Shown in pieces: positions 1-63,672 of a DNA stretch of 63,672 nucleotides. Position numbers and translations under genes: made by a program. The notes beneath the pieces are model-generated. The model was not told where the DNA came from, made no database searches, and was given only the letters and a program-made list of their open reading frames with translations. The stretch comes from Candidatus Desulfaltia sp. (GTDB lineage Bacteria; Desulfobacterota; Desulfobacteria; Desulfobacterales; ETH-SRB1). How positions within the stretch are numbered: the first letter of the stretch is position 1; every line of letters begins with the position of its first letter. Where the stretch lies: the NCBI GenBank assembly GCA_030656555.1, contig JAUSPN010000054.1:1-63672 (forward strand), read 5' to 3'.

Positions 1-80
1 CTTTTTAAAAACGCACTTCCTGCCCCTTGTTCAAAAAAAGATATTTCCTTATATACAGAATATGCAGATACACCGGGCTT

Positions 81-143
81 GTCCAACAACCGGATAAGAT
101 TGTGGTTCGCTGCGCTCACACAATCTATCCTTATTCGTTCGGC
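81..143 (-). other. integron attC site 1
   Basis: Read on the minus strand, R' box GCCGAAC (137-143) follows the 148-aa gene and R'' box GTTGGAC (81-87, fitting GTTRRRY) opens the next cassette, which runs off the left edge. Between them lies a hairpin of two perfect arms (92-96 with 126-130, and 98-104 with 119-125) with one unpaired A at 97, the extrahelical-base architecture of attC sites. The R' box is the exact complement of the R'' box at 627-633 at the other end of the same cassette, as expected for a cassette integrated as a circle. Confidence 0.85.
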
Positions 144-157
144 AATTACTCAATACC

Positions 158-604
158 TCAAAGTTGCTTAGATGCTTCCATCATAAGTTTCATTAATTCT
201 TCTTGGTTGAGTGACTGAGACTTTGATCTACCAGGGAAAAGTTGCTCGTATGTTCGCAGAATAATCTCAACACGCTCCGTCATTTGATCAAGCATAGGAT
301 GACCGGTAGTTGGTGGGAATTTGAATCCTTTGAGTTTCTTAGCCTTGGAAGGGTCCCTTTTCACTTCCAGAAGTAACGACTCGGCCGCCGCGATTGAGTC
401 CTCGGTTCTCTCCCTGATATTTACAAAGCTCTGTAGATTCATCTGAATAATTTCTGGTTGTTCGGAATACATCAACTCAATCCCGCGGAAATAAAGAGAA
501 ATGCCAAAAAGCTGCTCCTTCTGCATCTGGATCATTTTCTCAAACCGGCTTACATCCTCTTTTGGATCATTTTTCTGCCAAACTAATGAATTAAAAAACC
601 CCAT
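158..604 (-). CDS. cassette-encoded hypothetical protein (148 aa)
   Basis: I do not recognise this family. The product is a soluble, mostly helical, charged protein with no signal peptide or membrane segment. The N-terminal third is rich in Met, Gln and Glu, and the C-terminus (SLNQEELMKLMMEAS) looks like an amphipathic helix. The gene begins about 20 bases downstream of an R'' box and ends about 15 bases before the matching R' box, so it fills an integron cassette with almost no spare DNA. AAGGGG lies about 11 bases before the ATG. Expression probably depends on read-through from upstream cassettes, since I see no promoter. That it is a real gene is supported mainly by the exact fit to the cassette borders. 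Confidence 0.7.
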   Translation of the reverse strand: MGFFNSLVWQKNDPKEDVSRFEKMIQMQKEQLFGISLYFRGIELMYSEQPEIIQMNLQSFVNIRERTEDSIAAAESLLLEVKRDPSKAKKLKGFKFPPTTGHPMLDQMTERVEIILRTYEQLFPGRSKSQSLNQEELMKLMMEASKQL

Positions 605-626
605 GATTATCAGCCCCTTCAGGGTT

Positions 627-682
627 GCCGAACGAAAAAATCAGCCGGAGCGTAGCGATCGGCTGTATTGATGTTGTTGGGA
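627..682 (-). other. integron attC site 2
   Basis: On the minus strand R' TCCCAAC (676-682) follows the HEPN-like gene and R'' GTTCGGC (627-633) precedes the 148-aa gene. The inner stem CAGCCG/CGGCTG (642-647 with 660-665) is perfect and closes a 12-base loop. The overall plan (R box, spacer, stem, loop, stem, spacer, R box) and the sequence around R' resemble attC sites of class 1 cassettes such as aadA. R' matches 6 of 7 bases of the complement of its own cassette's R'' box at 1358-1364. Confidence 0.85.
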
Positions 683-686
683 CAAT

Positions 687-1343
687 TTATAGATAATCTT
701 CTATCAGTTCCCGAATTCCCTTGATCATCTCGCCAACATCCTTGATATCAAAATCGTCAAACTCTGCATGGAGTGCATGATTACGAACGCCTGCAAAAGC
801 TTTAATACGCTTAGCTTTAACAGGCGTTATTACTCCAGCTTTTGATAATTCATCTATCAGACTCTCAAGAGATTGGCCCTTTGTTACTATGTTATTCTTT
901 AAGCATATTTTTTTAACAGTATCTTCAAGCACAGCACTGGCAAGAACAGCAGATTCTATTTTTTTATTACCTTTGTGATAACCTTCTGCGTGATCTATAA
1001 AATCATCAAATGTTTCAGCAGCAACGATGTATTCAACCCTCCTCATTAATCCACTTTCCCATTCTTGCTGAGCTGACATTAAAAGCCCCAACATCTTCGA
1101 TACAATTTCCTTTGGAACTCCATGTTTCATATTTTCATGTGTCATTAGCGTTCTTGATTCGTTAAAGAAAACACTATCTGGTAGAGATGCAGTCTGCAAA
1201 AGGTTGGAGACAGAAGAAAGCCATGCATGCACTAGCGTTATTTCGTATGAATCTACATAGTAAGCATCTCTATTTGTCTGCCTCGCATATTTTTGGCCTT
1301 GAGATACTAACTCTCGAAATCTATTTGTTATTATATCTTTCAT
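687..1343 (-). CDS. HEPN-like protein in an integron cassette (218 aa)
   Basis: The C-terminal 80 residues look like a HEPN-type four-helix domain: the sequence RNHALH at residues 187-192 fits the RNxxxH (Rx4-6H) motif that forms the active site of HEPN ribonucleases, followed by an acidic stretch (EFDDFD) and a final helix, as in DUF4145-like proteins. The N-terminal 120 residues are helical and unrecognised. There is no signal peptide. GAGG lies 9 bases before the ATG. It sits in its own cassette between R'' at 1358-1364 and R' at 676-682. HEPN proteins are common in toxin-antitoxin and phage-defence systems, so a defence or toxin role is possible, but no nucleotidyltransferase partner is present. 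The motif is seen; the function is inference. Confidence 0.7.
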   Translation of the reverse strand: MKDIITNRFRELVSQGQKYARQTNRDAYYVDSYEITLVHAWLSSVSNLLQTASLPDSVFFNESRTLMTHENMKHGVPKEIVSKMLGLLMSAQQEWESGLMRRVEYIVAAETFDDFIDHAEGYHKGNKKIESAVLASAVLEDTVKKICLKNNIVTKGQSLESLIDELSKAGVITPVKAKRIKAFAGVRNHALHAEFDDFDIKDVGEMIKGIRELIEDYL

Positions 1344-1357
1344 CTTTATAACCTCAG

Positions 1358-1601
1358 GCCCAACAATTAATATACGTAATCTTTAATATACCGGCTTGAA
1401 AAAGAATCCGTTATTTGGATGAGTTGTTATCTACACTAATATTTGTTTAAAATCAAATAATTATTGCTGAAGACCCGTGTAAATTTTGTTTGTTATCAGA
1501 AAATACGTAACGGGTATAATCATGGATTATCGGCAAATGATGGTCAGGTTGAACCGCAACGGCGAGCGCATTCTCCGCCTAAGGCCATATAGAGGTTATG
1601 C
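1358..1601 (-). other. integron attC site 3, unusually long
   Basis: R' GCATAAC (1595-1601) lies directly after the DUF3024 gene and R'' GTTGGGC (1358-1364) directly before the HEPN-like gene, so a recombination site must lie here, but the two boxes are 244 bp apart, longer than usual for attC. The part next to R' holds a small GGCG/CGCC hairpin and an inverted copy of the dispersed core repeat (1549-1572). The part next to R'' (ggtatatt...ttaatt) resembles the sequence before R'' at 2841-2847. It may be an expanded attC or an attC joined to a gene-less cassette. No gene is seen in 1365-1594. Confidence 0.6.
1549..1572 (-). repeat. dispersed core repeat, inverted copy
   Basis: This 24-base segment, read on the minus strand, matches at about 22 of 24 positions the cores at 6127-6150 and 23401-23424 (shared words AATGCGCTCGC and TTGCGGTTCAA). 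Here it lies inside attC site 3. It is the only copy in this orientation in the window. Confidence 0.65.
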
Positions 1602-1606
1602 ATTTT

Positions 1607-1951
1607 TTAGCCAAAGAAGCACCCATATTGATCTGCTTCAATCTCTTCAACAATAGATTTGAGGTTTTTACTATAGGGATAAGGTTCATAGCTAACCCAT
1701 TTTCCATTAGCCCTTTGCCAAAATAATTTCCATATATTGGAAGTGCGCACATACTTTATCTTTGCAGTACCAGATTCCATCCATTCCTTGGGATTATCCC
1801 ATCTGGGTCTGCGAGAATAAATGAGGACCTCATGCACTTTAACGCGATATTCCAAACTGAACTTGTCCTTGATGTGAACAGGGCTACGCTTCTTGCAAAG
1901 ACTACCTACTTCCTTATCAATCCTTTTCAACTCGATCTCACTAAAAGCCAT
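1607..1951 (-). CDS. DUF3024 family protein (114 aa)
   Basis: The whole protein matches my knowledge of the DUF3024 family: a basic N-terminus, the central RPRWDNPKEWMES segment (residues about 48-60), a KYVR..NIWKLFW stretch and the C-terminal DQYGCFFG. The family has no known biochemical role and is frequent in mobile and defence contexts. Length is typical. It occupies a complete cassette whose R'' (GTTATGC, 1976-1982) and R' (GCATAAC, 1595-1601) boxes are exact complements. No signal peptide or membrane segment is present. Its transfer by integron recombination is well supported, its function is not. Confidence 0.85.
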   Translation of the reverse strand: MAFSEIELKRIDKEVGSLCKKRSPVHIKDKFSLEYRVKVHEVLIYSRRPRWDNPKEWMESGTAKIKYVRTSNIWKLFWQRANGKWVSYEPYPYSKNLKSIVEEIEADQYGCFFG

Positions 1952-1975
1952 AATCAGTCCTTACTATTTGGATAA

Positions 1976-2046
1976 GCATAACGAAGAAGTCACCTGTCGG
2001 TGTGAAGCGCAGCGAAACGCCGATCAGGTGAACTGACAGGTTCGAT
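1976..2046 (-). other. integron attC site 4
   Basis: R' ATCGAAC (2040-2046) follows the 260-aa gene and R'' GTTATGC (1976-1982) precedes the DUF3024 gene. The site folds into a hairpin with TCACCTG (1990-1996) pairing CAGGTGA (2025-2031), and TCGG (1997-2000) pairing CCGA (2020-2023). A single unpaired T at 2024 is the extrahelical base, and the loop is gaagcgcagc-like. R' is the exact complement of R'' at 2841-2847 of the same cassette. Confidence 0.85.
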
Positions 2047-2048
2047 GG

Positions 2049-2831
2049 TCACCCCTTCATTGAATTTTGAGACCAAGATTCCTTCTCTTCTTTCAATAAA
2101 TTATTAAAATTTTCAACTAACCATTGTTTTACATTTTGTGCTTCTTTTGCTGTTTGGTTATAAGAATCAAAATAAGCCTTATCAACTTCCGCAATTTTTT
2201 CACGATAAAAATAAGAGACCATGGCTGTGAACCAGTACCACATTTCAAGTATCTTTATGCAATAGTCGCAGACCATCAATAAATTAGGTTTGGCAATCGT
2301 ACCGAGTACATATTGGTTTCCTTCACCTAAAAAGCGAGATGGTATTAGTTCACGATTCGGATGGGTAGCTAAACAAAAAAAATTGTATAACTTTTTCAGA
2401 TCGTCTTCGTTCTCTCCCATAGGGTGTTTACTAAGTTCCTTCCTGATAATAGCATTTCCAATTTTTTGCCCTTTTTGCCATTTTTGAGCCCATGACTTAT
2501 CAATTGCGCACAAACTCATTAGCGATAACGTTTCATACACCCTTCTTGCGACAGGAAAAGCAACATTTAACTTGGATGCCATTATTAAGAAACGAGATTC
2601 ATAAAGGCAGTCGAAAATATCTGCCAGCATATCTCTCAAAACCTTGTCTTGGGTGTTTTCAGGCTTGATGTCACCTAATATAAGAGTAACTCTTGAAATA
2701 AGTCGTCCGTATCTATCCGTTACCTTAACAAATGGATCCGACATCTTGCTTATTTCTTTTGTCCGCGTGTCGGCATACATTTGTAATAACTCATAATGCT
2801 TATTTGCGTCTTTTGGTTTAAATTTTTTCAT
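2049..2831 (-). CDS. cassette-encoded hypothetical protein (260 aa)
   Basis: The family is not identified with certainty. The protein is helical and soluble. A central segment (residues about 70-115, LYESRFLIMASKLNV..VARRVYETL) recalls the DUF5677 type of uncharacterised helical proteins found in defence neighbourhoods, and residues 185-210 form a hydrophobic, aromatic stretch (ILEMWYWFTAMVSYFY) that could be one buried helix or a membrane-associated one. The gene fills a cassette with perfectly complementary end boxes (GTTCGAT at 2841-2847 and ATCGAAC at 2040-2046). No Shine-Dalgarno is obvious before the ATG. The start was chosen because the R'' box lies only 10 bases upstream. Function unknown. 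Confidence 0.7.
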   Translation of the reverse strand: MKKFKPKDANKHYELLQMYADTRTKEISKMSDPFVKVTDRYGRLISRVTLILGDIKPENTQDKVLRDMLADIFDCLYESRFLIMASKLNVAFPVARRVYETLSLMSLCAIDKSWAQKWQKGQKIGNAIIRKELSKHPMGENEDDLKKLYNFFCLATHPNRELIPSRFLGEGNQYVLGTIAKPNLLMVCDYCIKILEMWYWFTAMVSYFYREKIAEVDKAYFDSYNQTAKEAQNVKQWLVENFNNLLKEEKESWSQNSMKG

Positions 2832-2840
2832 TTTTTAAAC

Positions 2841-2847
2841 ATCGAAC
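2841..2847 (-). other. R'' box opening the rightmost recognisable cassette
   Basis: GTTCGAT on the minus strand lies 9 bases before the start of the 260-aa gene. It is preceded by ccggtatattaatt, nearly the same arm as before the R'' box at 1358-1364. No matching R' box could be found between here and the antitoxin stop at 3062, so the cassette array cannot be followed further right. Confidence 0.6.
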
Positions 2848-2876
2848 AATTAATATACCGGTTTAAAAAACTGTTC

Positions 2877-3023
2877 AAGGAAGTTTGCTATTTTTGTATT
2901 CGCTCTCTATTGCGGTTCAGATCCAGGGCTGTGAAGCAAAAAGCCCCATCCTTCATATAACTGAAGAAATGGGGCTTTATTTTTTTGTAATTTTTGGTCA
3001 CCCGATCCTCCTGTTTGAGGTTC
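2877..3023. repeat. composite repeat, right-half copy
   Basis: About 147 bases, close to identical to 3953-4104: both run from aaggaagtttgct to ctgtttgaggttc and carry the core repeat (2897-2920) and the same terminator hairpin. The left half of the composite repeat (as at 3858-3961) is missing here. With the full copy it brackets the toxin-antitoxin pair. Confidence 0.85.
2940..2987. terminator. rho-independent terminator in repeat
   Basis: AAAGCCCCAT (2940-2949) pairs with ATGGGGCTTT (2969-2978), with a further TTCA/TGAA inner pairing, followed by a T-rich run on the plus strand and by TTTTT on the minus strand. It can act in both directions. For the minus-strand toxin-antitoxin genes it lies just after the antitoxin stop. 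Confidence 0.75.
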
Positions 3024-3061
3024 TGCTTTTCCTTTACCACAAATCCGATTTTCTTGAGTAT

Positions 3062-3409
3062 TTAATCGTTGTTTCCGTAAGTTGCCTTGTTTTCAGCAAC
3101 CGCTGCCTGTCTTGGACTCTTGGGCGGTTGAATATCTATATGAACCTTTGCCCCCAGAACCTCAGCGACTCTGCGCAACATGCTCAAGGAGTGGCCCTCG
3201 TATGATGTTGATTCAAGACGACTGATTTGCTGTTGAGATGTTCCCACCCTTTGAGCTAATTCCTTCTGAGACAAACCAGCCTTTTTACGCAAAGCAGCTA
3301 ATTGCAACGCCACGTCCCATGCCTCACCAGCCTTTTGGTAGCGCCTGGCAAAATCAGGATCTTTCAACTGTTTTTCAAGGTATCGGTCAAAATTGGTTTT
3401 TCGTTTCAT
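3062..3409 (-). CDS. higA: HigA-like antitoxin, XRE-family (115 aa)
   Basis: It carries a helix-turn-helix of the XRE/HTH_3 type at residues about 45-95, with the diagnostic KAGLSQKELAQRVGTSQQQISRLE segment split over two helices, and a charged N-terminal extension. It is expected to neutralise the toxin and repress the shared promoter. I chose the ATG at 3409 because it overlaps the toxin's TGA as ATGA, the usual translational coupling; an ATG at 3430 would add seven residues. The order toxin then antitoxin is that of higBA systems. A terminator follows within 75 bases. The C-terminus (PRQAAVAENKATYGNND) looks disordered. Confidence 0.85.
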   Translation of the reverse strand: MKRKTNFDRYLEKQLKDPDFARRYQKAGEAWDVALQLAALRKKAGLSQKELAQRVGTSQQQISRLESTSYEGHSLSMLRRVAEVLGAKVHIDIQPPKSPRQAAVAENKATYGNND

Positions 3410-3759
3410 TCTGGATTTCTCTCCAACCAATCACGTTTTCTATCCAAAGCAACCTTACGATCTTTGAGAGGAATTTTTTTTGCTTTGCTTCGAATCCCAT
3501 GCAAAGCAATAATCCTCTTCCCCTTCATAAAAAAATACAGTACGCGGGAGTTCAACTTGCCCACATGTCTCAGCTCAAAAAGATCATCACCAATATGCTT
3601 TGAAAGAGGTGGTCTGTGATAATGGCTGTTTTGAAGTTTAGTTAGGCCGGCCATTACTGCTGCAAAATCGCCTGGATCCGATTCCTTAAGGTCATCAAGA
3701 AACTTCCGTACAGGACATCGCCCTGAACCTGTTTCATAAAACTCTATAGAAAATTCCAT
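3406..3759 (-). CDS. higB: HigB/RelE-type toxin (117 aa)
   Basis: This is a small basic protein with the fold-typical pattern of the RelE/HigB (Gp49-like) superfamily: an N-terminal beta strand (MEFSIEFYET), two helices, then GDDLFELRHVG, a strand VLYFFMKGKRIIALHG and the basic KAKKIPLKDRKVALDRKRDWLE tail. RelE-family toxins cleave mRNA at the ribosome; whether this one does is inferred from the family. Start at ATG 3759 is preceded only by a weak ribosome site. It is translationally coupled to the antitoxin. Both genes lie between two copies of the composite repeat, suggesting the unit moved or was duplicated around as a block. Confidence 0.87.
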   Translation of the reverse strand: MEFSIEFYETGSGRCPVRKFLDDLKESDPGDFAAVMAGLTKLQNSHYHRPPLSKHIGDDLFELRHVGKLNSRVLYFFMKGKRIIALHGIRSKAKKIPLKDRKVALDRKRDWLERNPE

Positions 3760-3857
3760 AATTAGTCAACATCAATATTGATGTATTTTTAATTGAAAGC
3801 ACAGGATTGTCTGTGCTTTTTAAAGAAACACGGGTTATTTAAAAGACGCTCCTCGGC

Positions 3858-4104
3858 TTATAAGTTTGTATCGTCAAGAATAGAACAGCTAAATCCTTTT
3901 TTTAGTTCATGGTTTAAAGCTTCCCCGCCAAGCAGCGGGGAGCTTCGACCGTAAGGAAGTTTGCTATTTTTGTATTCGCTCGCTATTGCGGTTCAGGTCC
4001 AGGGCTGTGAAGCAAAAAGCCCCATCCTTCATATAACTGAAGAAACGGGGCTTTATTTGTTTGTAATAAATTTATTGGTCACCTGATCCTCCTGTTTGAG
4101 GTTC
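3858..4104. repeat. composite repeat, full-length copy
   Basis: The left part (3858-3961) is about 90% identical to 6207-6310 and contains a hairpin whose arms CCCCGC/GCGGGG (3923-3940) extend to AAGCT/AGCTT. The right part (3953-4104) matches 2877-3023 and contains the core repeat (3972-3995) and a terminator. The two halves overlap by nine bases, aaggaagtt. This is the only place in the window where both halves are joined. Confidence 0.85.
4016..4062. terminator. terminator hairpin in composite repeat
   Basis: AAAGCCCC (4016-4023) pairs with GGGGCTTT (4047-4054) and is followed by a T-rich run on the plus strand. Same structure as 2940-2987, one base pair weaker. On the minus strand it lies downstream of the DUF488 module and upstream of the toxin gene, so it would separate the two transcripts. 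Confidence 0.7.
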
Positions 4105-4288
4105 AAAAAACAGACCGAAATTAATTTATAGCAGTATGTAATTGAATATACAAGTCAATTTGTTATGTTTTTTTCTAAATTACTGCTATCATTTCTGTCA
4201 ATCCATCAATATACAATTTGAGTTATTGTGGGTAATATTCTCGACATTTCAACTTTGGGTTGATATTAGGAAACAGTGCTTTGTGTTT

Positions 4289-5119
4289 CTAAAAGAATGA
4301 AAGCTGTGGTTCAAGCGGTGGATAAAAAACTCCAATAATTACAAATGGATTTTTAGCCCATCCATGAAATTGTTTTGTTGTTCCTAAAAACAAGTAAATA
4401 TCTTTTTTGCTAAACAAATTAAAATATTTTTCTTTAACTTTGTATACAGCCTCTTGTTCATCACCGCTGGAATTTTTAAGACAATTCCAGTAAAGCATGC
4501 CAATCTCCCAATCTTTTATTATGAGTTTGGCTTCTCTGCCCTTTTTGTCCCTGAAACGATAAAAAAAATCGTAGGGAAGTTTATCAACTATTGAAAATTC
4601 TCTTTTCACTTCCTCTTCGGTCTGAAAAAGAGAAAGCTGCTTTGCTTTTGCTTTCAGGAGGGTTAACTTTTCTTCACTCCATTCGTGTTGTGTCTCCGCA
4701 ACAACAACCTCAACAATTTCCTCGGGTTTGAAAATGGCCAGGGAAAGCTCATTCCTTTGTGCCTGTTCGATTAAACCGGTCAAATCAGTGTAAATTGGAT
4801 TTTGATCAAAAATAATACGTTTTCTCTCCTTCCATCCCATTGCTGTCCCAACTGGTTTTCCGATAAGCCTGACCTGTGTAATATCACATACCTTATAACT
4901 TTCTGGTCTGGGATCACTTATATTTTTTTGTAACTGGATTTCCATCCATTGATATTTTCTATAACGCTTTTCGTAATCCAGCTTGCGGAACGGTAGTGGA
5001 TATATACGCGCCCAGCTCCCATCATCCAAGATCCCGGCTGTACAAACAATTTCATCATACTTTTTTGACAGGGTTGGATATGTCTTGACTGTTATGAATA
5101 TTTTTCGTTTCTCGATCAT
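4289..5119 (-). CDS. partner protein of DUF488 module (276 aa)
   Basis: The N-terminus (ITVKTYPTLSKKYDEIVC followed by GSWARIYPLPFRKL, residues about 8-50) is characteristic of an uncharacterised bacterial family I recall only as the companion of DUF488 proteins; no catalytic motif is known to me. The product is soluble and rich in aromatic and basic residues, with a KKDIYLFLGTTKQFH..W segment near the C-terminus that looks like a core strand. Its ATG overlaps the TGA of the DUF488 gene (ATGA), so the two are co-translated and probably act together. Bordered by the composite repeat downstream. Function unknown; a nucleic-acid or defence role is a guess from the company it keeps. Confidence 0.75.
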   Translation of the reverse strand: MIEKRKIFITVKTYPTLSKKYDEIVCTAGILDDGSWARIYPLPFRKLDYEKRYRKYQWMEIQLQKNISDPRPESYKVCDITQVRLIGKPVGTAMGWKERKRIIFDQNPIYTDLTGLIEQAQRNELSLAIFKPEEIVEVVVAETQHEWSEEKLTLLKAKAKQLSLFQTEEEVKREFSIVDKLPYDFFYRFRDKKGREAKLIIKDWEIGMLYWNCLKNSSGDEQEAVYKVKEKYFNLFSKKDIYLFLGTTKQFHGWAKNPFVIIGVFYPPLEPQLSFF

Positions 5120-6018
5120 AAATGGACAACCGCTATATCTTTCTTGGTCTCCAGATAATCACTGATACAATGACGATGACAAAAATACGAATGCCTTTCA
5201 AAGCAGGTCAGCGCTATCCTTTGATAACGCTCCATCAGCGCTGTCAAATCTTGCAGACAGCTTGCTTTTTCAGGAAGAGATTCCCGGTATTCTGCAAACA
5301 GGCGGACGTAATCATCCTTTGTCTTGAGCTGTTTTCGTTTTTGCGAGACAATTCCCAACTTTGGGACATGCAAGTACTCAACACCTAATTTTGGTAACAC
5401 GCTGGATAGCATCCCTTTGGAAAAACCGAATTTGCGGCTCAGCGGATTTTTTCGCACATCGCACAACAGGCGTATATCGTTGGCTATCAGTTTATTAATA
5501 TAAGCCTCAAAGGTTGATCCTTCATAGCCAATTGTATAAAGCACAGACTCCTGTTTTATCGTCCGGCTTCTTTCAGCCTGGATACGTTTATAGGTTTCTT
5601 TATCCACAATATCATGAGCTATTTTGCTCTTGATCGCATAATAAGGATAATATTGATAAGTATAACGCAGCAGCCTGCGGCCCCGATAATCCTTATAGCT
5701 TTGCATAAAGCAACCGATCTCATCTGTTTCATATCCCTCTAAACCTCTTGCTTGAGGGAGTTGTTTTAGTAAAGTAATATTTTTCTCTTCTGATTTAAGC
5801 CAGCCTGTTGCTTGCAAAGCTTCAATGTCTGATGCTGCTTGGAACGAATAAGAGCCATAGTGGTAAGGAATAAAATCGTAGTACAAAAATCCTGTCTTCT
5901 GATGCAATAAAAACAATAGCTTCTGGAAATCCATTTTTGACAGGCAGCCTCCAGCCTTTTCTAACAAAATCAAAACAAGGCGTTGCCGATAAAATTTAGG
6001 ATAATGCAACTTGATCAT
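5116..6018 (-). CDS. DUF488 protein with Panacea-like N-terminus (300 aa)
   Basis: Two parts are visible. Residues about 1-110 (KMDFQKLLFLLHQKTG, then YHYGSYSF and LEGYETDE) resemble the DUF4065/Panacea (SocA-like) antitoxin domain. Residues about 165-300 are a DUF488 domain, starting YTIGYEGSTFEAYINKL, with DVRKNPLSRKFGFSK and ending in the Cys/His-containing CFERHSYFCHRHCISDYL. DUF488 has no established activity; its conserved Arg, Cys and His suggest a nuclease or nucleotide-handling role, unproven. The start is supported by GAGG 7 bases before ATG 6018. The gene is coupled to the 276-aa protein by a 4-base overlap. Flanked by repeat 6207-6310 upstream and by the full composite repeat downstream. 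Confidence 0.8.
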   Translation of the reverse strand: MIKLHYPKFYRQRLVLILLEKAGGCLSKMDFQKLLFLLHQKTGFLYYDFIPYHYGSYSFQAASDIEALQATGWLKSEEKNITLLKQLPQARGLEGYETDEIGCFMQSYKDYRGRRLLRYTYQYYPYYAIKSKIAHDIVDKETYKRIQAERSRTIKQESVLYTIGYEGSTFEAYINKLIANDIRLLCDVRKNPLSRKFGFSKGMLSSVLPKLGVEYLHVPKLGIVSQKRKQLKTKDDYVRLFAEYRESLPEKASCLQDLTALMERYQRIALTCFERHSYFCHRHCISDYLETKKDIAVVHL

Positions 6019-6126
6019 ATCATTACCTCAACAACATGTGATGTATACACGCCGTCAATATCTACAATTTTTACCATTATTTTATGTTTGCCCGCTTTTT
6101 GAAGCTCCCCGCCGCAAGCAGCGGGA

Positions 6127-6150
6127 AATGCGCTCGCTTTTGCGGTTCAA
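6127..6150 (+). repeat. dispersed core repeat
   Basis: Near-identical to 23401-23424 and 3972-3995. It is preceded by a CCCCGC...GCGGG hairpin and its last seven bases pair with TTTTGAA at 6098-6104, so the whole 60-base region can fold. Confidence 0.7.
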
Positions 6151-6206
6151 AAGTATAAGACGAGGTAACCAGTTCTATTTTGGCTATTTATGGTATGCTT
6201 ATTAGT

Positions 6207-6310
6207 TTATAAGTTTGTATCATCAAGAATACAACAGCTAAATCCTTTTTTTGTTCATAGCTTGAAGCTTCCCCGCCAGGCAGCTGGGAATCTTCGACCG
6301 TAAGGAAGTT
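6207..6310. repeat. composite repeat, left-half copy
   Basis: 104 bases matching 3858-3961 with about a dozen differences, from ttataagtttgtat to gaccgtaaggaagtt. The hairpin is partly eroded (CCCCGCC...CTGGGAA). The right half, present at 3953-4104, is absent. With 3858-4104 it brackets the DUF488 module. Confidence 0.85.
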
Positions 6311-6324
6311 AGGCAAGCAACTCT

Positions 6325-6507
6325 CTAAAAGAGACTAATTCCACCAAATATTCCACCCAGTACGGCAAAAACTAAGGCGCCAACAATGGTCAAGATGATA
6401 AAGGCTGGGATAGAGGCAATGGCTGCCTTTACCATAAATACAACCATTGACCAAAATGGCATTTTGATGTCGATAATATTGACTTGATTCGTGTTGCTAT
6501 TTTCCAT
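6325..6507 (-). CDS. small single-span membrane protein (60 aa)
   Basis: The product has a short polar N-terminus and one or two hydrophobic helices from residue about 16 to 58 (WSMVVFMVKAAIASIPAF, then IILTIVGALVFAVLGGIFGG), ending close to the membrane. I chose ATG 6507 because GGAG lies six bases upstream; the ATG at 6519 and a longer form reaching into hypF have no ribosome site. It lies between the end of hypF and the left-half composite repeat on the same strand, so it may be the last gene of the hydrogenase operon, but the core repeat at 6573-6596 separates them. Function unknown. Confidence 0.6.
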   Translation of the reverse strand: MENSNTNQVNIIDIKMPFWSMVVFMVKAAIASIPAFIILTIVGALVFAVLGGIFGGISLF

Positions 6508-6572
6508 TCTATTCTCCATGTAATCATAGATAATTAATTGCGCATTTTTATGTGATTGTTTTTGCAGCGGGG

Positions 6573-6596
6573 AATGAGCTCGCTTTTGCGGCTCAA
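6573..6596 (+). repeat. dispersed core repeat overlapping the hypF stop
   Basis: About 22 of 24 bases match 6127-6150. Its right end (gctcaaa) contains, on the minus strand, the TGA stop codon of hypF, and it is preceded by GCAGCGGGG, half of the usual hairpin. Confidence 0.65.
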
Positions 6597-8872
6597 ACGC
6601 TACAGGCCGCTGCCGCAATCATTGCCTGACCAAGAGAAATTCCGCCGTCATTAGTTGGGACAAGGCTGTGTGTTATAACTTGAAAATCTCTTTGCTTAAG
6701 CTCTTTTATTAAACCTGATAAAATTATCGTGTTCTGGAATACCCCGCCGCTTAACGCAACACGATTTAAACCGTTTTCCTTTCTTATGACTTCACACAGT
6801 TCTGAAAACAGCGCAATAATGGTATTATGGAATTTGCCGCTTATTGTTGAAGGGCTTACTCCCATTTTCATGTCATTGACTACGCCGGATATTATGGGCT
6901 GAAGAAAAATCCTGTGAGTTTCCCCGGATGTCCATTCAAAGTTATAGACACCTTTTGTCTTTTCATCAGACATCATCTCCAGCTCCATGGCAGCCTGGCC
7001 TTCAAAAACCACGGTGTTTCTGATACCGATAATTGCAGCTATGCCGTCAAAAAAACGCCCAAGGCTTGAAGTTAGGGGAGAATTTACCTTTTTTGAAATC
7101 ATCCCAACAATAAATTTTACCTTGCTGTCATCAATTTGCTCAAACAAAGGAAGATTGTGACCGGCAAAATCTTTTCCAAAAGCATCGCAGAGATAACTTA
7201 CAGCCATACGCCACGGCTGCTTTATTGCCGCCGCCCCTCCGGGCATCGGAACATATGACAGGTGTGCCGCGCGCTTAAATTCGCTGTCTTCAACAATGAG
7301 TATTTCACCTCCCCATATACTGCCGTCGGTTCCATAACCTGTGCCGTCAAAGGAAAGCCCTATTACAGGGCCATCCAGACGGTTTTCCGCCATGCAACTG
7401 ACTATATGCGCGTGGTGATGTTGAACAGGAACCTTTTTAACATCCTCCTGTTCAAGTGCATATCTTGTGCTCAAATAATCAGGATGAAGATCATAGGCAA
7501 TAATTTGGGGATTAATATCAAGTATCTGTTTCATGTGATTAATGGTTAATTGAAAGAACTCGTATGTTGCCTGATTCTCAAGATCCCCGATATGCTGGCT
7601 TATAAAGGCATTGTTTTCTTTTGTAAGGCAGACAGTGCTTTTCAACTCTCCACCGCAGGCAAGTATCTGGCCGACTTTTTTATTTAAAAAAACAGGAACA
7701 GGAATATATCCCCTTGATCGACGCATAAACCTGGTCTGGCCGGCCGTATGTTTTACTATTGAATCGTCGCTTCGCAGGTATATGTCCCTGTTGTGTATGA
7801 GAAAATAATCCGCAATTTCTGAAAGCCGCTTAAAAGCATCTTCGTTGTCAATGCAAATCGGCTCTTCGCTTATATTTCCGCTGGTCATAACCAGAGCAAT
7901 AAAATCGTGGCTTAATAAAAGGTAATGAAGAGGTGTATAAGGAAGCATCGCTCCAAAATATCTGTTTCGCGGTGAAACCTCCTTTGAGAGAGGATTGGGC
8001 TTTTTCTTTTTCAATATAACAATGGGGCGATGGAACGACTTCAGAAGATCTTCCTCTTCAGGCTGCACATGTGCATATTTGCGGATATGTTCAATATCGC
8101 AAGACATTATTGCGAGCGGCTTTTCTTCGCGATGTTTTCTGCTTCTGAGCGTGCGGACGGCATCATTGTTTGCGGCATCCACCGCGAGATGAAATCCTCC
8201 CAGGCCTTTTATCGCAACAATATAACCCTGCTTTAAAAGCTGTGCGGTTTTCTTAATCGGATTTTGAGAAACTATTTTTTTTCCTTTATTATCAAAAAGA
8301 TCAATATGAGGTCCGCACTTTTCACAGGCATTTGGCTGCGCATGAAACCTTCTGTTGCCTGGATCGTCATATTCAGCCTGGCACATTTTGCACATTTTAA
8401 AATGTTTCATTGAGGTTTTGGGACGATCATAGGGGATATCTGAAATAATTGTATATCTGGGGCCGCAGTTTGTGCAGTTTATGAATGGATAGTGAAAGCG
8501 ACGATCGTCCGGATCGAACAGCTCTGTGAGGCAGTCGTAGCAAATAGACACATCAGGAGAAATAAGGGTTGAGCATGCGGACTGGCCAATGCTTTGCGCA
8601 ATGGAAAATTCTTTGAAACCTTTAACAGGTTCAAGATCAATCGAAATGTCTGTGATGTGAGATAAAGGCGGGTTTTTTTCAGTAAGATCGCTGCAAAACG
8701 ATTCAATATTATCTTTAGTGCCTTCTATATGTATAACCACACCAGACGAGGTGTTTGCAACACTGCCTTTTATTTCATATTTGCTTGCGAGCTGATAAAC
8801 AAATGGTCGGAACCCAACTCCCTGAACTATTCCGTTAATATTAAGTATTTTAGCAACATAATCGCGTGTCAT
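6593..8872 (-). CDS. hypF: carbamoyltransferase HypF (759 aa)
   Basis: HypF makes the carbamoyl-adenylate and passes it to HypE, the first step in building the cyanide ligands of the [NiFe] active-site iron; it acts in the cytoplasm. All domains are present in order: acylphosphatase (residues 1-92, with QGVGFRPFVYQ), two zinc-finger pairs (CYDC..CTNC and CKMC..CEKC, about 112-190), the YrdC-like domain (about 200-385, TSGNISEEPI), and the Kae1/TobZ-like carbamoyltransferase domain (about 390-759, with QHHHAHI, LSFDGTGYG and LSGGVFQN). Length is normal. Downstream of hypC by 38 bases in the hydrogenase operon. HypA, B, D and E must be encoded elsewhere. Confidence 0.97.
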   Translation of the reverse strand: MTRDYVAKILNINGIVQGVGFRPFVYQLASKYEIKGSVANTSSGVVIHIEGTKDNIESFCSDLTEKNPPLSHITDISIDLEPVKGFKEFSIAQSIGQSACSTLISPDVSICYDCLTELFDPDDRRFHYPFINCTNCGPRYTIISDIPYDRPKTSMKHFKMCKMCQAEYDDPGNRRFHAQPNACEKCGPHIDLFDNKGKKIVSQNPIKKTAQLLKQGYIVAIKGLGGFHLAVDAANNDAVRTLRSRKHREEKPLAIMSCDIEHIRKYAHVQPEEEDLLKSFHRPIVILKKKKPNPLSKEVSPRNRYFGAMLPYTPLHYLLLSHDFIALVMTSGNISEEPICIDNEDAFKRLSEIADYFLIHNRDIYLRSDDSIVKHTAGQTRFMRRSRGYIPVPVFLNKKVGQILACGGELKSTVCLTKENNAFISQHIGDLENQATYEFFQLTINHMKQILDINPQIIAYDLHPDYLSTRYALEQEDVKKVPVQHHHAHIVSCMAENRLDGPVIGLSFDGTGYGTDGSIWGGEILIVEDSEFKRAAHLSYVPMPGGAAAIKQPWRMAVSYLCDAFGKDFAGHNLPLFEQIDDSKVKFIVGMISKKVNSPLTSSLGRFFDGIAAIIGIRNTVVFEGQAAMELEMMSDEKTKGVYNFEWTSGETHRIFLQPIISGVVNDMKMGVSPSTISGKFHNTIIALFSELCEVIRKENGLNRVALSGGVFQNTIILSGLIKELKQRDFQVITHSLVPTNDGGISLGQAMIAAAACSV

Positions 8873-8910
8873 GGCATTTTTTCGGGAATAACCGGCAGCG
8901 GCGCCTGCTG

Positions 8911-9150
8911 TTATGCCTCATCGTTTGCTTTATCTACAAGAGCGGCTGCTTCTTTGAGCAGCAGCAAGGTTTCCATTGCAACAGATTCATCTATTTTATG
9001 CAAAGCAAAACCCGCATGAACGATGACATAATCTCCAATCTTTGCATCTTCGAGAAGCAGCAAACTGGCCTCCCTTGTAACGCCATCAACATCTATTGTG
9101 CCTATACTGTTTTCAATTTTTACTATTTTAGAAGGTATTGCAAGACACAT
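8911..9150 (-). CDS. hypC: hydrogenase assembly chaperone HypC (79 aa)
   Basis: HypC carries the Fe(CN)2CO unit with HypD and delivers it to the large-subunit precursor. The sequence begins MCLAIPSKIV, with the essential Cys2 and the conserved CxAIP start, followed by a beta-barrel of the HypC/HupF family (DVDGVTREASL, GDYVIVHAGFAL) and an acidic helix. Length is typical. It starts one base after the protease gene ends, so translation is likely coupled, and it precedes hypF. Confidence 0.96.
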   Translation of the reverse strand: MCLAIPSKIVKIENSIGTIDVDGVTREASLLLLEDAKIGDYVIVHAGFALHKIDESVAMETLLLLKEAAALVDKANDEA

Positions 9151-9660
9151 TCAATTGCTCCTTTTTTGATAGGAAACCTTCAGACGATCAAGTTCAGCCA
9201 GAACCATGTTTATTACAGGATCTATTTTTGTCTGTATTACCGGCGTCAGGTCAATACTAAGCGTATCAATATCTTCAGGCTCTACTCCGACTATTACTGT
9301 TTCAGGCACTTTGTCAAGGGCCTGGCATAAAGTCAGCGCTTCAATAAAGTCGATTTGATGGAGAGAATTTTTTGCCCTGATGCGCTCAGGTATTGCATCA
9401 CCTTCTAAATGGTATAGGGAGCCCGCTGCTTTTTTATTTCTGATTACATCAACAACAATAAGCTGGTCAGCTTCAGAAATTACCCCCAGAAGGTTTATCC
9501 CAAGTACTCCGCCATCCACAATCGAAACATTATCAGGAAACTCATAAAGCTCCTGCAACTTTTCTATAACACGTATGCCGAATCCTTCATCAGAAAAAAG
9601 TAAGCAGCCGACGCCCAAGACCATAATATGTTGTGAGTTCTTTTTTGTTATCTTTTCCAC
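9151..9660 (-). CDS. hydrogenase maturation endopeptidase, HyaD/HycI family (169 aa)
   Basis: This protease removes the C-terminal tail of the large subunit after nickel insertion. Family signatures are present: VLGVGCLLFSDEGFG near the start with the metal-sensing acidic residue, VVDVI (about residue 80) and SLHQIDF (about residue 110) with the conserved His. The likely target is the large subunit upstream, which ends in 15 residues after the motif His. The start codon is GTG at 9660 with AGGA about nine bases upstream. It is separated from the large-subunit gene by a 160-base gap with a strong hairpin, and abuts hypC. Confidence 0.93.
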   Translation of the reverse strand: MEKITKKNSQHIMVLGVGCLLFSDEGFGIRVIEKLQELYEFPDNVSIVDGGVLGINLLGVISEADQLIVVDVIRNKKAAGSLYHLEGDAIPERIRAKNSLHQIDFIEALTLCQALDKVPETVIVGVEPEDIDTLSIDLTPVIQTKIDPVINMVLAELDRLKVSYQKRSN

Positions 9661-9763
9661 AAGTTATTTATCCTGTTAAGTTACAAAACAGCTTCTATGT
9701 AATTATAGCAAAATCGGTAAGTAATCAAAAGGGAAGTCTCAATAAGAGGCGGGTGTGCGTTAA

Positions 9764-9801
9764 CCTTTCAGGGCCTCGCTTGAATGCAAGGCCCTGAAAG
9801 G
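9764..9801. other. strong intra-operon hairpin after large-subunit gene
   Basis: A perfect 13-bp stem CCTTTCAGGGCCT/AGGCCCTGAAAGG with a 12-base loop, 23 bases beyond the large-subunit stop. There is no T run on the minus strand, so it is more likely an mRNA-stabilising or processing element than a complete terminator. It would favour structural-subunit mRNA over the maturation genes. Confidence 0.6.
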
Positions 9802-9823
9802 GAAATAGTAAAATTATTAGCGC

Positions 9824-11473
9824 TTATGTCGCCCTAATTTTGTAGACCTGGTTGGAATCAGGATCAATTATATGAACACCGCAGGCTACACATGGATCAA
9901 AGGAATGAACGGTTCGCAAGACTTCAATTGGACGCTTTGGATCCGCAACCGGCGTCCCGATAAGAGCCTCTTCCACCGGTCCAAGCTTGCCTTTTTCACA
10001 CCTTGGCCCGAAATTCCAGGTTGAAGGCACAACATACTGGTAATTTTTAATCTTCTTGTTTTCGATTTCAATCCAGTGCCCTAAAGATCCTCTGGCAACA
10101 TCATTTAATCCCACGCCCATAGCCTTGTCAGGCATTTCCCATGGCTGATATGTCTTAGTGTTACCGTCTTTAATATTCTTAACCAGCTCCATAACCCATC
10201 CTTGCATGGCATTGCCGATGGCAACTGTCTCAAGGCCCCTGGCCGCTGTTCTGCCAAGAGTAGAAAATAGAGCAGTAATCGGAACGCCGAGGTCCTTAAG
10301 AGTTTTGTCAACCAATGGTTTTATATCTTTATGCCCTTTAGCATAGGCTACAAGCACTCTTGTCAAAGGACCAACCTCGCATGGCTCACCATCATAGCGA
10401 GGCGCTTTGAACCATGAATATTTACCGCCATCCGGTTTGTATTTTGGATCTTCCTGAAGCGGTTTTGTTTCACCTTTATAAGGATGTTTTGGGCTGCCTT
10501 TCTCATACCATGCACGGGCAACATGTTCCGTAACCTTTTCCTGCTCTGCCATTTTAATACCGGCAAGATCACGTTTCATTATCACACCTCTTGGCATGTA
10601 CAGGCTTTCAGGCTCTTTATCGCTCATGGGAAGGTCTCCCCATGCAAGGAAATTTGTCGTTCCGCCAATCGCTCCCCAGTCCTTGTAAAACGAAGCAACA
10701 GCCATCAGGTCAGGAATATATACATTATTAATAAAATCCTGCGTTTCCTTTGTCAGATACAAAAATTCAGCTATACGGTCAGGAGTAAGATCCTTTACCG
10801 ATGTTATTCCTCCGACAACCAGCGACTGCAGATGCGGATTCTTTCCTCCAAATATGGCATGCATTCTGGCTGCCTTGGCCTGAAGGCGGAGGGCTTCAAT
10901 ATAATGCGCTGAAGCCATCAGGTTTGCCTCGGGTGGAAGTTTGTATGCAGGATGCCCCCAGTATGCATTATTCAAGGGGCCAAGCTGGCCGCTTTCAACA
11001 AAGGTTTTAAGCCGTTGCTGAACATCCTTGTAATATGTTGAGCCGCCCCAGGGAGCATTGCTTACATTCTCGGAAAGAGTTGCTGTTTTCTTGGGATCGG
11101 CAGATAGTGCGCTTACAATATCAACCCAGTCCAGCGCGTGTAGATGATAGAAATGGACAATGTGGTCATGCTGGAACTGAGCGCCGTGAAGAAGGTTTCT
11201 CATTATACGCGCAGTATCCGGTATCTTAACGCCAACTGCATTTTCGACTGCCCTCACCGAGGACAGAGCATGTGTATAAGTTCAGACGCCGCAGGAGCGC
11301 TGAACAAAATGCTGCGCATCCCTTGGATCACGTCCCTGAAGAATAAGTTCAATGCCTCTGAACATCTGGCCTGAGCTCCAGGCATTTACTACTTTGCCTC
11401 CTGCCACCTCTACTTCAATTCGCAGATGGCCCTCTATTCTGGTAATCGGATCTATCGTTATTCTTTTACCCAT
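9824..11473 (-). CDS. hynA: [NiFe] hydrogenase large subunit with predicted selenocysteine (549 aa)
   Basis: Catalytic subunit of a periplasmic uptake-type (group 1) hydrogenase, H2 = 2H+ + 2e-. The frame is open from ATG 11473 to the stop at 9824 except for TGA at 11282-11284, residue 64. Around it the protein reads [16 protein letters not shown], so TGA replaces the second Cys of the RxCGxC motif (residues 59-64) that binds the Ni-Fe site. Everything else is intact: RIEGH near the start, [11 protein letters not shown], and the C-terminal DPCVACGVH (526-534) with both cysteines, followed by a 15-residue tail for protease removal. A SECIS-like hairpin follows the TGA. I therefore read the codon as selenocysteine. 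The alternative is a nonsense mutation or base-call error, which the hairpin and lack of other decay argue against. It is co-transcribed after the small subunit. Confidence 0.85.
11242..11260 (-). promoter_or_regulatory. predicted SECIS element in hynA mRNA
   Basis: On the minus strand CTGTCCTC and GAGGGCAG form eight consecutive pairs (one G-U) around a three-base loop GGT. The stem starts 15 bases and the loop 23 bases after the TGA, inside the roughly 16-37 base window of bacterial SECIS elements, and the loop starts with the expected G. Within coding sequence, as in bacterial selenoprotein genes, where SelB binds the loop to bring in Sec-tRNA. Confidence 0.75.
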
Positions 11474-11523
11474 ATTATCTCCTCCCTTTTTTTCTTAAAA
11501 AGGATTGTTATTTGTTTTTCCGG

Positions 11524-12465
11524 CTACATTTCCTCATAAAACGGGCTCATCTTGTCCCAGAAATCAGGTTCGCTGCATCCAATGCAGGGATGTCCTGCCT
11601 GAACAGGCCAGCTTGTACCGTCATTGAACTTTACAGTCGGGCAATTGTTGAAGGTTTCCGGACCCTTGCAACCTACTTTGTAAAGGCAATAACCCTTGGC
11701 TGCCTCTTGTGAACCAAACTCGGTAACAAATTCACCATTTTCAAAATGTGATCTTCTTTGGCATTGATCATGAATCGTCTTGCCATATGCAAAAAGCGGT
11801 CTGCCAAGATCGTCAAGAGCCGGCAGTTTGCCGAGAAGGAGATAATTAACCACTGTACCGACAAGATTAATCGGATTTGGAGGGCATCCCGGAATATTCA
11901 GTGTCTTAATGCCAAGAGCATCTCCAACACCTTTATATCCGCCTGGATTAGGCTTTGCCGCCTGGATACCGCCATATGCGGAACATGTACCCATGCAGAT
12001 TACTGCAGCGGCTTTAGAGCAGACATCCTTTGCGATATCAAGAAATGTTCTCCCTGCGATCTTTCCATAACCGCCGTTGTACTTTGTGCCAACCGCTCCC
12101 TCTACAACACAGATAAACTTGCCGTTGTATTTTTTTACTGCATTGTGGAGATTCTCTTCTGCCTGATGACCTGCTGCAGCCATTATGGTTTCATGATATT
12201 CTACTGAGAGAACTTCCAGAAGCAGCTGATCGATCCAGGGATACATGGACCTTAAAAGCGCTTCGGAACATCCGGTACATTCAGCAAAATGAAGCCAGAT
12301 TACGGGCGGGCGCTGTGCAGGAGCTGCGAACACCTCTGCTACCTTTGGAACAAACGATGATGAAAGCCCCATGGTAGCTGTTAGAAAGGTACAGTACTTC
12401 ATAAAGTCCCTTCTTGAGACCCCTTTCTTCTCCAGCCTTTTATAAAATTCTTTTTCCTTTTCCAT
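11524..12465 (-). CDS. hynB: [NiFe] hydrogenase small subunit, Tat-exported (313 aa)
   Basis: Electron-transfer subunit with three Fe-S clusters. A Tat signal is present (SRRDFMK at residues 17-23, hydrophobic segment, AAPA), so the folded dimer is sent to the periplasm. Proximal-cluster ligands: ECTGCSE, GTCSAYGG and PGCPPNP. Distal: IHDQC, GYC and VGC. Medial: NNCP, then SWPVQAGHPCIGC, where the proline is the residue found with a [3Fe-4S] medial cluster; [NiFeSe] enzymes usually have Cys there. I chose ATG 12465 with AGGAGG five bases upstream; a GTG at 12471 overlaps that ribosome site. There is no C-terminal membrane anchor, so a soluble periplasmic dimer passing electrons to cytochrome c3 is likely (inference). 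First gene of the operon. Confidence 0.95.
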   Translation of the reverse strand: MEKEKEFYKRLEKKGVSRRDFMKYCTFLTATMGLSSSFVPKVAEVFAAPAQRPPVIWLHFAECTGCSEALLRSMYPWIDQLLLEVLSVEYHETIMAAAGHQAEENLHNAVKKYNGKFICVVEGAVGTKYNGGYGKIAGRTFLDIAKDVCSKAAAVICMGTCSAYGGIQAAKPNPGGYKGVGDALGIKTLNIPGCPPNPINLVGTVVNYLLLGKLPALDDLGRPLFAYGKTIHDQCQRRSHFENGEFVTEFGSQEAAKGYCLYKVGCKGPETFNNCPTVKFNDGTSWPVQAGHPCIGCSEPDFWDKMSPFYEEM

Positions 12466-12535
12466 TGGCACCTCCTGATGCTGTTATAAGGTTACAACAA
12501 ATACTGTCAATCAAACAAGTTGATAATACGAGATG

Positions 12536-12634
12536 TTTGAAAAATGCTCAATTTTGTTCGAGTTCAAGTAAGGCGAAAATATGAGCGCTGATGGTTAGCG
12601 CTAAATTGGATAACAAAAGGGAGCGTTTTTCAAA
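12536..12634. repeat. palindromic element with GAAAAATGCTC ends
   Basis: TTTGAAAAATGCTC (12536-12549) is the inverted match of GAGCGTTTTTCAAA (12621-12634) apart from one wobble pair, and an inner AGCGCT...AGCGCT palindrome sits at 12583-12601. A longer relative lies at 24101-24289. It lies between the hydrogenase operon promoter region and oadB and contains no gene. Confidence 0.7.
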
Positions 12635-12770
12635 GGTTGCAAAGGTCTCAATACGTAAATCCCCATAGAGACCTGCGGTATTAAGAAAGAACTGAAGTAA
12701 TTTAATTTATTGAATAAAAACTTTCTAACTCGACCCGTAACATAAGTCAAGAAAAATAATCTGTTATTTT

Positions 12771-13901
12771 TCAGCCACCTAAAAAGCTCCATAAAATTGC
12801 CGCCGCAATTGCTGAGCCAATAACACCTGATATGTTTGGAGCCATGGCATGCATCAAAAGAAAATTTGTGGGGTCTTCTTTCTGGCCTACTATCTGAACC
12901 ACGCGGGCGGAATTAGGAACAGCCGATACGCCTGCGGCGCCTATAAGCGGGTTTATCTTTTGACGCAGGAAAAGGTTCATGAATTTTGCAAAGATAACGC
13001 CCGATGCCGTTGCGACGGCAAAGGCTGAAGCGCCAAGAATAAAAATTCCCATGGACTTACCGGTCAAAAAAATATCGCCCTGTGTGCTCGCTCCAACAGC
13101 CAGGCCCAGCAATATGGTTACTGTATCAATAATAGAAGAACGGGCTGCTCTGGCAAGACGTTCTGCTACTATGCTTTCCTTTAAAAGATTCCCGAAAAAG
13201 AGCATACCGAGAAGAGGAAGTGCGCCCGGAGCTATAAAGCAGCAGAGCAAAAATCCAACTATGGGAAAAATCAGCTTTTCTCTCTTTGAAACCTCACGAG
13301 GCTCTTCCATTCTTATAAGCCGTTCTTTGCGTGAGGTAAGCAACCTCATAATGGGTGGTTGAATTACAGGAACCAGCGCCATGTATGAATAAGCTGCGAT
13401 TGCAATAGGGCCTATCAGCCGCGGAGCAAGCACGGCTGTAAGAAAAATAGCCGTAGGTCCGTCAGCCCCTCCGATAATGCCTATTGATGCAGCCTCATTC
13501 GGAGCAAAGCCGAGTGCAAGAGCCCCTAAAAAAGTTGCAAAAATTCCTATCTGGGCGGCAGCTCCCAAAAGCATCAAGGATGGACGCGCAAGCATTGCTG
13601 AAAAATCAGTAAGGGCTCCTACGCCCAAGAAGATTAATGGCGGATAAATATCATGCATAACGCCGTAATACATGTAATTCAAAAAACTGCCCTTTTCATA
13701 AATTCCGAGTCCAAAATCCCTGATCACAGGAATATTACCCATCAAAATGCCAAAACCGATCGGTATCAGAAGAAACGGTTCATACTTTTTTGCTATCCCC
13801 AAATAAATAAGCACAATGCCCACCAGAATCATTATTATGTTCTGATAACCTGCAAGCGCAAAACCTGTATTGGACAAAAATTCTATTAACAGATCTACCA
13901 T
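12771..13901 (-). CDS. oadB: sodium-pumping decarboxylase beta subunit (OadB/GcdB/MmdB family, 376 aa)
   Basis: Integral membrane subunit that couples decarboxylation of carboxybiotin to Na+ export. It is very hydrophobic with about nine to eleven membrane segments. Family motifs visible: the GGADGPTAIFLT segment (residues about 145-157) around the conserved Asp of the Na+ site, YSYMALVPVIQPPIMR, and SAVPNSARVVQ (about 325-335) with the conserved Asn/Ser. Length is slightly short but within the family range. Preceded by an OadG-like gene 27 bases upstream. No alpha subunit (carboxyltransferase) or biotin carrier is adjacent, so the substrate (oxaloacetate, methylmalonyl-CoA or glutaconyl-CoA) cannot be told. 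Confidence 0.93.
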   Translation of the reverse strand: MVDLLIEFLSNTGFALAGYQNIIMILVGIVLIYLGIAKKYEPFLLIPIGFGILMGNIPVIRDFGLGIYEKGSFLNYMYYGVMHDIYPPLIFLGVGALTDFSAMLARPSLMLLGAAAQIGIFATFLGALALGFAPNEAASIGIIGGADGPTAIFLTAVLAPRLIGPIAIAAYSYMALVPVIQPPIMRLLTSRKERLIRMEEPREVSKREKLIFPIVGFLLCCFIAPGALPLLGMLFFGNLLKESIVAERLARAARSSIIDTVTILLGLAVGASTQGDIFLTGKSMGIFILGASAFAVATASGVIFAKFMNLFLRQKINPLIGAAGVSAVPNSARVVQIVGQKEDPTNFLLMHAMAPNISGVIGSAIAAAILWSFLGG

Positions 13902-13928
13902 TGATTAAATCTTGCTCCTCTCTTTCAT

Positions 13929-14366
13929 TTAGATCTTAATATTTTTTTCAACCTCATGATTCCAAAGGAAATAGCCCTTTCCGTCAGGAACTATCAGTTT
14001 TGCCTGAAGTAAATCGTTAACACTTGAGTGTGAATGTGGAAATCCGCATTTTTCAGAAAAATCAAGAAGCTTTGGCAGCGGAAACGGTTCGCCAATCTGC
14101 TCGACTAAAAGTTTAAACTGGCGAACAGACCCTTTAACATTTTTTGGCAAAACCGGATCAGAGACAATTGCCTCTGATCTGTGTTTTCTCTGCACAAGTT
14201 TTTTTATCCGTTGATAATAGGTATGCCTTTTATCCCAGAATTCAAGAACTTTGTGAATTTGGGAAATAGCAAGAGAAAGTATTATAAGCCCTGTAAAAAC
14301 TATTGAAGTCCCCAAGGCGGCCAACTGCCAACCGTTATGTGCTGATATTGCATCTAAGCCGTACAA
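13929..14366 (-). CDS. OadG-like small membrane subunit (145 aa)
   Basis: One N-terminal membrane helix (residues about 13-37, LAALGTSIVFTGLIILSLAIS) followed by a basic linker and a C-terminal soluble domain of about 70 residues with a winged-helix-like pattern (VEQIGEPFPLPKLLDFSEKCGFP...LLQAKLIVPDGKGYFLWN). Position next to oadB and the single N-terminal helix fit the gamma subunit that holds such decarboxylases together; the C-terminal part is not typical OadG. The start codon is TTG at 14366, directly after the preceding stop, with AGGGGGA as a good ribosome site; I saw no better ATG. Assignment as a gamma subunit is by context. Confidence 0.65.
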   Translation of the reverse strand: MYGLDAISAHNGWQLAALGTSIVFTGLIILSLAISQIHKVLEFWDKRHTYYQRIKKLVQRKHRSEAIVSDPVLPKNVKGSVRQFKLLVEQIGEPFPLPKLLDFSEKCGFPHSHSSVNDLLQAKLIVPDGKGYFLWNHEVEKNIKI

Positions 14367-14792
14367 TTAACATCCCCCTGTGACAAAAGGCTGTCTTGCT
14401 GAAATAATTTGATTGATTTTTTCCATAATCTTACCACCCAGGGCAGGATTACTCTCTATAAGACGCGATAATTCCTGGCCGGGGATCGATAGAACCACCC
14501 CATCTGTCAACGCAACCGCTGTCCCGGTATAACAAAAAGGGAGAACCGCTGCTGATAATCCTACAATATCACCCTTATTATGTAAAGTATATGATCTGTC
14601 CTCTTTAAAAAAGACCATAAAATTACCTGATAAGAGGATGAAAATGCTATGCGCCTGATCGCCTTGACGCGTTATCACCTCCCCTTCCGTTACCCTAATC
14701 CGGGACATCAAGGAGGCAAGCTCTTCCAACTCGGTACGTGAAAGATGCTCAAAAATATTCAAAGAGTCGATTGTATTAATGTCAACAGGCAT
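14367..14792 (-). CDS. cyclic-nucleotide-binding-domain protein (141 aa)
   Basis: Nearly the whole protein is one cNMP-binding (CAP_ED) domain, residues about 12-125: FEHLSRTELEELASL, GEVITRQGDQAHSIFILLSG and the phosphate-binding-cassette region KGDIVGLSAAVLPFCYTGTAVAL. The usual PBC Arg before the TAxA segment is replaced here (CYTGTAVA), so binding of a cyclic nucleotide is doubtful. There is no DNA-binding domain, so it is not a transcription factor by itself. It directly abuts the OadG-like gene, suggesting a regulatory or sensing role for the pump; that is inference from gene order. Confidence 0.8.
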   Translation of the reverse strand: MPVDINTIDSLNIFEHLSRTELEELASLMSRIRVTEGEVITRQGDQAHSIFILLSGNFMVFFKEDRSYTLHNKGDIVGLSAAVLPFCYTGTAVALTDGVVLSIPGQELSRLIESNPALGGKIMEKINQIISARQPFVTGGC

Positions 14793-14873
14793 TGTTTCAT
14801 CCTTTAGTCACTGCTTAGATCATTAGGCTGAAGACTGAAGGTGGAATCAGTCTATCCACCTGAGCAGTTACCT

Positions 14874-15956
14874 CTAATTTTGGCGTCTTGTTGTCTTTGT
14901 GGCTGAATAGTCAGGTTTTTTAAAGCAAAAAGGCTCTGTGGAAAAACAGGCAAATACTGGAAGATGATCCGAATATCCTTTTCCGAGATGCCTGCCACTG
15001 CCTTTTTTAGCCCTCTGCCATTTATAAATATCTTTCCCTTTAAAAAGGTAATCAGGGTCAAACTTATCAAAGGAATTATCTATATATGAAATTCCCTTTT
15101 CATCATAAAGCCCTTTGGATAAAATAATATTGTCGGGACTGTTTTTATCACCAAAAAAATTATATGACCAGCATCTTTTTTTATTGATTTCAAGCCACAG
15201 ATTATACAGATATTCATTACCTGTCTGTTCCAGCAGGACCTTTTCATCGACCAATACGGAACCCATGTTGGTTTTTAAAATATGATTTATCCCGGTAATG
15301 CCTCCGGTATCGTTTAATTTAGCGGAATTTTTAAAGGTTTTGTATTCATTATAATTTGAATTAAAATCACCTATTAAAATAAAATCAACATTATCTTCTA
15401 ATTTATCAAGCTCTTCCTTAAGTGCTTTAGCATAAACTATTCTATTGGTTTCAGGGTCTTGTTTTGATTTCCAGTGATTGACAAACAGAATCAGGGGATT
15501 ACCCTCGACATCAAGGGTAACTTTCAAAATATTTCTTGCGAATTTATTATCAACTATTATTTCCTCTTTCTTAACAACAGGAAATTTAGATATTATAGCA
15601 CATTTAACTGTTGTGGTTTTTAAATCCGCAATTGCAAAATATGGGTAATCAACGCCAAGATCCATTAGTCTGCTGCGCAGATAAATAAGAGATTTTTTCG
15701 TCTCGATCTCCTGTAATGCAACAATATCAGCCTTTAAGTCGTTTATCACCCTGGCGATATTACGAGCCTTGATATCAAGCATACTCCTGTCCCAGCCGTA
15801 AGCGGTATCCGGTATATACCCGGTATATTCGGCCCCGTCATCGGCAATATCAAAAAGATTTTGCACATTATAGCTTGCGATCTTAAAGTTTTTTGCCTCT
15901 ATTGAATTGACAAAACCAAATAAGATAACAAATATTGATAAAATTGTTGTTTTCAT
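14874..15956 (-). CDS. secreted endonuclease/exonuclease/phosphatase family protein (360 aa)
   Basis: An N-terminal signal peptide (residues 1-21, hydrophobic, ending SIEA) points to export. The rest is an EEP-superfamily fold: KIASYNVQNLFD (metal-binding Asn), IVALQEIET (catalytic Glu), FVNHWKSK, LIGDFNSNYNEY and the C-terminal GYSDHLPVFA with the catalytic Asp-His. It most resembles secreted nucleases that act on DNA or RNA outside the cytoplasm. Monocistronic on the minus strand, divergent from serA, with a 168-base shared upstream region. Confidence 0.9.
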   Translation of the reverse strand: MKTTILSIFVILFGFVNSIEAKNFKIASYNVQNLFDIADDGAEYTGYIPDTAYGWDRSMLDIKARNIARVINDLKADIVALQEIETKKSLIYLRSRLMDLGVDYPYFAIADLKTTTVKCAIISKFPVVKKEEIIVDNKFARNILKVTLDVEGNPLILFVNHWKSKQDPETNRIVYAKALKEELDKLEDNVDFILIGDFNSNYNEYKTFKNSAKLNDTGGITGINHILKTNMGSVLVDEKVLLEQTGNEYLYNLWLEINKKRCWSYNFFGDKNSPDNIILSKGLYDEKGISYIDNSFDKFDPDYLFKGKDIYKWQRAKKGSGRHLGKGYSDHLPVFACFSTEPFCFKKPDYSATKTTRRQN

Positions 15957-16124
15957 ATATTAAAATGTTTTTAGAGGTTTTAAAAAAAATCGGAGTAATA
16001 TAGAGCTATTTTGTTGTATGTTTCAATAGTTTTTTTGCTTAGTATAAATGGTGATTGTTTTTTAGCATTTAAAATATATGTTTTCTCTCACCCGATATGA
16101 GGGAATTAATTAGGAGGCGGAAAG

Positions 16125-17708
16125 ATGATGAAAGTTTTGGTAAGCGATAATCTCGGAGAAATCGGGGTTCAAATGTTTCAGGATGCGGAGGGAATCGAGG
16201 TCGATGTCAATGTGGGATTATCTCCGGAAGAGCTTAAAAGTATTATTGGAAATTATCACGCCCTGGTTATCCGTAGCGCTACAAAGGTAACCGAGGACCT
16301 TCTCAAAGCGGCAACACAGCTTAAAGTCGTTGGTCGTGCCGGGATCGGCCTTGATAATGTGGATATACCGGCGGCTACAAAACGTGGTGTTGTTGTAATG
16401 AATACTCCTGATGGCAATGTTGTGACTACTGCTGAACATACTATTGCCCTGATGCTATCATTATCACGCAACATCCCGCTGGGCACATCATCATTGAAAG
16501 CCGGGTGCTGGGATAAGAAAAAACTGCAGGGTAAAGAGCTTTACAAAAAGGTTCTAGGCATTATCGGTCTAGGAAAAATTGGCTCCATTGTAGCTAATCG
16601 AGCACAAGGCCTGCAAATGCAGGTAATTGTTTACGATCCATTTATTACACCAGAACGCATTGAAAAGACTGGTTATAAAAGTGTTTCTTTATCTGAATTG
16701 TACCAGCAGGCCGATTATATCACGGTGCATGTCCCCAAGCTAAAGGATACAACCGGGTTGATAAATAAGGAGGCCTTTGAGCAAATGAAACAAGGAGTTA
16801 TGATTATTAATTGCGCTCGAGGCGGTATAATTAATGAGGCTGATCTATATGATGCCATGACTTCAGGCAAAGTTGCAGGAGCGGCATTAGATGTTTTCGA
16901 GACCGAGCCCCCTGTTGGCTCGCCTCTTCTTACACTTGACAGGCTTGTTTGCACCCCACATCTTGGCGCTTCCACAAGCGAAGCCCAAACAAACGTAGCT
17001 GTTGCAGTGGCCGGCCAAATAATTGACTATCTAAAGACTGGAACTATTGTTAATGCTGTGAATGTTTCATCTGTTACAGGAGAACTTCTTATAAAGCTTG
17101 GTCCGTTTTTGTTACTTGCGGATCGTATGGGTTGTCTGCAGGCTCAGCTTTCCAAGGGCCCTATAAAGGAGGTTCTTATTGAGTATACAGGGGATTTTCA
17201 GGACATTGATCTGTCGCCTGTCTCTACCGCGGTGTTAAAAGGTCTCCTCACCCCGATGCTTAAAGATGATGTGAATTTTGTTAATGCACCGGTTATTGCA
17301 AAGGAAAGAGATATTAAGGTTAAAGAGACTTTCAGCTCTGAGTCTGAGGATTATCTGAACCTTATTACTATACAGGTAGTTACTACGGAAATGACCAGCA
17401 CTGTAGCGGGCACTATATTCGGCAAAAAAGATGTCAGGGTTGTAAAAATAGATAATTTCCGTCTCGAGATGATCCCAAATGGCCACCTGACCCTGATAAA
17501 CAATGTTGACAGACCCGGTGTTATAGGCGCTATTGCATCCGTGCTTGGCGAGCATGACATTAATATCGCTCAGATGCAGGTTGGCCAGGAAAAGGATGGT
17601 GAAAAAAATATTGTATTTCTTAGAACCGACACAACAATCCCTAATAAAGTGCTTGAAAAGCTTAGTGCCTTGAAGATGGTTAACTCGGTAACACATTTCG
17701 AGCTTTAG
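16125..17708 (+). CDS. serA: D-3-phosphoglycerate dehydrogenase (527 aa)
   Basis: First step of serine synthesis, NAD-dependent oxidation of 3-phosphoglycerate. Substrate-binding part at the start (VSDNLGEIGVQMF), the Rossmann motif VLGIIGLGKIGSIVA (about residues 144-158), NCARGGIINEADL with the catalytic Arg, DVFETEPP with the catalytic Glu, and CTPHLGASTSEAQ with the catalytic His. The C-terminal half has the intervening ASB domain and a final ACT domain (HLTLINNVDRPGVIGAIASVLG), the long type-1 form that can be serine-inhibited. AGGAGG lies seven bases before ATG 16125; the following codon is also ATG. Confidence 0.97.
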   Translation: MMKVLVSDNLGEIGVQMFQDAEGIEVDVNVGLSPEELKSIIGNYHALVIRSATKVTEDLLKAATQLKVVGRAGIGLDNVDIPAATKRGVVVMNTPDGNVVTTAEHTIALMLSLSRNIPLGTSSLKAGCWDKKKLQGKELYKKVLGIIGLGKIGSIVANRAQGLQMQVIVYDPFITPERIEKTGYKSVSLSELYQQADYITVHVPKLKDTTGLINKEAFEQMKQGVMIINCARGGIINEADLYDAMTSGKVAGAALDVFETEPPVGSPLLTLDRLVCTPHLGASTSEAQTNVAVAVAGQIIDYLKTGTIVNAVNVSSVTGELLIKLGPFLLLADRMGCLQAQLSKGPIKEVLIEYTGDFQDIDLSPVSTAVLKGLLTPMLKDDVNFVNAPVIAKERDIKVKETFSSESEDYLNLITIQVVTTEMTSTVAGTIFGKKDVRVVKIDNFRLEMIPNGHLTLINNVDRPGVIGAIASVLGEHDINIAQMQVGQEKDGEKNIVFLRTDTTIPNKVLEKLSALKMVNSVTHFEL

Positions 17709-17722
17709 TGATACCTGAAATG

Positions 17723-17834
17723 AGCAATCAGCCGTTAGCTTTTAGCTGTTAGTCAAACCATATCAAGATGTTGTTAAATTATACGAATGCATATTTCATG
17801 TGAGCCAATGGCTAATCGCTAACAGCTGATTGCT
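17723..17834. repeat. inverted repeat between serA and the DUF1844 gene
   Basis: AGCAATCAGC (17723-17732) with an adjoining CGTTAGC segment is inverted at 17815-17834 (TCGCTAACAGCTGATTGCT). The two arms lie about 80 bases apart and would form a long imperfect stem in the RNA between the two genes. Confidence 0.55.
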
Positions 17835-17861
17835 TAACGTAGCTTATAAAGGAGATCAGAC

Positions 17862-18266
17862 ATGACCGAAAAAGATAAAGGATTTATTATTAAAGACCGG
17901 AGGGCTTTTGCTGAAGAAAATCAAGAAATAAAGGACAAAGAGGAATCTTCTACTGAACAAGTTGAAGATCAGACGCAAAAAGAGAGTGCCCCGGAAGATA
18001 AACAGGAGCCGGAGATTCATCTGCCGAAGATAAATTTTGCTACTTTTATTATTTCTTTGAGTGCATCCGCATTAGTACACCTTGGCGTTATTGAGGACCC
18101 AGCCTCAGGTAAAAAGGTTAAAAGCCTGACAATGGGGAAACAAACAATAGATATTTTAAGCATGCTGGAGGAGAAAACCAGTGGTAATTTAACAAAGGAA
18201 GAAGAAAGTATGCTCAAAAGTATCCTTTATGATTTGAGAATAACTTACGTAAAACAAAAAGGATAA
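17862..18266 (+). CDS. DUF1844 family protein (134 aa)
   Basis: The first 55 residues are charged and disordered (runs of Glu, Lys, Gln). The conserved DUF1844 domain follows: LPKINFATFIISLSASALVHLGVI, then DPASGKKVKSLTMGKQTIDILSMLEEKT and EESMLKSILYDLRITYV. The family is conserved in Deltaproteobacteria and related phyla, with no known activity. GGAG precedes the ATG. It stands alone between two palindromic elements. Confidence 0.9.
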   Translation: MTEKDKGFIIKDRRAFAEENQEIKDKEESSTEQVEDQTQKESAPEDKQEPEIHLPKINFATFIISLSASALVHLGVIEDPASGKKVKSLTMGKQTIDILSMLEEKTSGNLTKEEESMLKSILYDLRITYVKQKG

Positions 18267-18271
18267 CAATT

Positions 18272-18398
18272 GATGGCGTCGCAAAAAGGCCCATCTACTG
18301 TGTTGTAGTATTTTTTCAGACCCTCGACATACTGTATGTATGCCTTCGGTCCTGAAAAAATCCTACGCCTTGTATATGAACCTTTTTACTTAGCCGTC
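18272..18398. repeat. long imperfect palindrome
   Basis: Nested arms: GATGGCGTCGCAAAAAGG (18272-18289) against CCTTTTTACTTAGCCGTC (18381-18398), and GTAGTATTTTTTCAG (18305-18319) against CTGAAAAAATCCTAC (18351-18365), with a small central palindrome. It follows the DUF1844 stop and could terminate transcription in both directions or be a small repeat element. No gene fits in 18267-18533. Confidence 0.65.
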
Positions 18399-18533
18399 TA
18401 CAGTTAAATTAGTGGCTTTTTACGAGTTAATCACAATTAAGTCGCTAAGGCGGAAATGTTTGTAAAACGTTTAAATAATCTGCGGAAATCTGTGGAATCT
18501 GCGGATGGAATTTGGGAATTGAGGGTTATTTTT

Positions 18534-20000
18534 ATGAAGTTTATTAAAAAGATAAAAAAAGTATCAGGAAGAAAAGTATTTTTTGTCATGACATTCATGG
18601 CGGTTGTGCTTTTGCTTGTTTCAAGTGCTTATTCGGAACCTGGTGCTGAGGCAAAATCAGATAATTATCTCACAGTGCCTGAAAGCTTCAGCAGTCTGGC
18701 CGAATCGGTCAGCCCGGCTGTAGTCAACATCAGAACTGTTAAAACTATTCAGGGCGGTAGCCGAGTATTTCGTCATTTTTCAAAAAGTCCCTTTGGCGAG
18801 GATGATCCCATGAAGGACTTTTTTGAAAAATTTTTTGGCGAACAATCTCCCCGAGATTTTAAACAGCGAAGTCTTGGGTCAGGATTCATTATTGATAAAG
18901 ACGGCTATATTGTAACAAACAATCATGTTGTCGAAAATGCGGACAAGATAAAGGTAAAGCTAAAAAACGGGAAGGAATTTGATGCAAAGATCATTGGGAA
19001 GGACCTCAACACAGACTTAGCCCTTATCAAAATCAAATCGCTGCGGGATCTCCCTTTTGCCATGTTAGGAAATTCAGACTCGCTGAAGGTTGGTCAGTGG
19101 GTTGTGGCGATAGGCAGCCCTTTTGGTCTGGAGCACACTGTTACTGCTGGAATTGTCAGCGCTAAAGGTCGTGTCATAGGGTCCGGCCCCTATGATGATT
19201 TCATACAGACAGATGCTTCAATAAATCCTGGGAACAGCGGAGGTCCGCTTGTCAACATGAAAAAGGAGGTTGTGGGAATAAACACAGCTATTATAGCAAA
19301 CGGCCAGGGAATAGGATTTGCCATCCCGATTAACCTTGCCAAAGGGGTCATTGAGCAGCTTAAGCAAAGTGGAGAGGTAACACGGGGATGGCTGGGTGTG
19401 GCCATTCAGGATCTTAACGAAGAGCTGGCAAAATACTATGGTGTTAAAGATAAAAATGGAATTCTTGTTGCCGAAGTTTTCCCCGGCGATCCTGCTGATG
19501 AAGCTGGAATCAAGCCCAATGATATTATACTTGAAGTTAATAATAAAAAGGTAGAAACAGGCCGGGATCTGACCACAATGATAGCAAACACCGGTGTTGG
19601 AAAACTTGTTAAAATAAAACTGTTACGTAACGGCGCAGAAAAAATGGTTGAAGTAAAAATCGCCAAAAGGGATGCTTCAAAACTTTATGCCGATAAATCA
19701 AAAAAAGGTGCGGAAGATGAACTCGGAATCCGTGTGTCAAAGATAACACCGGAAATAGCCCGTCAATTTAATATAACATCAGAAGAAAAAGGGGTAATCG
19801 TGATCGCCATCGAGCCGAACAGCAAAGCTTCTGAAGCAGGATTAACTACAGGCGATATTATCAAAGAAATAAATCGGATAGGAATAGATACTCCTGATAA
19901 ATATCATAGCCAAATCAGAAAAATCAAAAATGGCGAACAAATCGAAATGCTGATAAAAAGAATTAATGCAGGATTTATTGTTATAAAGATGACAAAATAA
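18534..20000 (+). CDS. degP: periplasmic serine protease DegP/HtrA type (488 aa)
   Basis: Periplasmic quality-control protease and chaperone. Signal peptide at the start (KVFFVMTFMAVVLLLVSSAYS). The trypsin-like domain carries the triad: His in TNNHVVENAD, Asp in DLNTDLALIKI, Ser in GNSGGPLVN. Two PDZ domains follow, the first with GWLGVAIQDLNEEL and the second with ELGIRVSKITPEI, the full DegP plan. I chose ATG 18534 because GAGGG lies eight bases upstream and the signal peptide starts there; an in-frame ATG at 18456 would add 26 residues and bury the signal. Confidence 0.95.
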   Translation: MKFIKKIKKVSGRKVFFVMTFMAVVLLLVSSAYSEPGAEAKSDNYLTVPESFSSLAESVSPAVVNIRTVKTIQGGSRVFRHFSKSPFGEDDPMKDFFEKFFGEQSPRDFKQRSLGSGFIIDKDGYIVTNNHVVENADKIKVKLKNGKEFDAKIIGKDLNTDLALIKIKSLRDLPFAMLGNSDSLKVGQWVVAIGSPFGLEHTVTAGIVSAKGRVIGSGPYDDFIQTDASINPGNSGGPLVNMKKEVVGINTAIIANGQGIGFAIPINLAKGVIEQLKQSGEVTRGWLGVAIQDLNEELAKYYGVKDKNGILVAEVFPGDPADEAGIKPNDIILEVNNKKVETGRDLTTMIANTGVGKLVKIKLLRNGAEKMVEVKIAKRDASKLYADKSKKGAEDELGIRVSKITPEIARQFNITSEEKGVIVIAIEPNSKASEAGLTTGDIIKEINRIGIDTPDKYHSQIRKIKNGEQIEMLIKRINAGFIVIKMTK

Positions 20001-20009
20001 TAAAGTAAC

Positions 20010-20068
20010 GGTTCATTAAAAAAACTGTGAACTGTAAACCGACAACCGTGAACTGTAAATGGTTACTA
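20010..20068. repeat. GTTCACGG-type word repeats
   Basis: The 84-base gap between degP and ispE is made of variants of ctgtgaactgtaaaccg, the same words as at 28444-28522, 54933-55159 and 57783-57846. No promoter or strong ribosome site is visible for ispE. Confidence 0.55.
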
Positions 20069-20084
20069 ATAAACTTTATTTCAC

Positions 20085-20927
20085 ATGAAAATCCTATCTC
20101 CGGCAAAGATTAACCTTTTTTTGCAGATAACTGGAAAAAGACAAAACGGCTATCACGATCTGTTTACACTTATGTGCTGTATAAGTCTTTATGACACGGT
20201 TTCACTCTCTTTTGGCACAAAACATACAACTGTATCCTGCAATAACCCGGAAGTGCCTGAAGATAAAAGCAATCTTGCCGTAAGAGCAGCAAATCTTTTT
20301 TTCAAAACCCTCCACAAGAACGAAGGTGTGAAAATCAGACTTGAAAAAAAAATACCTGTCGCGGCCGGTCTTGGCGGTGGAAGCAGTAATGCAGCCAGTG
20401 TTCTTTTAGGTTTAAACCGCTACTACGGCCAACCTCTCTCCCAAGACAAGCTAATGTCTATAGGACTTTCAATCGGGACAGATATTCCGTTTTTTATTTT
20501 CAGGAAACCAGCGATAGTCTCAGGTATCGGCGAAAAACTGGAAGCTTATGAAGGCTTGAAACCGTTTCAAATATTGTTGGTTTGCCCAAAATTTGCTGTT
20601 TCAACAAAAGAGATATATAAAAACCTTAATTTAGAATTGACAAACTGCAACAAAAAACTTAAAAATATAGTTTTTAAAAAAAAGATATTTGATATTAAAA
20701 AACATTTGTGTAATGATCTTGAAAACGTAACCGCATCAATATGTCCTGACGTTAATAAGGCAAAAGAGACTCTTTTAAGCTGTGGGGCAATAGGCGCTCT
20801 AATGTCAGGAAGTGGTCCGGCCGTATTTGGCATCTTTCCTGATTTTAACAAAGCCCTAATTGCCTATAACGCCATTTTAAATAAACATAGCTGGTGGAGT
20901 GTGTTTCAGGCTGAAATACTGATTTAG
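20085..20927 (+). CDS. ispE: 4-diphosphocytidyl-2-C-methyl-D-erythritol kinase (280 aa)
   Basis: ATP-dependent kinase of the MEP isoprenoid pathway, cytoplasmic. GHMP kinase signatures: SPAKINLFLQITGKR (Lys of the substrate site), PVAAGLGGGSSNAAS (residues about 91-105, the ATP loop), GTDIPFF and the C-terminal GALMSGSGPAVFG glycine-rich motif. Length is typical. It precedes tRNA-Gln and prs, the common order in many bacteria. Confidence 0.96.
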   Translation: MKILSPAKINLFLQITGKRQNGYHDLFTLMCCISLYDTVSLSFGTKHTTVSCNNPEVPEDKSNLAVRAANLFFKTLHKNEGVKIRLEKKIPVAAGLGGGSSNAASVLLGLNRYYGQPLSQDKLMSIGLSIGTDIPFFIFRKPAIVSGIGEKLEAYEGLKPFQILLVCPKFAVSTKEIYKNLNLELTNCNKKLKNIVFKKKIFDIKKHLCNDLENVTASICPDVNKAKETLLSCGAIGALMSGSGPAVFGIFPDFNKALIAYNAILNKHSWWSVFQAEILI

Positions 20928-20938
20928 TTGACGAATTA

Positions 20939-21013
20939 TGGGGCGTCGTCAAGCGGTAAGACACAGGACTTTGGTTCCTGCATTCGGAGGTTCGAATCCT
21001 CCCGCCCCAGCCA
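20939..21013 (+). tRNA. tRNA-Gln (anticodon TTG)
   Basis: The acceptor arms TGGGGCG (20939-20945) and CGCCCCA (21003-21009) pair fully. The anticodon arm AGGAC-TTTGGTT-CCT gives anticodon TTG for glutamine. The T arm has GGTTCGAATCC, and CCA is encoded after discriminator G. It lies between ispE and prs and is probably co-transcribed with them. Confidence 0.97.
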
Positions 21014-21033
21014 AAATTTGAGACACTATTGTG

Positions 21034-21984
21034 ATGGCAGATAAAATGAAAGATTGTGCAATATTTACAGGAAATTCAAATCCATCTCTTGCAAAGGAAA
21101 TATCCGATTACCTTAATATTCCTCTTGGTGGAGCCAAGGTTGGCAGATTTAGCGATGGAGAGATACAGATTGAAATTGATGAAAATGTAAGATCAAAGGA
21201 TGTTTTTCTGATTCAGTCGACATGTTCGCCTGTAAACGAAAACCTTGTTGAAATGCTTCTAATGATAGATGCCTTTAAGCGTTCTTCGGCCCAAAGAATA
21301 ACCGCGGTAATGCCATATTACGGGTATGCGCGCCAGGATAAAAAGGTAGCGCCACGTGTTCCCATCAGCGCCAAACTTGTTGCTGATCTTTTGACGGTTG
21401 CCGGCACAAACAGGATAATTACAATGGATTTACATGCTGTTCAGATCCAGGGTTTTTTCAACATCCCTGTGGATAATCTTTTTGCCGCTCCTGTTATTCT
21501 TGATTATATTACAGCCAATTTTAAAAACAATCTTGTCATTGTTTCTCCGGACGCGGGTGGAGCCGAAAGGGCAAGAGCATTTGCAAAACGCCTGCATGCC
21601 GATCTTGCCATCATTGATAAGCGCAGAGATGCTCCCAATAAGGCCAGGGCTATGGCAGTAATAGGAGATGTCACTGGAAAGACGGCAATTATTCTTGACG
21701 ATATGGTTGATACGGCAGGAACCTTAACAGAGGCAGCAGATGCTATTGCGAAAAACGGAGCAAAGGAGATCCACGCCTGCTGCTCACATCCTGTACTATC
21801 CGGTCCGGCAATCGACCGGATAATGAAATCTGCTTTAAAAAGCCTTGTTGTAACCGATACGATCCCATTTAACAACAAAGTTAAAGCATGTAATAAAATA
21901 AAGGTGCTTTCTATTGCACGATTAGTTGGAGAAGCGATAATCCGAAGCCATAAAGGTGATTCGGTTAACTCTCTTTTTGTATAA
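21034..21984 (+). CDS. prs: ribose-phosphate pyrophosphokinase (316 aa)
   Basis: Makes PRPP from ribose 5-phosphate and ATP for nucleotide, histidine and tryptophan synthesis. Seen: [14 protein letters not shown] at the start, [23 protein letters not shown] (ATP-flexible loop region), [25 protein letters not shown] and the PRPP loop [14 protein letters not shown]. Length is typical. A GTG three bases earlier is also possible; neither has a strong ribosome site, the tRNA 3' end lying 20 bases upstream. Confidence 0.96.
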
Positions 21985-21999
21985 AAAGATTTTTTTAAC

Positions 22000-22029
22000 A
22001 GTTCAGCCGCTAAGCTTAGTGGCCGAACT
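22000..22029. other. near-perfect 30-base palindrome before rplY
   Basis: AGTTCAGCCGCTAAG (22000-22014) pairs with CTTAGTGGCCGAACT with only one mismatch. It sits between prs and rplY, followed by a short T run (gattttt). It could be an attenuator or weak terminator ahead of rplY. Confidence 0.6.
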
Positions 22030-22055
22030 ATTAGGATTTTTCAAGGAGGTTTTTT

Positions 22056-22688
22056 TTGGAATCAATTGAACTTAAAACAAATATCAGAACATCTGTTGGA
22101 AATAGTAAAGCCCGCTCTCTTCGGCGGGAAAAACAAATACCTGCGGTACTTTATGGCCCTGGTAAAAAAACCGTCTTGCTTTCCGTTAATCTTAGCGATC
22201 TTGAACAGGCACTCAAAAAAAGCAAGGGGAGGCAGGCACTATTAAATCTTGTAATTCAAAACGGCGAAACATACACCAAACCGGCGATTATCAAGGAATT
22301 GCAAACGCATCCGGTTGAACGGAGCATCCTTCACGTAGATTTTTATGAAATTGACATGAATCGTAAGATAAAGGTCAAAGTGCCTGTTGTAATCACAGGA
22401 AAATCAAAGGGTGTTGAACTGGGAGGCATCTTGCAGATTATAAGGCGTGAACTGGAGGTATTATGCCTGCCAATAGAAATCCCGGAATCAATTGAGATTG
22501 ATATCAGCGATCTTGATGTTGGTGATTCTGTACATGTTAAAAGCATTCCATTTAAAGATAACATTGAGATTCCTGCAGATGTTGATTTTACTGTACTAAC
22601 AATAGTCAGCCCAAAGGCTGTAGAAGAAGCTGTGCCTGAAGAAGTCGAAGAAGAGACCAAAGAAGAGGTGCCTGAGCCTAAAGGATAA
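22056..22688 (+). CDS. rplY: 50S ribosomal protein L25/TL5/CTC (210 aa)
   Basis: 5S rRNA-binding protein in its long (CTC) form: N-terminal L25 domain (residues about 1-90, RREKQIPAVLYGP, VERSILHVDFYEID) followed by the TL5 C-terminal beta domain (KVKVPVVITGKSKGVELGG..., DVGDSVHVKSIPF) and an acidic tail of Glu and Lys. The start codon is TTG at 22056, six T bases after AAGGAGG; no ATG fits. Upstream of pth by two bases, a classic pairing. Confidence 0.95.
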   Translation: MESIELKTNIRTSVGNSKARSLRREKQIPAVLYGPGKKTVLLSVNLSDLEQALKKSKGRQALLNLVIQNGETYTKPAIIKELQTHPVERSILHVDFYEIDMNRKIKVKVPVVITGKSKGVELGGILQIIRRELEVLCLPIEIPESIEIDISDLDVGDSVHVKSIPFKDNIEIPADVDFTVLTIVSPKAVEEAVPEEVEEETKEEVPEPKG

Positions 22689-22690
22689 AT

Positions 22691-23284
22691 ATGCCCCAAA
22701 AGAAAGTATTCCTTGTAGTTGGGCTGGGAAATCCGGGCAAAACATATGCGGCAACCCGTCATAATTTCGGTTTTATGGTGCTTGACAAGCTTGCGGATTC
22801 CTTTTCCATCCCGGTTGGCAAAAGAAAGTTTAATGCACTGCTTGGCCGCGGTCTTATTGAAGGCGTCGATGTTATCCTCACCAAACCAATTGGTTTTATG
22901 AACAGAAGCGGCCAGCCTGTTCATAAAATAAAAGAATATTTCAACATATCCTGCAAAGATATCCTGGTTATTCATGACGATATTGACCTTGCCTTTGGGA
23001 CACTGCGAATAAAACAAAAAGGAGGGTCAGGAGGGCACAACGGCGTAGAGTCATTAATTGAATTTTTAGGGTCCAACGATTTTTCACGTATTCGTATCGG
23101 CATTGGATCTTCGATAAAGGATATTGATGTCACCGATTACGTCCTCAGTGAATTCAGTTATAATGAAAAAAAAAATCTGGATGAAGTAATCACAAAAGCT
23201 CAGGATGCAACAATAACAATTCTTTGCAAAGGCATAAAATATGCGATGAACTGTTTTAACAACAAAAAAATCATACTTGATTGA
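22691..23284 (+). CDS. pth: peptidyl-tRNA hydrolase (197 aa)
   Basis: Releases tRNA from prematurely dropped peptidyl-tRNA. Signatures: VGLGNPGKTYAATRHNFGFM with the catalytic His and the conserved Asn, KPIGFMNRSG, VIHDDIDLAFG with the catalytic Asp, and KGGSGGHNGVESL. The C-terminal tail is slightly extended. Directly downstream of rplY. Confidence 0.97.
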   Translation: MPQKKVFLVVGLGNPGKTYAATRHNFGFMVLDKLADSFSIPVGKRKFNALLGRGLIEGVDVILTKPIGFMNRSGQPVHKIKEYFNISCKDILVIHDDIDLAFGTLRIKQKGGSGGHNGVESLIEFLGSNDFSRIRIGIGSSIKDIDVTDYVLSEFSYNEKKNLDEVITKAQDATITILCKGIKYAMNCFNNKKIILD

Positions 23285-23328
23285 AGATTCCCGGTAACAA
23301 GCTATAGGAAATGTTCTGTCTGACGGCA

Positions 23329-23424
23329 GTGCTTCGCAGCTACCGTAAGGAAGTTACCCGTTTTTAGATCCGCTCGCTAACCCCGCAGTAAGCTACGGAG
23401 AATGCGCTCGCTGTTGCGGTTTAA
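23329..23424 (+). repeat. dispersed composite/core repeat between pth and carD
   Basis: It contains accgtaaggaagtt (as at the junction of the composite repeat), a degenerate CCCCGCAGTAAGCTACGGAG hairpin and the core repeat 23401-23424. It shows that this family extends into the core genome, not only the accessory zone. Confidence 0.65.
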
Positions 23425-23504
23425 AATAAATATAAGGATCGTCGGTTAAAACGTCGATCTTTTCCTTGTTGATTATTAAATTAATCAATGATATAGGTAA
23501 CAAC

Positions 23505-24062
23505 ATGAATGCTCAACGATACGAGAAAATGCAAAAAAAAATACCTGCCACAAAAAACAAGGAAATTCGCAAATTTAAAGTTGGTGATCTTGCGGTTTAC
23601 CCTGCACACGGAGTCGGTCGGATTGAAGCAATCGAAAGCAGAGTGGTAAACGATGAGAAACATGATTTTTACATCATGAAGGTGCTTGAAAACGATATGA
23701 TTATCATGATCCCAACCTGGAATATAGAATCCGTCAGGTTAAGAGATGTTATCAGTAAACAAGAAATCGCAAAGGTATATGATGTTATTAGGCAGGATCA
23801 AGACTTGCTAATTAACAACCAGACTTGGAACCGGCGATACAGAGAGTATATGGACAAAATTAAAACCGGATCTATTTATGACGTGGCGGAAGTATTTAGA
23901 GATCTTTATTTTATTAAAGTAACGAAAGATCTGTCCTTTGGAGAACGCAAGCTTTTTGATACCGCAACAAGCCTGCTGGTAAGTGAACTTTCGATCGCAA
24001 CCGACACTAACGAAGAGACTGTTATGTCAAAGATAGAGTCTCTGTTTAATAAGCCAGAATAA
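23505..24062 (+). CDS. carD: CarD family transcriptional regulator (185 aa)
   Basis: CarD proteins bind RNA polymerase beta and stabilise promoter complexes, notably at rRNA promoters. The N-terminal RNAP-interaction domain is clear (KFKVGDLAVYPAHGVGRIEAIE, residues about 23-44, then YIMKVLENDMIIMIP), followed by the helical DNA-binding domain (NRRYREYMDKIKTGS, LSFGERKLFDTATSLLVSELS). I chose ATG 23505, with AGGTAA seven bases upstream; an ATG 39 bases earlier lacks support. The pth-carD order is common in Deltaproteobacteria. Confidence 0.93.
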   Translation: MNAQRYEKMQKKIPATKNKEIRKFKVGDLAVYPAHGVGRIEAIESRVVNDEKHDFYIMKVLENDMIIMIPTWNIESVRLRDVISKQEIAKVYDVIRQDQDLLINNQTWNRRYREYMDKIKTGSIYDVAEVFRDLYFIKVTKDLSFGERKLFDTATSLLVSELSIATDTNEETVMSKIESLFNKPE

Positions 24063-24100
24063 ATATTCCCCCCTATAATCACTCCAAGCGTAAATGCTTT

Positions 24101-24289
24101 GAGACCTTTGAAAAATGCTCAATTTTGTTCAAGTTCAAGAAAGGCGAAAATATAAGCGCTGAAGCTTAACTTCGTGTAACAGTAGGAATACATTGAGTAT
24201 TTCGAAGCTTACAATTTGAGTCTGACACTGACACGCTAGTGAAGCATCGGCGCTCAATTGGGCAAAAAGGGGCGTTTTGCAAATGTCTC
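24101..24289. repeat. palindromic element overlapping the rluD start
   Basis: The left end GAGACCTTTGAAAAATGCTC (24101-24120) is the imperfect inverse of the right end GGGGCGTTTTGCAAATGTCTC region (24269-24289). The left end is the same as the element at 12536. Inner sequences are also partly inverted (cgaagctta...). The right end contains the ATG of rluD. Confidence 0.65.
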
Positions 24290-25266
24290 ACTTTACAATC
24301 CTTGTTAATGAACACGATGCCGGAAAACGGCTTGATATGGTTGTTGCATCCAGCATTTCCGATTGTTCACGCTCACTTTCTGCAAGTTTGATCCGCAATG
24401 GAAAGATACTTGTTCATGGAGTGCTAAAAAAGCCGGGATACCATGTAAGGAAAGGTGATAAAATATGCGGTCTTATTCCGTCTCCGGAACCGGTTTTGTT
24501 TGAACCCGAACCTATTGAAATCAATATTATATATGAAGATGAGCATCTAATAGTGATTAACAAGCAGCCCGGACTCGTTGTTCATCCAGCGCCCGGCCAC
24601 TATAGAGGAACTCTGGTAAATGGACTTCTTTATCATTGCCCTGGCCTTAAAGAGATGGGCGAAAAACTAAGGCATGGAATTGTACACAGGCTTGACAAGA
24701 ATACATCAGGAGCACTGGTTGTAGCAAAAAACGAGGTGGCTCATAATAATCTGGCCTTGCAATTCAAATCAAGAAAGATTAAAAAAAAGTACCTTGCAAT
24801 TGTTCACGGCAAAACAGAATCTGATTCAGGCGCAATTTCACTTCCGATCGGCAGGCATCCCATTGATAGAAAGAAGATGTCAACAATAAGTCGAAAAACG
24901 CGTTCCGCAGAGACATCATGGAAGGTCGTGGAGCGTTTTTGTGATGCAACATTGCTTGAGATTAATTTAAAAACAGGACGCACACACCAGATTCGAGTTC
25001 ATTGCAGTGCAATCAACCATCCTGTTTTGGGCGATTCCGTTTATTGTGGTCGCAAAACATTGAAAAAACTGCTTCCTGGTGTGGCTATATCTGATATCAT
25101 AAAGGTTGTGCCAAGACAAATGCTTCATGCATGGCAACTTGAATTCACTCATCCTGTTACAAAAATCAGTATGTCCTTTGAAGCTCCTATTCCGCAAGAC
25201 ATTGAAAAGCTGATAAAAGCCTTGCGGCTATTGCAGCAACCGGAGGGGTTACAGGCCGGTTTGTAA
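24283..25266 (+). CDS. rluD: 23S rRNA pseudouridine synthase RluD family (327 aa)
   Basis: Modifies uridines in 23S rRNA helix 69 or a related site. It has an N-terminal S4 RNA-binding domain (residues about 1-75, DAGKRLDMVVA, VLKKPGYHVRKGDKI) and the RluA-type catalytic domain with HRLDKNTSGALVVAK (catalytic Asp), GRTHQIRVHCSAINHPVLGD and the final LHAWQLEFTHP. I chose ATG 24283; a TTG two codons earlier is weaker. AAGGGG lies about 12 bases upstream. The start lies within the palindromic repeat. Confidence 0.94.
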   Translation: MSHFTILVNEHDAGKRLDMVVASSISDCSRSLSASLIRNGKILVHGVLKKPGYHVRKGDKICGLIPSPEPVLFEPEPIEINIIYEDEHLIVINKQPGLVVHPAPGHYRGTLVNGLLYHCPGLKEMGEKLRHGIVHRLDKNTSGALVVAKNEVAHNNLALQFKSRKIKKKYLAIVHGKTESDSGAISLPIGRHPIDRKKMSTISRKTRSAETSWKVVERFCDATLLEINLKTGRTHQIRVHCSAINHPVLGDSVYCGRKTLKKLLPGVAISDIIKVVPRQMLHAWQLEFTHPVTKISMSFEAPIPQDIEKLIKALRLLQQPEGLQAGL

Positions 25267-25335
25267 TTCTGGTCGATGTTGTGGTAAACTAAGTAATTAT
25301 AACTCACCATGCAGTAAAAGTGCGTAAAGCTTGCG

Positions 25336-27066
25336 TTACTTTTTCTTACAGACCCCGCATATAGTACACGATTCAACCTTGCATGGTTCAGAGATTTTAC
25401 CCTGCAGCGCCTTTTTGTACTCTATCTTGAGATATGTTTTTCTGATTCCATGATCAATAAAATCCCAGGGAAGCACTTCATCTAAAGCACGATCCCTCAA
25501 CACATAAAAATCAGGGTTTAAATCAGTTGATTTTAAGGTTTTAGCCCAGTTACCATAATTATGATTGGCCATAGATAAAATCTTTGCAACTTTGCGATCT
25601 CCTCGCGAAAACAGAGCCTGGATGTAAGCATGACGCGGAATCTCCGTATTAACTCTTATATTAGCAATCTTTTTCAAGCCATCCTTTACCCTCTTTATCT
25701 TCTTTTTTAATGTGCGTTCATCATCCATAGCAACCCACTGAAAGGGAGTAAACGGTTTTGGCACAAAAGGATTAAGGCTTACGGTTATTTGTCCTATATG
25801 CTTCTTTGTCCTGCTCGACTCTAAAAACCGTTGTTTTATCTTTACGCATAGTTTTATTATCTCTTCAACATCATCCTCAGTCTCAGTCGGAAGTCCTATC
25901 ATAAAATATAGCTTTAAGTTTGGAATACCGCTTAAAACAAGGGTTTCAGCAGCCTCAAGTATATCTTCTTCAGTAATGTTTTTATTGATTACTCTACGCA
26001 TCCGTTCGGAACCAGCATCCGGCGCAATAGTTGCGGTTTTGACCTCACTTTGCCTAAGCGCTGATATCAGTTCAGGGGCCAGAGCATCAGCTCTTAGAGA
26101 GCTGAAAGATATTCTGATGTTTGTTTGTTTAACCGGTCTGCACAAATCTACAATTCCGGGATGATCTGAAACCGCTGCTCCGACAAGGCCGATTCTGTCT
26201 GTAAGCGAAGCTCCATGTTCCAAACATTCTTTTAGAGTATAAAGAGATCTGAATCTAGGAGGCCTGTAAATATATCCGGCAGTGCAAAAGCGGCATCCAT
26301 GTTGACAGCCTCTGCTCACCTCGATTAAAAATGTTCGCTGAAATGTTGTATTTGGCGTCAGAATGGTGCTGCAGGTGGGGATATGGGAAATGTCTTCAAT
26401 AAAAATGCGCTTGATTTTATCCGGCACATCACATGTTGGCTCAAAAGAGCAAATAGTTCCATCCATGTTGTATGTGGTTTTGTAAAAACAAGGAACATAT
26501 ACTCCTGGAACGTTTCGGGCAAGATTTTTCAGATGCGTTTTTTTGTCTGTCTTCAACAGTTCGGGCAGAAAAACTTCAAAAAATCGAGGAAGCATTGCCT
26601 CTGCTTCTCCAATCAAAAAACAATCTATAAAACTGGCAATAGGTTCAGGATTTAAAAAGCATGCAACCCCTCCTGCTACAATTAACGGATGGATATCCTC
26701 TCTGCGGCTGGATTGCAGGGGTATTCCCGCTCTTTCGAGAATTGTCAGAACATTTAAGTAGTCGTTTTCAAACGAAAGAGAAAAGGCTATTATGTCGAAA
26801 TCTGAAATAGGCTTTCCCGACTCTATCGTAGTTATGCGATCTGTTGCGCATCCGCTTTTCTCCGGCAGGAAAGACCTTTCGCATAATACATGATCTATTT
26901 GGTTGAGCAAATGATATACTGTCTGAAAACCGAGGTTAGACATTCCAACATAATATCTGTTGGGATATACAAGCGCTACCCTGATGCGCCCTTTCCAATC
27001 TTTTCGTATTGCGCCGATCTCTGATTCAGCAAACTTACGATGTGATTTGTCGGTTTCCCGCACCAT
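25336..27066 (-). CDS. radical SAM protein, TIGR03960-like (576 aa)
   Basis: An N-terminal B12-binding-like domain (VALVYPNRYYVGMSNLGFQTVYHLLN) is followed by a radical SAM core with the CxxxCxxC cluster motif in EVSRGCQHGCRFCTAGYIYRPPR (residues about 250-270, split by family residues) and SFSSLRADAL, TIAPDAGSERMRRVINKNI. The C-terminus has an extra Cys cluster (CKVESCTICGVC). This fits the uncharacterised family often paired with or fused to a TIGR03936 domain near rng/rplU; that partner is absent here. Function unknown; methylthiolation or RNA modification is only a guess. Confidence 0.88.
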   Translation of the reverse strand: MVRETDKSHRKFAESEIGAIRKDWKGRIRVALVYPNRYYVGMSNLGFQTVYHLLNQIDHVLCERSFLPEKSGCATDRITTIESGKPISDFDIIAFSLSFENDYLNVLTILERAGIPLQSSRREDIHPLIVAGGVACFLNPEPIASFIDCFLIGEAEAMLPRFFEVFLPELLKTDKKTHLKNLARNVPGVYVPCFYKTTYNMDGTICSFEPTCDVPDKIKRIFIEDISHIPTCSTILTPNTTFQRTFLIEVSRGCQHGCRFCTAGYIYRPPRFRSLYTLKECLEHGASLTDRIGLVGAAVSDHPGIVDLCRPVKQTNIRISFSSLRADALAPELISALRQSEVKTATIAPDAGSERMRRVINKNITEEDILEAAETLVLSGIPNLKLYFMIGLPTETEDDVEEIIKLCVKIKQRFLESSRTKKHIGQITVSLNPFVPKPFTPFQWVAMDDERTLKKKIKRVKDGLKKIANIRVNTEIPRHAYIQALFSRGDRKVAKILSMANHNYGNWAKTLKSTDLNPDFYVLRDRALDEVLPWDFIDHGIRKTYLKIEYKKALQGKISEPCKVESCTICGVCKKK

Positions 27067-27106
27067 CTTTTCAACATTGTATTTTTTTTGTTTCGCTAAA
27101 ATTAAA

Positions 27107-28288
27107 CTAATCTGCCTTCTTTCTTAAAAAGGTTGGAATATCAAGATCGTTGTCGATTATTATTCCCTTATACCCCCTGTATACGGCACCGGAGGATTCA
27201 CCAACCGCCTCTTTCTGTCTTATAAATGTCGGCTCATCATAATCTACGAAATTTTTCAAGTCAGAAGGGGTTATATCCCTGACCTTACCTCTCAGACTAT
27301 GGTCAAAACTATTTTTCCGCTTTGACGATGCAGAACCATCGCCTATTCCTGTTGCAATCACTGTTACTCTCAACTCATCACCAAGACTGTCATCAACGAC
27401 CGCACCCCATATAATATCCGCATCTTCACCGACTTCACTATATATCCGTTCTGAAGCTTCCGACATCTCTTCCATTGTCAAATCACTGGGGCATGTGATA
27501 TTTATTAAGACACCCTTGGCGCCGGCGATGGAAATATCTTCCAGAAGAGGATGAGATATTGCCCGTTCAGCAGCCTCGGTTGCTCGGTTTTCGCCACTTG
27601 CAACGCCGATACCCATGATGGCCAGACCAGCCTTTGACATAATTGTTCTTATATCGGCAAAATCAAGGTTTACCAGGCCGGGCATCATGATAAGATCGGT
27701 AATCCCCTTGACTGAATGAAGCAACACTTCGTCTGCTTTCTTAAACATTTCAATCATCTTTGCATTTTTGGATGCCAGGCCTCTTAGCCTGTCGTTTGGT
27801 ATTGTAATCACGGTGTCGGCAACATCCTTTAATATTTCAATCCCTTCTTCTGCCTGCCTGGTTCTTTTTTTGCCTTCAAATGAAAAAGGTTTTGACACAA
27901 CCGCAACCGTCAGCGCCCCAATATCTTTACAAATTTGAGCAATAACAGGCGCAGCGCCGGTGCCGGTTCCACCTCCAAATCCTGCGGCAATAAATACCAT
28001 ATGGCTATCTTTAAGGGCTTCTCTTATTGCATCTGCGTTTTCCAGAGCTGCCTCTCTGCCCACCTGGGGGTTAGCGCCAGCGCCAAGGCCCTCTGTAATT
28101 TTTCCTCCTATCTGGATCTTGATCGGCGCCCTTGATATCTCAAGGGCCTGGGAATCTGTATTGACTGCTATGAATTTTACCCCTTGGAGCCTGGAATCAA
28201 TCATGTTGTTGATTGCATTTCCTCCGGCCCCTCCTGCGCCAATAACCTTGATCTTTGCAGATTTATCACTTTCCACAAATGTAAACAT
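27107..28288 (-). CDS. ftsZ: cell division protein FtsZ (393 aa)
   Basis: Tubulin-like GTPase forming the Z ring. Seen: IKVIGAGGAGGNAINNM, the tubulin signature GGGTGTGAAPV (about residues 106-116), the synergy region DFADIRTIMSKAG, a variable linker and the C-terminal conserved peptide DIPTFLRKKAD that binds FtsA. Last gene of the dcw cluster, 237 bases after ftsA because of inserted repeats. Confidence 0.98.
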   Translation of the reverse strand: MFTFVESDKSAKIKVIGAGGAGGNAINNMIDSRLQGVKFIAVNTDSQALEISRAPIKIQIGGKITEGLGAGANPQVGREAALENADAIREALKDSHMVFIAAGFGGGTGTGAAPVIAQICKDIGALTVAVVSKPFSFEGKKRTRQAEEGIEILKDVADTVITIPNDRLRGLASKNAKMIEMFKKADEVLLHSVKGITDLIMMPGLVNLDFADIRTIMSKAGLAIMGIGVASGENRATEAAERAISHPLLEDISIAGAKGVLINITCPSDLTMEEMSEASERIYSEVGEDADIIWGAVVDDSLGDELRVTVIATGIGDGSASSKRKNSFDHSLRGKVRDITPSDLKNFVDYDEPTFIRQKEAVGESSGAVYRGYKGIIIDNDLDIPTFLRKKAD

Positions 28289-28315
28289 AATTCCCCTCCC
28301 TATATATAAGTTAAT

Positions 28316-28360
28316 TATAACCGTTCACGGTTGTCGGTTCACGGTTCACGGTTTTTTCAA
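28316..28360. repeat. partial GTTCACGG-type repeat in the ftsA-ftsZ gap
   Basis: ataaccgttcacggttgtcggttcacgg matches the left part of the palindrome at 28444-28522. With that palindrome it fills most of the 237-base ftsA-ftsZ gap. Confidence 0.6.
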
Positions 28361-28443
28361 TGAACTATGAAACGATTGAAGCATTTTGGATATTGATTTC
28401 AACTCTTGAATTAATTCTTTCGGATCTAAAACAGAAAATATAT

Positions 28444-28522
28444 GTAACCGTTCACGGTTGTCGGTTCGCAGTTCACAGTTTTTTCAACCGTGAACCGATA
28501 ACTGTAAACCGTGAACGGTTAC
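28444..28522. repeat. 79-bp palindromic element with GTAACCGTTCAC ends
   Basis: GTAACCGTTCACGGTT (28444-28459) is perfectly inverted at 28507-28522, a 16-bp terminal repeat. The interior repeats variants of cggttcacagt and caaccgtgaacc. It lies three bases from the ftsA stop and can act as a hairpin on the ftsA-ftsZ transcript. Confidence 0.8.
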
Positions 28523-28525
28523 AGT

Positions 28526-29752
28526 TTAAATGACATCTTTAAACCATCTTTTCATCCTGTTCATAATGTTATTAAATATATTTCCGTCACGGATTCTGAA
28601 TTTCTTTATACTCTGATTTCTGGCTCCATATAGAACGAGTCCGACACCTGTTGCATACATGGAATTATTTACTATATCGACAAGACCTCCGATTCCCCTG
28701 GGTTTTCCAAGACGTGTTGGAAGTTGCAATACAGATTCCGCGACATCCGCGACTCCATTCAGAAGGGCTGAACCTCCTGTTACAACCACTCCTGATGAAA
28801 TAATGTTCTCCATGCCGGCCCTGTATATTTCCCTTTTTATCAGCATAAAAATCTCTTCCATGCGTGGCTCTAAAATCTCTCCCAGTATCTGTATCGGAAG
28901 CTTTCTGGGATTACGCCCACCCATTCCAGGCACTTCGATTGTTTCTTCACCATGTATATTGCGGGCAATACAGGTCCCGTATTTCTTCTTTATGTTTTCT
29001 GCTTCAGCATATGGTGTTCGCAGCCCGATTGCCAAGTCATTCGTAAGATTGTTACCCGCAATGCCAAGTACGAATGTATGCCTGATATTGCCGCCTGAAA
29101 AAATAGCCAAATCCGAAGTACCACCGCCAAGGTCGATAAGCGCCGATCCCAATTCCTTTTCTTCATCGGTCAAAACCGCTTCACTTGAAGCAAGAGACTC
29201 CAGCACAATATCGCACACATCAAGACCTGACCGATTTGCACATTTTATAATGTTATGGGCAGATGTTACAGCTCCTGTAACAATATGAATTTTTGCCTCT
29301 AATCGTACACCGGCCATGCCGACAGGATTCTGGATACCGGCTTCGTCATCTACAATAAACTCCTGTGGAAGCACATGTATTACTTCGCGATCCATAGGAA
29401 TAGCCACTGCCCGCGCCGCATCAATTACACGTTCCACGTCTTGTTTTGTTATTTCCGAACCTTTTATTGCTACAATCCCGCGGCTGTTAAAACCTGTTAT
29501 ATGTCCTCCGGCGATTCCGGCATAAACAGATGAAATTTCACATCCAGACATAAGTTCAGCCTCTTCAACAGCCTTTTTTATCGATTCTACTGTTGATTCA
29601 ATATTAACCACCACTCCTTTTCGAAGCCCGATTGAGGGATGAGTGCCGATCCCGATGATGTTTATTCCATCCCCTGACACTTCACCAACCACAGCACAAA
29701 TCTTGGTCGTTCCGATATCAAGGCCGACAATTATCTTTTTCTGTCCCTCCAT
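28526..29752 (-). CDS. ftsA: cell division protein FtsA (408 aa)
   Basis: Actin-like protein tethering FtsZ to the membrane. The nucleotide fold is recognised from IIVGLDIGTTKICAVVGE (residues about 6-23), LIDLGGGTSDLAIFSGG, VVTGGSALLNGV, and an amphipathic C-terminal membrane helix (IFNNIMNRMKRWFKDVI). ATG 29752 starts one base after the ftsQ stop with AAGGAGG in the end of ftsQ; a start 12 codons earlier lacks this. Confidence 0.97.
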   Translation of the reverse strand: MEGQKKIIVGLDIGTTKICAVVGEVSGDGINIIGIGTHPSIGLRKGVVVNIESTVESIKKAVEEAELMSGCEISSVYAGIAGGHITGFNSRGIVAIKGSEITKQDVERVIDAARAVAIPMDREVIHVLPQEFIVDDEAGIQNPVGMAGVRLEAKIHIVTGAVTSAHNIIKCANRSGLDVCDIVLESLASSEAVLTDEEKELGSALIDLGGGTSDLAIFSGGNIRHTFVLGIAGNNLTNDLAIGLRTPYAEAENIKKKYGTCIARNIHGEETIEVPGMGGRNPRKLPIQILGEILEPRMEEIFMLIKREIYRAGMENIISSGVVVTGGSALLNGVADVAESVLQLPTRLGKPRGIGGLVDIVNNSMYATGVGLVLYGARNQSIKKFRIRDGNIFNNIMNRMKRWFKDVI

Positions 29753-29753
29753 C

Positions 29754-30590
29754 TTAAGCCTCCTTATAATCCATAGCCGGTGATTCAATTCTAACCGGAT
29801 TTACCACAATGCGATCTAAATTGTTCAAGTCGATAGTATCAAAATCTGAAAACACATGTCCTTTCTCCATATAGAAAAGAACATTTTTAAGTCTTTCATA
29901 CTTATTCGGATAGTTATTATATCCAAGTTTTATGGCTTTGATACCGTTAAACGCATAAAGCGTAATGCCTATTTCTCTATCAACCCTGATTATTTTTAAT
30001 AATCTGTTTGGAATAATCGATCCAGGCTCTCGCCCGAGGTGCAATACATCCATTACTGCATTAAAAGATATGTTGCCAAATTTTCCGGAAACATCCAGAT
30101 CAGAAAACTCAAGACCGATAATAATTGGCAAATCGCAAGGATCTGAGGCCGCTAACTCTTTAAATATCTCTCCATGATCGTTTATAAGAAATTTACGGCC
30201 AAGGTCTATGATGGCAAGAGGCTTATGCTCCTTTATTTTTATATTTATTCCGTCCGGCAGTTCCCTCCTTACTTCGGCATCTTCAACCCATGGATGTGCC
30301 AATAATCTTTTTCTTGTTGCGAAAAGATTTACAGAAAAAATGTTCATTCCAGGATCAATACCGGCATGCTTAATTATCTGGTTTTTGGAAAGTCTGTTAG
30401 TTCCCCCAACAATTATACTTTTCCCCTTGAAATAATCACACTGAGTCAAGAGGTCATAACCAAAAATGAAAACAATGCTCATAGCCATCATTAGGGAAAC
30501 CGCAACCATAATTTTGAGACAGGAAATAATGCGCCGAACAACTTTAGCGCGTCTTTTTGCCAGGCTGTTTTTATAATAGTTTTGTCGCAT
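29754..30590 (-). CDS. ftsQ: cell division protein FtsQ/DivIB (278 aa)
   Basis: Bitopic divisome protein. Cytoplasmic basic N-terminus (1-25), one membrane helix (about 26-50, MVAVSLMMAMSIVFIFGYDLL), POTRA domain (IIVGGTNRLSKNQIIKHAGI...GMNIFSVNLFATRKRLLAHPWVEDAEVRRELPDG split across its strands) and the FtsQ beta domain. Order murB-ftsQ-ftsA-ftsZ is standard; ddl is not in the cluster. Confidence 0.94.
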   Translation of the reverse strand: MRQNYYKNSLAKRRAKVVRRIISCLKIMVAVSLMMAMSIVFIFGYDLLTQCDYFKGKSIIVGGTNRLSKNQIIKHAGIDPGMNIFSVNLFATRKRLLAHPWVEDAEVRRELPDGINIKIKEHKPLAIIDLGRKFLINDHGEIFKELAASDPCDLPIIIGLEFSDLDVSGKFGNISFNAVMDVLHLGREPGSIIPNRLLKIIRVDREIGITLYAFNGIKAIKLGYNNYPNKYERLKNVLFYMEKGHVFSDFDTIDLNNLDRIVVNPVRIESPAMDYKEA

Positions 30591-30594
30591 ATGC

Positions 30595-31551
30595 TTATAC
30601 CCCGACTATTGTAATTTCGGATTCAAGCTCGATGTTAAAAATTTTCAACACTTTTTTCTGAACAAGTTCCATCAGCGCGAGCATATCTACTGCCGATGCA
30701 TTACCTTTATTAACGATAAAATTTGCATGTTTCGATGATATCTTTGCGCCCCCGATCGATTTTCCTTTAAGCCCTGCCAGATCAATAAGTTCTCCAGCTG
30801 TTTTACCGGATGCAGGATTTTTAAAAAAACATCCCGCACTTGGAAAGCCTGAAGGTTGTCTTTTTTTGCGTGCCTTCAAGATTTCTACAGCCTGTTTTTT
30901 CAGCCTTTGCGGGTCCGAAGGACGCAGAGAAAAACAGCCGCTTAATATAATAGGTTGCCCGTCATCAATATCTGTTATCTTCCTGTCCCATGTGAGTTTT
31001 CTGTAATCAAACTGCAAGTTTTGCCTTAAAATAACTCTGGTTTCCCCTGTGAGCAGTAAAACCTTTATAGAATCAATAACACCGGCTATTGATCCGTAAG
31101 CAGCGCCGGCATTCATTATAATAGCGCCTCCGACGGTTCCGGGAATGCCAATAGCAAAATTCATTCCTTCAAGACCGTTGTCTATGGCAAAAGAACAAAG
31201 AGTCTGAAGCCTTGTGCCGGCCATGGCTGTAATAATTACAGGTCCCTTTTCGCCGCCTGTTCCGGCAATCCCGGTAATGCCGTCAAGACACTTTTTAAGA
31301 ACAACCACAATCCCGTTTATGCCTCCGTCCTTTATAAGAAGATTTGTGCCGCCACCAATCACCATGCAGTAAATCCCATTTTTCTTAGACCACCTGATAA
31401 GCTCCAAAAATTTTTCAAAACTTTCAGGGGTTACAAAAGCCCAGGCAGGCCCGCCAACCCTTAAAGAGGTATGTCTGGACATAGGTTCGTTGAATTTGAC
31501 ATTTTTGCCAAAAAGCTTTGCAAGCCATTTTTTTGAGTCAGGATTAAGCAT
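30595..31551 (-). CDS. murB: UDP-N-acetylenolpyruvoylglucosamine reductase (318 aa)
   Basis: FAD-dependent reduction giving UDP-MurNAc. Type II MurB: MSRHTSLRVGGPAW, YCMVIGGGTNLLIKDGG (FAD site), GMNFAIGIPGTVGGAIIMNAGA, PSAGCFFKNP with the catalytic Ser/Cys region, AGLKGKSIGGAKISSKHANFIVN in segments. Its ATG shares one base with the murC stop (TAATG). Confidence 0.96.
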   Translation of the reverse strand: MLNPDSKKWLAKLFGKNVKFNEPMSRHTSLRVGGPAWAFVTPESFEKFLELIRWSKKNGIYCMVIGGGTNLLIKDGGINGIVVVLKKCLDGITGIAGTGGEKGPVIITAMAGTRLQTLCSFAIDNGLEGMNFAIGIPGTVGGAIIMNAGAAYGSIAGVIDSIKVLLLTGETRVILRQNLQFDYRKLTWDRKITDIDDGQPIILSGCFSLRPSDPQRLKKQAVEILKARKKRQPSGFPSAGCFFKNPASGKTAGELIDLAGLKGKSIGGAKISSKHANFIVNKGNASAVDMLALMELVQKKVLKIFNIELESEITIVGV

Positions 31552-32957
31552 TACTCGTTACTCGCTGCTGGTTGCTCGTCGCTGGTTGTTTTCAGCTCTT
31601 TCAGTATCTCTTCCCCTACTTTCCATACATTCCCTGCGCCAAGAGTAAGCAGAACATCTCCTTGCCTTAATGTTTCTTTCAAACAAAAGACAGCTTCGGA
31701 AACACTGTCTGAATATACGACATCTCTGTGTCCATGGGCCTTGATTCCCTCGCATAATAACAGGCTGTCAACCCCGGTTATCTTTTCTTCTCCAGCAGGA
31801 TATATGGGAAGAAGTATAAGTTTATCGGCCTGATAAAAAGCGCGCGTAAAATCATCAAAAAGGGCTTTGGTCCTTGTATAGCGGTGCGGTTGGAATACAA
31901 CCACCTTACGCCTGTCAGGCCAGGACGTCTTAATCGCCTGCAGTGTTGCTTTGATTTCAGTAGGGTGATGACCATAGTCATCCACGACTGTAATTCCCTT
32001 TATCTCCCATTTGACCTCAAGCCTGCGGTGAACCCCTTCAATAGTTTCAAGAGCATATTTAATTTTTTTAAATGGAATATCCAGTTCAATCCCCACTGCA
32101 ATACTTGCCATGGAATTATATACGTTATGCAACCCGGGCAGATTCAATACTACTTCACCAAGCATCGAACCGTGATGATAAATACTGAATCTGCTTTTAA
32201 GGCATTCAAATGATACATCCCTGGCCTGAAAATCAGCCTGTACGCTCATCCCGTATGTGGCGAATCTTTTCTTTATTTTTGGGATTAAGCCCTGTATCGG
32301 CTCATTATCCAGACAAAGGACAACAAGGCCGTAAAAAGGAACTCGATCTATAAATCTTAAAAAAACCTCCTTTATGGCGTTCATGTCCTTGTAGAAATTA
32401 AGATGTTCTTTGTCTATATTTGTCACTACCGCTATTGCAGGAGACATTTTCAAAAATGAACCATCGCTTTCATCCGCCTCAGCCACAATAAAGTTTCCCT
32501 GGCCCAGAAGCACATTTGTACCGACGCTTTTCAGTTTTCCTCCAATAACGACTGTTGGGTCCAACCCCCCTTTATCAAGAACACTTGCAATTATTGAGGT
32601 GGTCGATGTCTTGCCGTGTGTTCCTGCAACTGCGATGCTGTATTTTAAACGCATAAGCTCGGCAAGCATTTCAGCCCTTGGTATCACGGGGATCGACATT
32701 TCTCCGGCCGCAACAACTTCCGGATTTTCCGGCTCGATTGCCGACGATGTTACCACAACATCGGCTCCCCTGATCTGCTCCTTTGAATGCCCTTTAAATA
32801 CAATGCATCCCAGCCTTTCCAAGCGCTTGGTAATGGATGACTGTTTTATATCAGACCCTGAAACTTTGTATCCAAGATTAAGAAGTAGTTCGGCAATACC
32901 GCTCATTCCTATGCCGCCTATTCCAACAAAGTGCATGTGATATTTTTTTTGATACAT
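31551..32957 (-). CDS. murC: UDP-N-acetylmuramate--L-alanine ligase (468 aa)
   Basis: First Mur ligase. N-terminal HFVGIGGIGMSGIAELL nucleotide-sugar fold, ATP loop AGTHGKTSTTSII (about residues 112-124), EADESDGSFL, and the C-terminal VVFQPHRYTRT and LTLGAGNVW. The last 15 residues (TTSDEQPAASNE) are encoded by simple-sequence DNA (ctcgttactcgctgctggtt) that looks like a repeat that has added a tail to the protein. 60 bases after murG. Confidence 0.97.
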   Translation of the reverse strand: MYQKKYHMHFVGIGGIGMSGIAELLLNLGYKVSGSDIKQSSITKRLERLGCIVFKGHSKEQIRGADVVVTSSAIEPENPEVVAAGEMSIPVIPRAEMLAELMRLKYSIAVAGTHGKTSTTSIIASVLDKGGLDPTVVIGGKLKSVGTNVLLGQGNFIVAEADESDGSFLKMSPAIAVVTNIDKEHLNFYKDMNAIKEVFLRFIDRVPFYGLVVLCLDNEPIQGLIPKIKKRFATYGMSVQADFQARDVSFECLKSRFSIYHHGSMLGEVVLNLPGLHNVYNSMASIAVGIELDIPFKKIKYALETIEGVHRRLEVKWEIKGITVVDDYGHHPTEIKATLQAIKTSWPDRRKVVVFQPHRYTRTKALFDDFTRAFYQADKLILLPIYPAGEEKITGVDSLLLCEGIKAHGHRDVVYSDSVSEAVFCLKETLRQGDVLLTLGAGNVWKVGEEILKELKTTSDEQPAASNE

Positions 32958-32999
32958 ATTCGCAAATTAGGGATTGAAGGTATTCTACTGTTTTTAATT

Positions 33000-33025
33000 C
33001 CCTAATCCCCTAATCCCCTAATCCC
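33000..33025 (-). repeat. GGGGATTA tandem repeat / G-quadruplex motif at murG-murC junction
   Basis: On the coding strand four G tracts (3, 4, 4 and 3 G) are separated by identical ATTA loops, a canonical G-quadruplex pattern resembling telomeric DNA. The array starts inside the last codons of murG (GTG AGG GAT TAG) and ends 43 bases before the murC start. Confidence 0.75.
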
Positions 33026-34139
33026 TCACAATTAACCTATAACAATCGTTAACAATAGCCTCTGCGGCATCGGATCTGCCGATGGACTTTGCCCTGGAAG
33101 CCATACCTTTAAGGACTCCCGGACTTGATGCATAGTGCTCGATTCTTTCTGCAAGCTTTTTACCGCTAAGATCTTTTTGCAGTATCATTTCAGCCGCCCC
33201 TGCATTTTCAAGTGAACCTGCATTTAAAACCTGGTGATTGTCGGCGGCAAAAGGATATGGTATGAAAATCACCCCCTTGCCTATGGCCGCAACTTCGGCC
33301 ACGGTTGTCGCGCCTGCCCTGCAAACAACCAGGTCGGCATTATGATACTGGCTGGCCATATCGTCGAAAAAAGATTTAACCATGCAGGAAATGCCGCTTT
33401 TCACGTATGCTCTTTTTACATCTTGTTCGTCAGTCGATCCGGTCTGATGCACAAAAAAATATTTATCCTTTTCCCTCAGATATTCAAAAGCTTCTAAAAC
33501 AGCCGTATTTATGCTGTGAGCCCCCTGGCTTCCCCCAAGAATCAGTACTGTAAAAGGTTTTTTTTGCAATAGATCAGCCGAACCTACATCCTGCTGATCT
33601 ATTGTGGATCGCAGAATCTCCTTGCGTATTGGATTCCCTGAAACAAGTACTTTTTCTGGTTCAACAGTGGCAAGCCATCGGAATCTCTCTAATCTTGTAT
33701 CTTTAAAGGATACATATATTCTGTCGGCAAACCCGGATAAAATGCGATTTGTAATTCCGGGCAAAATATTCTGCTCGTGGAGAACGATCTTAATGCCCAT
33801 AAGCCATGCCGCCATAACAAGCGGTCCGGCAGAATAACCGCCAACTCCTATAACAAGGTCAGGTCTGAAATCCTTAAGAATCATGATGGATTCAAATGTT
33901 GCCTTTGGTATTTTTAAGACCGAAACAGCCTGTTTCCATATTCCCCTGCCTTTGATCCCTTCTGCTGTAATAGGTTTATGTTTAAAAGCCGTTTTTGATA
34001 AAATCGACATTTCAAAAGGCTTGCCTGTGCTGACAAAAAGAACTCTGTTCTCATTATCCCTTGCCGTAAAGGCCTCCGCAATAGCTATTCCAGGGAAAAG
34101 ATGTCCTCCTGTACCACCGCCTGCAATAATAATGCGCAT
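33018..34139 (-). CDS. murG: UDP-GlcNAc--undecaprenyl-PP-MurNAc-pentapeptide transferase (373 aa)
   Basis: Makes lipid II at the inner face of the membrane. GT28 signatures: AGGGTGGHLFPGIAIAEAF, GVGGYSAGPLVMAAWLMG, LHEQNILPG, LGGSQGAHSIN, and the C-terminal ADLVVCRAGATTVAEVAAIGKG..PYPFAADNHQ. The stop codon TAG is part of the GGGGATTA array. Confidence 0.97.
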   Translation of the reverse strand: MRIIIAGGGTGGHLFPGIAIAEAFTARDNENRVLFVSTGKPFEMSILSKTAFKHKPITAEGIKGRGIWKQAVSVLKIPKATFESIMILKDFRPDLVIGVGGYSAGPLVMAAWLMGIKIVLHEQNILPGITNRILSGFADRIYVSFKDTRLERFRWLATVEPEKVLVSGNPIRKEILRSTIDQQDVGSADLLQKKPFTVLILGGSQGAHSINTAVLEAFEYLREKDKYFFVHQTGSTDEQDVKRAYVKSGISCMVKSFFDDMASQYHNADLVVCRAGATTVAEVAAIGKGVIFIPYPFAADNHQVLNAGSLENAGAAEMILQKDLSGKKLAERIEHYASSPGVLKGMASRAKSIGRSDAAEAIVNDCYRLIVRD

Positions 34140-34144
34140 AGGTG

Positions 34145-35293
34145 TTATTTCCCCTTCAAACTTGACGCTCCTATATTCATCAGTATTCCTATTGATGCCA
34201 TACTGAATAAAAGCGATGTCCCGCCATAACTCAAAAAAGGTAGTGCAAGCCCCTTGGTCGGCAAAAGTCCAACAGCAACTCCCATATTAATGCAAACCTG
34301 AATAGCTATTGCAGATGTAATACCGACAGCCACAAATGACTCAAAATAATTTTTGGCATTTTTCGCGATGTTTATGCCCTTCCATAAGATCAGAGAATAA
34401 AGCCCTATGACAATTAGCACCCCACACAAACCAAGCTCTTCACCAATGACCGAGAAGATAAAATCCGTATGTGGTTCAGGGAGATAAAACAGTTTCTGGT
34501 AACCTTTTCCGATTCCTGTGCCCCATATTCCACCTGTGCCAAAAGCCATGAGAGAATGGATGATCTGATAACCCTCATTCATTGAATACTGCCACGGATC
34601 CCAGAAACTAGTGATACGCTTTAAGCGATACGCTGAAGTAATCGTTAAAAAGTAAGTAGCAGGTAATAAAAATATTAAAGGCGACAAAAGATGTAAAATG
34701 GGTACCCCCCCGACATAAAGCATAATCCATGTAATGACCCAAAGAATAAGCACGGACCCAAAATCAGGCTGAAAAAATATTAGAGTTGTAAATATACAAA
34801 GAATAAAAAAGTGAGGTAAAAAACCTACATAAAAATCTTTGAGAACATCTTTTTTTTTGCTCATTGAATAAGCCAGATAGATTACCAGCGCAAAACGGGC
34901 AAATTCCGACGGCTGAAAATTTAAACTGCCGAACCGCAGCCAGCGCGTTGAACCATGCACAGAATATCCAAATCCTGTAATCTTCACTGCTATAAGAGAA
35001 ACAATTGCTAAAATAAGAATCGGGTATGTTAAAGAACGGATAAGTTTCAAAGGAATATGCCTGCAAAGAACCAGAGCAAGAATACCTAAGAGGGAAAAAA
35101 CAACCTGTTTTTTCAAAAAATAATAATCACTACCGAACTTTTTAAGCGCAAGAGCTGAACTGGCGCTATAAACCATTACAACCCCTATTCCCACAAGGAA
35201 AAGTACCGGAAACAGGAGCTTGATATCGTAATATCCTGACTCCGCGCCATCGGTTGTTAAAACCGGTATTTTCCCTGTTATGCCTTTTTCCAT
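34145..35293 (-). CDS. ftsW: lipid II polymerase/flippase FtsW (382 aa)
   Basis: SEDS-family division protein with about ten membrane segments. Seen: VMVYSASSALA, GSTRWLRFGSLNFQPSEFARFALV (with the SEDS-typical polar residues), GEGYQ-like NEGYQIIHSLMAFGTGGIWGTGIGKGYQKL, PEPHTDFIFSVIGEELG and LPTKGLALPFLSYGGTSLLF. All are standard for FtsW. Starts 16 bases before the murD stop. Confidence 0.96.
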   Translation of the reverse strand: MEKGITGKIPVLTTDGAESGYYDIKLLFPVLFLVGIGVVMVYSASSALALKKFGSDYYFLKKQVVFSLLGILALVLCRHIPLKLIRSLTYPILILAIVSLIAVKITGFGYSVHGSTRWLRFGSLNFQPSEFARFALVIYLAYSMSKKKDVLKDFYVGFLPHFFILCIFTTLIFFQPDFGSVLILWVITWIMLYVGGVPILHLLSPLIFLLPATYFLTITSAYRLKRITSFWDPWQYSMNEGYQIIHSLMAFGTGGIWGTGIGKGYQKLFYLPEPHTDFIFSVIGEELGLCGVLIVIGLYSLILWKGINIAKNAKNYFESFVAVGITSAIAIQVCINMGVAVGLLPTKGLALPFLSYGGTSLLFSMASIGILMNIGASSLKGK

Positions 35294-36618
35294 TTCAACT
35301 CGCTTTTATTTAGTTTGCCGACAGCCTTGCAAAAGTCTTCTCCCCTGTTGGCATAGCTGGTATACATGTCAAAGCTTGCGCATGCAGGGGATAGAAGCAC
35401 CACATCTCCTGGAGACGCTGCATAATATGCCGACAAAACAGCATCCTCCATTGAAGAAGCCTCTTTTGTTGATGTTATATCGCCAAGCGCGAACAAAATA
35501 TCCTCTTTTGCTTCCCCCAAAACAATGAGCCTTTTAACACGTTGGCGCACCAAATCTCTGAGGATTCTGAAATTGCCTCCCTTATCACGACCTCCCATAA
35601 TAAGGATTACTGGTTTGCTGAAGGTTTCAAGCGCCCTTGCGACCGCATCAACATTTGTTGCCTTTGAATCGTTGAAAAAAACCACCTCATTTATAGTGGC
35701 AATATATTCAAGCCGATGAGAAAGCCCTTTAAAATTACTTAAAGCCGATTGTACCCCCTCTAAACTCCCTCCAATCGTAAGCGCTGCCAGCGATGCCGCA
35801 TAAGCATTCTCCAGATTATGTTTTCCCGGAAGCTTTATGGTTGAAAAATCAAGAGATTTAAAAAAAATATTTATTTCAGCATCATCTACGATCTGATTAT
35901 AAAAGGACAATTTTTTGCTTTTAATATTTTTACATATCGAACCTATAAAAGGATCAAGACCATTAAAGACGGCGACATCGCTTTCTTTCTGATTTTCAAA
36001 TATCCGTGCCTTAGCCCCGGCATAAGCAGTAAAATCAGAATAACGGTTAAGATGATCTTCAGTAATGTTCAGCAGCACTCCTACTTTGGGCCTGAAAGTA
36101 TCTATTGTATCGAGCTGGAAACTACTTACTTCAGCCACAATAATTTCAGCCTTTTCCCCTTTGTGTACATAGTCAATTAAGGGATTGCCTATATTGCCTC
36201 CAACAAAAACCCTTTTGCCTGATTTTTCAAGCATGTCTCCTAAAAGTGTTGTGGTTGTAGTCTTGCCGTTAGTGCCTGTCACGGCGACAACAGGTTCTTG
36301 TATAAATCTATAGGCAAGCTCGATTTCTCCCAATATTGGTATTCCTTTTAACGCGGCTCTTTTTATCGGTAAAATATTATGAGAAACCCCGGGACTTACA
36401 ATAATGAGATCCGATTTTTCAAAAGTATCAATTCTGTGCTGCCCAAGCTCCATCTTGATGCCCATTTCACGCAAAACAGGCGCATAAGTTTCCAGTTTGT
36501 CTTCTTCTGCTTTGTCTGTAACAATAACCGACGCGCCCATTTTCTTTAAAAAACGGGCAGCCGCAAACCCGGACTTTCCCAGACCGACTACGACAATATT
36601 TTTATTGGCAATCTGCAT
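35278..36618 (-). CDS. murD: UDP-N-acetylmuramoylalanine--D-glutamate ligase (446 aa)
   Basis: Second Mur ligase. IVVVGLGKSGFAAARFLKK at the start, ATP loop GTNGKTTTTTLLG (about 113-125), EVSSFQLDTI, NITEDHLNRY, HNLENAYAA and LLSPACASFDMY. I chose ATG 36618 because the N-terminal fold starts there; the in-frame extension upstream (MLNFKLKSDFF...) is encoded by the AT-rich repeat and is not family-like. There is no visible Shine-Dalgarno, the repeat occupying its place. Confidence 0.95.
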   Translation of the reverse strand: MQIANKNIVVVGLGKSGFAAARFLKKMGASVIVTDKAEEDKLETYAPVLREMGIKMELGQHRIDTFEKSDLIIVSPGVSHNILPIKRAALKGIPILGEIELAYRFIQEPVVAVTGTNGKTTTTTLLGDMLEKSGKRVFVGGNIGNPLIDYVHKGEKAEIIVAEVSSFQLDTIDTFRPKVGVLLNITEDHLNRYSDFTAYAGAKARIFENQKESDVAVFNGLDPFIGSICKNIKSKKLSFYNQIVDDAEINIFFKSLDFSTIKLPGKHNLENAYAASLAALTIGGSLEGVQSALSNFKGLSHRLEYIATINEVVFFNDSKATNVDAVARALETFSKPVILIMGGRDKGGNFRILRDLVRQRVKRLIVLGEAKEDILFALGDITSTKEASSMEDAVLSAYYAASPGDVVLLSPACASFDMYTSYANRGEDFCKAVGKLNKSELKWKKA

Positions 36619-36702
36619 ATATAATTTTGAGTTTTTAATTTTTAATTGTGAATGAAAAAAATCCGATTTTAATTTAAAATTCAACATTCAAAATTAACAA
36701 TT
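36619..36702 (-). repeat. AT-rich dispersed repeat between mraY and murD
   Basis: Read on the minus strand it shares attttgaat, aatcggattttt, ttcattca and aattaaaaactcaaaattat in the same order with 51785-51858 and, more loosely, 55318-55380. It fills the entire mraY-murD gap. Confidence 0.7.
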
Positions 36703-36708
36703 CTCTTC

Positions 36709-37788
36709 CTACCTGAGCTTCAGTGTACTCATGGAAAGAAGGGCAAGCATAATCGATATTATCCAGAATCGAACTATAACCTTTGGCTCCGCCCAGCCTT
36801 TTAATTCAAAATGATGGTGAAGGGGGGCCATTTTGAAAATCCTGCGGCCGTTTGTCATCTTGAAAAAGCCGACCTGAAATATAACGGAAAGCGCTTCAAT
36901 TACAAACAGCCCGCCCACAAGCATGAGCAGTATTTCCTGCTTTGTAATAACAGCTACTGTCCCAAGTGCGGCCCCTATTGGAAGCGAGCCGACATCCCCC
37001 ATAAAAATCTGTGCCGGATATGTGTTAAACCACAAAAAACCAAGGCCTGCGCCAGCTAACGCTCCGCAGAATATAGTTATTTCCCCGCATCCGGAGACAT
37101 AATTGATCTGCAGATAATCGGCGATCCTGACATGGCCGGCAACATAGGCAAAAACCATGTATGTAGCCGCAACTATGATCACAGGCCCAATTGCAAGGCC
37201 GTCAAGACCGTCTGTAAGATTAACCGCGTTTGAAGTCCCGACAATCACAAGGGTTGTAAAAAATATATATCCCCAGCCGATATCCGGCGATATCTTTTTA
37301 AAAAAGGGTATGGTTATGCTTGTAGAGAAACCAGAGTAAGAAAAAAGCAAAACACCTGCTCCTATTGCAAGTGTTAATTGCATCAACAGCTTGTTTCGAC
37401 CGCTTAAACCTTTGCTTCTCTTCTTAATCTGCATGAGATAGTCATCAATAAAGCCGATAATACTGTACCCAATTGTAATCAGAAGAAGTATCCATATGTA
37501 AAAATTTGACAAATCCGTCCATAGAAGTGTCGATATTACAACCGAGAATATAATCAGAACTCCGCCCATTGTGGGTGTTCCTGCCTTTTTGCTGTGCGCT
37601 TCAGGGCCATCTTCCCTGATATACTGCCCAATCTGCTTGTCGCTAAGTTTTTTGATAACCCATGGCCCCAGAAAAAAACAGATCAACAAAGCCGTCAGGC
37701 TGGCATAGATAGTTCGGAATGTAATGTACTGAAATACATTAAAAACCGAAATTGTTTTATGAAGCGGATAAAGTAAATGATAAAACAT
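36709..37788 (-). CDS. mraY: phospho-MurNAc-pentapeptide transferase (359 aa)
   Basis: Makes lipid I from UDP-MurNAc-pentapeptide and undecaprenyl phosphate. About ten membrane helices; [40 protein letters not shown] with the catalytic Asp residues, [15 protein letters not shown] and [11 protein letters not shown]. The ATG is preceded by AGGGGATT from a GGATTAGGGGATT repeat at the end of murF, which acts as its ribosome site. Confidence 0.97.
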
Positions 37789-37794
37789 AATCCC

Positions 37795-39204
37795 CTAATC
37801 CTTTAATCCCTCAACAATCTTGTCCATACCCATTGCTCTGGAACCCTTAATCAAAACCCAGTCCCCGGGCATGAGCCAGCCTGTCAGGTCTTCGAGAATC
37901 TCTTCCCTGGTGCCTGTAAAGATATCCAGCGAATTATCTTCTTCTCTGGCGCCTGCCGCGACACTTTCTGCAAACTCACCTGTAATATAGAGCTTTGCAA
38001 TATCCGATTTAGCGGATAACGAACCGATCTCTTTATGCATGGACTCAGCGTATTCTCCAAGTTCAAACATATCGCCGGCAATTATGGCCCCTCTATTTTT
38101 GCCCTTTAATGATTTAAACGTCATTATTGCGGCTTTCATTGAATCCGGATTAGCATTGTATGTATCGTCAATTATATGAGCCCGGCTGATCGTAAGGATA
38201 TTCATCCTTCCATGAGCCGGTTTAAAATCCTCAAGACCAGCTTTGATTTCCTGTGCGCTCAATCCCAAAAGATATCCAACAGCGGCTGCGGCAAGCGCAT
38301 TTGACACCATAAAATAGCCAAAAACCCCAAGATTTATGGAAATAGCTCCAGACGGCAAAATCAGCGTAAATGAAACTCCACACTCCTTGTCAATGACAGA
38401 CTCAGCTCTGACGGCAGCTCTGTTTGACAGCCCATAAAAAAGCACATCCCTTGAGATTTTATTCGCCAGATCAACAACTCTACGGTCATCTGCATTGAGA
38501 ATTGCTGTGCCGTCCGGCCTGATTTTCTCCAGAAGCTCCCCCTTGGCGCGCATAATCCCTTCTATTGAACCTAATCCCTCTAAATGGGCACGGCTTATAT
38601 TTGTAATAACGCCGATGTCAGGCAAACAAATATCCGCAAGCATTCCTATCTCTCCTGGGCTGTTCATACCGAGCTCGAGAACGGCCCATTTATGGCGACC
38701 GCAAAGCCTGAGAAGAGTTAATGGAAGCCCAATTTCATTATTTAAATTACCATCGGTCGATAAGGTGGAAAATTTCCGGCTAACGACCGCGGCAGTCATA
38801 TCCTTGGTGCTGGTCTTGCCGTTTGATCCGGTTATTGCCACAACAGAAACATCTGCCCGCTTGCGATTAAAGAGAGCAAGATCTCCTAAAGCCTTTGTCG
38901 TGTCCTTTACCGCAATACAAACAACCTTTTTTTTTCTCCATTTTTCGTGTGGCAAACTGCTTGCTTTCTCCCTGTTTATAAGAAGACCGCAAACACCTTG
39001 ATTGATTACATCGCCGGCAAAAGAAAACCCATCATAGATATTTCCTCTGATAGCAACAAACAGCTCATCAGCAGATATACTGCGAGAGTCAATGGAGATG
39101 CCTGAAAATGTACTCTTTATGTCACCGAGCAACAAATCTCCCTTTGTAGCATCGAGGATATCGGCCGTTGTCCACGGCATTGGTTTTGTGTATTTGTCAG
39201 TCAT
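37795..39204 (-). CDS. murF: UDP-MurNAc-tripeptide--D-Ala-D-Ala ligase (469 aa)
   Basis: Adds D-Ala-D-Ala to the precursor. ATP loop ITGSNGKTSTKDM (about 113-125), LELGMNSPGEIGMLADI, NISRAHLEGLGS, DDTYNANPDSMKAA and the C-terminal KGSRAMGMDKIVEGL. The last codons (GAG GGA TTA AAG GAT TAG) belong to a GGATTA repeat. Starts within one base of the murE stop. Confidence 0.97.
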   Translation of the reverse strand: MTDKYTKPMPWTTADILDATKGDLLLGDIKSTFSGISIDSRSISADELFVAIRGNIYDGFSFAGDVINQGVCGLLINREKASSLPHEKWRKKKVVCIAVKDTTKALGDLALFNRKRADVSVVAITGSNGKTSTKDMTAAVVSRKFSTLSTDGNLNNEIGLPLTLLRLCGRHKWAVLELGMNSPGEIGMLADICLPDIGVITNISRAHLEGLGSIEGIMRAKGELLEKIRPDGTAILNADDRRVVDLANKISRDVLFYGLSNRAAVRAESVIDKECGVSFTLILPSGAISINLGVFGYFMVSNALAAAAVGYLLGLSAQEIKAGLEDFKPAHGRMNILTISRAHIIDDTYNANPDSMKAAIMTFKSLKGKNRGAIIAGDMFELGEYAESMHKEIGSLSAKSDIAKLYITGEFAESVAAGAREEDNSLDIFTGTREEILEDLTGWLMPGDWVLIKGSRAMGMDKIVEGLKD

Positions 39205-40772
39205 TACAAATTTTGCAAATTCCTTAAAACTGTTTTAGCCTCTTTTCTATCATCAAAAGGGATGGTTTTATTCCCGATTATCTGATAGGTTTCATGGCCC
39301 TTGCCGGCTATCAAAACAATATCGTCCGCCCTGGATATTGTAACAGCAAGCACTATAGCCTTTTTACGATCAGGTTCCACAATATATCCTTTCCCGTTGC
39401 TTTGATTTAACAGGCTATCCATATCCTCACTGTTATATTCCAGTGTTGACGTTTTTCTCATTCCATCAAGCACCTGCGCAATGATATCCATAGGCGCCTC
39501 TGTGCGTGGGTTGTCCGATGTAACAAGAGCGATGTCGCTTAACCTGCCGGCAATTTCACCCATTTGATATCGCTTGCCTTTATCCCTGTCCCCCCCACAG
39601 CCGAATACGCAGATTATTCTTGCCTGAGCCATTGATCTTAAAGCCATCGATCTTAAAGAGGATAAAACTTTTTCCAGAGCATCAGGAGTGTGCGCATAAT
39701 CTACATATACAAAACGCCCGGCAGTATTTGGAATAGCTTCAAGCCTGCCCGGTATGCTGGTAAGATCCTCTATTCCTGCCTTTATGACATCAAGCGGCAG
39801 ATTTAAAGAAATGCCGACACCTGTAGCGCTTATTATGTTTTTCAGATTATGTTTGCCTACAAGGGATGATTTGAAATCAAAATCCCCTTTTATGGTTGAA
39901 AATCTTCCCGCAATGCCGCTCGGTTCGCACTTGATGTTAGACTGCCTGATCATATTGTCCGAAAGCTCTAAAACTTCCATCTTTGAGTTTTGAGCTTTCA
40001 GCTCCAATGCGAGTTCCTTCCCTCTTGTATTATCGCAATTAATTACAGCCATGGTCTGGTTTTTTTTAGGCCCTGACATTAGATTTTCTGTAAAAAGCCT
40101 TTTCTTGCATGACCAGTAGGAATCCATATTCATGTGATAATCAAGATGATCCTGTGTCAGATTGGTAAAGACGCCAACATCAAACCAGCAATTTGCAATC
40201 CTGTGCTGATCTATGGCGTGTGATGAAACCTCCATAACAACATGTGTAATGCCCTGGTTTAGCATCTCGGCTAAAATTCTCTGAAGATCAAGCGATTCAG
40301 GCGTTGTGACAGGACTATTAAATATTTTGCCCAAATAACGATAATTTATTGTTCCTGTAACGCCGACTCTGAAACCGGCTTTTAAAAGTATGCTTTCGAT
40401 CAAATAGGCTGTGGTTGTTTTGCCGTTTGTGCCGGTTATTCCTATTAAAAACAAATCTTCCGAAGGGTTGCCGTAAAAGGCGGCAGACATGGCAGACAGA
40501 GCCTTTCTGGTGTTTTCAACCTCGATAATTATTGAATCCCGGTCAACCGGCTTTTGCGTAATAATTGCTGCTGCGCCATTTGCCAATGCCTCGTCAACAT
40601 AGTCATGACCATCCGTCACATTGCCCTGTATGGCCACAAACACCCCGCCCGGCTTAACATCCTGCGCTCTATAATGGATTGAAACCACTTCAACGTTATC
40701 CATTCCGCCCTCTTTTTTTTTACCGGAAATACTCTTTACAGCAACAGTTTTAAGCAAATGCGAAAGTTTCAT
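39204..40772 (-). CDS. murE: UDP-MurNAc-L-Ala-D-Glu--meso-DAP ligase (522 aa)
   Basis: Adds the third stem-peptide residue. ITGTNGKTTTAYLIE (ATP loop, about 115-130), EVSSHAIDQHR, FTNLTQDHLDYH, YAHTPDALEKVL, and the specificity motif DNPR in TSDNPRTEAP, which marks meso-diaminopimelate as substrate. GKGHETYQI near the end. ATGA overlap with ftsI. Confidence 0.97.
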   Translation of the reverse strand: MKLSHLLKTVAVKSISGKKKEGGMDNVEVVSIHYRAQDVKPGGVFVAIQGNVTDGHDYVDEALANGAAAIITQKPVDRDSIIIEVENTRKALSAMSAAFYGNPSEDLFLIGITGTNGKTTTAYLIESILLKAGFRVGVTGTINYRYLGKIFNSPVTTPESLDLQRILAEMLNQGITHVVMEVSSHAIDQHRIANCWFDVGVFTNLTQDHLDYHMNMDSYWSCKKRLFTENLMSGPKKNQTMAVINCDNTRGKELALELKAQNSKMEVLELSDNMIRQSNIKCEPSGIAGRFSTIKGDFDFKSSLVGKHNLKNIISATGVGISLNLPLDVIKAGIEDLTSIPGRLEAIPNTAGRFVYVDYAHTPDALEKVLSSLRSMALRSMAQARIICVFGCGGDRDKGKRYQMGEIAGRLSDIALVTSDNPRTEAPMDIIAQVLDGMRKTSTLEYNSEDMDSLLNQSNGKGYIVEPDRKKAIVLAVTISRADDIVLIAGKGHETYQIIGNKTIPFDDRKEAKTVLRNLQNL

Positions 40773-42538
40773 GCTGAAACCTTTGAAACAGGACTGCCAT
40801 AAGGCGTATTATGAGTAGCGGGCAGGTTCATATAATTCAGGGTTTCAAAGACAATTTTTTTAAATGCCGGTGCCGAAACAATACTGCCAAAATACTGTTG
40901 CTCAGGCTCATCAATTACAACCAGGACAGCTATTTCAGGATTTTGTGAAGGAGCAAACCCGACAAATGATGCTATATATTTATCTTCGGAATATGTTCCT
41001 TTTTCATCAACTTTCTGGGCCGTGCCTGTCTTACCGCAAACAGGATAATCTTCAAGCGCTGCATTAACCCCTGTGCCTCCGTTATCGGTTACAGATTCCA
41101 TTATCTTTTTCAAGATTCCGGCTGTTTGGACCGAAATAACCCTTCCAACTTCACAAGGGCTTGAACTTTTTATCAAACGTCCATTCTGATCCATTATGGC
41201 CTGAACAATATAAGGCTTCATGAGAATCCCGTCGTTGGCAATCGCGCAAGTGGCTGTTATAAGCTGAAGTGCTGATACGGAAATCCCTTGCCCGAATGCA
41301 ACTGCTCCGGCGTCTATTTTTGACCATCGCTTATATGGAGACATGCTTCCGGCTGTTTCCCCCGGGCAGTCTATTCCGCTCTTTTTGCCGAAACCAAAAT
41401 CGCTTAAAGTCTTATAAAGCACATCCTGGCCGGTTGTTTCAGCGACCTTTACTATACCGATATTGCTTGAATATTTAACGATCTGCTGCAAGGACATCCA
41501 ACCGTGAGGTTTGGTGTCATGAATAATATCTTTTCCGATTTTGTATGAGCCGTTTTCGCAATAAAAAATAGTATTCTGTGTGCATTTCCCTGATTCCAGT
41601 GCCGCTGCTGCCGAGAAGATTTTCATGGTTGAGCCTGGTTCAAATTGATCGGCTATTGCTCTGTTTCTCCAAAGCTCCTTTTTAAAATCTCTGAAAGTAT
41701 TAGGATTAAAAAAGGGATAGTGCGCCATAGCCAATATAGCCCCTGTTTTGGGGGATATTACTATCGCCATACCGGATTTGGCGGAAAATTTATCAACCGC
41801 TTCCTCAAGAGCACTCTCCGCTATGTGCTGTATTGTCCTGTCAACAGTGAGAATCAGGTTGTTTCCGCTAAAATCTCCGGCAACTGCTTCCCCGCCGTTA
41901 AATCCACGGCCGAACGCATCCTTTAAAACCGTAAATTTACCCGCGGCGCCTTCAAGATAATCGTTATAATAAAATTCAATACCTTCCAGACCATGGACAT
42001 CGACGCCTGAAAATCCAAGCACCTGTGCAGCAAGGGTTTTGTTTGGATAAAAACGCTTGTTCTCGGGTATGAAAGCTATGCCTTTAAGCTTTAAATTCTT
42101 TGCCTGTTCTGCCTCCCTGGGTGTGACATGGCGCTTTACCCATACAAACGATCTTTTTTTTGAATTTAGATTTCTGTAAAGGGAGGCTTCGTCTATTTTT
42201 AGCGCCCTTGCAATGAGCCTGGCTGTCGTTTTTGGTTCTGAAATATTTTGTGGATATGCAGCTATCGATGCCACATCTATGCTGACTGCTATTTCTCTAT
42301 GATTTGCATCATATATAGTTCCGCGTTTCCCCGAAGATATAAAAGATTTTTCATATTGGTCTGCCGCCTTTTGAGACAGCCACGGACCGCAAAAAACCTG
42401 CAGGTATACCGCCTTTGCCCCTATTACGACCAAAATAATGCTGAAAATAAAACCAATAAGTATAGAACGCAGTCCAATAAGCCTTTGTTGAACAGCAGTA
42501 CCGGTTGTTGCGAATAATTTTCGATGTTTTGTTTTCAT
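40769..42538 (-). CDS. ftsI: penicillin-binding protein 3, FtsI (589 aa)
   Basis: Septal transpeptidase. One N-terminal membrane helix (about residues 22-45), PBP dimerisation domain (GKRGTIYDANHREIAVS) and the transpeptidase domain with the three active-site motifs: SxxK in EPGSTMKIF, SxN in KYSSNIG and KTG in CGKTGTAQ. No PASTA domain. The C-terminus is short. Overlaps ftsL by ATGA and murE by ATGA. Confidence 0.96.
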   Translation of the reverse strand: MKTKHRKLFATTGTAVQQRLIGLRSILIGFIFSIILVVIGAKAVYLQVFCGPWLSQKAADQYEKSFISSGKRGTIYDANHREIAVSIDVASIAAYPQNISEPKTTARLIARALKIDEASLYRNLNSKKRSFVWVKRHVTPREAEQAKNLKLKGIAFIPENKRFYPNKTLAAQVLGFSGVDVHGLEGIEFYYNDYLEGAAGKFTVLKDAFGRGFNGGEAVAGDFSGNNLILTVDRTIQHIAESALEEAVDKFSAKSGMAIVISPKTGAILAMAHYPFFNPNTFRDFKKELWRNRAIADQFEPGSTMKIFSAAAALESGKCTQNTIFYCENGSYKIGKDIIHDTKPHGWMSLQQIVKYSSNIGIVKVAETTGQDVLYKTLSDFGFGKKSGIDCPGETAGSMSPYKRWSKIDAGAVAFGQGISVSALQLITATCAIANDGILMKPYIVQAIMDQNGRLIKSSSPCEVGRVISVQTAGILKKIMESVTDNGGTGVNAALEDYPVCGKTGTAQKVDEKGTYSEDKYIASFVGFAPSQNPEIAVLVVIDEPEQQYFGSIVSAPAFKKIVFETLNYMNLPATHNTPYGSPVSKVSA

Positions 42539-42834
42539 GGAATTATAATAATCTGTTTTGAAGTCGGTCTTGTCAGATTGAGCTTACAGCTTGCTATTTC
42601 TGCAAGCCGTTTCGGAGATTTCAGGCTTGCAAGCTCAATTTTTAATTTGTTTTGCAAGGTTATAATTTCTTGATTATTATTTGTTTCTTTTGTTATCTCA
42701 TATCCGATCCTTACACATTGAACTCTGCACCAGGTATAAGAAAAAAGTTCGATAATAAAGATCGATAATAAAACTAACCAGACTCCTGTTAGTTTTGATT
42801 TGCGAATGTTTTTTTGCGCCCTCTTTTTCATCAT
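42535..42834 (-). CDS. ftsL: FtsL-like division protein (99 aa)
   Basis: Short basic cytoplasmic N-terminus, one membrane helix (residues about 16-38, LTGVWLVLLSIFIIELFSYTW) and a periplasmic coiled coil (TKETNNNQEIITLQNKLKIELASL). The sequence is poorly conserved, as FtsL always is; the assignment rests on size, topology and the position between rsmH and ftsI. Confidence 0.88.
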   Translation of the reverse strand: MMKKRAQKNIRKSKLTGVWLVLLSIFIIELFSYTWCRVQCVRIGYEITKETNNNQEIITLQNKLKIELASLKSPKRLAEIASCKLNLTRPTSKQIIIIP

Positions 42835-42835
42835 A

Positions 42836-43774
42836 TTATATTTTTTCGCAAGCCCTTAGCTTTGCGCTTCTTGCCATGGGATTGACCGCTATCTCTTCTT
42901 CAGTCGGCCGCAATACTTTCGTGGTCAAAGAGCGAACAATCCTTTTTGGATTACAGACACATTGTGGAAAGTCTGAAGGACAAATGCACTTGCCCTCCAT
43001 AGCTTTTATTCGATGTTTTACAATTCGATCTTCAAGGGAATGGAAAGATATTATACAAAGACGGCCTTTGGGCTTTAAGAAATTTACGGCTTTTTGCATA
43101 AATAAATCGAGCAGTTCAAGCTCTCTATTAACGGCGATTCTAAGGGCCATGAACACTCTGGTGGCAGGATGAATTTTCTGGGTAAATAAAGATTTCTTTG
43201 GGACAGCGTCACATACAATTTGAGCTAACTGGCTGGCTGAACAGATCCTTTTTAGCGTTCTTACCTTTACGATGTTACGAGCTATCTGCTTTGCCCAGCG
43301 CTCCTCGCCGTACTGCTTAAAAAGTTTTTTCAGGCCTTCTTCATCCATCCTGTTTACCAAATCTTCGGCTTTTACCTGCGAGTTAATGTTCATACGCATA
43401 TCCAGAGGCTCGTCCTTTTTGAAACTAAAGCCTCGGCCGCTTAATTCGAGTTGATAAAAGGAAATTCCAAGATCTAAAAGAATACCGTTTACTGCATCAA
43501 TATTTATCTGTGAAAGAATATCCGGAAGATTAACAAAATTTTCGTGAAAAAGACGGACGTTTAATTCATGTGGTCTCAGGGCCTTCTTTGCATTTAATAT
43601 CGCGTCCTTGTCCTGATCTATCCCGATCAATAGCCCACCGGGGATAATTTTTTCTACAATGGCAAGAGCATGACCCGAACCGCCAAGGGTGCAATCAACA
43701 TAGGTTCCCCCGGAAAAACAATTCAGAAAACGGACAGCTTCATTCAGCATGACAGGAATATGTTTGTATGGCAT
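42836..43774 (-). CDS. rsmH: 16S rRNA m4C1402 methyltransferase (312 aa)
   Basis: SAM-dependent RNA methyltransferase. HIPVMLNEAVRFL at the start, VDCTLGGSGHALAI (SAM motif I), LLIGIDQDKDA, GILLDLGISFYQLE, RGFSFKKDEPLDMRM and the C-terminal IISFHSLEDRIVKH. Length is typical. One base before ftsL and four after mraZ. Confidence 0.97.
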   Translation of the reverse strand: MPYKHIPVMLNEAVRFLNCFSGGTYVDCTLGGSGHALAIVEKIIPGGLLIGIDQDKDAILNAKKALRPHELNVRLFHENFVNLPDILSQINIDAVNGILLDLGISFYQLELSGRGFSFKKDEPLDMRMNINSQVKAEDLVNRMDEEGLKKLFKQYGEERWAKQIARNIVKVRTLKRICSASQLAQIVCDAVPKKSLFTQKIHPATRVFMALRIAVNRELELLDLFMQKAVNFLKPKGRLCIISFHSLEDRIVKHRIKAMEGKCICPSDFPQCVCNPKRIVRSLTTKVLRPTEEEIAVNPMARSAKLRACEKI

Positions 43775-43778
43775 TGGA

Positions 43779-44225
43779 TTAAAGCCCTAATTTTGCAATT
43801 TCGTTTCCAACATCCTCCTTTTTCATATCATCTTCCATCTGCATCACTTCCCGCTCATATCTTTCTTTTGACCATATTTCAAAGTGAGCAATTTGACCCA
43901 CAAGCATGATCTCCTTTTCAAGCCCGGCATACTGTCTTAATACCGGTGGAATCAGGATGCGCCCCTGCTTATCACATATACAATCAGATGCGCCCCCAAT
44001 AAAAACCCTCCTGAAACGCCGCATATATTCACTGGTCTCAGCTTGGGACAACACCTTGGACTCAATCTCACCCCACTGATCAAAAGTATATGCAAACAAA
44101 GATCCGTCAAGCCTGGTAACCATTACACCGTCACCACCGCCATCCTTAATGACATCGCGAAACCTCGCCGGAATTATGACGCGTCCTTTTGAATCGATTG
44201 TATTACAGGAGCTGCCTCTGAACAT
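43779..44225 (-). CDS. mraZ: transcriptional regulator MraZ (148 aa)
   Basis: Ring-forming DNA-binding repressor of the dcw operon. Two SpoVT/AbrB-like repeats with the DxxGR signature: DSKGRVIIPARFR (residues about 11-23) and DKQGRILIPPVLR (about 84-96). Basic and acidic C-terminal tail. First gene of the cluster; its probable operator lies at 44239-44258. Confidence 0.97.
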   Translation of the reverse strand: MFRGSSCNTIDSKGRVIIPARFRDVIKDGGGDGVMVTRLDGSLFAYTFDQWGEIESKVLSQAETSEYMRRFRRVFIGGASDCICDKQGRILIPPVLRQYAGLEKEIMLVGQIAHFEIWSKERYEREVMQMEDDMKKEDVGNEIAKLGL

Positions 44226-44238
44226 ATAACCCCCTAAT

Positions 44239-44258
44239 TATCCACTTTTATCCACTTT
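44239..44258 (-). promoter_or_regulatory. MraZ operator, two tandem AAAGTGG-N3 boxes
   Basis: On the coding strand the 10-mer AAAGTGGATA occurs twice head to tail. The spacing of one helical turn and the AAAGTG(T/G)N3 form agree with published MraZ sites. It lies just downstream of the predicted -10, so bound MraZ would block initiation. Confidence 0.75.
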
Positions 44259-44264
44259 CTGTAG

Positions 44265-44293
44265 ATAAAAGTACATTTCAATCAGGGTGTCAA
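44265..44293 (-). promoter_or_regulatory. sigma-70-type promoter of the dcw cluster
   Basis: Perfect -35 TTGACA (44288-44293), 17-base spacer, -10 TTTTAT (44265-44270, 4 of 6 consensus). The start site would fall near 44258, at the MraZ operator. Confidence 0.65.
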
Positions 44294-44532
44294 GAAAAAA
44301 ATGAAAAAAATTTATATTTTTTATAATGATTTATAAAAGTTAAAGGCAACAATTCGTATTGATTTTAGGTGGGAAATTGTGGTGTTGTATCTCTCTTTTC
44401 TTAATTTAATAAATTTTTAGTAAAGCAATAGAGATCAGATTGTTGTATTGATAGCATTTATAGTGTACAGATATAAGGCAGAAGGCAATTAAATTTAAGC
44501 GCCCGCCACCTTTGGTTCTTAACAATTTGCTT

Positions 44533-44560
44533 TTGAGTTTTCAAATTTCTAGTGTATAGT
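44533..44560 (+). promoter_or_regulatory. candidate promoter for the DUF89-like gene
   Basis: -35 TTGAGT (44533-44538), 16-base spacer, -10 TATAGT (44555-44560), 40 bases before the ATG at 44600. The rest of the 374-base gap (44226-44599) is AT-rich with no gene; its left end is the mraZ promoter and operator. Confidence 0.45.
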
Positions 44561-44599
44561 TTTAATTACAAAAAATCCAATATACAAGGATACTGAAAA

Positions 44600-46381
44600 A
44601 TGAAGAATGTTGATGCAAAAAGACCGATGTTGCCCCCAAAAACTCCTGAAACCGATGCATGGTTTACGGCATTTTTTATAGAAAACCATATTGACTATTA
44701 TACCTACCCCTACCATGTTTCCACGCCTGAACAGATAAGATTCATTGTCTTTACAGAAGAAGATGATCGGTATTATCCATGTTCAGATCACATGGTTGAA
44801 GCCATCATTAACAAAAACCAGTCGGAATTTTTACAGAAAAAATATCATGAGATTTTGCAGAAAATACTTAAAGTTATTGACAGTCAAATAGAGGATAAAG
44901 ATGAAAAAGCTTATCTTGAGGCGCTGATTAAAATAAAGTACCAACATGAGACAAGAGATGAAATCATGATACCATCCCGCCTTGAAAAGCGCCTGTTTGG
45001 AATCTTCTTAAACCGCACCCAAATTGAAGACCCTTACGTTTGTGAAAAACAACTGCGGAATAGCCGAGCAAATAAAGCATTAAGTTCAGATACCTTAATT
45101 AATGCCATGAATCATGGAGATATCGACGATCTGAAAAATTCTCCTTCAACCCTTTCGAGCATTAAAAAATTTTTGCATTATCTGGAACTAAAGAGGCTTC
45201 TTTCTCTGTCGGTGGAACATTCTCTGTGGGAGTCCGATAAAGCCGCAGGCTACACGCAAAATGATTACCTTGCTTTTTTTAACCGCCGGTTTTCCGGAAA
45301 CGGCATTGAACCTCTGTTTGACTTTTTGGGCGCTCGGAACAATGAAAAATCTCTATCCAAAAAAATATTGTGGCTGGCGGATGAAGCAGGAGAAATCATG
45401 GTAGATTTAGCCATAATTAATTATCTTGCGAACCTGGGGCATAAAATAATTATTGCTTTCAAAGATGGGCCTCTTTTTACCAAGATCGATTATTATGACG
45501 CTGCTGAAGATGAAATGTTGAGCGGAAAGCTTAAAGGCGCATTATTTATTTCTGAAAAAAACCTTGGCAAAAATGAACTCGCCAATATGTTGAGAAGCGA
45601 TAAAAATATTATAGTTATATCTGATGGAACACGGGAAAATCTCAACTTCCTTCTCGCATCTACAACATTTGCAAGAATTTTTAAAGAGGTTGACGGTGTA
45701 ATATCAAGAGGAAAGGATCAAAGGCGGCGTTTTTTTGACGCTCATTTTCAATTTACTCAAAATATCTATAACATCTCAGCCGGAGATAAGGATTCAGTCC
45801 TGATAAGTTATAAGCCCAAACATCCGTCAGTAATCAAATTTTCTCATGCGGACCTTGAAGAAAAGGCTAAAACAATTATTGATCAAATGAAAGGGTCCAG
45901 GGAAAAGGGGATGACGACAATATTTTATAGCGGAATTATCGGTTCCATACCAGGAAAAATAGAAACAGCAAAAAAAATAATGTCCGCTTCCATCAGTATT
46001 CTCAGAAAACAGTTTGAAATGACCTTTATAATAAATCCCTCGGAATATTATGAACCCGGGATGGATGCGGATGACCTTATGTATATGTGGCAAATCGTCC
46101 AGACAAGCGGCTTTATAGATATATGGCGATTTCAGACATATGAGGATATTGTTCAGACATTTCAGGATATGGGTAAAAAGGTCCCGCCTGAATGGGTGGG
46201 CAAGGATGCCACATTCAGCACAGGATGCACAAAAGAAATGAAAATCGCCCTTAAAGTGCAGCAGAAATATCCGGAAATGCAAATTATCGGACCGCCACAG
46301 GAAAGGTTCATGCGACGCAAAGAGTACGGCATAGGCAAGATGTATGATAAAAGGCTAAGTGAAATCTGCCGGCAAAAATAA
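44600..46381 (+). CDS. large DUF89/ARMT1-like protein (593 aa)
   Basis: The middle third (residues about 250-385) resembles the DUF89 damage-control phosphatase fold: ILWLADEAGEIMVDLAIINYL corresponds to the DNAGE motif, KIIIAFKDGPLF to the following strand, and VDGVISRGKDQ to the xISKGxxN motif. In the two metal-binding motifs Asn is replaced (DEAGE, GKDQ), so phosphatase activity is uncertain. The N-terminal 240 residues are helical, as in DUF89 proteins. The C-terminal 170 residues (GMTTIFYSGIIGSIPGKIETA, YYEPGMDADDLMYMWQIVQ, FSTGCTKEM) are not part of that fold and are unrecognised. Soluble; a promoter is visible upstream. Confidence 0.7.
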   Translation: MKNVDAKRPMLPPKTPETDAWFTAFFIENHIDYYTYPYHVSTPEQIRFIVFTEEDDRYYPCSDHMVEAIINKNQSEFLQKKYHEILQKILKVIDSQIEDKDEKAYLEALIKIKYQHETRDEIMIPSRLEKRLFGIFLNRTQIEDPYVCEKQLRNSRANKALSSDTLINAMNHGDIDDLKNSPSTLSSIKKFLHYLELKRLLSLSVEHSLWESDKAAGYTQNDYLAFFNRRFSGNGIEPLFDFLGARNNEKSLSKKILWLADEAGEIMVDLAIINYLANLGHKIIIAFKDGPLFTKIDYYDAAEDEMLSGKLKGALFISEKNLGKNELANMLRSDKNIIVISDGTRENLNFLLASTTFARIFKEVDGVISRGKDQRRRFFDAHFQFTQNIYNISAGDKDSVLISYKPKHPSVIKFSHADLEEKAKTIIDQMKGSREKGMTTIFYSGIIGSIPGKIETAKKIMSASISILRKQFEMTFIINPSEYYEPGMDADDLMYMWQIVQTSGFIDIWRFQTYEDIVQTFQDMGKKVPPEWVGKDATFSTGCTKEMKIALKVQQKYPEMQIIGPPQERFMRRKEYGIGKMYDKRLSEICRQK

Positions 46382-46413
46382 GGGCAATAATGCTTAAGAA
46401 ATAGGACGACGAA

Positions 46414-47433
46414 TTGGAATTCACGATAATCATCAAAATCAGCATGATATTTTTTCTTCTGCTTATTTCCGGTTTTTTCTCGGGATCGGAAACCGCTCTG
46501 TTTTCCCTCTCGCTAATGCAGCGTGAACGCATAAAAAGAAGTAAACCTGAAAGAGCCGCTCTGATTGACAAACTTCTTATGCATCCAAAACAGCTTATAA
46601 TTACAATCCTTATGGGCAACGATTTTGTAAATATAGCCTCATCCGTTGCAGCAACATATCTTTTTGTATCCATAGTCGGCGAACACGGCAAATGGGTTGC
46701 AATTGCCATTATGACCCCTTTGACTCTGCTGTTTGCCGAGGTAATACCAAAAACATTTTCAGCAGCCCATAATGAACGTGTCGCCCCTTTTGTATCAAAA
46801 CCTCTTGATCTGTTTGGAAAATTAATTTCCCCTCTACGGTTGGTTCTCAATTATGTAGCAAGCTTTATCATAAAACTATCTGGCGCTGGAAAACAAAAAG
46901 CTTCATCTGCCATCATGGAAGATGATTTCCGCGACATGGTTGATCTAAGCCACAAAGAGGGGGAGCTGAAAAAGATGGAAAAGGAGCTTATCCACAATGT
47001 TTTCGAGTTTAGCGATACCCATGTCTTTGAGGTCATGACCCCACTGGAAAAAATGTTCTACCTGACTGAAGATATGGATATGGACACGATTTTAAAACAT
47101 ATTAAGGCTGTCCGTTTTTTCAGAATCCCGGTTCGCAAAGAAAATACTGATAAAATCACTGGAATTCTTTACGTAAAGGATCTGTTAAAGGTTAAAATTA
47201 AAAAGACCGACGGCAAAACAAAACTTTTGCCGAAAATATGCAGAAAACCCTTTTTTATACCTGAAACAAAAATGGTTGATGAGCTTTTTTATACCTTAAA
47301 GCAGAAGCATACACATATTGCCATCTGCCTGAATGAGCAGGGAATGGTTTCAGGGCTTGTCACAATGGAAGATCTTTTAGAAGAGCTGTTTGGTGAAATC
47401 CACGATGAACATTATATGGGTGAAGGCGGATGA
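46414..47433 (+). CDS. DUF21/CBS-domain membrane protein, CNNM/CorC type (339 aa)
   Basis: Four membrane segments of the DUF21 (CNNM) domain in residues 1-185 (FFLLLISGFFSGSETALFSLS with the family's SGSETA motif; MTPLTLLFAEVIPKTFS), then a CBS pair (about 200-330: VFEVMTPLEKMFYL, ITGILYVKDLL, GLVTMEDLLEELFGEIHDEH). Relatives export magnesium or cobalt or affect their efflux. It lacks the C-terminal CorC/HlyC domain. Start TTG at 46414 with AGGA eight bases upstream. Its end overlaps the next gene by four bases. Confidence 0.9.
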   Translation: MEFTIIIKISMIFFLLLISGFFSGSETALFSLSLMQRERIKRSKPERAALIDKLLMHPKQLIITILMGNDFVNIASSVAATYLFVSIVGEHGKWVAIAIMTPLTLLFAEVIPKTFSAAHNERVAPFVSKPLDLFGKLISPLRLVLNYVASFIIKLSGAGKQKASSAIMEDDFRDMVDLSHKEGELKKMEKELIHNVFEFSDTHVFEVMTPLEKMFYLTEDMDMDTILKHIKAVRFFRIPVRKENTDKITGILYVKDLLKVKIKKTDGKTKLLPKICRKPFFIPETKMVDELFYTLKQKHTHIAICLNEQGMVSGLVTMEDLLEELFGEIHDEHYMGEGG

Positions 47434-48671
47434 TCAGCCTCAATATAATTATAATAGTCCTTTGCATCCTTATACAGGCCTTTTTTTCCGGCTCTGAGAT
47501 GATGCTGATAGCTTCAAACAAGCTAAAACTCAGGCAAGAAATTGCAAAAGGGTCAAAAGGGGCCAGGCTTGCCCTAAATATGATTAATGACCAGCAATGG
47601 TTTCTTGCGACTACCAGCACAGGAACAAATATGTTCGTGATAATATCCTCGGTTATCGCTGCTACATACTTTCATCACTTTTTCGGTGTCTATGGCGAGC
47701 CTTTGACAATTATTATCATGTCTCCCGTGCTTTTAATGTTTGGAGAAATAATACCAAGAACACTTTTCCAGCAAAATGCAACGAAAATCGCCCCTAAAAT
47801 CGCCAAGACCCTATGGATAGCATCACATATTATATCGCCTGTTACATATCTGGTTTTTCAGGTCAGCAGGCTGTTTTACGGCAGTTCGGGTCGGGAAGCC
47901 TTTAAAAAACAACATCTTATAACCAGAGAGGATCTGGAGCTGATGTTAAGGGCGTCTAACAAAGAAAGTGATCTTCAGAAAAAGGAAAAAAAACTCATAC
48001 ACAGGGTTTTTCATCTTGCTGAATTGGATGTTGCTGATGTCATGGTTCCTCTGGTTAATGTCACAGCCATACCAGACAATACCACCGTAGAGGCTGCCAT
48101 AAAAATAATCGGCCGGACCGGTTATTCCAAACTCCCGGTATTCAAAGATAGAATCGACAATCTTACAGGCATTATATTCGCCAAGGATCTACTTGACATT
48201 GACACCCCTGATACTCTGAAAAAGATCGGTCAATTTATGCGCCAAGGGGTTTTTGTGCCTGAATTTAAAAGGGCTGGTGATCTTCTGATTTCCTTTCAGA
48301 AAACCCACGACTCCATTGCAATCGTCGTTGACGAATATGGCGGAGCTGTGGGTATTATTACACTTGAAGATATTCTTGAAGAAGTTGTTGGGGAAATCCG
48401 AGATGAATACGACATTGAAAAAGGCCAATTTGTCAGACTCGGCAAAAACCGGTTTCTGGTAAATGCTGCAATGGAAATCAAGCATGCCAACAGAAAAATG
48501 AACATTAATCTGCCCAAAGAGGATTATGAAACAATTGGAGGATTTCTTCTGAAACAGACTGGAAAGATCCCCAAAAAGGGAGAAACAATAATATACAAAA
48601 ATATAAAATATACCGTCATGCAATCAAGCAAAAGAACGATTAAAGAAATTCTTATAGAAACTAATCTTTGA
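47430..48671 (+). CDS. DUF21/CBS/CorC membrane protein (413 aa)
   Basis: A paralogue of the preceding gene with the full architecture: DUF21 membrane domain (1-190, IQAFFSGSEMMLIAS, LMFGEIIPRTLFQ), CBS pair (about 200-325, VADVMVPLVNVTAIP, GYSKLPVFKDRI, EYGGAVGIITLEDILEEVVGEI) and a C-terminal transporter-associated CorC_HlyC domain (about 335-413). Coupled to the upstream copy (ATGA), so the two probably form a heteromer; metal efflux is inferred from the family. Confidence 0.92.
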   Translation: MISLNIIIIVLCILIQAFFSGSEMMLIASNKLKLRQEIAKGSKGARLALNMINDQQWFLATTSTGTNMFVIISSVIAATYFHHFFGVYGEPLTIIIMSPVLLMFGEIIPRTLFQQNATKIAPKIAKTLWIASHIISPVTYLVFQVSRLFYGSSGREAFKKQHLITREDLELMLRASNKESDLQKKEKKLIHRVFHLAELDVADVMVPLVNVTAIPDNTTVEAAIKIIGRTGYSKLPVFKDRIDNLTGIIFAKDLLDIDTPDTLKKIGQFMRQGVFVPEFKRAGDLLISFQKTHDSIAIVVDEYGGAVGIITLEDILEEVVGEIRDEYDIEKGQFVRLGKNRFLVNAAMEIKHANRKMNINLPKEDYETIGGFLLKQTGKIPKKGETIIYKNIKYTVMQSSKRTIKEILIETNL

Positions 48672-48712
48672 TTAACTCGAAGCAATTCTTTGTTTTATCA
48701 ATCTCCTAACAC

Positions 48713-49276
48713 CTAACATTTAACCCGCTCAACATATTGACCTGTTCTGGTGTCTATCCTGACAAGCTCACCATCCTCAACAAATGGAGGCACATGCACA
48801 AGAAAACCTGTCTCAAGCGTAGCCGGTTTCGTGCTCCCTGCGGCAGTATCACCTTTAACCCAGGGATCCGTTTTAATAATCCTTAAATCAACAAAGTTGG
48901 GAAGCGATATGTCGATCGGTTTCCCCTTAAAAAAAAGCACATTGCAAATAGTATTTTCCCTTAAGAATTTCATTGACTCGTCAACATGCTCTTTGGATAA
49001 AAACTCCTGGTCATATGTAGATGTGTTCATGAAACAGTATCCGTTATTATCCGAATAGAGATATTCCATTTCACGTTCTTCAAGATTTGCCTCTTTGATT
49101 TTCTCGCTTGATCTGAATGTTCGATCAAACTGAGCCCCTGTAAGCATGTTTTTTAACTTACACTTATAGAGAGACTGCCCTTTACCTGGTTTTACAAAGG
49201 CAAATCGAACTATTACATATGGATCTCCATCCAACTCAATTTTAAGACCTTTTCTCAGGTCACCGCTTTCAAGCAT
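48713..49276 (-). CDS. efp: elongation factor P (187 aa)
   Basis: Rescues ribosomes stalled at polyproline. KOW-like N-terminal domain with the modifiable lysine K32 in KPGKGQ, two OB domains, and GDTAAGSTKPATLETG..VPPFVEDGE..RIDTRTGQYVERV at the end. Length is typical. The tip residue is Lys rather than Arg, pointing to lysylation or no modification; epmA/epmB are not in the window. Confidence 0.97.
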   Translation of the reverse strand: MLESGDLRKGLKIELDGDPYVIVRFAFVKPGKGQSLYKCKLKNMLTGAQFDRTFRSSEKIKEANLEEREMEYLYSDNNGYCFMNTSTYDQEFLSKEHVDESMKFLRENTICNVLFFKGKPIDISLPNFVDLRIIKTDPWVKGDTAAGSTKPATLETGFLVHVPPFVEDGELVRIDTRTGQYVERVKC

Positions 49277-49328
49277 TTATAACCTACCTCCTTATTGTTT
49301 GATAAATTCACAAAAAGTCGAATTCATA

Positions 49329-50165
49329 TTATTTGATATTCTCCTCGATAATAGTCCCCGGTTGTGGCACTACGTGTGGCGCTATGGTTTCTTTTGCCGG
49401 ATTTTTCAAGGGAATGGATTTTGATGTAGCAGCAACTGACGGCATGCTCGTTTCGATCTTTTTTATCCTTTCCAAGATAGATTCAACTTTATTTGCTAAA
49501 TCCACTGTAATCTGTTTTAGCCTTTGCTCATAAATCTTCTGTTTACTATCAAGAGCATTATCAAGCACTTTTCTGTCGATCTTGGCGGAAGAAAGCAAAG
49601 ATATATCTGCTTGCATTTTATTTAAATCATTTTTTGCCTTATCAAGCTCTTTCCCAATATCTGCCATATTTTTATCAAGGACTTTGATTCCAGATACGGC
49701 AATTTCCAACTCCTTTCGGACAGGGCCTAACTCTTTATCGATATCGGCTATGGCCCCCTTTAGCATTTTATTATCAGTATTTATCGCGGATCTGATATGC
49801 CTTATGGCGGTAGTAGCCTCATTCAATCCCGCTTGTAAAGAAAGGATGGTTTTTTCTGCAGGCTCGATCTTTTTTACAAGCATATCTTCAATCTTTGCCT
49901 GTTTTTCCGACACTAACGATAGCCTTGAGTCCATGCCCTGAGAAACAGCCTCTCCGGTGGAGTGTATCTTGCCTACCTCCTTCTTGATATCAAGATAAGC
50001 GACAAATAGAATAACTGCAATCAGGCAGGGAATCAAAATTGATACAAACGTAATCCTCCAGCTTAATTTTTCAATACGGCGATCCTTGATTTCTTCTTCA
50101 AACCCTGTATCCGGAATTTTATCATCAATGCGTATCCTGAACTTTGTGGGGTCTTTTTCAGCCAT
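49329..50165 (-). CDS. coiled-coil membrane protein (278 aa)
   Basis: Cytoplasmic N-terminus of 30 residues, one membrane helix (about 33-58, ITFVSILIPCLIAVILFVAYLDI), then about 170 residues of predicted coiled coil (heptads with Ile, Leu, Lys; KIEDMLVKKIEPAEKTIL, KELDKAKNDLNKMQ) and a Pro-rich tail. I do not recognise the family. Overlaps the end of kdsB by eight bases, so they are one operon; a link to the envelope is plausible, no more. Confidence 0.75.
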   Translation of the reverse strand: MAEKDPTKFRIRIDDKIPDTGFEEEIKDRRIEKLSWRITFVSILIPCLIAVILFVAYLDIKKEVGKIHSTGEAVSQGMDSRLSLVSEKQAKIEDMLVKKIEPAEKTILSLQAGLNEATTAIRHIRSAINTDNKMLKGAIADIDKELGPVRKELEIAVSGIKVLDKNMADIGKELDKAKNDLNKMQADISLLSSAKIDRKVLDNALDSKQKIYEQRLKQITVDLANKVESILERIKKIETSMPSVAATSKSIPLKNPAKETIAPHVVPQPGTIIEENIK

Positions 50166-50937
50166 CTGTATTTACTCCCGTCATAATTATTTGTTCTACC
50201 TTTGCAATATCCTCCGGCAAATCAACCTCGGGTGAATCATAACCTGTTAGAACCACCTTGATTTTATGGCCGTATTCAAGAGCCCGGAGCTGCTCAAGCT
50301 TTTCTATCATCTCGAGCCTTCCTTTCGGCAGGTTCCGAAATATTTCCAAAAACCGTCCTGTATACGCATAAAAACCCAGATGCTTGTAAGTATCAAAATC
50401 GCCTGCCTTTGCGTCGGATGCAGACAGGTTGGAAGAATCACGGCCGTATGGTATCGCTGATCTGGAAAAATAAAGAGCAAAACCAGCGCTGTCAAATGTA
50501 ACCTTTACATCCTTTGGGTTTGTTATTTCATCTTTATTTATGATTTTAAAGGCAAGGGTACTCATCCCAAGATCTGGATCAACAAAAAACGGCTTTACAA
50601 GCTCATCAATACAGGCCGGGTTAAGAAGAGGCTGATCCCCCTGCACATTTACAACAATATCATCTGAATTAAGACCGATCTTCTCTGCAGCTTCAGCTAC
50701 TCTGTCAGTGCCAGATCGGTTCTTAGCCGAAGTCATAACGGCCTTGCCGCCAAAAGCCAAAACAGCATCATAAATTCGCCAATCATCAGTAGCCACAAAA
50801 ACGTCCGATATTATTTCCGCCTGAATCGCCTTTTCATAAACCAGTCTTATCATCGGCTTCCCGACGATAAGGACAAGAGGCTTTCCGTCAAATCTTGTAG
50901 ATCCGTATCTTGAAGGAATAATCGCCACTATTTTCAT
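50158..50937 (-). CDS. kdsB: CMP-Kdo synthetase (259 aa)
   Basis: 3-deoxy-manno-octulosonate cytidylyltransferase, activating Kdo for lipid A-core assembly. IIPSRYGSTRFDGKPL (CTP loop, residues about 6-21), NVQGDQPLL (metal-binding Asp), HLGFYAYTGRFLE, LEQLRALEYG. It implies an LPS-bearing outer membrane. Confidence 0.96.
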   Translation of the reverse strand: MKIVAIIPSRYGSTRFDGKPLVLIVGKPMIRLVYEKAIQAEIISDVFVATDDWRIYDAVLAFGGKAVMTSAKNRSGTDRVAEAAEKIGLNSDDIVVNVQGDQPLLNPACIDELVKPFFVDPDLGMSTLAFKIINKDEITNPKDVKVTFDSAGFALYFSRSAIPYGRDSSNLSASDAKAGDFDTYKHLGFYAYTGRFLEIFRNLPKGRLEMIEKLEQLRALEYGHKIKVVLTGYDSPEVDLPEDIAKVEQIIMTGVNTDG

Positions 50938-51034
50938 ATTACTTTCTCCATAAAAAACAAGTGCCTTGTCTCTTGCTTTATGTATTAATTATAAGTTACA
51001 AGTGACTAATGAACCTTGAACACTTAACACCTAA

Positions 51035-51784
51035 ATGAATACTAACTCACTTAATCATATACTTAAATCTGTTGCCAAGGGCAAAATGTCTGTCCAAGAT
51101 GCAACTAAAAAACTGACGCATATATCCTTTGAGGATATAGAATACGCACATATAGACCATAACCGATCACTTCGCAAGGGGTTTCCCGAAGTTATATTCG
51201 GCCAGGGTAAGAATACGGATCAGATTATCGGAATTATGGAAAGGATGACTCTTCAGGAAAATATCATTCTTGTTACTCGTGTCGGCAAAAAAAAGGCAGA
51301 AAAGGTAATTGCCCGCTTTGACGATGCCGTATATCACAATGATGCAAAGATGATAATCTGGGGGAAAAATAAAACCCCGAGACAGGGAAAAGGAATGATC
51401 CTGGTAATTTCGGCCGGCACTTCCGACATACCTGTCGCAAAGGAGGCATATCTTACGGCAAAAGCCATTGGAAATGATGTCGAAGCGGTTTTCGATGTCG
51501 GCGTTGCTGGAATTCACAGGTTGTTCGACCATAAAGATTTGATTGAAAAGGCTTCGGTTCTTATTGTTGTAGCAGGGATGGAAGGTGCGCTTCCAAGCGT
51601 AATTGCAGGAATGACCGGCAGCCCGATAATAGCTGTTCCCACCAGCACAGGTTATGGCACAAGTTTTTCAGGCCTGACAGCCCTTTTTGCCATGCTAAAC
51701 TCCTGCAGTTCAAATGTTGCAGTGGTTAACATAGACAATGGATTTGGAGCAGGGTATATGGCAGCTACAATCAATAGATTATAG
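51035..51784 (+). CDS. larB: LarB, pyridinium biscarboxylate synthase (249 aa)
   Basis: Carboxylates nicotinic acid adenine dinucleotide in synthesis of the nickel-pincer (NPN) cofactor of lactate racemase and other LarA enzymes. AIR-carboxylase-like core: VISAGTSDIPVAKEAYLTA (residues about 125-143), FDVGVAGIHRL, VAGMEGALPSVIAGMTGSPIIAVPTS, VNIDNGFGAGYMAA. An N-terminal helical extension of about 60 residues is normal. larC, larE and larA are not nearby. The upstream gap contains word-like repeats (cacttaacacctaa). Confidence 0.94.
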   Translation: MNTNSLNHILKSVAKGKMSVQDATKKLTHISFEDIEYAHIDHNRSLRKGFPEVIFGQGKNTDQIIGIMERMTLQENIILVTRVGKKKAEKVIARFDDAVYHNDAKMIIWGKNKTPRQGKGMILVISAGTSDIPVAKEAYLTAKAIGNDVEAVFDVGVAGIHRLFDHKDLIEKASVLIVVAGMEGALPSVIAGMTGSPIIAVPTSTGYGTSFSGLTALFAMLNSCSSNVAVVNIDNGFGAGYMAATINRL

Positions 51785-51858
51785 AAAATTATTAATTTTG
51801 AATTTTGAATTGAAATCGGATTTTTCCCCTTCATTCATAATTAAAAACTCAAAATTAT
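51785..51858 (+). repeat. AT-rich dispersed repeat after larB
   Basis: Begins at the larB stop and runs toward the HIT gene: attaattttgaattttgaatt, aatcggattttt, ttcattcataatt, aaaaactcaaaattat. The inverse copy lies at 36619-36702. Confidence 0.7.
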
Positions 51859-51871
51859 ATTTAAACCTAAT

Positions 51872-52204
51872 CTATTTCCTCCACCCGCCAATAAGGTGTA
51901 GATGCAGATGAAAAATAACCTGTCCGCCCCCCTTTTCCACGTTAAAAAGGAGTTTATAGCCTGATTTTGCAACGCCCTCCTTCTTTGCCATGTCCTTGCC
52001 GGCCATTATCATTTCAGATAATATCTTTTTGTCCTCTTCCTTTAAATCGTTTACGCTCCTTATGTGTTTCCTGGGTACAATTAAAAGATGAACAGGAGCC
52101 GCAGGATTAATATCTTTAAAAACCACAAGGGTATCGTTTTCATATAAGAATTTGGTCCCCATCTTGCCATTTATAATATCACAAAAAATACAGTCTTTTT
52201 CCAT
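51872..52204 (-). CDS. HIT family hydrolase (110 aa)
   Basis: Nucleotide-binding HIT domain similar to HinT: CIFCDIINGKM at the start, FKDINPAAPVHLLIVPRKH, and the histidine triad in IFHLHLHLIGG. Cleaves adenosine phosphoramidates by family analogy. I chose ATG 52204; in-frame starts upstream would translate the GGGATTA repeat into GIEGLGVMGLGV. The ribosome site AGGGG is part of the repeat. Confidence 0.94.
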   Translation of the reverse strand: MEKDCIFCDIINGKMGTKFLYENDTLVVFKDINPAAPVHLLIVPRKHIRSVNDLKEEDKKILSEMIMAGKDMAKKEGVAKSGYKLLFNVEKGGGQVIFHLHLHLIGGWRK

Positions 52205-52206
52205 AA

Positions 52207-52240
52207 CCCCTAATCCCATAACCCCTAATCCCTCAATCCC
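52207..52240 (-). repeat. GGGATTA/GGGGTTAT repeat and G-quadruplex motif upstream of HIT gene
   Basis: On the coding strand five G tracts (GGG, GGG, GGGG, GGG, GGGG) with four- or five-base loops lie directly before the HIT start codon and supply its Shine-Dalgarno. Confidence 0.7.
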
Positions 52241-52264
52241 TCTGACCTCCGACTTATGTTTCTT

Positions 52265-52316
52265 GTTCTTCATTCGACGTTGGACGTTCGATGTTCGATG
52301 TTCGATGTTCGACGTT
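52265..52316. repeat. GTTCGATGTTCGAC tandem word repeat
   Basis: About six imperfect copies of a 9-10 base unit (cgacgttgga, cgttcgatgt, tcgatgttcg) between HIT and secA. No coding role. Confidence 0.7.
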
Positions 52317-52340
52317 CATCTTTTTTCTTCTCACCCTCTT

Positions 52341-52374
52341 CCCCGACCCCTAATCCCCTAATCCCCCTTGCCCC
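52341..52374 (-). repeat. G-quadruplex motif after secA
   Basis: On the minus strand five tracts of four or five G with loops CAA, ATTA, ATTA and TC, ending eight bases beyond the secA stop at 52382. The strongest G4 motif in the window. Confidence 0.75.
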
Positions 52375-52381
52375 TTGTCTT

Positions 52382-54904
52382 CTACTTTCCGCAACACTTC
52401 TTATACTTCTTACCGCTCCCGCATGGACACGGAGAATTTCTCCCAACCTTGTTTTCCGTTCGCTTGACTGGTTTTTTTATCCCAGCATCGTCCCCGCTGG
52501 AAAACACAAGATTTTTCTCTTCCGACCTCCTTAAATTATCAATCTTTTCAGGTTCGGCTATCTGCACTCTAAACAGAACCCCAACAATCTCCTCCTTTAT
52601 CCTGGAGATCATATCCTGAAACATTTCAAATCCTTCTTTTTTATAAATAGTCAAAGGATTCTGCTGAGCATAGCCTCTAAGACCAATGCCTTCCTTCAGA
52701 TGATCCATGCTGAGGAGATGATCCTTCCACAGCTTATCTACAGTCTGCAGCATTATAATCCGTTCCAGGTTCCTGATATTTTCCGCGCCTATCTGGGCCT
52801 CCTTTTCATCATATACCTCGATGGCAGCATCAGAAATCAACTGGTCAAGCCCTTCCCGTGTCAAACCGTCTAATGTGTCCTCATCTATCATGTTCAAACG
52901 AAAATTAAACTGCTTAAATACCGCCTCATTAATCCCTTTTATATCCCATTCTTCGGGAAGAACCTTTTCATCGGCAAAAGTACCGGCAATATTTTCAGCC
53001 TGTTCACAAATCATATCAACAATAGAGCTTTTCAGGTTTTTGCCTGTCAATGCTTCGCGGCGCTGCCTGTAAATAACCTCCCTCTGCTGGTTCATTACAT
53101 CATCATACTCGATAAGCTGCTTACGGATATCAAAGTTGTGTCCTTCAACCTTTGCCTGGGCATTTTCTATTGCTTTACTTATAAGATTATGTTCAATCGG
53201 CTCACCTTCCTCCATACCTAATCTCTCCATAATCGATGTCATGCGTTCTCCGCCGAATATACGGAGAAGATCATCCTCAAGAGCAAGGTAAAAACGGGAC
53301 GATCCAGGATCGCCCTGTCTTCCGGAACGACCTCTAAGCTGATTGTCTATGCGCCTGCTCTCATGCCTTTCTGTGCCAAGGATATACAACCCGCCCAGAT
53401 CGATCACTCCTTCGCCTAATACTATATCGGTCCCTCGGCCTGCCATGCTTGTTGAAATTGTAACCGCCCCTTTTTGGCCTGCCATGGCAATAATTTCCGC
53501 TTCTTTTTCGTGGTTTTTTGCATTAAGCACAGAATGTTTAATGCCTTTATTTTTTAACTGTTTGCTGAAGTTTTCCGAAATATCTATTGAAACCGTACCT
53601 ACAAGAACAGGTTGGCCTTTTTTATGCAATTCTACTATCTCGTTCATAGCTGCTTCAAATTTTTCTTTTCTGGTCTTATAAATAACATCAGGAGAATCGA
53701 CCCTTATCATCTGTTTGTTGGTGGGAATAAGCATAACATCCAGATTATAAATCTTTTTAAATTCAGCGGCTTCGGTATCGGCCGTACCTGTCATACCCGC
53801 AAGCTTGTTATACATACGGAAATAGTTCTGGAAAGTAATTGTTGCAAGGGTCTGGTTTTCGTTTTCTATCCTGACGTTTTCTTTGGCTTCAAGCGCCTGG
53901 TGCAGCCCTTCACTGTACCGGCGTCCAGGCATAAGGCGACCTGTAAACTCATCTACTATGATTACCTCGCCATCCTTTACGATATAATCAACATCTCTCT
54001 TAAAGAGGGTGTGAGCCTTTAGCGCCTGATTAATATGATGAAGAAGCTCGATATTTTTTGGATCGTATAAATTGTCTACATTAAGAATGCTTTCAGCTTT
54101 TGCTATTCCCTGGTCGGTCATGACCGATGTTCTTGCCTTTTCGTCAATAACATAATCTTTGTCTCGCGCAAGGCCCGGTATTATCCTGTTTATCCTGTAG
54201 TATAGATCGGTCGATTTTTCAGCAGGTCCGGATATAATAAGCGGAGTTCTTGCCTCATCAATTAATATGCTGTCCACCTCATCTACTATGGCAAAGTTGA
54301 GTTCTCGCTGGACAATTGAGTCCCTCTCGAACTTCATGTTGTCCCGCAGATAGTCAAAGCCGAACTCATTGTTTGTGCCGTAGGTAATATCTGCGCTGTA
54401 AGCCTTTTTGTGCTCAACATCATTCATGCCGTGCAACAGGGAATCAACAGAAAGACCTAAAAAATTATAAATCTGCCCCATCCATTCGGTATCACGCTTC
54501 GCCAGATAATCATTTACCGTTACAACATGCACTCCTCTGCCTGAAAGAGCATTTAAATATACAGGAAGGGTGGCAGCCAGTGTTTTCCCCTCACCTGTTT
54601 TCATTTCGACGATCTTACCCTCATGCAGAACAATCCCGCCAACAAGCTGGACATCAAAATGGCGCATATTGAGAGTGCGCACTGAAGCTTCCCTGACAGT
54701 TGCAAATGCTTCGGGAAGAATATCTTCAAGGGATTCCCCGTTTTCAAGTCGCTGCTTAAACAAAACCGTCTGGCCTTTCAACCGATTATCATCCATGGCC
54801 TGCATTTCGGGTTCAAGAGCATTAATCTTATCTACAACAGGTTGCCGTTTTTTTAATTCCCGTTCGTTTTTGCTTCCAAATATTTTTGTCAAAAAATCAA
54901 ACAT
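52382..54904 (-). CDS. secA: preprotein translocase ATPase SecA (840 aa)
   Basis: Motor of the Sec pathway. Walker A in [12 protein letters not shown] (about residue 100), [19 protein letters not shown] (Walker B), the preprotein-binding and helical-scaffold domains, [35 protein letters not shown] in segments, and a C-terminal zinc SEC-C motif [13 protein letters not shown] for SecB or ribosome contact. Length is normal. Upstream gap carries a 227-bp repeat element. Confidence 0.98.
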
Positions 54905-54932
54905 AATCTATAAAATACTCCTAATAAATACC

Positions 54933-55159
54933 GTAACCGTTCACGGGTTCAGAGGTTCAAGGTTCAAAGGTTCAGGATAAAGCTATTAATCCGCCAGAGT
55001 ACGTTGGCAGATTAACTATTTGATTTTTTTAATCTAAAGGTTAATTCCTAAAAGCTGACTAACAATCTTCGATTTGAAAATATTGGTGCATAACAGTTAG
55101 CCAGGCGCTCCAAGAAAAATAACCCTGAACCTCTGAACCGTGAACCTGTGAACGGTTAC
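54933..55159. repeat. 227-bp element with GTAACCGTTCAC inverted ends
   Basis: The 12-base end GTAACCGTTCAC (54933-54944) is perfectly inverted at 55148-55159, and the adjoining GGTTCAGAGGTTCA is matched by TGAACCTCTGAACC near the other end. The interior has no gene. Same ends as the 79-bp element at 28444. Confidence 0.75.
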
Positions 55160-55317
55160 TAAATACCTGATGAATTCGTTTTTTTACGAATTTATCAATT
55201 ATAATAAGATGAACTCCACAAAATGTCCATGAAGAATTTAACTTGCTGTTTTTTAAACAGGGAATTACAGCGAGGCGGTTAAAGACAAAAGAAAGAAAGG
55301 AACTAAATAATATATAG

Positions 55318-55380
55318 AGAATTGTTAATGTTGAATATTGAATTGAAAATGGTTTTTCCTTCATTCAAAATTAAAAATTA
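55318..55380 (+). repeat. AT-rich dispersed repeat, third copy
   Basis: Shares gaattgttaatgttgaat, ttgaattgaaaat, ttcattcaaaattaaaaatta with 51785-51858 and 36619-36702, in the same order but more diverged. Confidence 0.6.
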
Positions 55381-55429
55381 TACTCTAATCTTGGCGTGTT
55401 AGTCTCTTTGTAGCTGAACTATAAGGTCT

Positions 55430-56356
55430 CTAATTGAGTATGTATTTTTCAGGATTAACCGGAATTCCGTTAAGATGAACCTCATAATGGACATGAGGGC
55501 CTGTGGATCTGCCTGTATTACCAACAAGCGCAATGGTGTCTCCTCGCTTCACAGACTCGCCACCTTTTTTTAACATCTTCTGAAGATGCGCATAAAGGGA
55601 AACTATTCCATGGCCATGATCAATAATAATTACTTTGCCAAGCAAGCCTTTTATGCCTGCAAATGTTATAACCCCATCGGCAGTGGCAATTAAAGGCGCA
55701 CCCATCCGGGTAGCAATATCCAACCCTTTGTGAAATTCGCGCAAGCCGGTAAACGGAGATACGCGGTATCCGAATCTTGATGATATCCACCCGCTTGCCG
55801 GGCGTACAGCAGGTGTTGAAGCAAGAAGGTTTCGTTGATCTTCAAGATGTTTTAACAGCGACTCAAACCCTTGCTTTTGATTTGTTGATGCAAAATCAAG
55901 CTGCCTGGTCTGCTCATGCATTTCACGAACCAGGCTGTTGTGCTTATCAGTAAGCGGAACCTGTGTGTCAAGATCATCAGGCATTGAACCGCCAACACCA
56001 AAAAGGTTGTCCTGATCAGCAGGTTTTTCAACATTGGCAACAATCCTCAGCCGTTTTTCAAAACTGTTTAGATCAACCAGTTTTGACTTTAAGGAATTGA
56101 TCTCATCTGCAAAATTTTTTATCTGCTTGCGCTGGCTGATTATTATATCAGACTGGCTGGAAACATCACCCTCTACATTTCTGATACTTGATAATTTCAG
56201 CTTAACATTATAATAGTCATACATTACAAGGCCAAAGAATATAATGATAGCTGCAATAAAAAGGCCTGAAACACGTAAAAATGTTCTGGAAACAGTTGCC
56301 TGTTTTGTTGGAGAGCCTGAAGCGCTTAACATAAAAAATGTTATTTTTCGCTGCAT
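55430..56356 (-). CDS. M23 family (LytM/NlpD-type) peptidase (308 aa)
   Basis: Envelope endopeptidase or amidase activator. N-terminal membrane anchor (about residues 25-45), a coiled coil (50-110, IISQRKQIKNFADEINSLKSKL), then the LytM domain: SSRFGYRVSPFTGLREFHKGLDIA with the zinc His and Asp, GHGIVSLYAHLQ and GRSTGPHVHYEVHLNG with the second His pair. The zinc residues look complete, suggesting real peptidase activity. Upstream of secA in the same direction, a frequent pairing. Confidence 0.94.
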   Translation of the reverse strand: MQRKITFFMLSASGSPTKQATVSRTFLRVSGLFIAAIIIFFGLVMYDYYNVKLKLSSIRNVEGDVSSQSDIIISQRKQIKNFADEINSLKSKLVDLNSFEKRLRIVANVEKPADQDNLFGVGGSMPDDLDTQVPLTDKHNSLVREMHEQTRQLDFASTNQKQGFESLLKHLEDQRNLLASTPAVRPASGWISSRFGYRVSPFTGLREFHKGLDIATRMGAPLIATADGVITFAGIKGLLGKVIIIDHGHGIVSLYAHLQKMLKKGGESVKRGDTIALVGNTGRSTGPHVHYEVHLNGIPVNPEKYILN

Positions 56357-56734
56357 AATTTTAGACCTTTGAGAGTTTCAAAAATGTTCAATTTTGCCTG
56401 CCTGTACATTACACACAAACAATGGATACTAAAATTTTTAATTTTATTTCAATATCATATAATTTACAGCCCTGTCAAGCCAGTAATGCCCGAGTGTTAA
56501 CACCCAATAAATAAAAATAATTCTTGACAGTTTAATAATAAAAAGATAGCGATTTTATACAAAATTCATACAAAAATAAAATTTCATCATGCTTCCCCAA
56601 AAACCCTTCCAATCATTTTCCAGGTTCTCAGCTTTAACATTTGGCGAGTTAATATGTCTATTAGCTAACAATTATTAATCCCTGCTTAACAGAAAGCAGG
56701 CCGTAAAGAAATATATTACTGACGGAGGGAAAAA
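56357..56734. other. 378-base gap upstream of dctP
   Basis: No gene seen. It separates the divergent M23 peptidase and dctP. TTGACA at 56524-56529 is a possible -35 but no good -10 follows at 16-18 bases; the dctP ATG has GGAGG nine bases upstream (gacggaggg). Confidence 0.5.
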
Positions 56735-57769
56735 ATGAAAAAAAAATTGTTTATAGCCATTTCAATTGTATCTTTTTTAACTGCTTCCTTTGTTTGTGCC
56801 AATGTTGTTTATGCACAGGCAAAAACCGTAAATCTTAACTACAGCATTTTCTTCCCTCCTTCTCACGGCCAGTGTAAGGCCGGCGTGTCATGGGCAAATG
56901 AAGTGGAAAAGCGCACTAACGGAAGGGTGAAAATTAATGTATATCCAGGAGGCACCTTGACAAAGGCAAACCAGTGTTATGACGGGGTTGTAAAGGGAAT
57001 ATCGGATATTGGAATGTCCTGTTTTGCCTATACCAGAGGCCGTTTTCCTTTAATGGAGGCTGTTGATCTGCCTAATGGCTATCCAAATGGTCAGGTGGCA
57101 ACCCATGTGGCCACTGAATTTTATAACCGGATGAAGCCGGAAGAGCTCAGCGATGTCAAGGTGCTTTATATTCATGCCCACGGCCCCGGCCTTCTTCACA
57201 CAAAAAAACCTGTCAAAAAAATGGAAGACATAAAGGGGATGAGGATACGGTCTACCGGCCTGAGCGCAAAGGTTGTGGAGGCTCTTGGAGGTGTGCCGGT
57301 GGCAATGCCTCAGCCCGCAACTTACGAAGCTCTTCAAAAAGGCGTGGTTGAAGGCACCTTTGCTCCCATAGAAACCCTTAAGGGGTGGAAACAGGGAGAA
57401 GTTATCAAATACACTACGGAATGCACCGGAGTTGGATACACTACAGCCATGTTTGTGGTTATGAATCTCGAAAAATGGAACAGCCTGTCGAAAGATATTC
57501 AAAAAACAATTGAAGAGATAAGCAAAGAATGGGTTGATGTTCATGGAAAAGTCTGGGATAAGGGGGATGCTGAAGGACATGATTTCACGCTGAGCCTTGG
57601 TAATGAGATTATTCCGCTTTCTGAGAAAGAAAACAGCAGGTGGGTCGATGCCGTAAAACCGATTATTGATGATTACATAAAAACAGCCAAAGAAAAGAAC
57701 CTCCCCGGAGACAAAGCAATGGCGGAAGTAAAAAAATTGATTACAGAATACAGCAAAATATATAAGTAA
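56735..57769 (+). CDS. dctP: TRAP transporter solute-binding protein DctP (344 aa)
   Basis: Periplasmic receptor of a Na+-driven TRAP transporter. Signal peptide (1-30, ending VVYAQA), the DctP fold with [80 protein letters not shown], split into its strands; the Arg of KGMRIRS binds substrate carboxylates. The ligand is unknown; organic acids such as C4-dicarboxylates are common. First gene of dctPQM. Confidence 0.95.
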
Positions 57770-57782
57770 GGGTTCATTCAAG

Positions 57783-57846
57783 GGTTCACGGTTCAAGGGT
57801 TAACCAACCGTGAACCGTGAACCTCTGAACCCTGAACCTCTGAACC
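57783..57846. repeat. GTTCACGG repeat forming a hairpin between dctP and dctQ
   Basis: GGTTCACGGTT (57783-57793) pairs perfectly with AACCGTGAACC (57806-57816), with further repeats (cctctgaaccctgaacctctgaacc) to 57846. It fills the gap and leaves dctQ without a recognisable Shine-Dalgarno. Confidence 0.75.
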
Positions 57847-57855
57847 TAATGTCTT

Positions 57856-58341
57856 ATGTTTCGTTTTGAAAAATTAATAATTTTACTGGCAAACAGATTT
57901 AACTGGATTGCAGCCGGAGCCATTGTGGCCATGATGCTGCTGACATCTGCAGATGTTGTTCTTCGTCTTTTTCGTCATCCTGTCCCCGGGACATATGAAA
58001 TGGTCGGACTCTTTGGAACTGTCGTTATATCCTTTTCACTGGCCTATACCTCAGTTGAAAGAGGACATATTGCTGTTGAGTTTCTTTTTCAAAAACTCCC
58101 TAAAAAAGTCAGGTTTTTAATCAACGCTATCAACGACTTCCTCTGCCTCTTCCTTTTCGGGCTTTTAACCTGGCAAACCATTTTGATGGCTTCTAATCTT
58201 AAGCAAAGCGGCGAAGTGTCTATGACTCTACAACTGCCCATATATCCTTTTGTTTTTGGAATATCCATAGGCTGCGGGCTTCTTTCCCTGACGTTGTTAA
58301 AGGATTTTTTAAAATCTGTAATCAAGGTGGTAGCAGAATGA
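57856..58341 (+). CDS. dctQ: TRAP transporter small permease DctQ (161 aa)
   Basis: Four membrane helices (residues about 15-35, 50-70, 88-108, 128-150) and the family's ADVVLRLFRHPVPGTYEMVG segment after the first. Small permease subunit that joins DctM. ATG 57856 chosen as the first in-frame start; a repeat lies just upstream. Overlaps dctM by ATGA. Confidence 0.92.
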   Translation: MFRFEKLIILLANRFNWIAAGAIVAMMLLTSADVVLRLFRHPVPGTYEMVGLFGTVVISFSLAYTSVERGHIAVEFLFQKLPKKVRFLINAINDFLCLFLFGLLTWQTILMASNLKQSGEVSMTLQLPIYPFVFGISIGCGLLSLTLLKDFLKSVIKVVAE

Positions 58342-59639
58342 GTCCATCTGCTATAGGTCTCATCGGTATTGGCGCCCTTTTTCTACTAATATTTTCAAAA
58401 ATGCCTGTCGGCTTTCTCATGGCCATAATAGGTTTTTTGGGCTTTGGTTGTTTAGTATCCTTTGATGCATCGCTAAATTTAATTGCCAAAGATATTTTTT
58501 CCATTTTCGGGTCTTACAACCTGACCGTCATCCCCTTATTTGTTCTAATGGGACAAATCTCGTTCCATGCAGGTATAAGCTCCAGGCTCTTTGACACGGC
58601 AAATAAGTTTATCGGTCACCTGCCCGGAGGACTGGCTATCGCTACAATATTGGCATGCGCCTGTTTTGCCGCAATTTGCGGTTCTACCAATGCTACAGCG
58701 GCCACTATGGCGGCTGCTACCCTTCCGGAAATGAAAAGATACAACTATAAGCCGATTCTGGCAACCGGAGTGGTTGCGGCCGGTGGAAGCCTTGGCATCC
58801 TTATCCCGCCAAGCGTTATCTTTATCATATATGGGATTATGACCGAACAATCCATCGGCAAGCTTTTTATAGCCGGTTTAATACCTGGCCTGATTTTGAG
58901 CCTTCTGTTTATGATTTCTGTTGTTATATGGGTACGCATCAAACCGGATCTGGCGCCAAAAAATCCAAAAACAGGGTTTAAGGAGAAAATAGCATCCCTT
59001 TCAGGGCTGGTTGAAACCCTTCTATTATTTCTTCTGGTAATGGGAGGACTTTTTGCGGGATTCTTTACGCCAACAGAAGCAGGAGCCATCGGGGCTTTCG
59101 GCACTTTAGTTCTCGCCGTTGCAAGACGCAACTTAACTTTGCAGGGTTTTGTTACCTCACTTTTCGAAACAACGAGAATCACCTGTATGATTCTCGTCAT
59201 TGTTGCAGGCGCCACAATTTTTGGACATTTCATGGCGATAACGAGAATTCCTTTTGATATCGCAAACCATATATCAGAAATCCAATTGCCGCCCTATGCG
59301 ATAATGTTTTTAATTATACTGGTATTCCTGATAGGAGGGTGTTTTATCGATGCCCTTGCATTGATAATGCTGACTGTTCCCATCTTCTATCCGGTGGTGA
59401 TTAATCTTGGTTATGATCCTTTATGGTTTGGCGTGATAATTGTTATGGTAACACAAATCGGTGTAATAACTCCTCCGGTAGGAGTCAACGTCTATGTAGT
59501 CAGCGGAGTGGCAAGAGACGTGCCGCTTCATGTTATATTCAAGGGGATTGTCCCGTTTCTTATTGCATTAATTGCAGGCACACTTCTTTTGATTCCTTTC
59601 CCACAAATTGCAACATTTCTTCCATCCTTGATGAAATAA
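58338..59639 (+). CDS. dctM: TRAP transporter large permease DctM (433 aa)
   Basis: About twelve membrane segments of the elevator-type permease. Seen: FSKMPVGFLMAIIG, the AAICGSTNATAATMAAATLPEM Na+-binding loop, GGSLGILIPPSVIFIIYG, FAGFFTPTEAGAIGAFG, and the second half IGGCFIDALALIMLTVPIFYPVV with VTQIGVITPPVGVNVYVV. Standard length. The second scaffold repeat confirms completeness. Confidence 0.96.
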   Translation: MSPSAIGLIGIGALFLLIFSKMPVGFLMAIIGFLGFGCLVSFDASLNLIAKDIFSIFGSYNLTVIPLFVLMGQISFHAGISSRLFDTANKFIGHLPGGLAIATILACACFAAICGSTNATAATMAAATLPEMKRYNYKPILATGVVAAGGSLGILIPPSVIFIIYGIMTEQSIGKLFIAGLIPGLILSLLFMISVVIWVRIKPDLAPKNPKTGFKEKIASLSGLVETLLLFLLVMGGLFAGFFTPTEAGAIGAFGTLVLAVARRNLTLQGFVTSLFETTRITCMILVIVAGATIFGHFMAITRIPFDIANHISEIQLPPYAIMFLIILVFLIGGCFIDALALIMLTVPIFYPVVINLGYDPLWFGVIIVMVTQIGVITPPVGVNVYVVSGVARDVPLHVIFKGIVPFLIALIAGTLLLIPFPQIATFLPSLMK

Positions 59640-59682
59640 GGAGTGTCAAATTTAACTATAGATGGGACTTTTTACGACGCCA

Positions 59683-60138
59683 TCAATATTTCATATAGTG
59701 AAACGGCTCAACAGCCGACATTTCCTCTTCATTTAAAATTTCAAAACCGGCTTCTTCAAGTATCTCCTTAGCCCTTTCAAGCTCATGGATATCAAGTATA
59801 ATTATAGCTTTTTTCCAGCTTTCCACCACAAAACCGTAAGAATTTTCAATGTTAATATTTTTATCTGCAAGCAATTGAACCAGTTTGTCAAAACTTCCAG
59901 GTTTATCGTCGACGGGGACAGCAATAATGTCTTTTAAACTGACGGAAAAGCCATCCATCTCCAACGCTTTTTGTGCCTGCTTGGGATGATCGACTATAGC
60001 ATTAATAACCCCGGATTCACCATGAGAGGAAATCGTAATTGAGCGGATATTGATCTTTTCCCTGGCAAGAATTTTTGTAACTCTGGACAGACTGCCTGGT
60101 TTGTTTTCCACCAATACCGAAAGTTGGCAAGCTTTCAT
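59683..60138 (-). CDS. tandem ACT-domain protein (151 aa)
   Basis: Two ACT domains: residues about 1-68 (LSVLVENKPGSLSRVTKILAREKINIRSI) and 69-140 (AVPVDDKPGSFDKLVQLLADKNINIENS). Resembles proteins that follow phenylacetate-CoA ligase or branched-chain genes in Deltaproteobacteria and probably bind an amino acid. No enzyme domain is attached. Gene convergent with dctM; argC is 107 bases upstream. Confidence 0.9.
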   Translation of the reverse strand: MKACQLSVLVENKPGSLSRVTKILAREKINIRSITISSHGESGVINAIVDHPKQAQKALEMDGFSVSLKDIIAVPVDDKPGSFDKLVQLLADKNINIENSYGFVVESWKKAIIILDIHELERAKEILEEAGFEILNEEEMSAVEPFHYMKY

Positions 60139-60245
60139 ATTATGCGCTCCTTTTTAGCTTAATGTTGATTACAGCGTGTTCGCTCAATTCGTGCTCGTGG
60201 TAAAAATATTGCGGCAGGCGCCTCCGAACCGTCAATTTTGCGTTT

Positions 60246-61283
60246 CTAAACAGGAAAAGGAACCTTGTTTAGCCCCCTGGTTTCATCCAGACCAAGCATG
60301 ATATTCATGTTTTGAACAGCCTGGCCCGCAGCCCCCTTCACAAGGTTATCTATCGCAGAAATTATTATCAGCCGGTTGTTTGGCTCATCTATTTTAAAAC
60401 CGATATCGCAGTAATTGGTCCCCCTCACATGCAAGGTGTCAGGAACCCGGTTTTCAGAGCATATGCGGATAAAAGGATGTCCTGCATAAAAAGAGGAAAG
60501 GCAGTTATGTATTTCTTCATCGCTGATTTTTTTCTCAAGATTTACATATGTCGTTGTAAGCATGCCACGCGTCATTGGAACAAGGTGCGGCACAAATGTT
60601 ATTTTCACCGGCTTTTTTGCTTCTGTGCTCAGAATTTCTTCCATTTCAGGACAATGCCTGTGCTGGGCGACCTTGTACGCCTTGAATGATTCATTTACCT
60701 CACAAAAATGGGTGGTCAGTGAAAGCGATCGCCCTGCACCGCTGACTCCTGACTTTGAATCTGCAATAATTGTATTGAGATCCAGAAAATCTCCTTTAAG
60801 CAAAGGAATAAGCGGCAAAAGAACGCTGGTTGGATAACATCCAGGATTGCCGATCAAAGCGGCATTTTTTATTTTATCAAAATAAATTTCACAGAGGCCG
60901 TAAACCGCTTCTTTGAGCAGTTCTTTTGCAGTATGCGGCTGATAATATTCTTCATACATCAAAACATCCTTGAACCTGAAATCAGCGGAAAGATCTATGA
61001 CCTTTTTGCCGCGCCTGATTAAGCCGGGAATAATTTCCATGGGAATACTGTGCGGCAGAGCAATATATATTATATCCACCTTGTCGCAAAAACTGTCCTC
61101 ATTAAATTCTTCGCAAGCCAGGTTTACAACACCTGCCATCGACGGATAGATGCTGTCATATTTCATCCCCACATACTTGCGGGATGTGAGAGCTGTCAGT
61201 TGAACATCCGGATGGCCGGAAAGTATCCTGACAAGCTCCGCACCCGCATATCCTGTTGCGCCAATTATGCCGACCCTGATCAT
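60246..61283 (-). CDS. argC: N-acetyl-gamma-glutamyl-phosphate reductase (345 aa)
   Basis: Third step of arginine synthesis, NADPH-dependent. VGIIGATGYAGAELVRIL (Rossmann), IALPHSIPMEIIPGLI, the active-site GNPGCYPTSVLLPL with catalytic Cys, HRHCPEMEEIL with the catalytic His, and VPHLVPMTRGML. Long (type 1) form. Monocistronic here. Confidence 0.97.
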   Translation of the reverse strand: MIRVGIIGATGYAGAELVRILSGHPDVQLTALTSRKYVGMKYDSIYPSMAGVVNLACEEFNEDSFCDKVDIIYIALPHSIPMEIIPGLIRRGKKVIDLSADFRFKDVLMYEEYYQPHTAKELLKEAVYGLCEIYFDKIKNAALIGNPGCYPTSVLLPLIPLLKGDFLDLNTIIADSKSGVSGAGRSLSLTTHFCEVNESFKAYKVAQHRHCPEMEEILSTEAKKPVKITFVPHLVPMTRGMLTTTYVNLEKKISDEEIHNCLSSFYAGHPFIRICSENRVPDTLHVRGTNYCDIGFKIDEPNNRLIIISAIDNLVKGAAGQAVQNMNIMLGLDETRGLNKVPFPV

Positions 61284-61553
61284 ATATCCTCCTGTTTAAA
61301 ATATAAAATCAGTTTATCAAAGGCATCAGGCTTTATCAAGGATATTTGCGTAAAAAATTTGCTTGGAATCAAATACAGGTCGTGTTAAGTAAAGCGTGTT
61401 AAATGTTAAGTTCTAAGTGCTAACTAATTGATAAAACAAATAATTAGTTTAACCTGACACCTTATAAGCTCGACTTTTTACAAGTTCGTTGTTAAAATAC
61501 AGCAATGCCAATAAAAAGGGTGTGAAACTTGAGTAATAAAGGATAAAAACAGC

Positions 61554-63173
61554 TTGGAAAAGAAAACTAAACTCGTTGCCGACTGGCAGACTCTGATGAG
61601 AACATTTATTAATCATGAAGATGATGCTTCCAGGGCCATTCTTGTCAAATACATGGAGCAGATATTTTTCGGGCTTCACGATTTTCTTAAAAAACATGTT
61701 GGTATCACCGAAGAGGTCAGCCTCAAGGATTTATCAAAAAATTTTACCAACACCCTTATCAGTAAAAATCCTGAAAAGAAACTCGCAGATGTCATAACAG
61801 ATCTTGTCGAAAATATTGCGCCACACGCCGTCAATGTTACCTCACCCTATTTTGTGGGCCATATGACTTCCGCAATTCCGTTTTTCATGGTTCATCTCAA
61901 AACCATAGTCGCAGCGCTCAATCAAAATGTAGTTAAAATTGAAACCTCAAAGGTTGTTTCAATTTTGGAAAAGCAGGTCATAGCCAAAATTCACAGGCTG
62001 ATTTACGAAGAAGATGAATCTTTCTATGAAGAGCATGTCCAGAATATCCGAACCACGCTTGGCTGTTTTATTGAAGACGGCACACTGGGAAATCTAACAG
62101 CTTTCTGGGTCGCCAGAAACTCCATGCTTGCTCCAAAAAATGGTTTTACCGGCGTTGAACAGGAAGGAATACAGGCCGCATATAAAGCATATCAGACAGA
62201 AAGGTGCGTTATACTGGTATCGAGACTTGGCCACTATTGCGTTAAAAAGGCCGGTGGTCTTCTTGGAATAGGCAATCAAAATATTATGATAATCGATGTT
62301 GATGCAGACAACCGCATGGACATGGATAGTCTAAAAAAAGCGATCAAAGATACAAAAAACAGCTCCATTAAAACAAAGATTATTGCCATTGTCGGCATTG
62401 CCGGAACCACGGAAACCGGGACTGTTGATCCTCTGCCTGAAATCGGAGAAATATGCGCAGAAAACAGGATTCACTTTCATGTGGATGCTGCATGGGGTGG
62501 CCCCACATTAATGTCTGAAAAATACAGGCATCTGCTTAAAGGCATAAAACTTGCTGATTCCGTGACAATAGACGGCCATAAACAGTTTTATATGCCGATG
62601 GGCTGCGGCATGGTTTTTTTTAAAGACCCTTCAATCATGGATTCTGTTTCATATCATGCAAACTATGTAAATCGCCTGGGTTCTGTTGATCTAGGCATAA
62701 AATCGCTTGCAGGATCAAGGGAGGCAAGCTCTATTATACTGGACAGCGCTCTTAAAATAATGGGAAGTCAAGGTTATGCGCTGCTGATCGAGCATGGGAT
62801 TGATACTTGTTCCGAATTCGCCAGCGAAATTGAGAAAAGACCGGACTTTCAGCTAATAACGCGCCCGGAGCTTAACATTCTTACCTACAGAATATGCCCA
62901 TTCCATATTCAGCGCAGGTTAGCCCAAAGCAATCCTGAAGAAATGTGCAGCATTAACAAAAAATTAAACAAAATAAACAAGGATGTTCAAAGGCTGCAAA
63001 GGGAGGCTGGAAAGAGTTTTGTTTCACGAACAAAATTAAGAATATCAAACAGGCATGGAAAAGATATTGTTGTTTTTCGCTGCGTAATAATGAATCCCAT
63101 GACAAACATAAAGATTCTAAATGAAATCCTTGATGAACAGGAAGAAATATTTAAAAATAACTTTGATTTTTAA
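61554..63173 (+). CDS. panP: PLP-dependent group II decarboxylase, PanP-like (539 aa)
   Basis: Similar to the PLP-dependent aspartate 1-decarboxylases (PanP, TIGR03799) that replace PanD in making beta-alanine for coenzyme A, and to glutamate decarboxylases. PLP lysine in DGHKQFYMPMGCG (residues about 340-352), HVDAAWGG for the phosphate/ring contact, GTTETGTVDPL and an N-terminal part with SPYFVGHMTSAIPFF. Length about 540 fits PanP. Start is TTG at 61554 with AGGAT about ten bases upstream; no ATG fits better. Substrate specificity cannot be read from sequence by eye. Confidence 0.8.
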   Translation: MEKKTKLVADWQTLMRTFINHEDDASRAILVKYMEQIFFGLHDFLKKHVGITEEVSLKDLSKNFTNTLISKNPEKKLADVITDLVENIAPHAVNVTSPYFVGHMTSAIPFFMVHLKTIVAALNQNVVKIETSKVVSILEKQVIAKIHRLIYEEDESFYEEHVQNIRTTLGCFIEDGTLGNLTAFWVARNSMLAPKNGFTGVEQEGIQAAYKAYQTERCVILVSRLGHYCVKKAGGLLGIGNQNIMIIDVDADNRMDMDSLKKAIKDTKNSSIKTKIIAIVGIAGTTETGTVDPLPEIGEICAENRIHFHVDAAWGGPTLMSEKYRHLLKGIKLADSVTIDGHKQFYMPMGCGMVFFKDPSIMDSVSYHANYVNRLGSVDLGIKSLAGSREASSIILDSALKIMGSQGYALLIEHGIDTCSEFASEIEKRPDFQLITRPELNILTYRICPFHIQRRLAQSNPEEMCSINKKLNKINKDVQRLQREAGKSFVSRTKLRISNRHGKDIVVFRCVIMNPMTNIKILNEILDEQEEIFKNNFDF

Positions 63174-63379
63174 CTTTTTTTAATATCTTTGGCCAGTTCT
63201 TTAATGATGGAAATAAGATTGCTCCCTCTTTCACGAGCTATACGATGTGCATCATTAACTATTTGAGCAGCCTGCTTTTCAAGATATTCATTTGGAGGAG
63301 TGGAAATCTGTTTTTTCTGATACTGCCATAATAAATAACGCATCGCCAGACTCTCTTCCTGGTGTCTTATAAACCCCAT
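63170..63379 (-). CDS. small conserved-type hypothetical protein (69 aa)
   Basis: Helical, basic, soluble: MGFIRHQEESLAMRYLLWQY, then YLEKQAAQIVNDAHRIARERG and IIKELAKDIKKS. GGAG lies seven bases before the ATG. Its end overlaps the PanP-like gene by four bases in convergent orientation. I do not recognise the family. A clear ribosome site supports it as a real gene. Confidence 0.65.
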   Translation of the reverse strand: MGFIRHQEESLAMRYLLWQYQKKQISTPPNEYLEKQAAQIVNDAHRIARERGSNLISIIKELAKDIKKS

Positions 63380-63404
63380 ATTCTTTTCTCCTTAGCAATA
63401 AAAA

Positions 63405-63534
63405 TAGTAACCGTTCAGCCACAGATTTACGCTGATAATCACTGATATTTTTTATAAAAACTCCATCTCTGTGATTTCTTTGTATTTAAAATCATCTGCG
63501 TTCATCTGTGTTAATCTGTGGCTGAATAGTTAGT
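63405..63534. repeat. palindromic element with TTCAGCCACAGATT ends
   Basis: TTCAGCCACAGATT (63414-63427) is inverted as AATCTGTGGCTGAA near 63514-63527; inner words ctgataatcactgat and atctgcgttcatctgtgtt are related. GTAACCGTTCA at its left edge resembles the ends of 28444 and 54933. The following 63536-63672 holds GC hairpins (CCCC AGA GGGG, CCTTGCC...GGCAAGG) and no gene. Confidence 0.65.
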
Positions 63535-63672
63535 AAATATCCAACCCCAGAGGGGCTGGCTTTGGAATAACCCCTGGAAGGGGATGAAACTGCCTTGCCT
63601 CCTGAGGGGGCAAGGATGAGTTGTCCCAAACTCTGATTAAAATAATTTTTGCTGTCGTTCTTCTTTACGTTC

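Follow-up and report, generated by a model that had tools for sequence, protein, structure and literature searches.

In Candidatus Desulfaltia sp., codon 64 of the gene for a periplasmic group-1 [NiFe] hydrogenase large subunit is a UGA that is very probably translated as selenocysteine (Sec), and this residue is predicted to be a ligand bridging nickel and iron. The gene lies in a stretch of 63,672 nucleotides (contig JAUSPN010000054.1 of assembly GCA_030656555.1), hereafter the window. Homologues in other genomes suggest that such enzymes probably make up a natural class, widespread in Desulfobacterota, in which selenium would bridge Ni and Fe. The class would include a subclass with Sec as both N-terminal ligands, that is, with two selenolates, and would comprise two well separated group-1 lineages, apart from the [NiFeSe] hydrogenases with C-terminal Sec.

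Codon 64 reads TCA on the plus strand and TGA on the minus strand, as seen directly in the sequence. When it is read through, the gene yields 549 residues with U64 as the sole in-frame stop, in the context Q-R-S-C-G-V-U-T-Y-T-H-A. An earlier note, made from the letters of the window, had placed a single TGA at residue 64, on the second Cys of RxCGxC, with 485 codons following it in the large-subunit gene, and had read a C-terminal motif D-P-C-V-A-C-G-V-H that retains both cysteines; the read-through translation agrees on every one of these points. The family profile PF00374 spans the TGA over the full family length (residues 1-508, 722.5 bits), and both ligand motifs of group-1 [NiFe] large subunits are present, one of the four Cys codons being UGA. 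With Cys substituted for U, the protein narrowly misses the curated cut-off of NF033181 (582 vs 600 bits), and group-1 membership has therefore been assigned from Pfam and solved structures. The source genome is a 2.73-Mb draft of 107 contigs, rated 100% complete, and at an E-value of 0.001 this gene is its sole PF00374 match. Downstream of the UGA, dN/dS is 0.127-0.135 against three relatives (L073-L075), in a comparison that left out L006, owing to an indel misalignment, and L077, in which synonymous sites are saturated. Selection persists on the frame 3′ of the TGA. The coordinates of this gene, its key codons and its neighbors are collected in Table 1.

Table 1. Features of the hydrogenase locus in the window
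Feature	Position	Strand	Basis and remarks
[NiFe] hydrogenase large subunit gene	9824..11473	-	549 aa with TGA codon 64 read through; PF00374, 1h2a match
In-frame TGA, codon 64, predicted Sec at second Cys of R-x-C-G-x-C	11282..11284	-	Read-through translation, homologue alignment, 1h2a position 84
Codon 61, first N-terminal Cys ligand (TGC)	11291..11293	-	TGA in 9/80 named homologues (best 80 of 289)
Codon 528, first C-terminal Cys ligand, Cys here; Sec position of known [NiFeSe] HysA	9890..9892	-	Translation, 1h2a alignment
Codon 531, second C-terminal Cys ligand; aligns to 1h2a position 549	9881..9883	-	Translation, 1h2a alignment
SECIS-like hairpin, 8-bp stem, apical loop GGU	11248..11266	-	15 nt from UGA to stem, 23 nt from UGA to loop; comparative analysis
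Hydrogenase small subunit, twin-arginine-like leader (RRDFMK)	11524..12471	-	PF14720, PF01058; leader read from sequence
Hydrogenase maturation protease, HycI family	9151..9660	-	PF01750, 110 bits
Probable HypC (MCLAIPSKI...)	8911..9150	-	Identified by eye
HypF-type carbamoyltransferase (maturation)	6593..8872	-	PF22521, PF17788, PF07503, PF01300, PF00708

The operon runs in the order small subunit, large subunit, HycI-type protease, probable HypC and HypF, and the large subunit thus shares it with both a partner small subunit and a maturation protease, as group-1 enzymes do. In-frame stops are absent from the small-subunit gene at 77 of the 78 loci with a match; the lone exception, at L150, stands beside a large subunit of the Cys type. 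At 17 sites in the window, an in-frame TGA has 40 and 60 open codons on its two sides; the hydrogenase and the HycI/HypC junction account for one each. The latter (8911-9663, minus strand) resembles a recoding site and was rejected as an ordinary junction: its TGA, which bears on any genome-wide reassignment of UGA, is the terminator of the adjoining HycI gene and is followed by the in-frame ATG of probable HypC.

Which of the four metal ligands does codon 64 specify? The closest solved relative is 1h2a (712.5 bits, residues 5-547), which we take to be the D. vulgaris Miyazaki hydrogenase. Query residue 5 aligns with its position 25, and the alignment is ungapped from there to residue 64, which corresponds to position 84; the counterparts of residues 528 and 531 are positions 546 and 549. 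In 1h2a, Cys84 and Cys549 presumably bridge Ni and Fe, and those at 81 and 546 are terminal. Since residue 64 aligns with position 84, one of the bridging ligands, Sec64 is predicted to bridge the two metals, so that the earlier inference of a bridging role holds by homology. A set of two bridging and two terminal Cys is general among [NiFe] hydrogenases (PMC9961374, in part).

The recurrence of TGA at codon 64 is far above chance. Among the best 80 of 289 loci (the named loci), which were chosen by closeness to the UGA query and are thus biased to UGA and give no fair frequency, a single TGA occurs in 48 and TGA at both N-terminal ligand codons in nine, so that codon 64 is UGA in 57. The remaining 23 are Cys homologues aligning to the UGA, as is expected for a bacterial selenoprotein, with TGC in 16 and TGT in seven. 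Between the ligand motifs, none of these best 80 of 289 loci has another in-frame stop; L103 ends early, near the gene end. In a group made up of the window gene and its relatives (L002-L030), codon 64 is TGA in 15 of 29 and TGC or TGT in 14 of 29; this count omits L001, as it and L002 are a single gene, and L031, a TGT homologue at 48%, and the group shares organisms with the named loci. TGA at the second Cys of RxCGxC, which the earlier note had proposed to look for in large-subunit sets, is accordingly found in both sets. In an even draw of 389 genomes of the order, 138 had a homologue as close as E 1e-230 or better, in 139 rows in all. Counted by hand, 57 of these rows, from 56 genomes, have one in-frame TGA, counted irrespective of its position in the gene, one row has TAA and the rest have none. 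The UGA carriers include metagenome-assembled genomes (MAGs) named Candidatus Desulfaltia bathyphila, Desulfobacteraceae bacterium Eth-SRB1, Olavius-associated deltas and Desulfosarcina sp., and the Cys form is found in Desulfosarcina widdelii and D. cetonica. One MAG, MB3D_Bin_18 (G530), has two different copies of the UGA hydrogenase on separate contigs (L101 and L111).

The nine loci with double UGA (L122, L125, L127, L130, L131, L133, L136, L147 and L152) encode R-x-U-G-V-U: two TGA codons nine bases apart are followed by one hairpin. These relatives appear to have a Ni site with two predicted Sec residues, one as the terminal and the other as the bridging N-terminal ligand.

A bacterial SECIS element is a hairpin with a small G-containing loop just 3′ of the UGA, and the hairpin after codon 64 has this form. 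Among the best 80 of 289 loci, a hairpin with a GGU or GGC loop lies 15 nt 3′ of the UGA in all 57 UGA genes. All eight stem pairs are intact in 45 of the 48 single-UGA and seven of the nine double-UGA genes, and seven of the eight pairs in the remainder; none of the 23 Cys genes in this set has all eight pairs, and one has seven. The GGT loop triplet by itself is also found in 10 of these 23 Cys genes (best 80 of 289). The constraint is evident at the level of codons as well. In the 57 UGA genes of the same best 80 of 289, codons +7 to +10 (TCC TCG GTG AGG) do not vary synonymously at all where the majority residue is encoded, which is the case in 52 of 57 at +7 and +9 and in 57 of 57 at +8 and +10; codon +11 has 0.22 bits. 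The same hairpin codons have 1.7-2.3 bits of synonymous variation in the 23 Cys genes (best 80 of 289). Of 447 five-codon windows along the gene, the one covering residues 71-75 has the smallest synonymous entropy in the UGA genes (0.022, the mean being 0.81); in the Cys genes it does not stand out, at index 302 of 446 (counted from 0, lowest first). Covariation in the stem is thin, with double changes at two of the eight pairs, in three cells, and 99.1% of cells paired; it is weak because the hairpin is nearly invariant. The single-sequence fold energy of the window hairpin is not significant (z -1.07), and no Rfam SECIS match was found over the window at the gathering threshold or over 9500-12600 at E up to 10. 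In the main lineage, the hairpin is selected and tied to the UGA.

The codon is also UGA in a distinct family of the phylum, 52-54% identical, where three of the four genomes read show it (G296, G170 and G199), and one of these three UGA members is of the UGVU type (L189). The hairpin of this lineage (L189-L192) differs from that of the main lineage. It is also present in a relative with TGT (G226), and thus does not discriminate between UGA and Cys there; either a recent change from Sec to Cys took place in G226, or the hairpin has another cause. The presence of UGA64 in two lineages suggests more than one origin, as judged from the sequences, and an old shared origin, or transfer between the lineages, is possible. 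Regardless of direction, UGA and Cys have interchanged at least 11 times on the best tree of 82 proteins and at least nine times as forced by starred branches; the tree was made by a quick method in which the trait's own column was kept, with UGA as a gap. Raw counts at positions 67, 70, 280, 305 and 463 differ with the state of residue 64. After tree pairing, none of six associations of residues with Sec64 reached a median p < 0.05 (67V, 0.0625; 280D not included).

The source genome contains the machinery for Sec, for which the earlier note had suggested looking (selA, selB, selC and selD). Profile searches identified SelA (619.8 bits), SelB (380.2 bits), SelD (381 bits) and a tRNA-Sec (75.9 bits) with UCA anticodon and G73, which is the set expected of a genome encoding a bacterial selenoprotein. 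SelD itself has an in-frame TGA (S-G-U-A-S-K), and the hairpin in its gene has a GGA loop and a fold energy that is not significant (z -0.26). At an E-value of 0.001 the profiles of SelB, SelD and tRNA-Sec matched in all 14 control genomes; over the cut-offs, matches occurred in two of the 14 for SelB, two for SelD, five for tRNA-Sec and one for SelA. A tRNA scan covered 37 genomes, five of them of Cys types and 32 with a UGA hydrogenase. A canonical tRNA-Sec match of at least 70 bits was found in 25 of the 32, and G73 and UCA were seen by eye in 21 of 22 canonical loci printed, one not being located. Seven of the 32 lack a canonical match of 70 bits (G002, G018, G019, G023, G048, G059 and G061); G018, G019 and G048 are rated 92-97% complete, and G002 and G059 have a match to a second class of tRNA alone. 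SelB occurs as split pieces only in two of the first 15 UGA-hydrogenase genomes. Among the nine UGVU genomes, SelB is over the cut-off in eight, three of which have a second SelB, and one has none over the cut-off; one UGVU genome (G063) has, next to a 59-bit tRNA, a single SelB (317 bits). Taken with the constrained hairpin, the conservation of the codon and the second lineage, this machinery supports the earlier prediction of Sec at the second N-terminal Cys position, on evidence drawn from sequence. Out of reach for the earlier note were the double-UGA relatives, the hairpin, a second tRNA/SelB pair in the source genome and the engineered Sec variants of E. coli hydrogenases, the last two of which are taken up below.

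Could the codon be read, or have arisen, in some other way? A sequencing or assembly error or a decaying pseudogene might be suspected in a draft of 107 contigs, and yet TGA stands at codon 64 in dozens of separately assembled genomes, one of which is a single contig (L086, record CP070746.1), the hairpin is conserved together with the UGA, and dN/dS is about 0.13 downstream of it. The conservation of the TGA and dN/dS rule this explanation out, and we give it practically no weight. A different possibility is that Sec insertion is inefficient or conditional, and that the UGA is a selenium-dependent switch on the level of the hydrogenase instead of serving active-site chemistry. The frequent interchange of UGA and Cys would fit such a locally adjustable trait. 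However, the substitution is limited to codons for metal ligands and reaches the neighboring ligand in nine of the named loci (best 80 of 289), which points to metal chemistry, and no further PF00374 gene was found in the source genome to substitute for this one. A switch of this kind is thus unlikely.

As the most serious rival, UGA64 might be decoded as cysteine by a tRNA-Cys with an opal anticodon (selC*) together with SelB*, in which case the enzyme would be an ordinary all-Cys [NiFe] hydrogenase. Mukai and colleagues reportedly proposed in 2017 that selC* tRNAs may be opal suppressors, possibly giving Cys at UGA. In Desulfobacterales, the selC*/selB* systems of delta-proteobacteria include Cys-type tRNAs that have A1:U72 and an opal anticodon and that SelB* is thought to recognize (PMC7609411, in part). 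Contig C31 of the source genome carries a second UCA tRNA (52.5 bits, A1:U72, U73) and, after it, a gene for a second SelB (303 bits), an arrangement matching the selC*/selB* layout in the portion of PMC7609411 consulted. The known selC*/selB*/cysS* system is thus partly present on C31; the two genes after selB* are, however, a double-cubane reductase (NF040772) and an activase (CoA_E_activ), not cysS*. Moreover, SelB* over the cut-off or a second tRNA is found in just four of the first 15 UGA-hydrogenase genomes (G000, G002, G007 and G032). Counted as matches of at least 50 bits in draft genomes, with U73 read in the genome of the window alone, a selC*-like match of 50-60 bits occurs in eight of the 32 UGA-hydrogenase genomes, or nine with the doubtful G058, and in none of the other 23-24; 18-19 of the 32 have a canonical tRNA-Sec and no selC*-like match. 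The pair is therefore not present wherever UGA needs reading, and the same hairpin is found in genomes with and without it. Decoding as Cys is very unlikely on these grounds, and insertion of Sec is the reading that we prefer.

The loci of these additional tRNAs have features of their own. On C31, the tRNA/SelB pair (C31:4034-6081, L153) adjoins a formate dehydrogenase alpha gene, which has no in-frame TGA in the stretch read; downstream of the pair, along with the reductase and the activase, is selD with its in-frame TGA at 12070-12996. In another genome (G007:C40:940029-944342), two selC*-like tRNA matches and two selB*-like matches are adjacent, one selB* being in two pieces, and from its sequence the doubled pair looks like a tandem duplication.

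With Sec insertion, an outline of the process would be as follows: SerRS, SelA and SelD would make Sec-tRNA-Sec, and SelB, bound to the hairpin just 3′ of the UGA, would bring it to codon 64. In the mature enzyme, Ni would be held by three Cys and one bridging Sec, with one bridging thiolate replaced by a selenolate and the C-terminal ligands remaining Cys; in a subset of relatives, Sec is predicted at both N-terminal ligands, terminal and bridging. The conserved UGA, the selection on the hairpin and on the frame after it, and the machinery are observed in the sequences; the selenium in the protein, its bridging geometry and its benefit we infer. What would the benefit be? Our preferred guess is that the bridging ligand would be shielded from lasting oxidation, because the slow Ni-A state has been proposed to hold an oxygenated bridging Cys and selenolates are re-reduced more easily. 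Cys75 of the [NiFeSe] enzyme referred to next is presumably its first N-terminal ligand. The bridging Cys of Ni-A has been proposed to be S-oxygenated, and large-subunit Cys75 of a [NiFeSe] enzyme has been found oxidized (PMC7324405, in part). Sec at precisely one or both of these N-terminal positions would be consistent with protection through selenolates that are readily re-reduced. According to a contrary view, the Ni-A ligand is probably a water molecule (PMC10779653, in part). Sec64 may also affect oxygen tolerance or catalytic bias, as the earlier note had suggested, and an altered bias toward H2 production is possible; the bias effect reported for E. coli Hyd-2 concerns the terminal, Glu-adjacent Cys and not the bridging position of Sec64 (PMC11212049, in part).

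If this is true, evolution has used a ligand position that chemists reached by engineering. The part played by the bridging ligand in oxidative inactivation and catalytic bias could be tested directly, which is feasible because closely related Cys and Sec forms coexist side by side. There is also a practical consequence: in dozens of genomes, a gene finder that treats UGA as a stop would cut the hydrogenase short or overlook it, and in the source genome the hydrogenase so affected is the sole [NiFe] hydrogenase found.

How does this enzyme relate to known hydrogenases? With the standard periplasmic [NiFe] hydrogenases (D. vulgaris Miyazaki F and relatives), it has in common whole-length homology, the four ligand positions, the small subunit, the HycI protease and HypF, and it differs from them in having UGA in place of the codon for a bridging Cys, together with a hairpin. 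The [NiFeSe] hydrogenase HysA of Desulfovibrio and Desulfomicrobium is likewise group-1-like, and a UGA in its gene puts Sec in place of one of the Cys that bind Ni. In HysA, however, Sec is at the first C-terminal Cys, whereas the C-terminal pair of the UGA64 enzyme is Cys and Sec is predicted at the second N-terminal position. The UGA64 protein scores 415.7 bits against the HysA profile NF045518, whose cut-off is 780, and is nearer the standard [NiFe] enzyme 1h2a than HysA (best 343.4 bits). The earlier statement that known [NiFeSe] enzymes have Sec at the first C-terminal position finds a match in the same order, where one genome (G050, locus L158) has a HysA-type gene with S-F-D-P-U-L-G-C. 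The archaeal selenohydrogenases VhuU/VhuA and FrhA also have Sec in the alpha subunit, with the motif UxxC as against CxxU or UxxU here, and in a table of 119 families the FrhA and MvhA/VhuA/VhuU alpha subunits are given with UxxC alone (PMC13188914, in part). The natural Sec hydrogenases named in the sources consulted are of the UxxC type, in the C-terminal motif where the place is given (PMC4730141 and PMC13188914, both in part). No report of a natural hydrogenase with N-terminal (bridging) Sec or with two Sec was found in the literature searched or in the part of the 119-family table consulted (PMC13188914), and a mention in Mukai et al. 2017 or Evans et al. 2021 is possible. The earlier note knew of no characterized enzyme of this type; that stands for natural enzymes within the literature searched and has to be qualified for artificial ones, as E. 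coli Hyd-1 and Hyd-2 have been engineered to carry Sec in place of every one of the four Cys that coordinate Ni (Evans et al. 2021, 2024; PMC11212049, in part). Those variants also include Sec at the ligand considered here, by artificial means, whereas the predicted Sec64 is natural, occurs in many genomes and is sometimes doubled.
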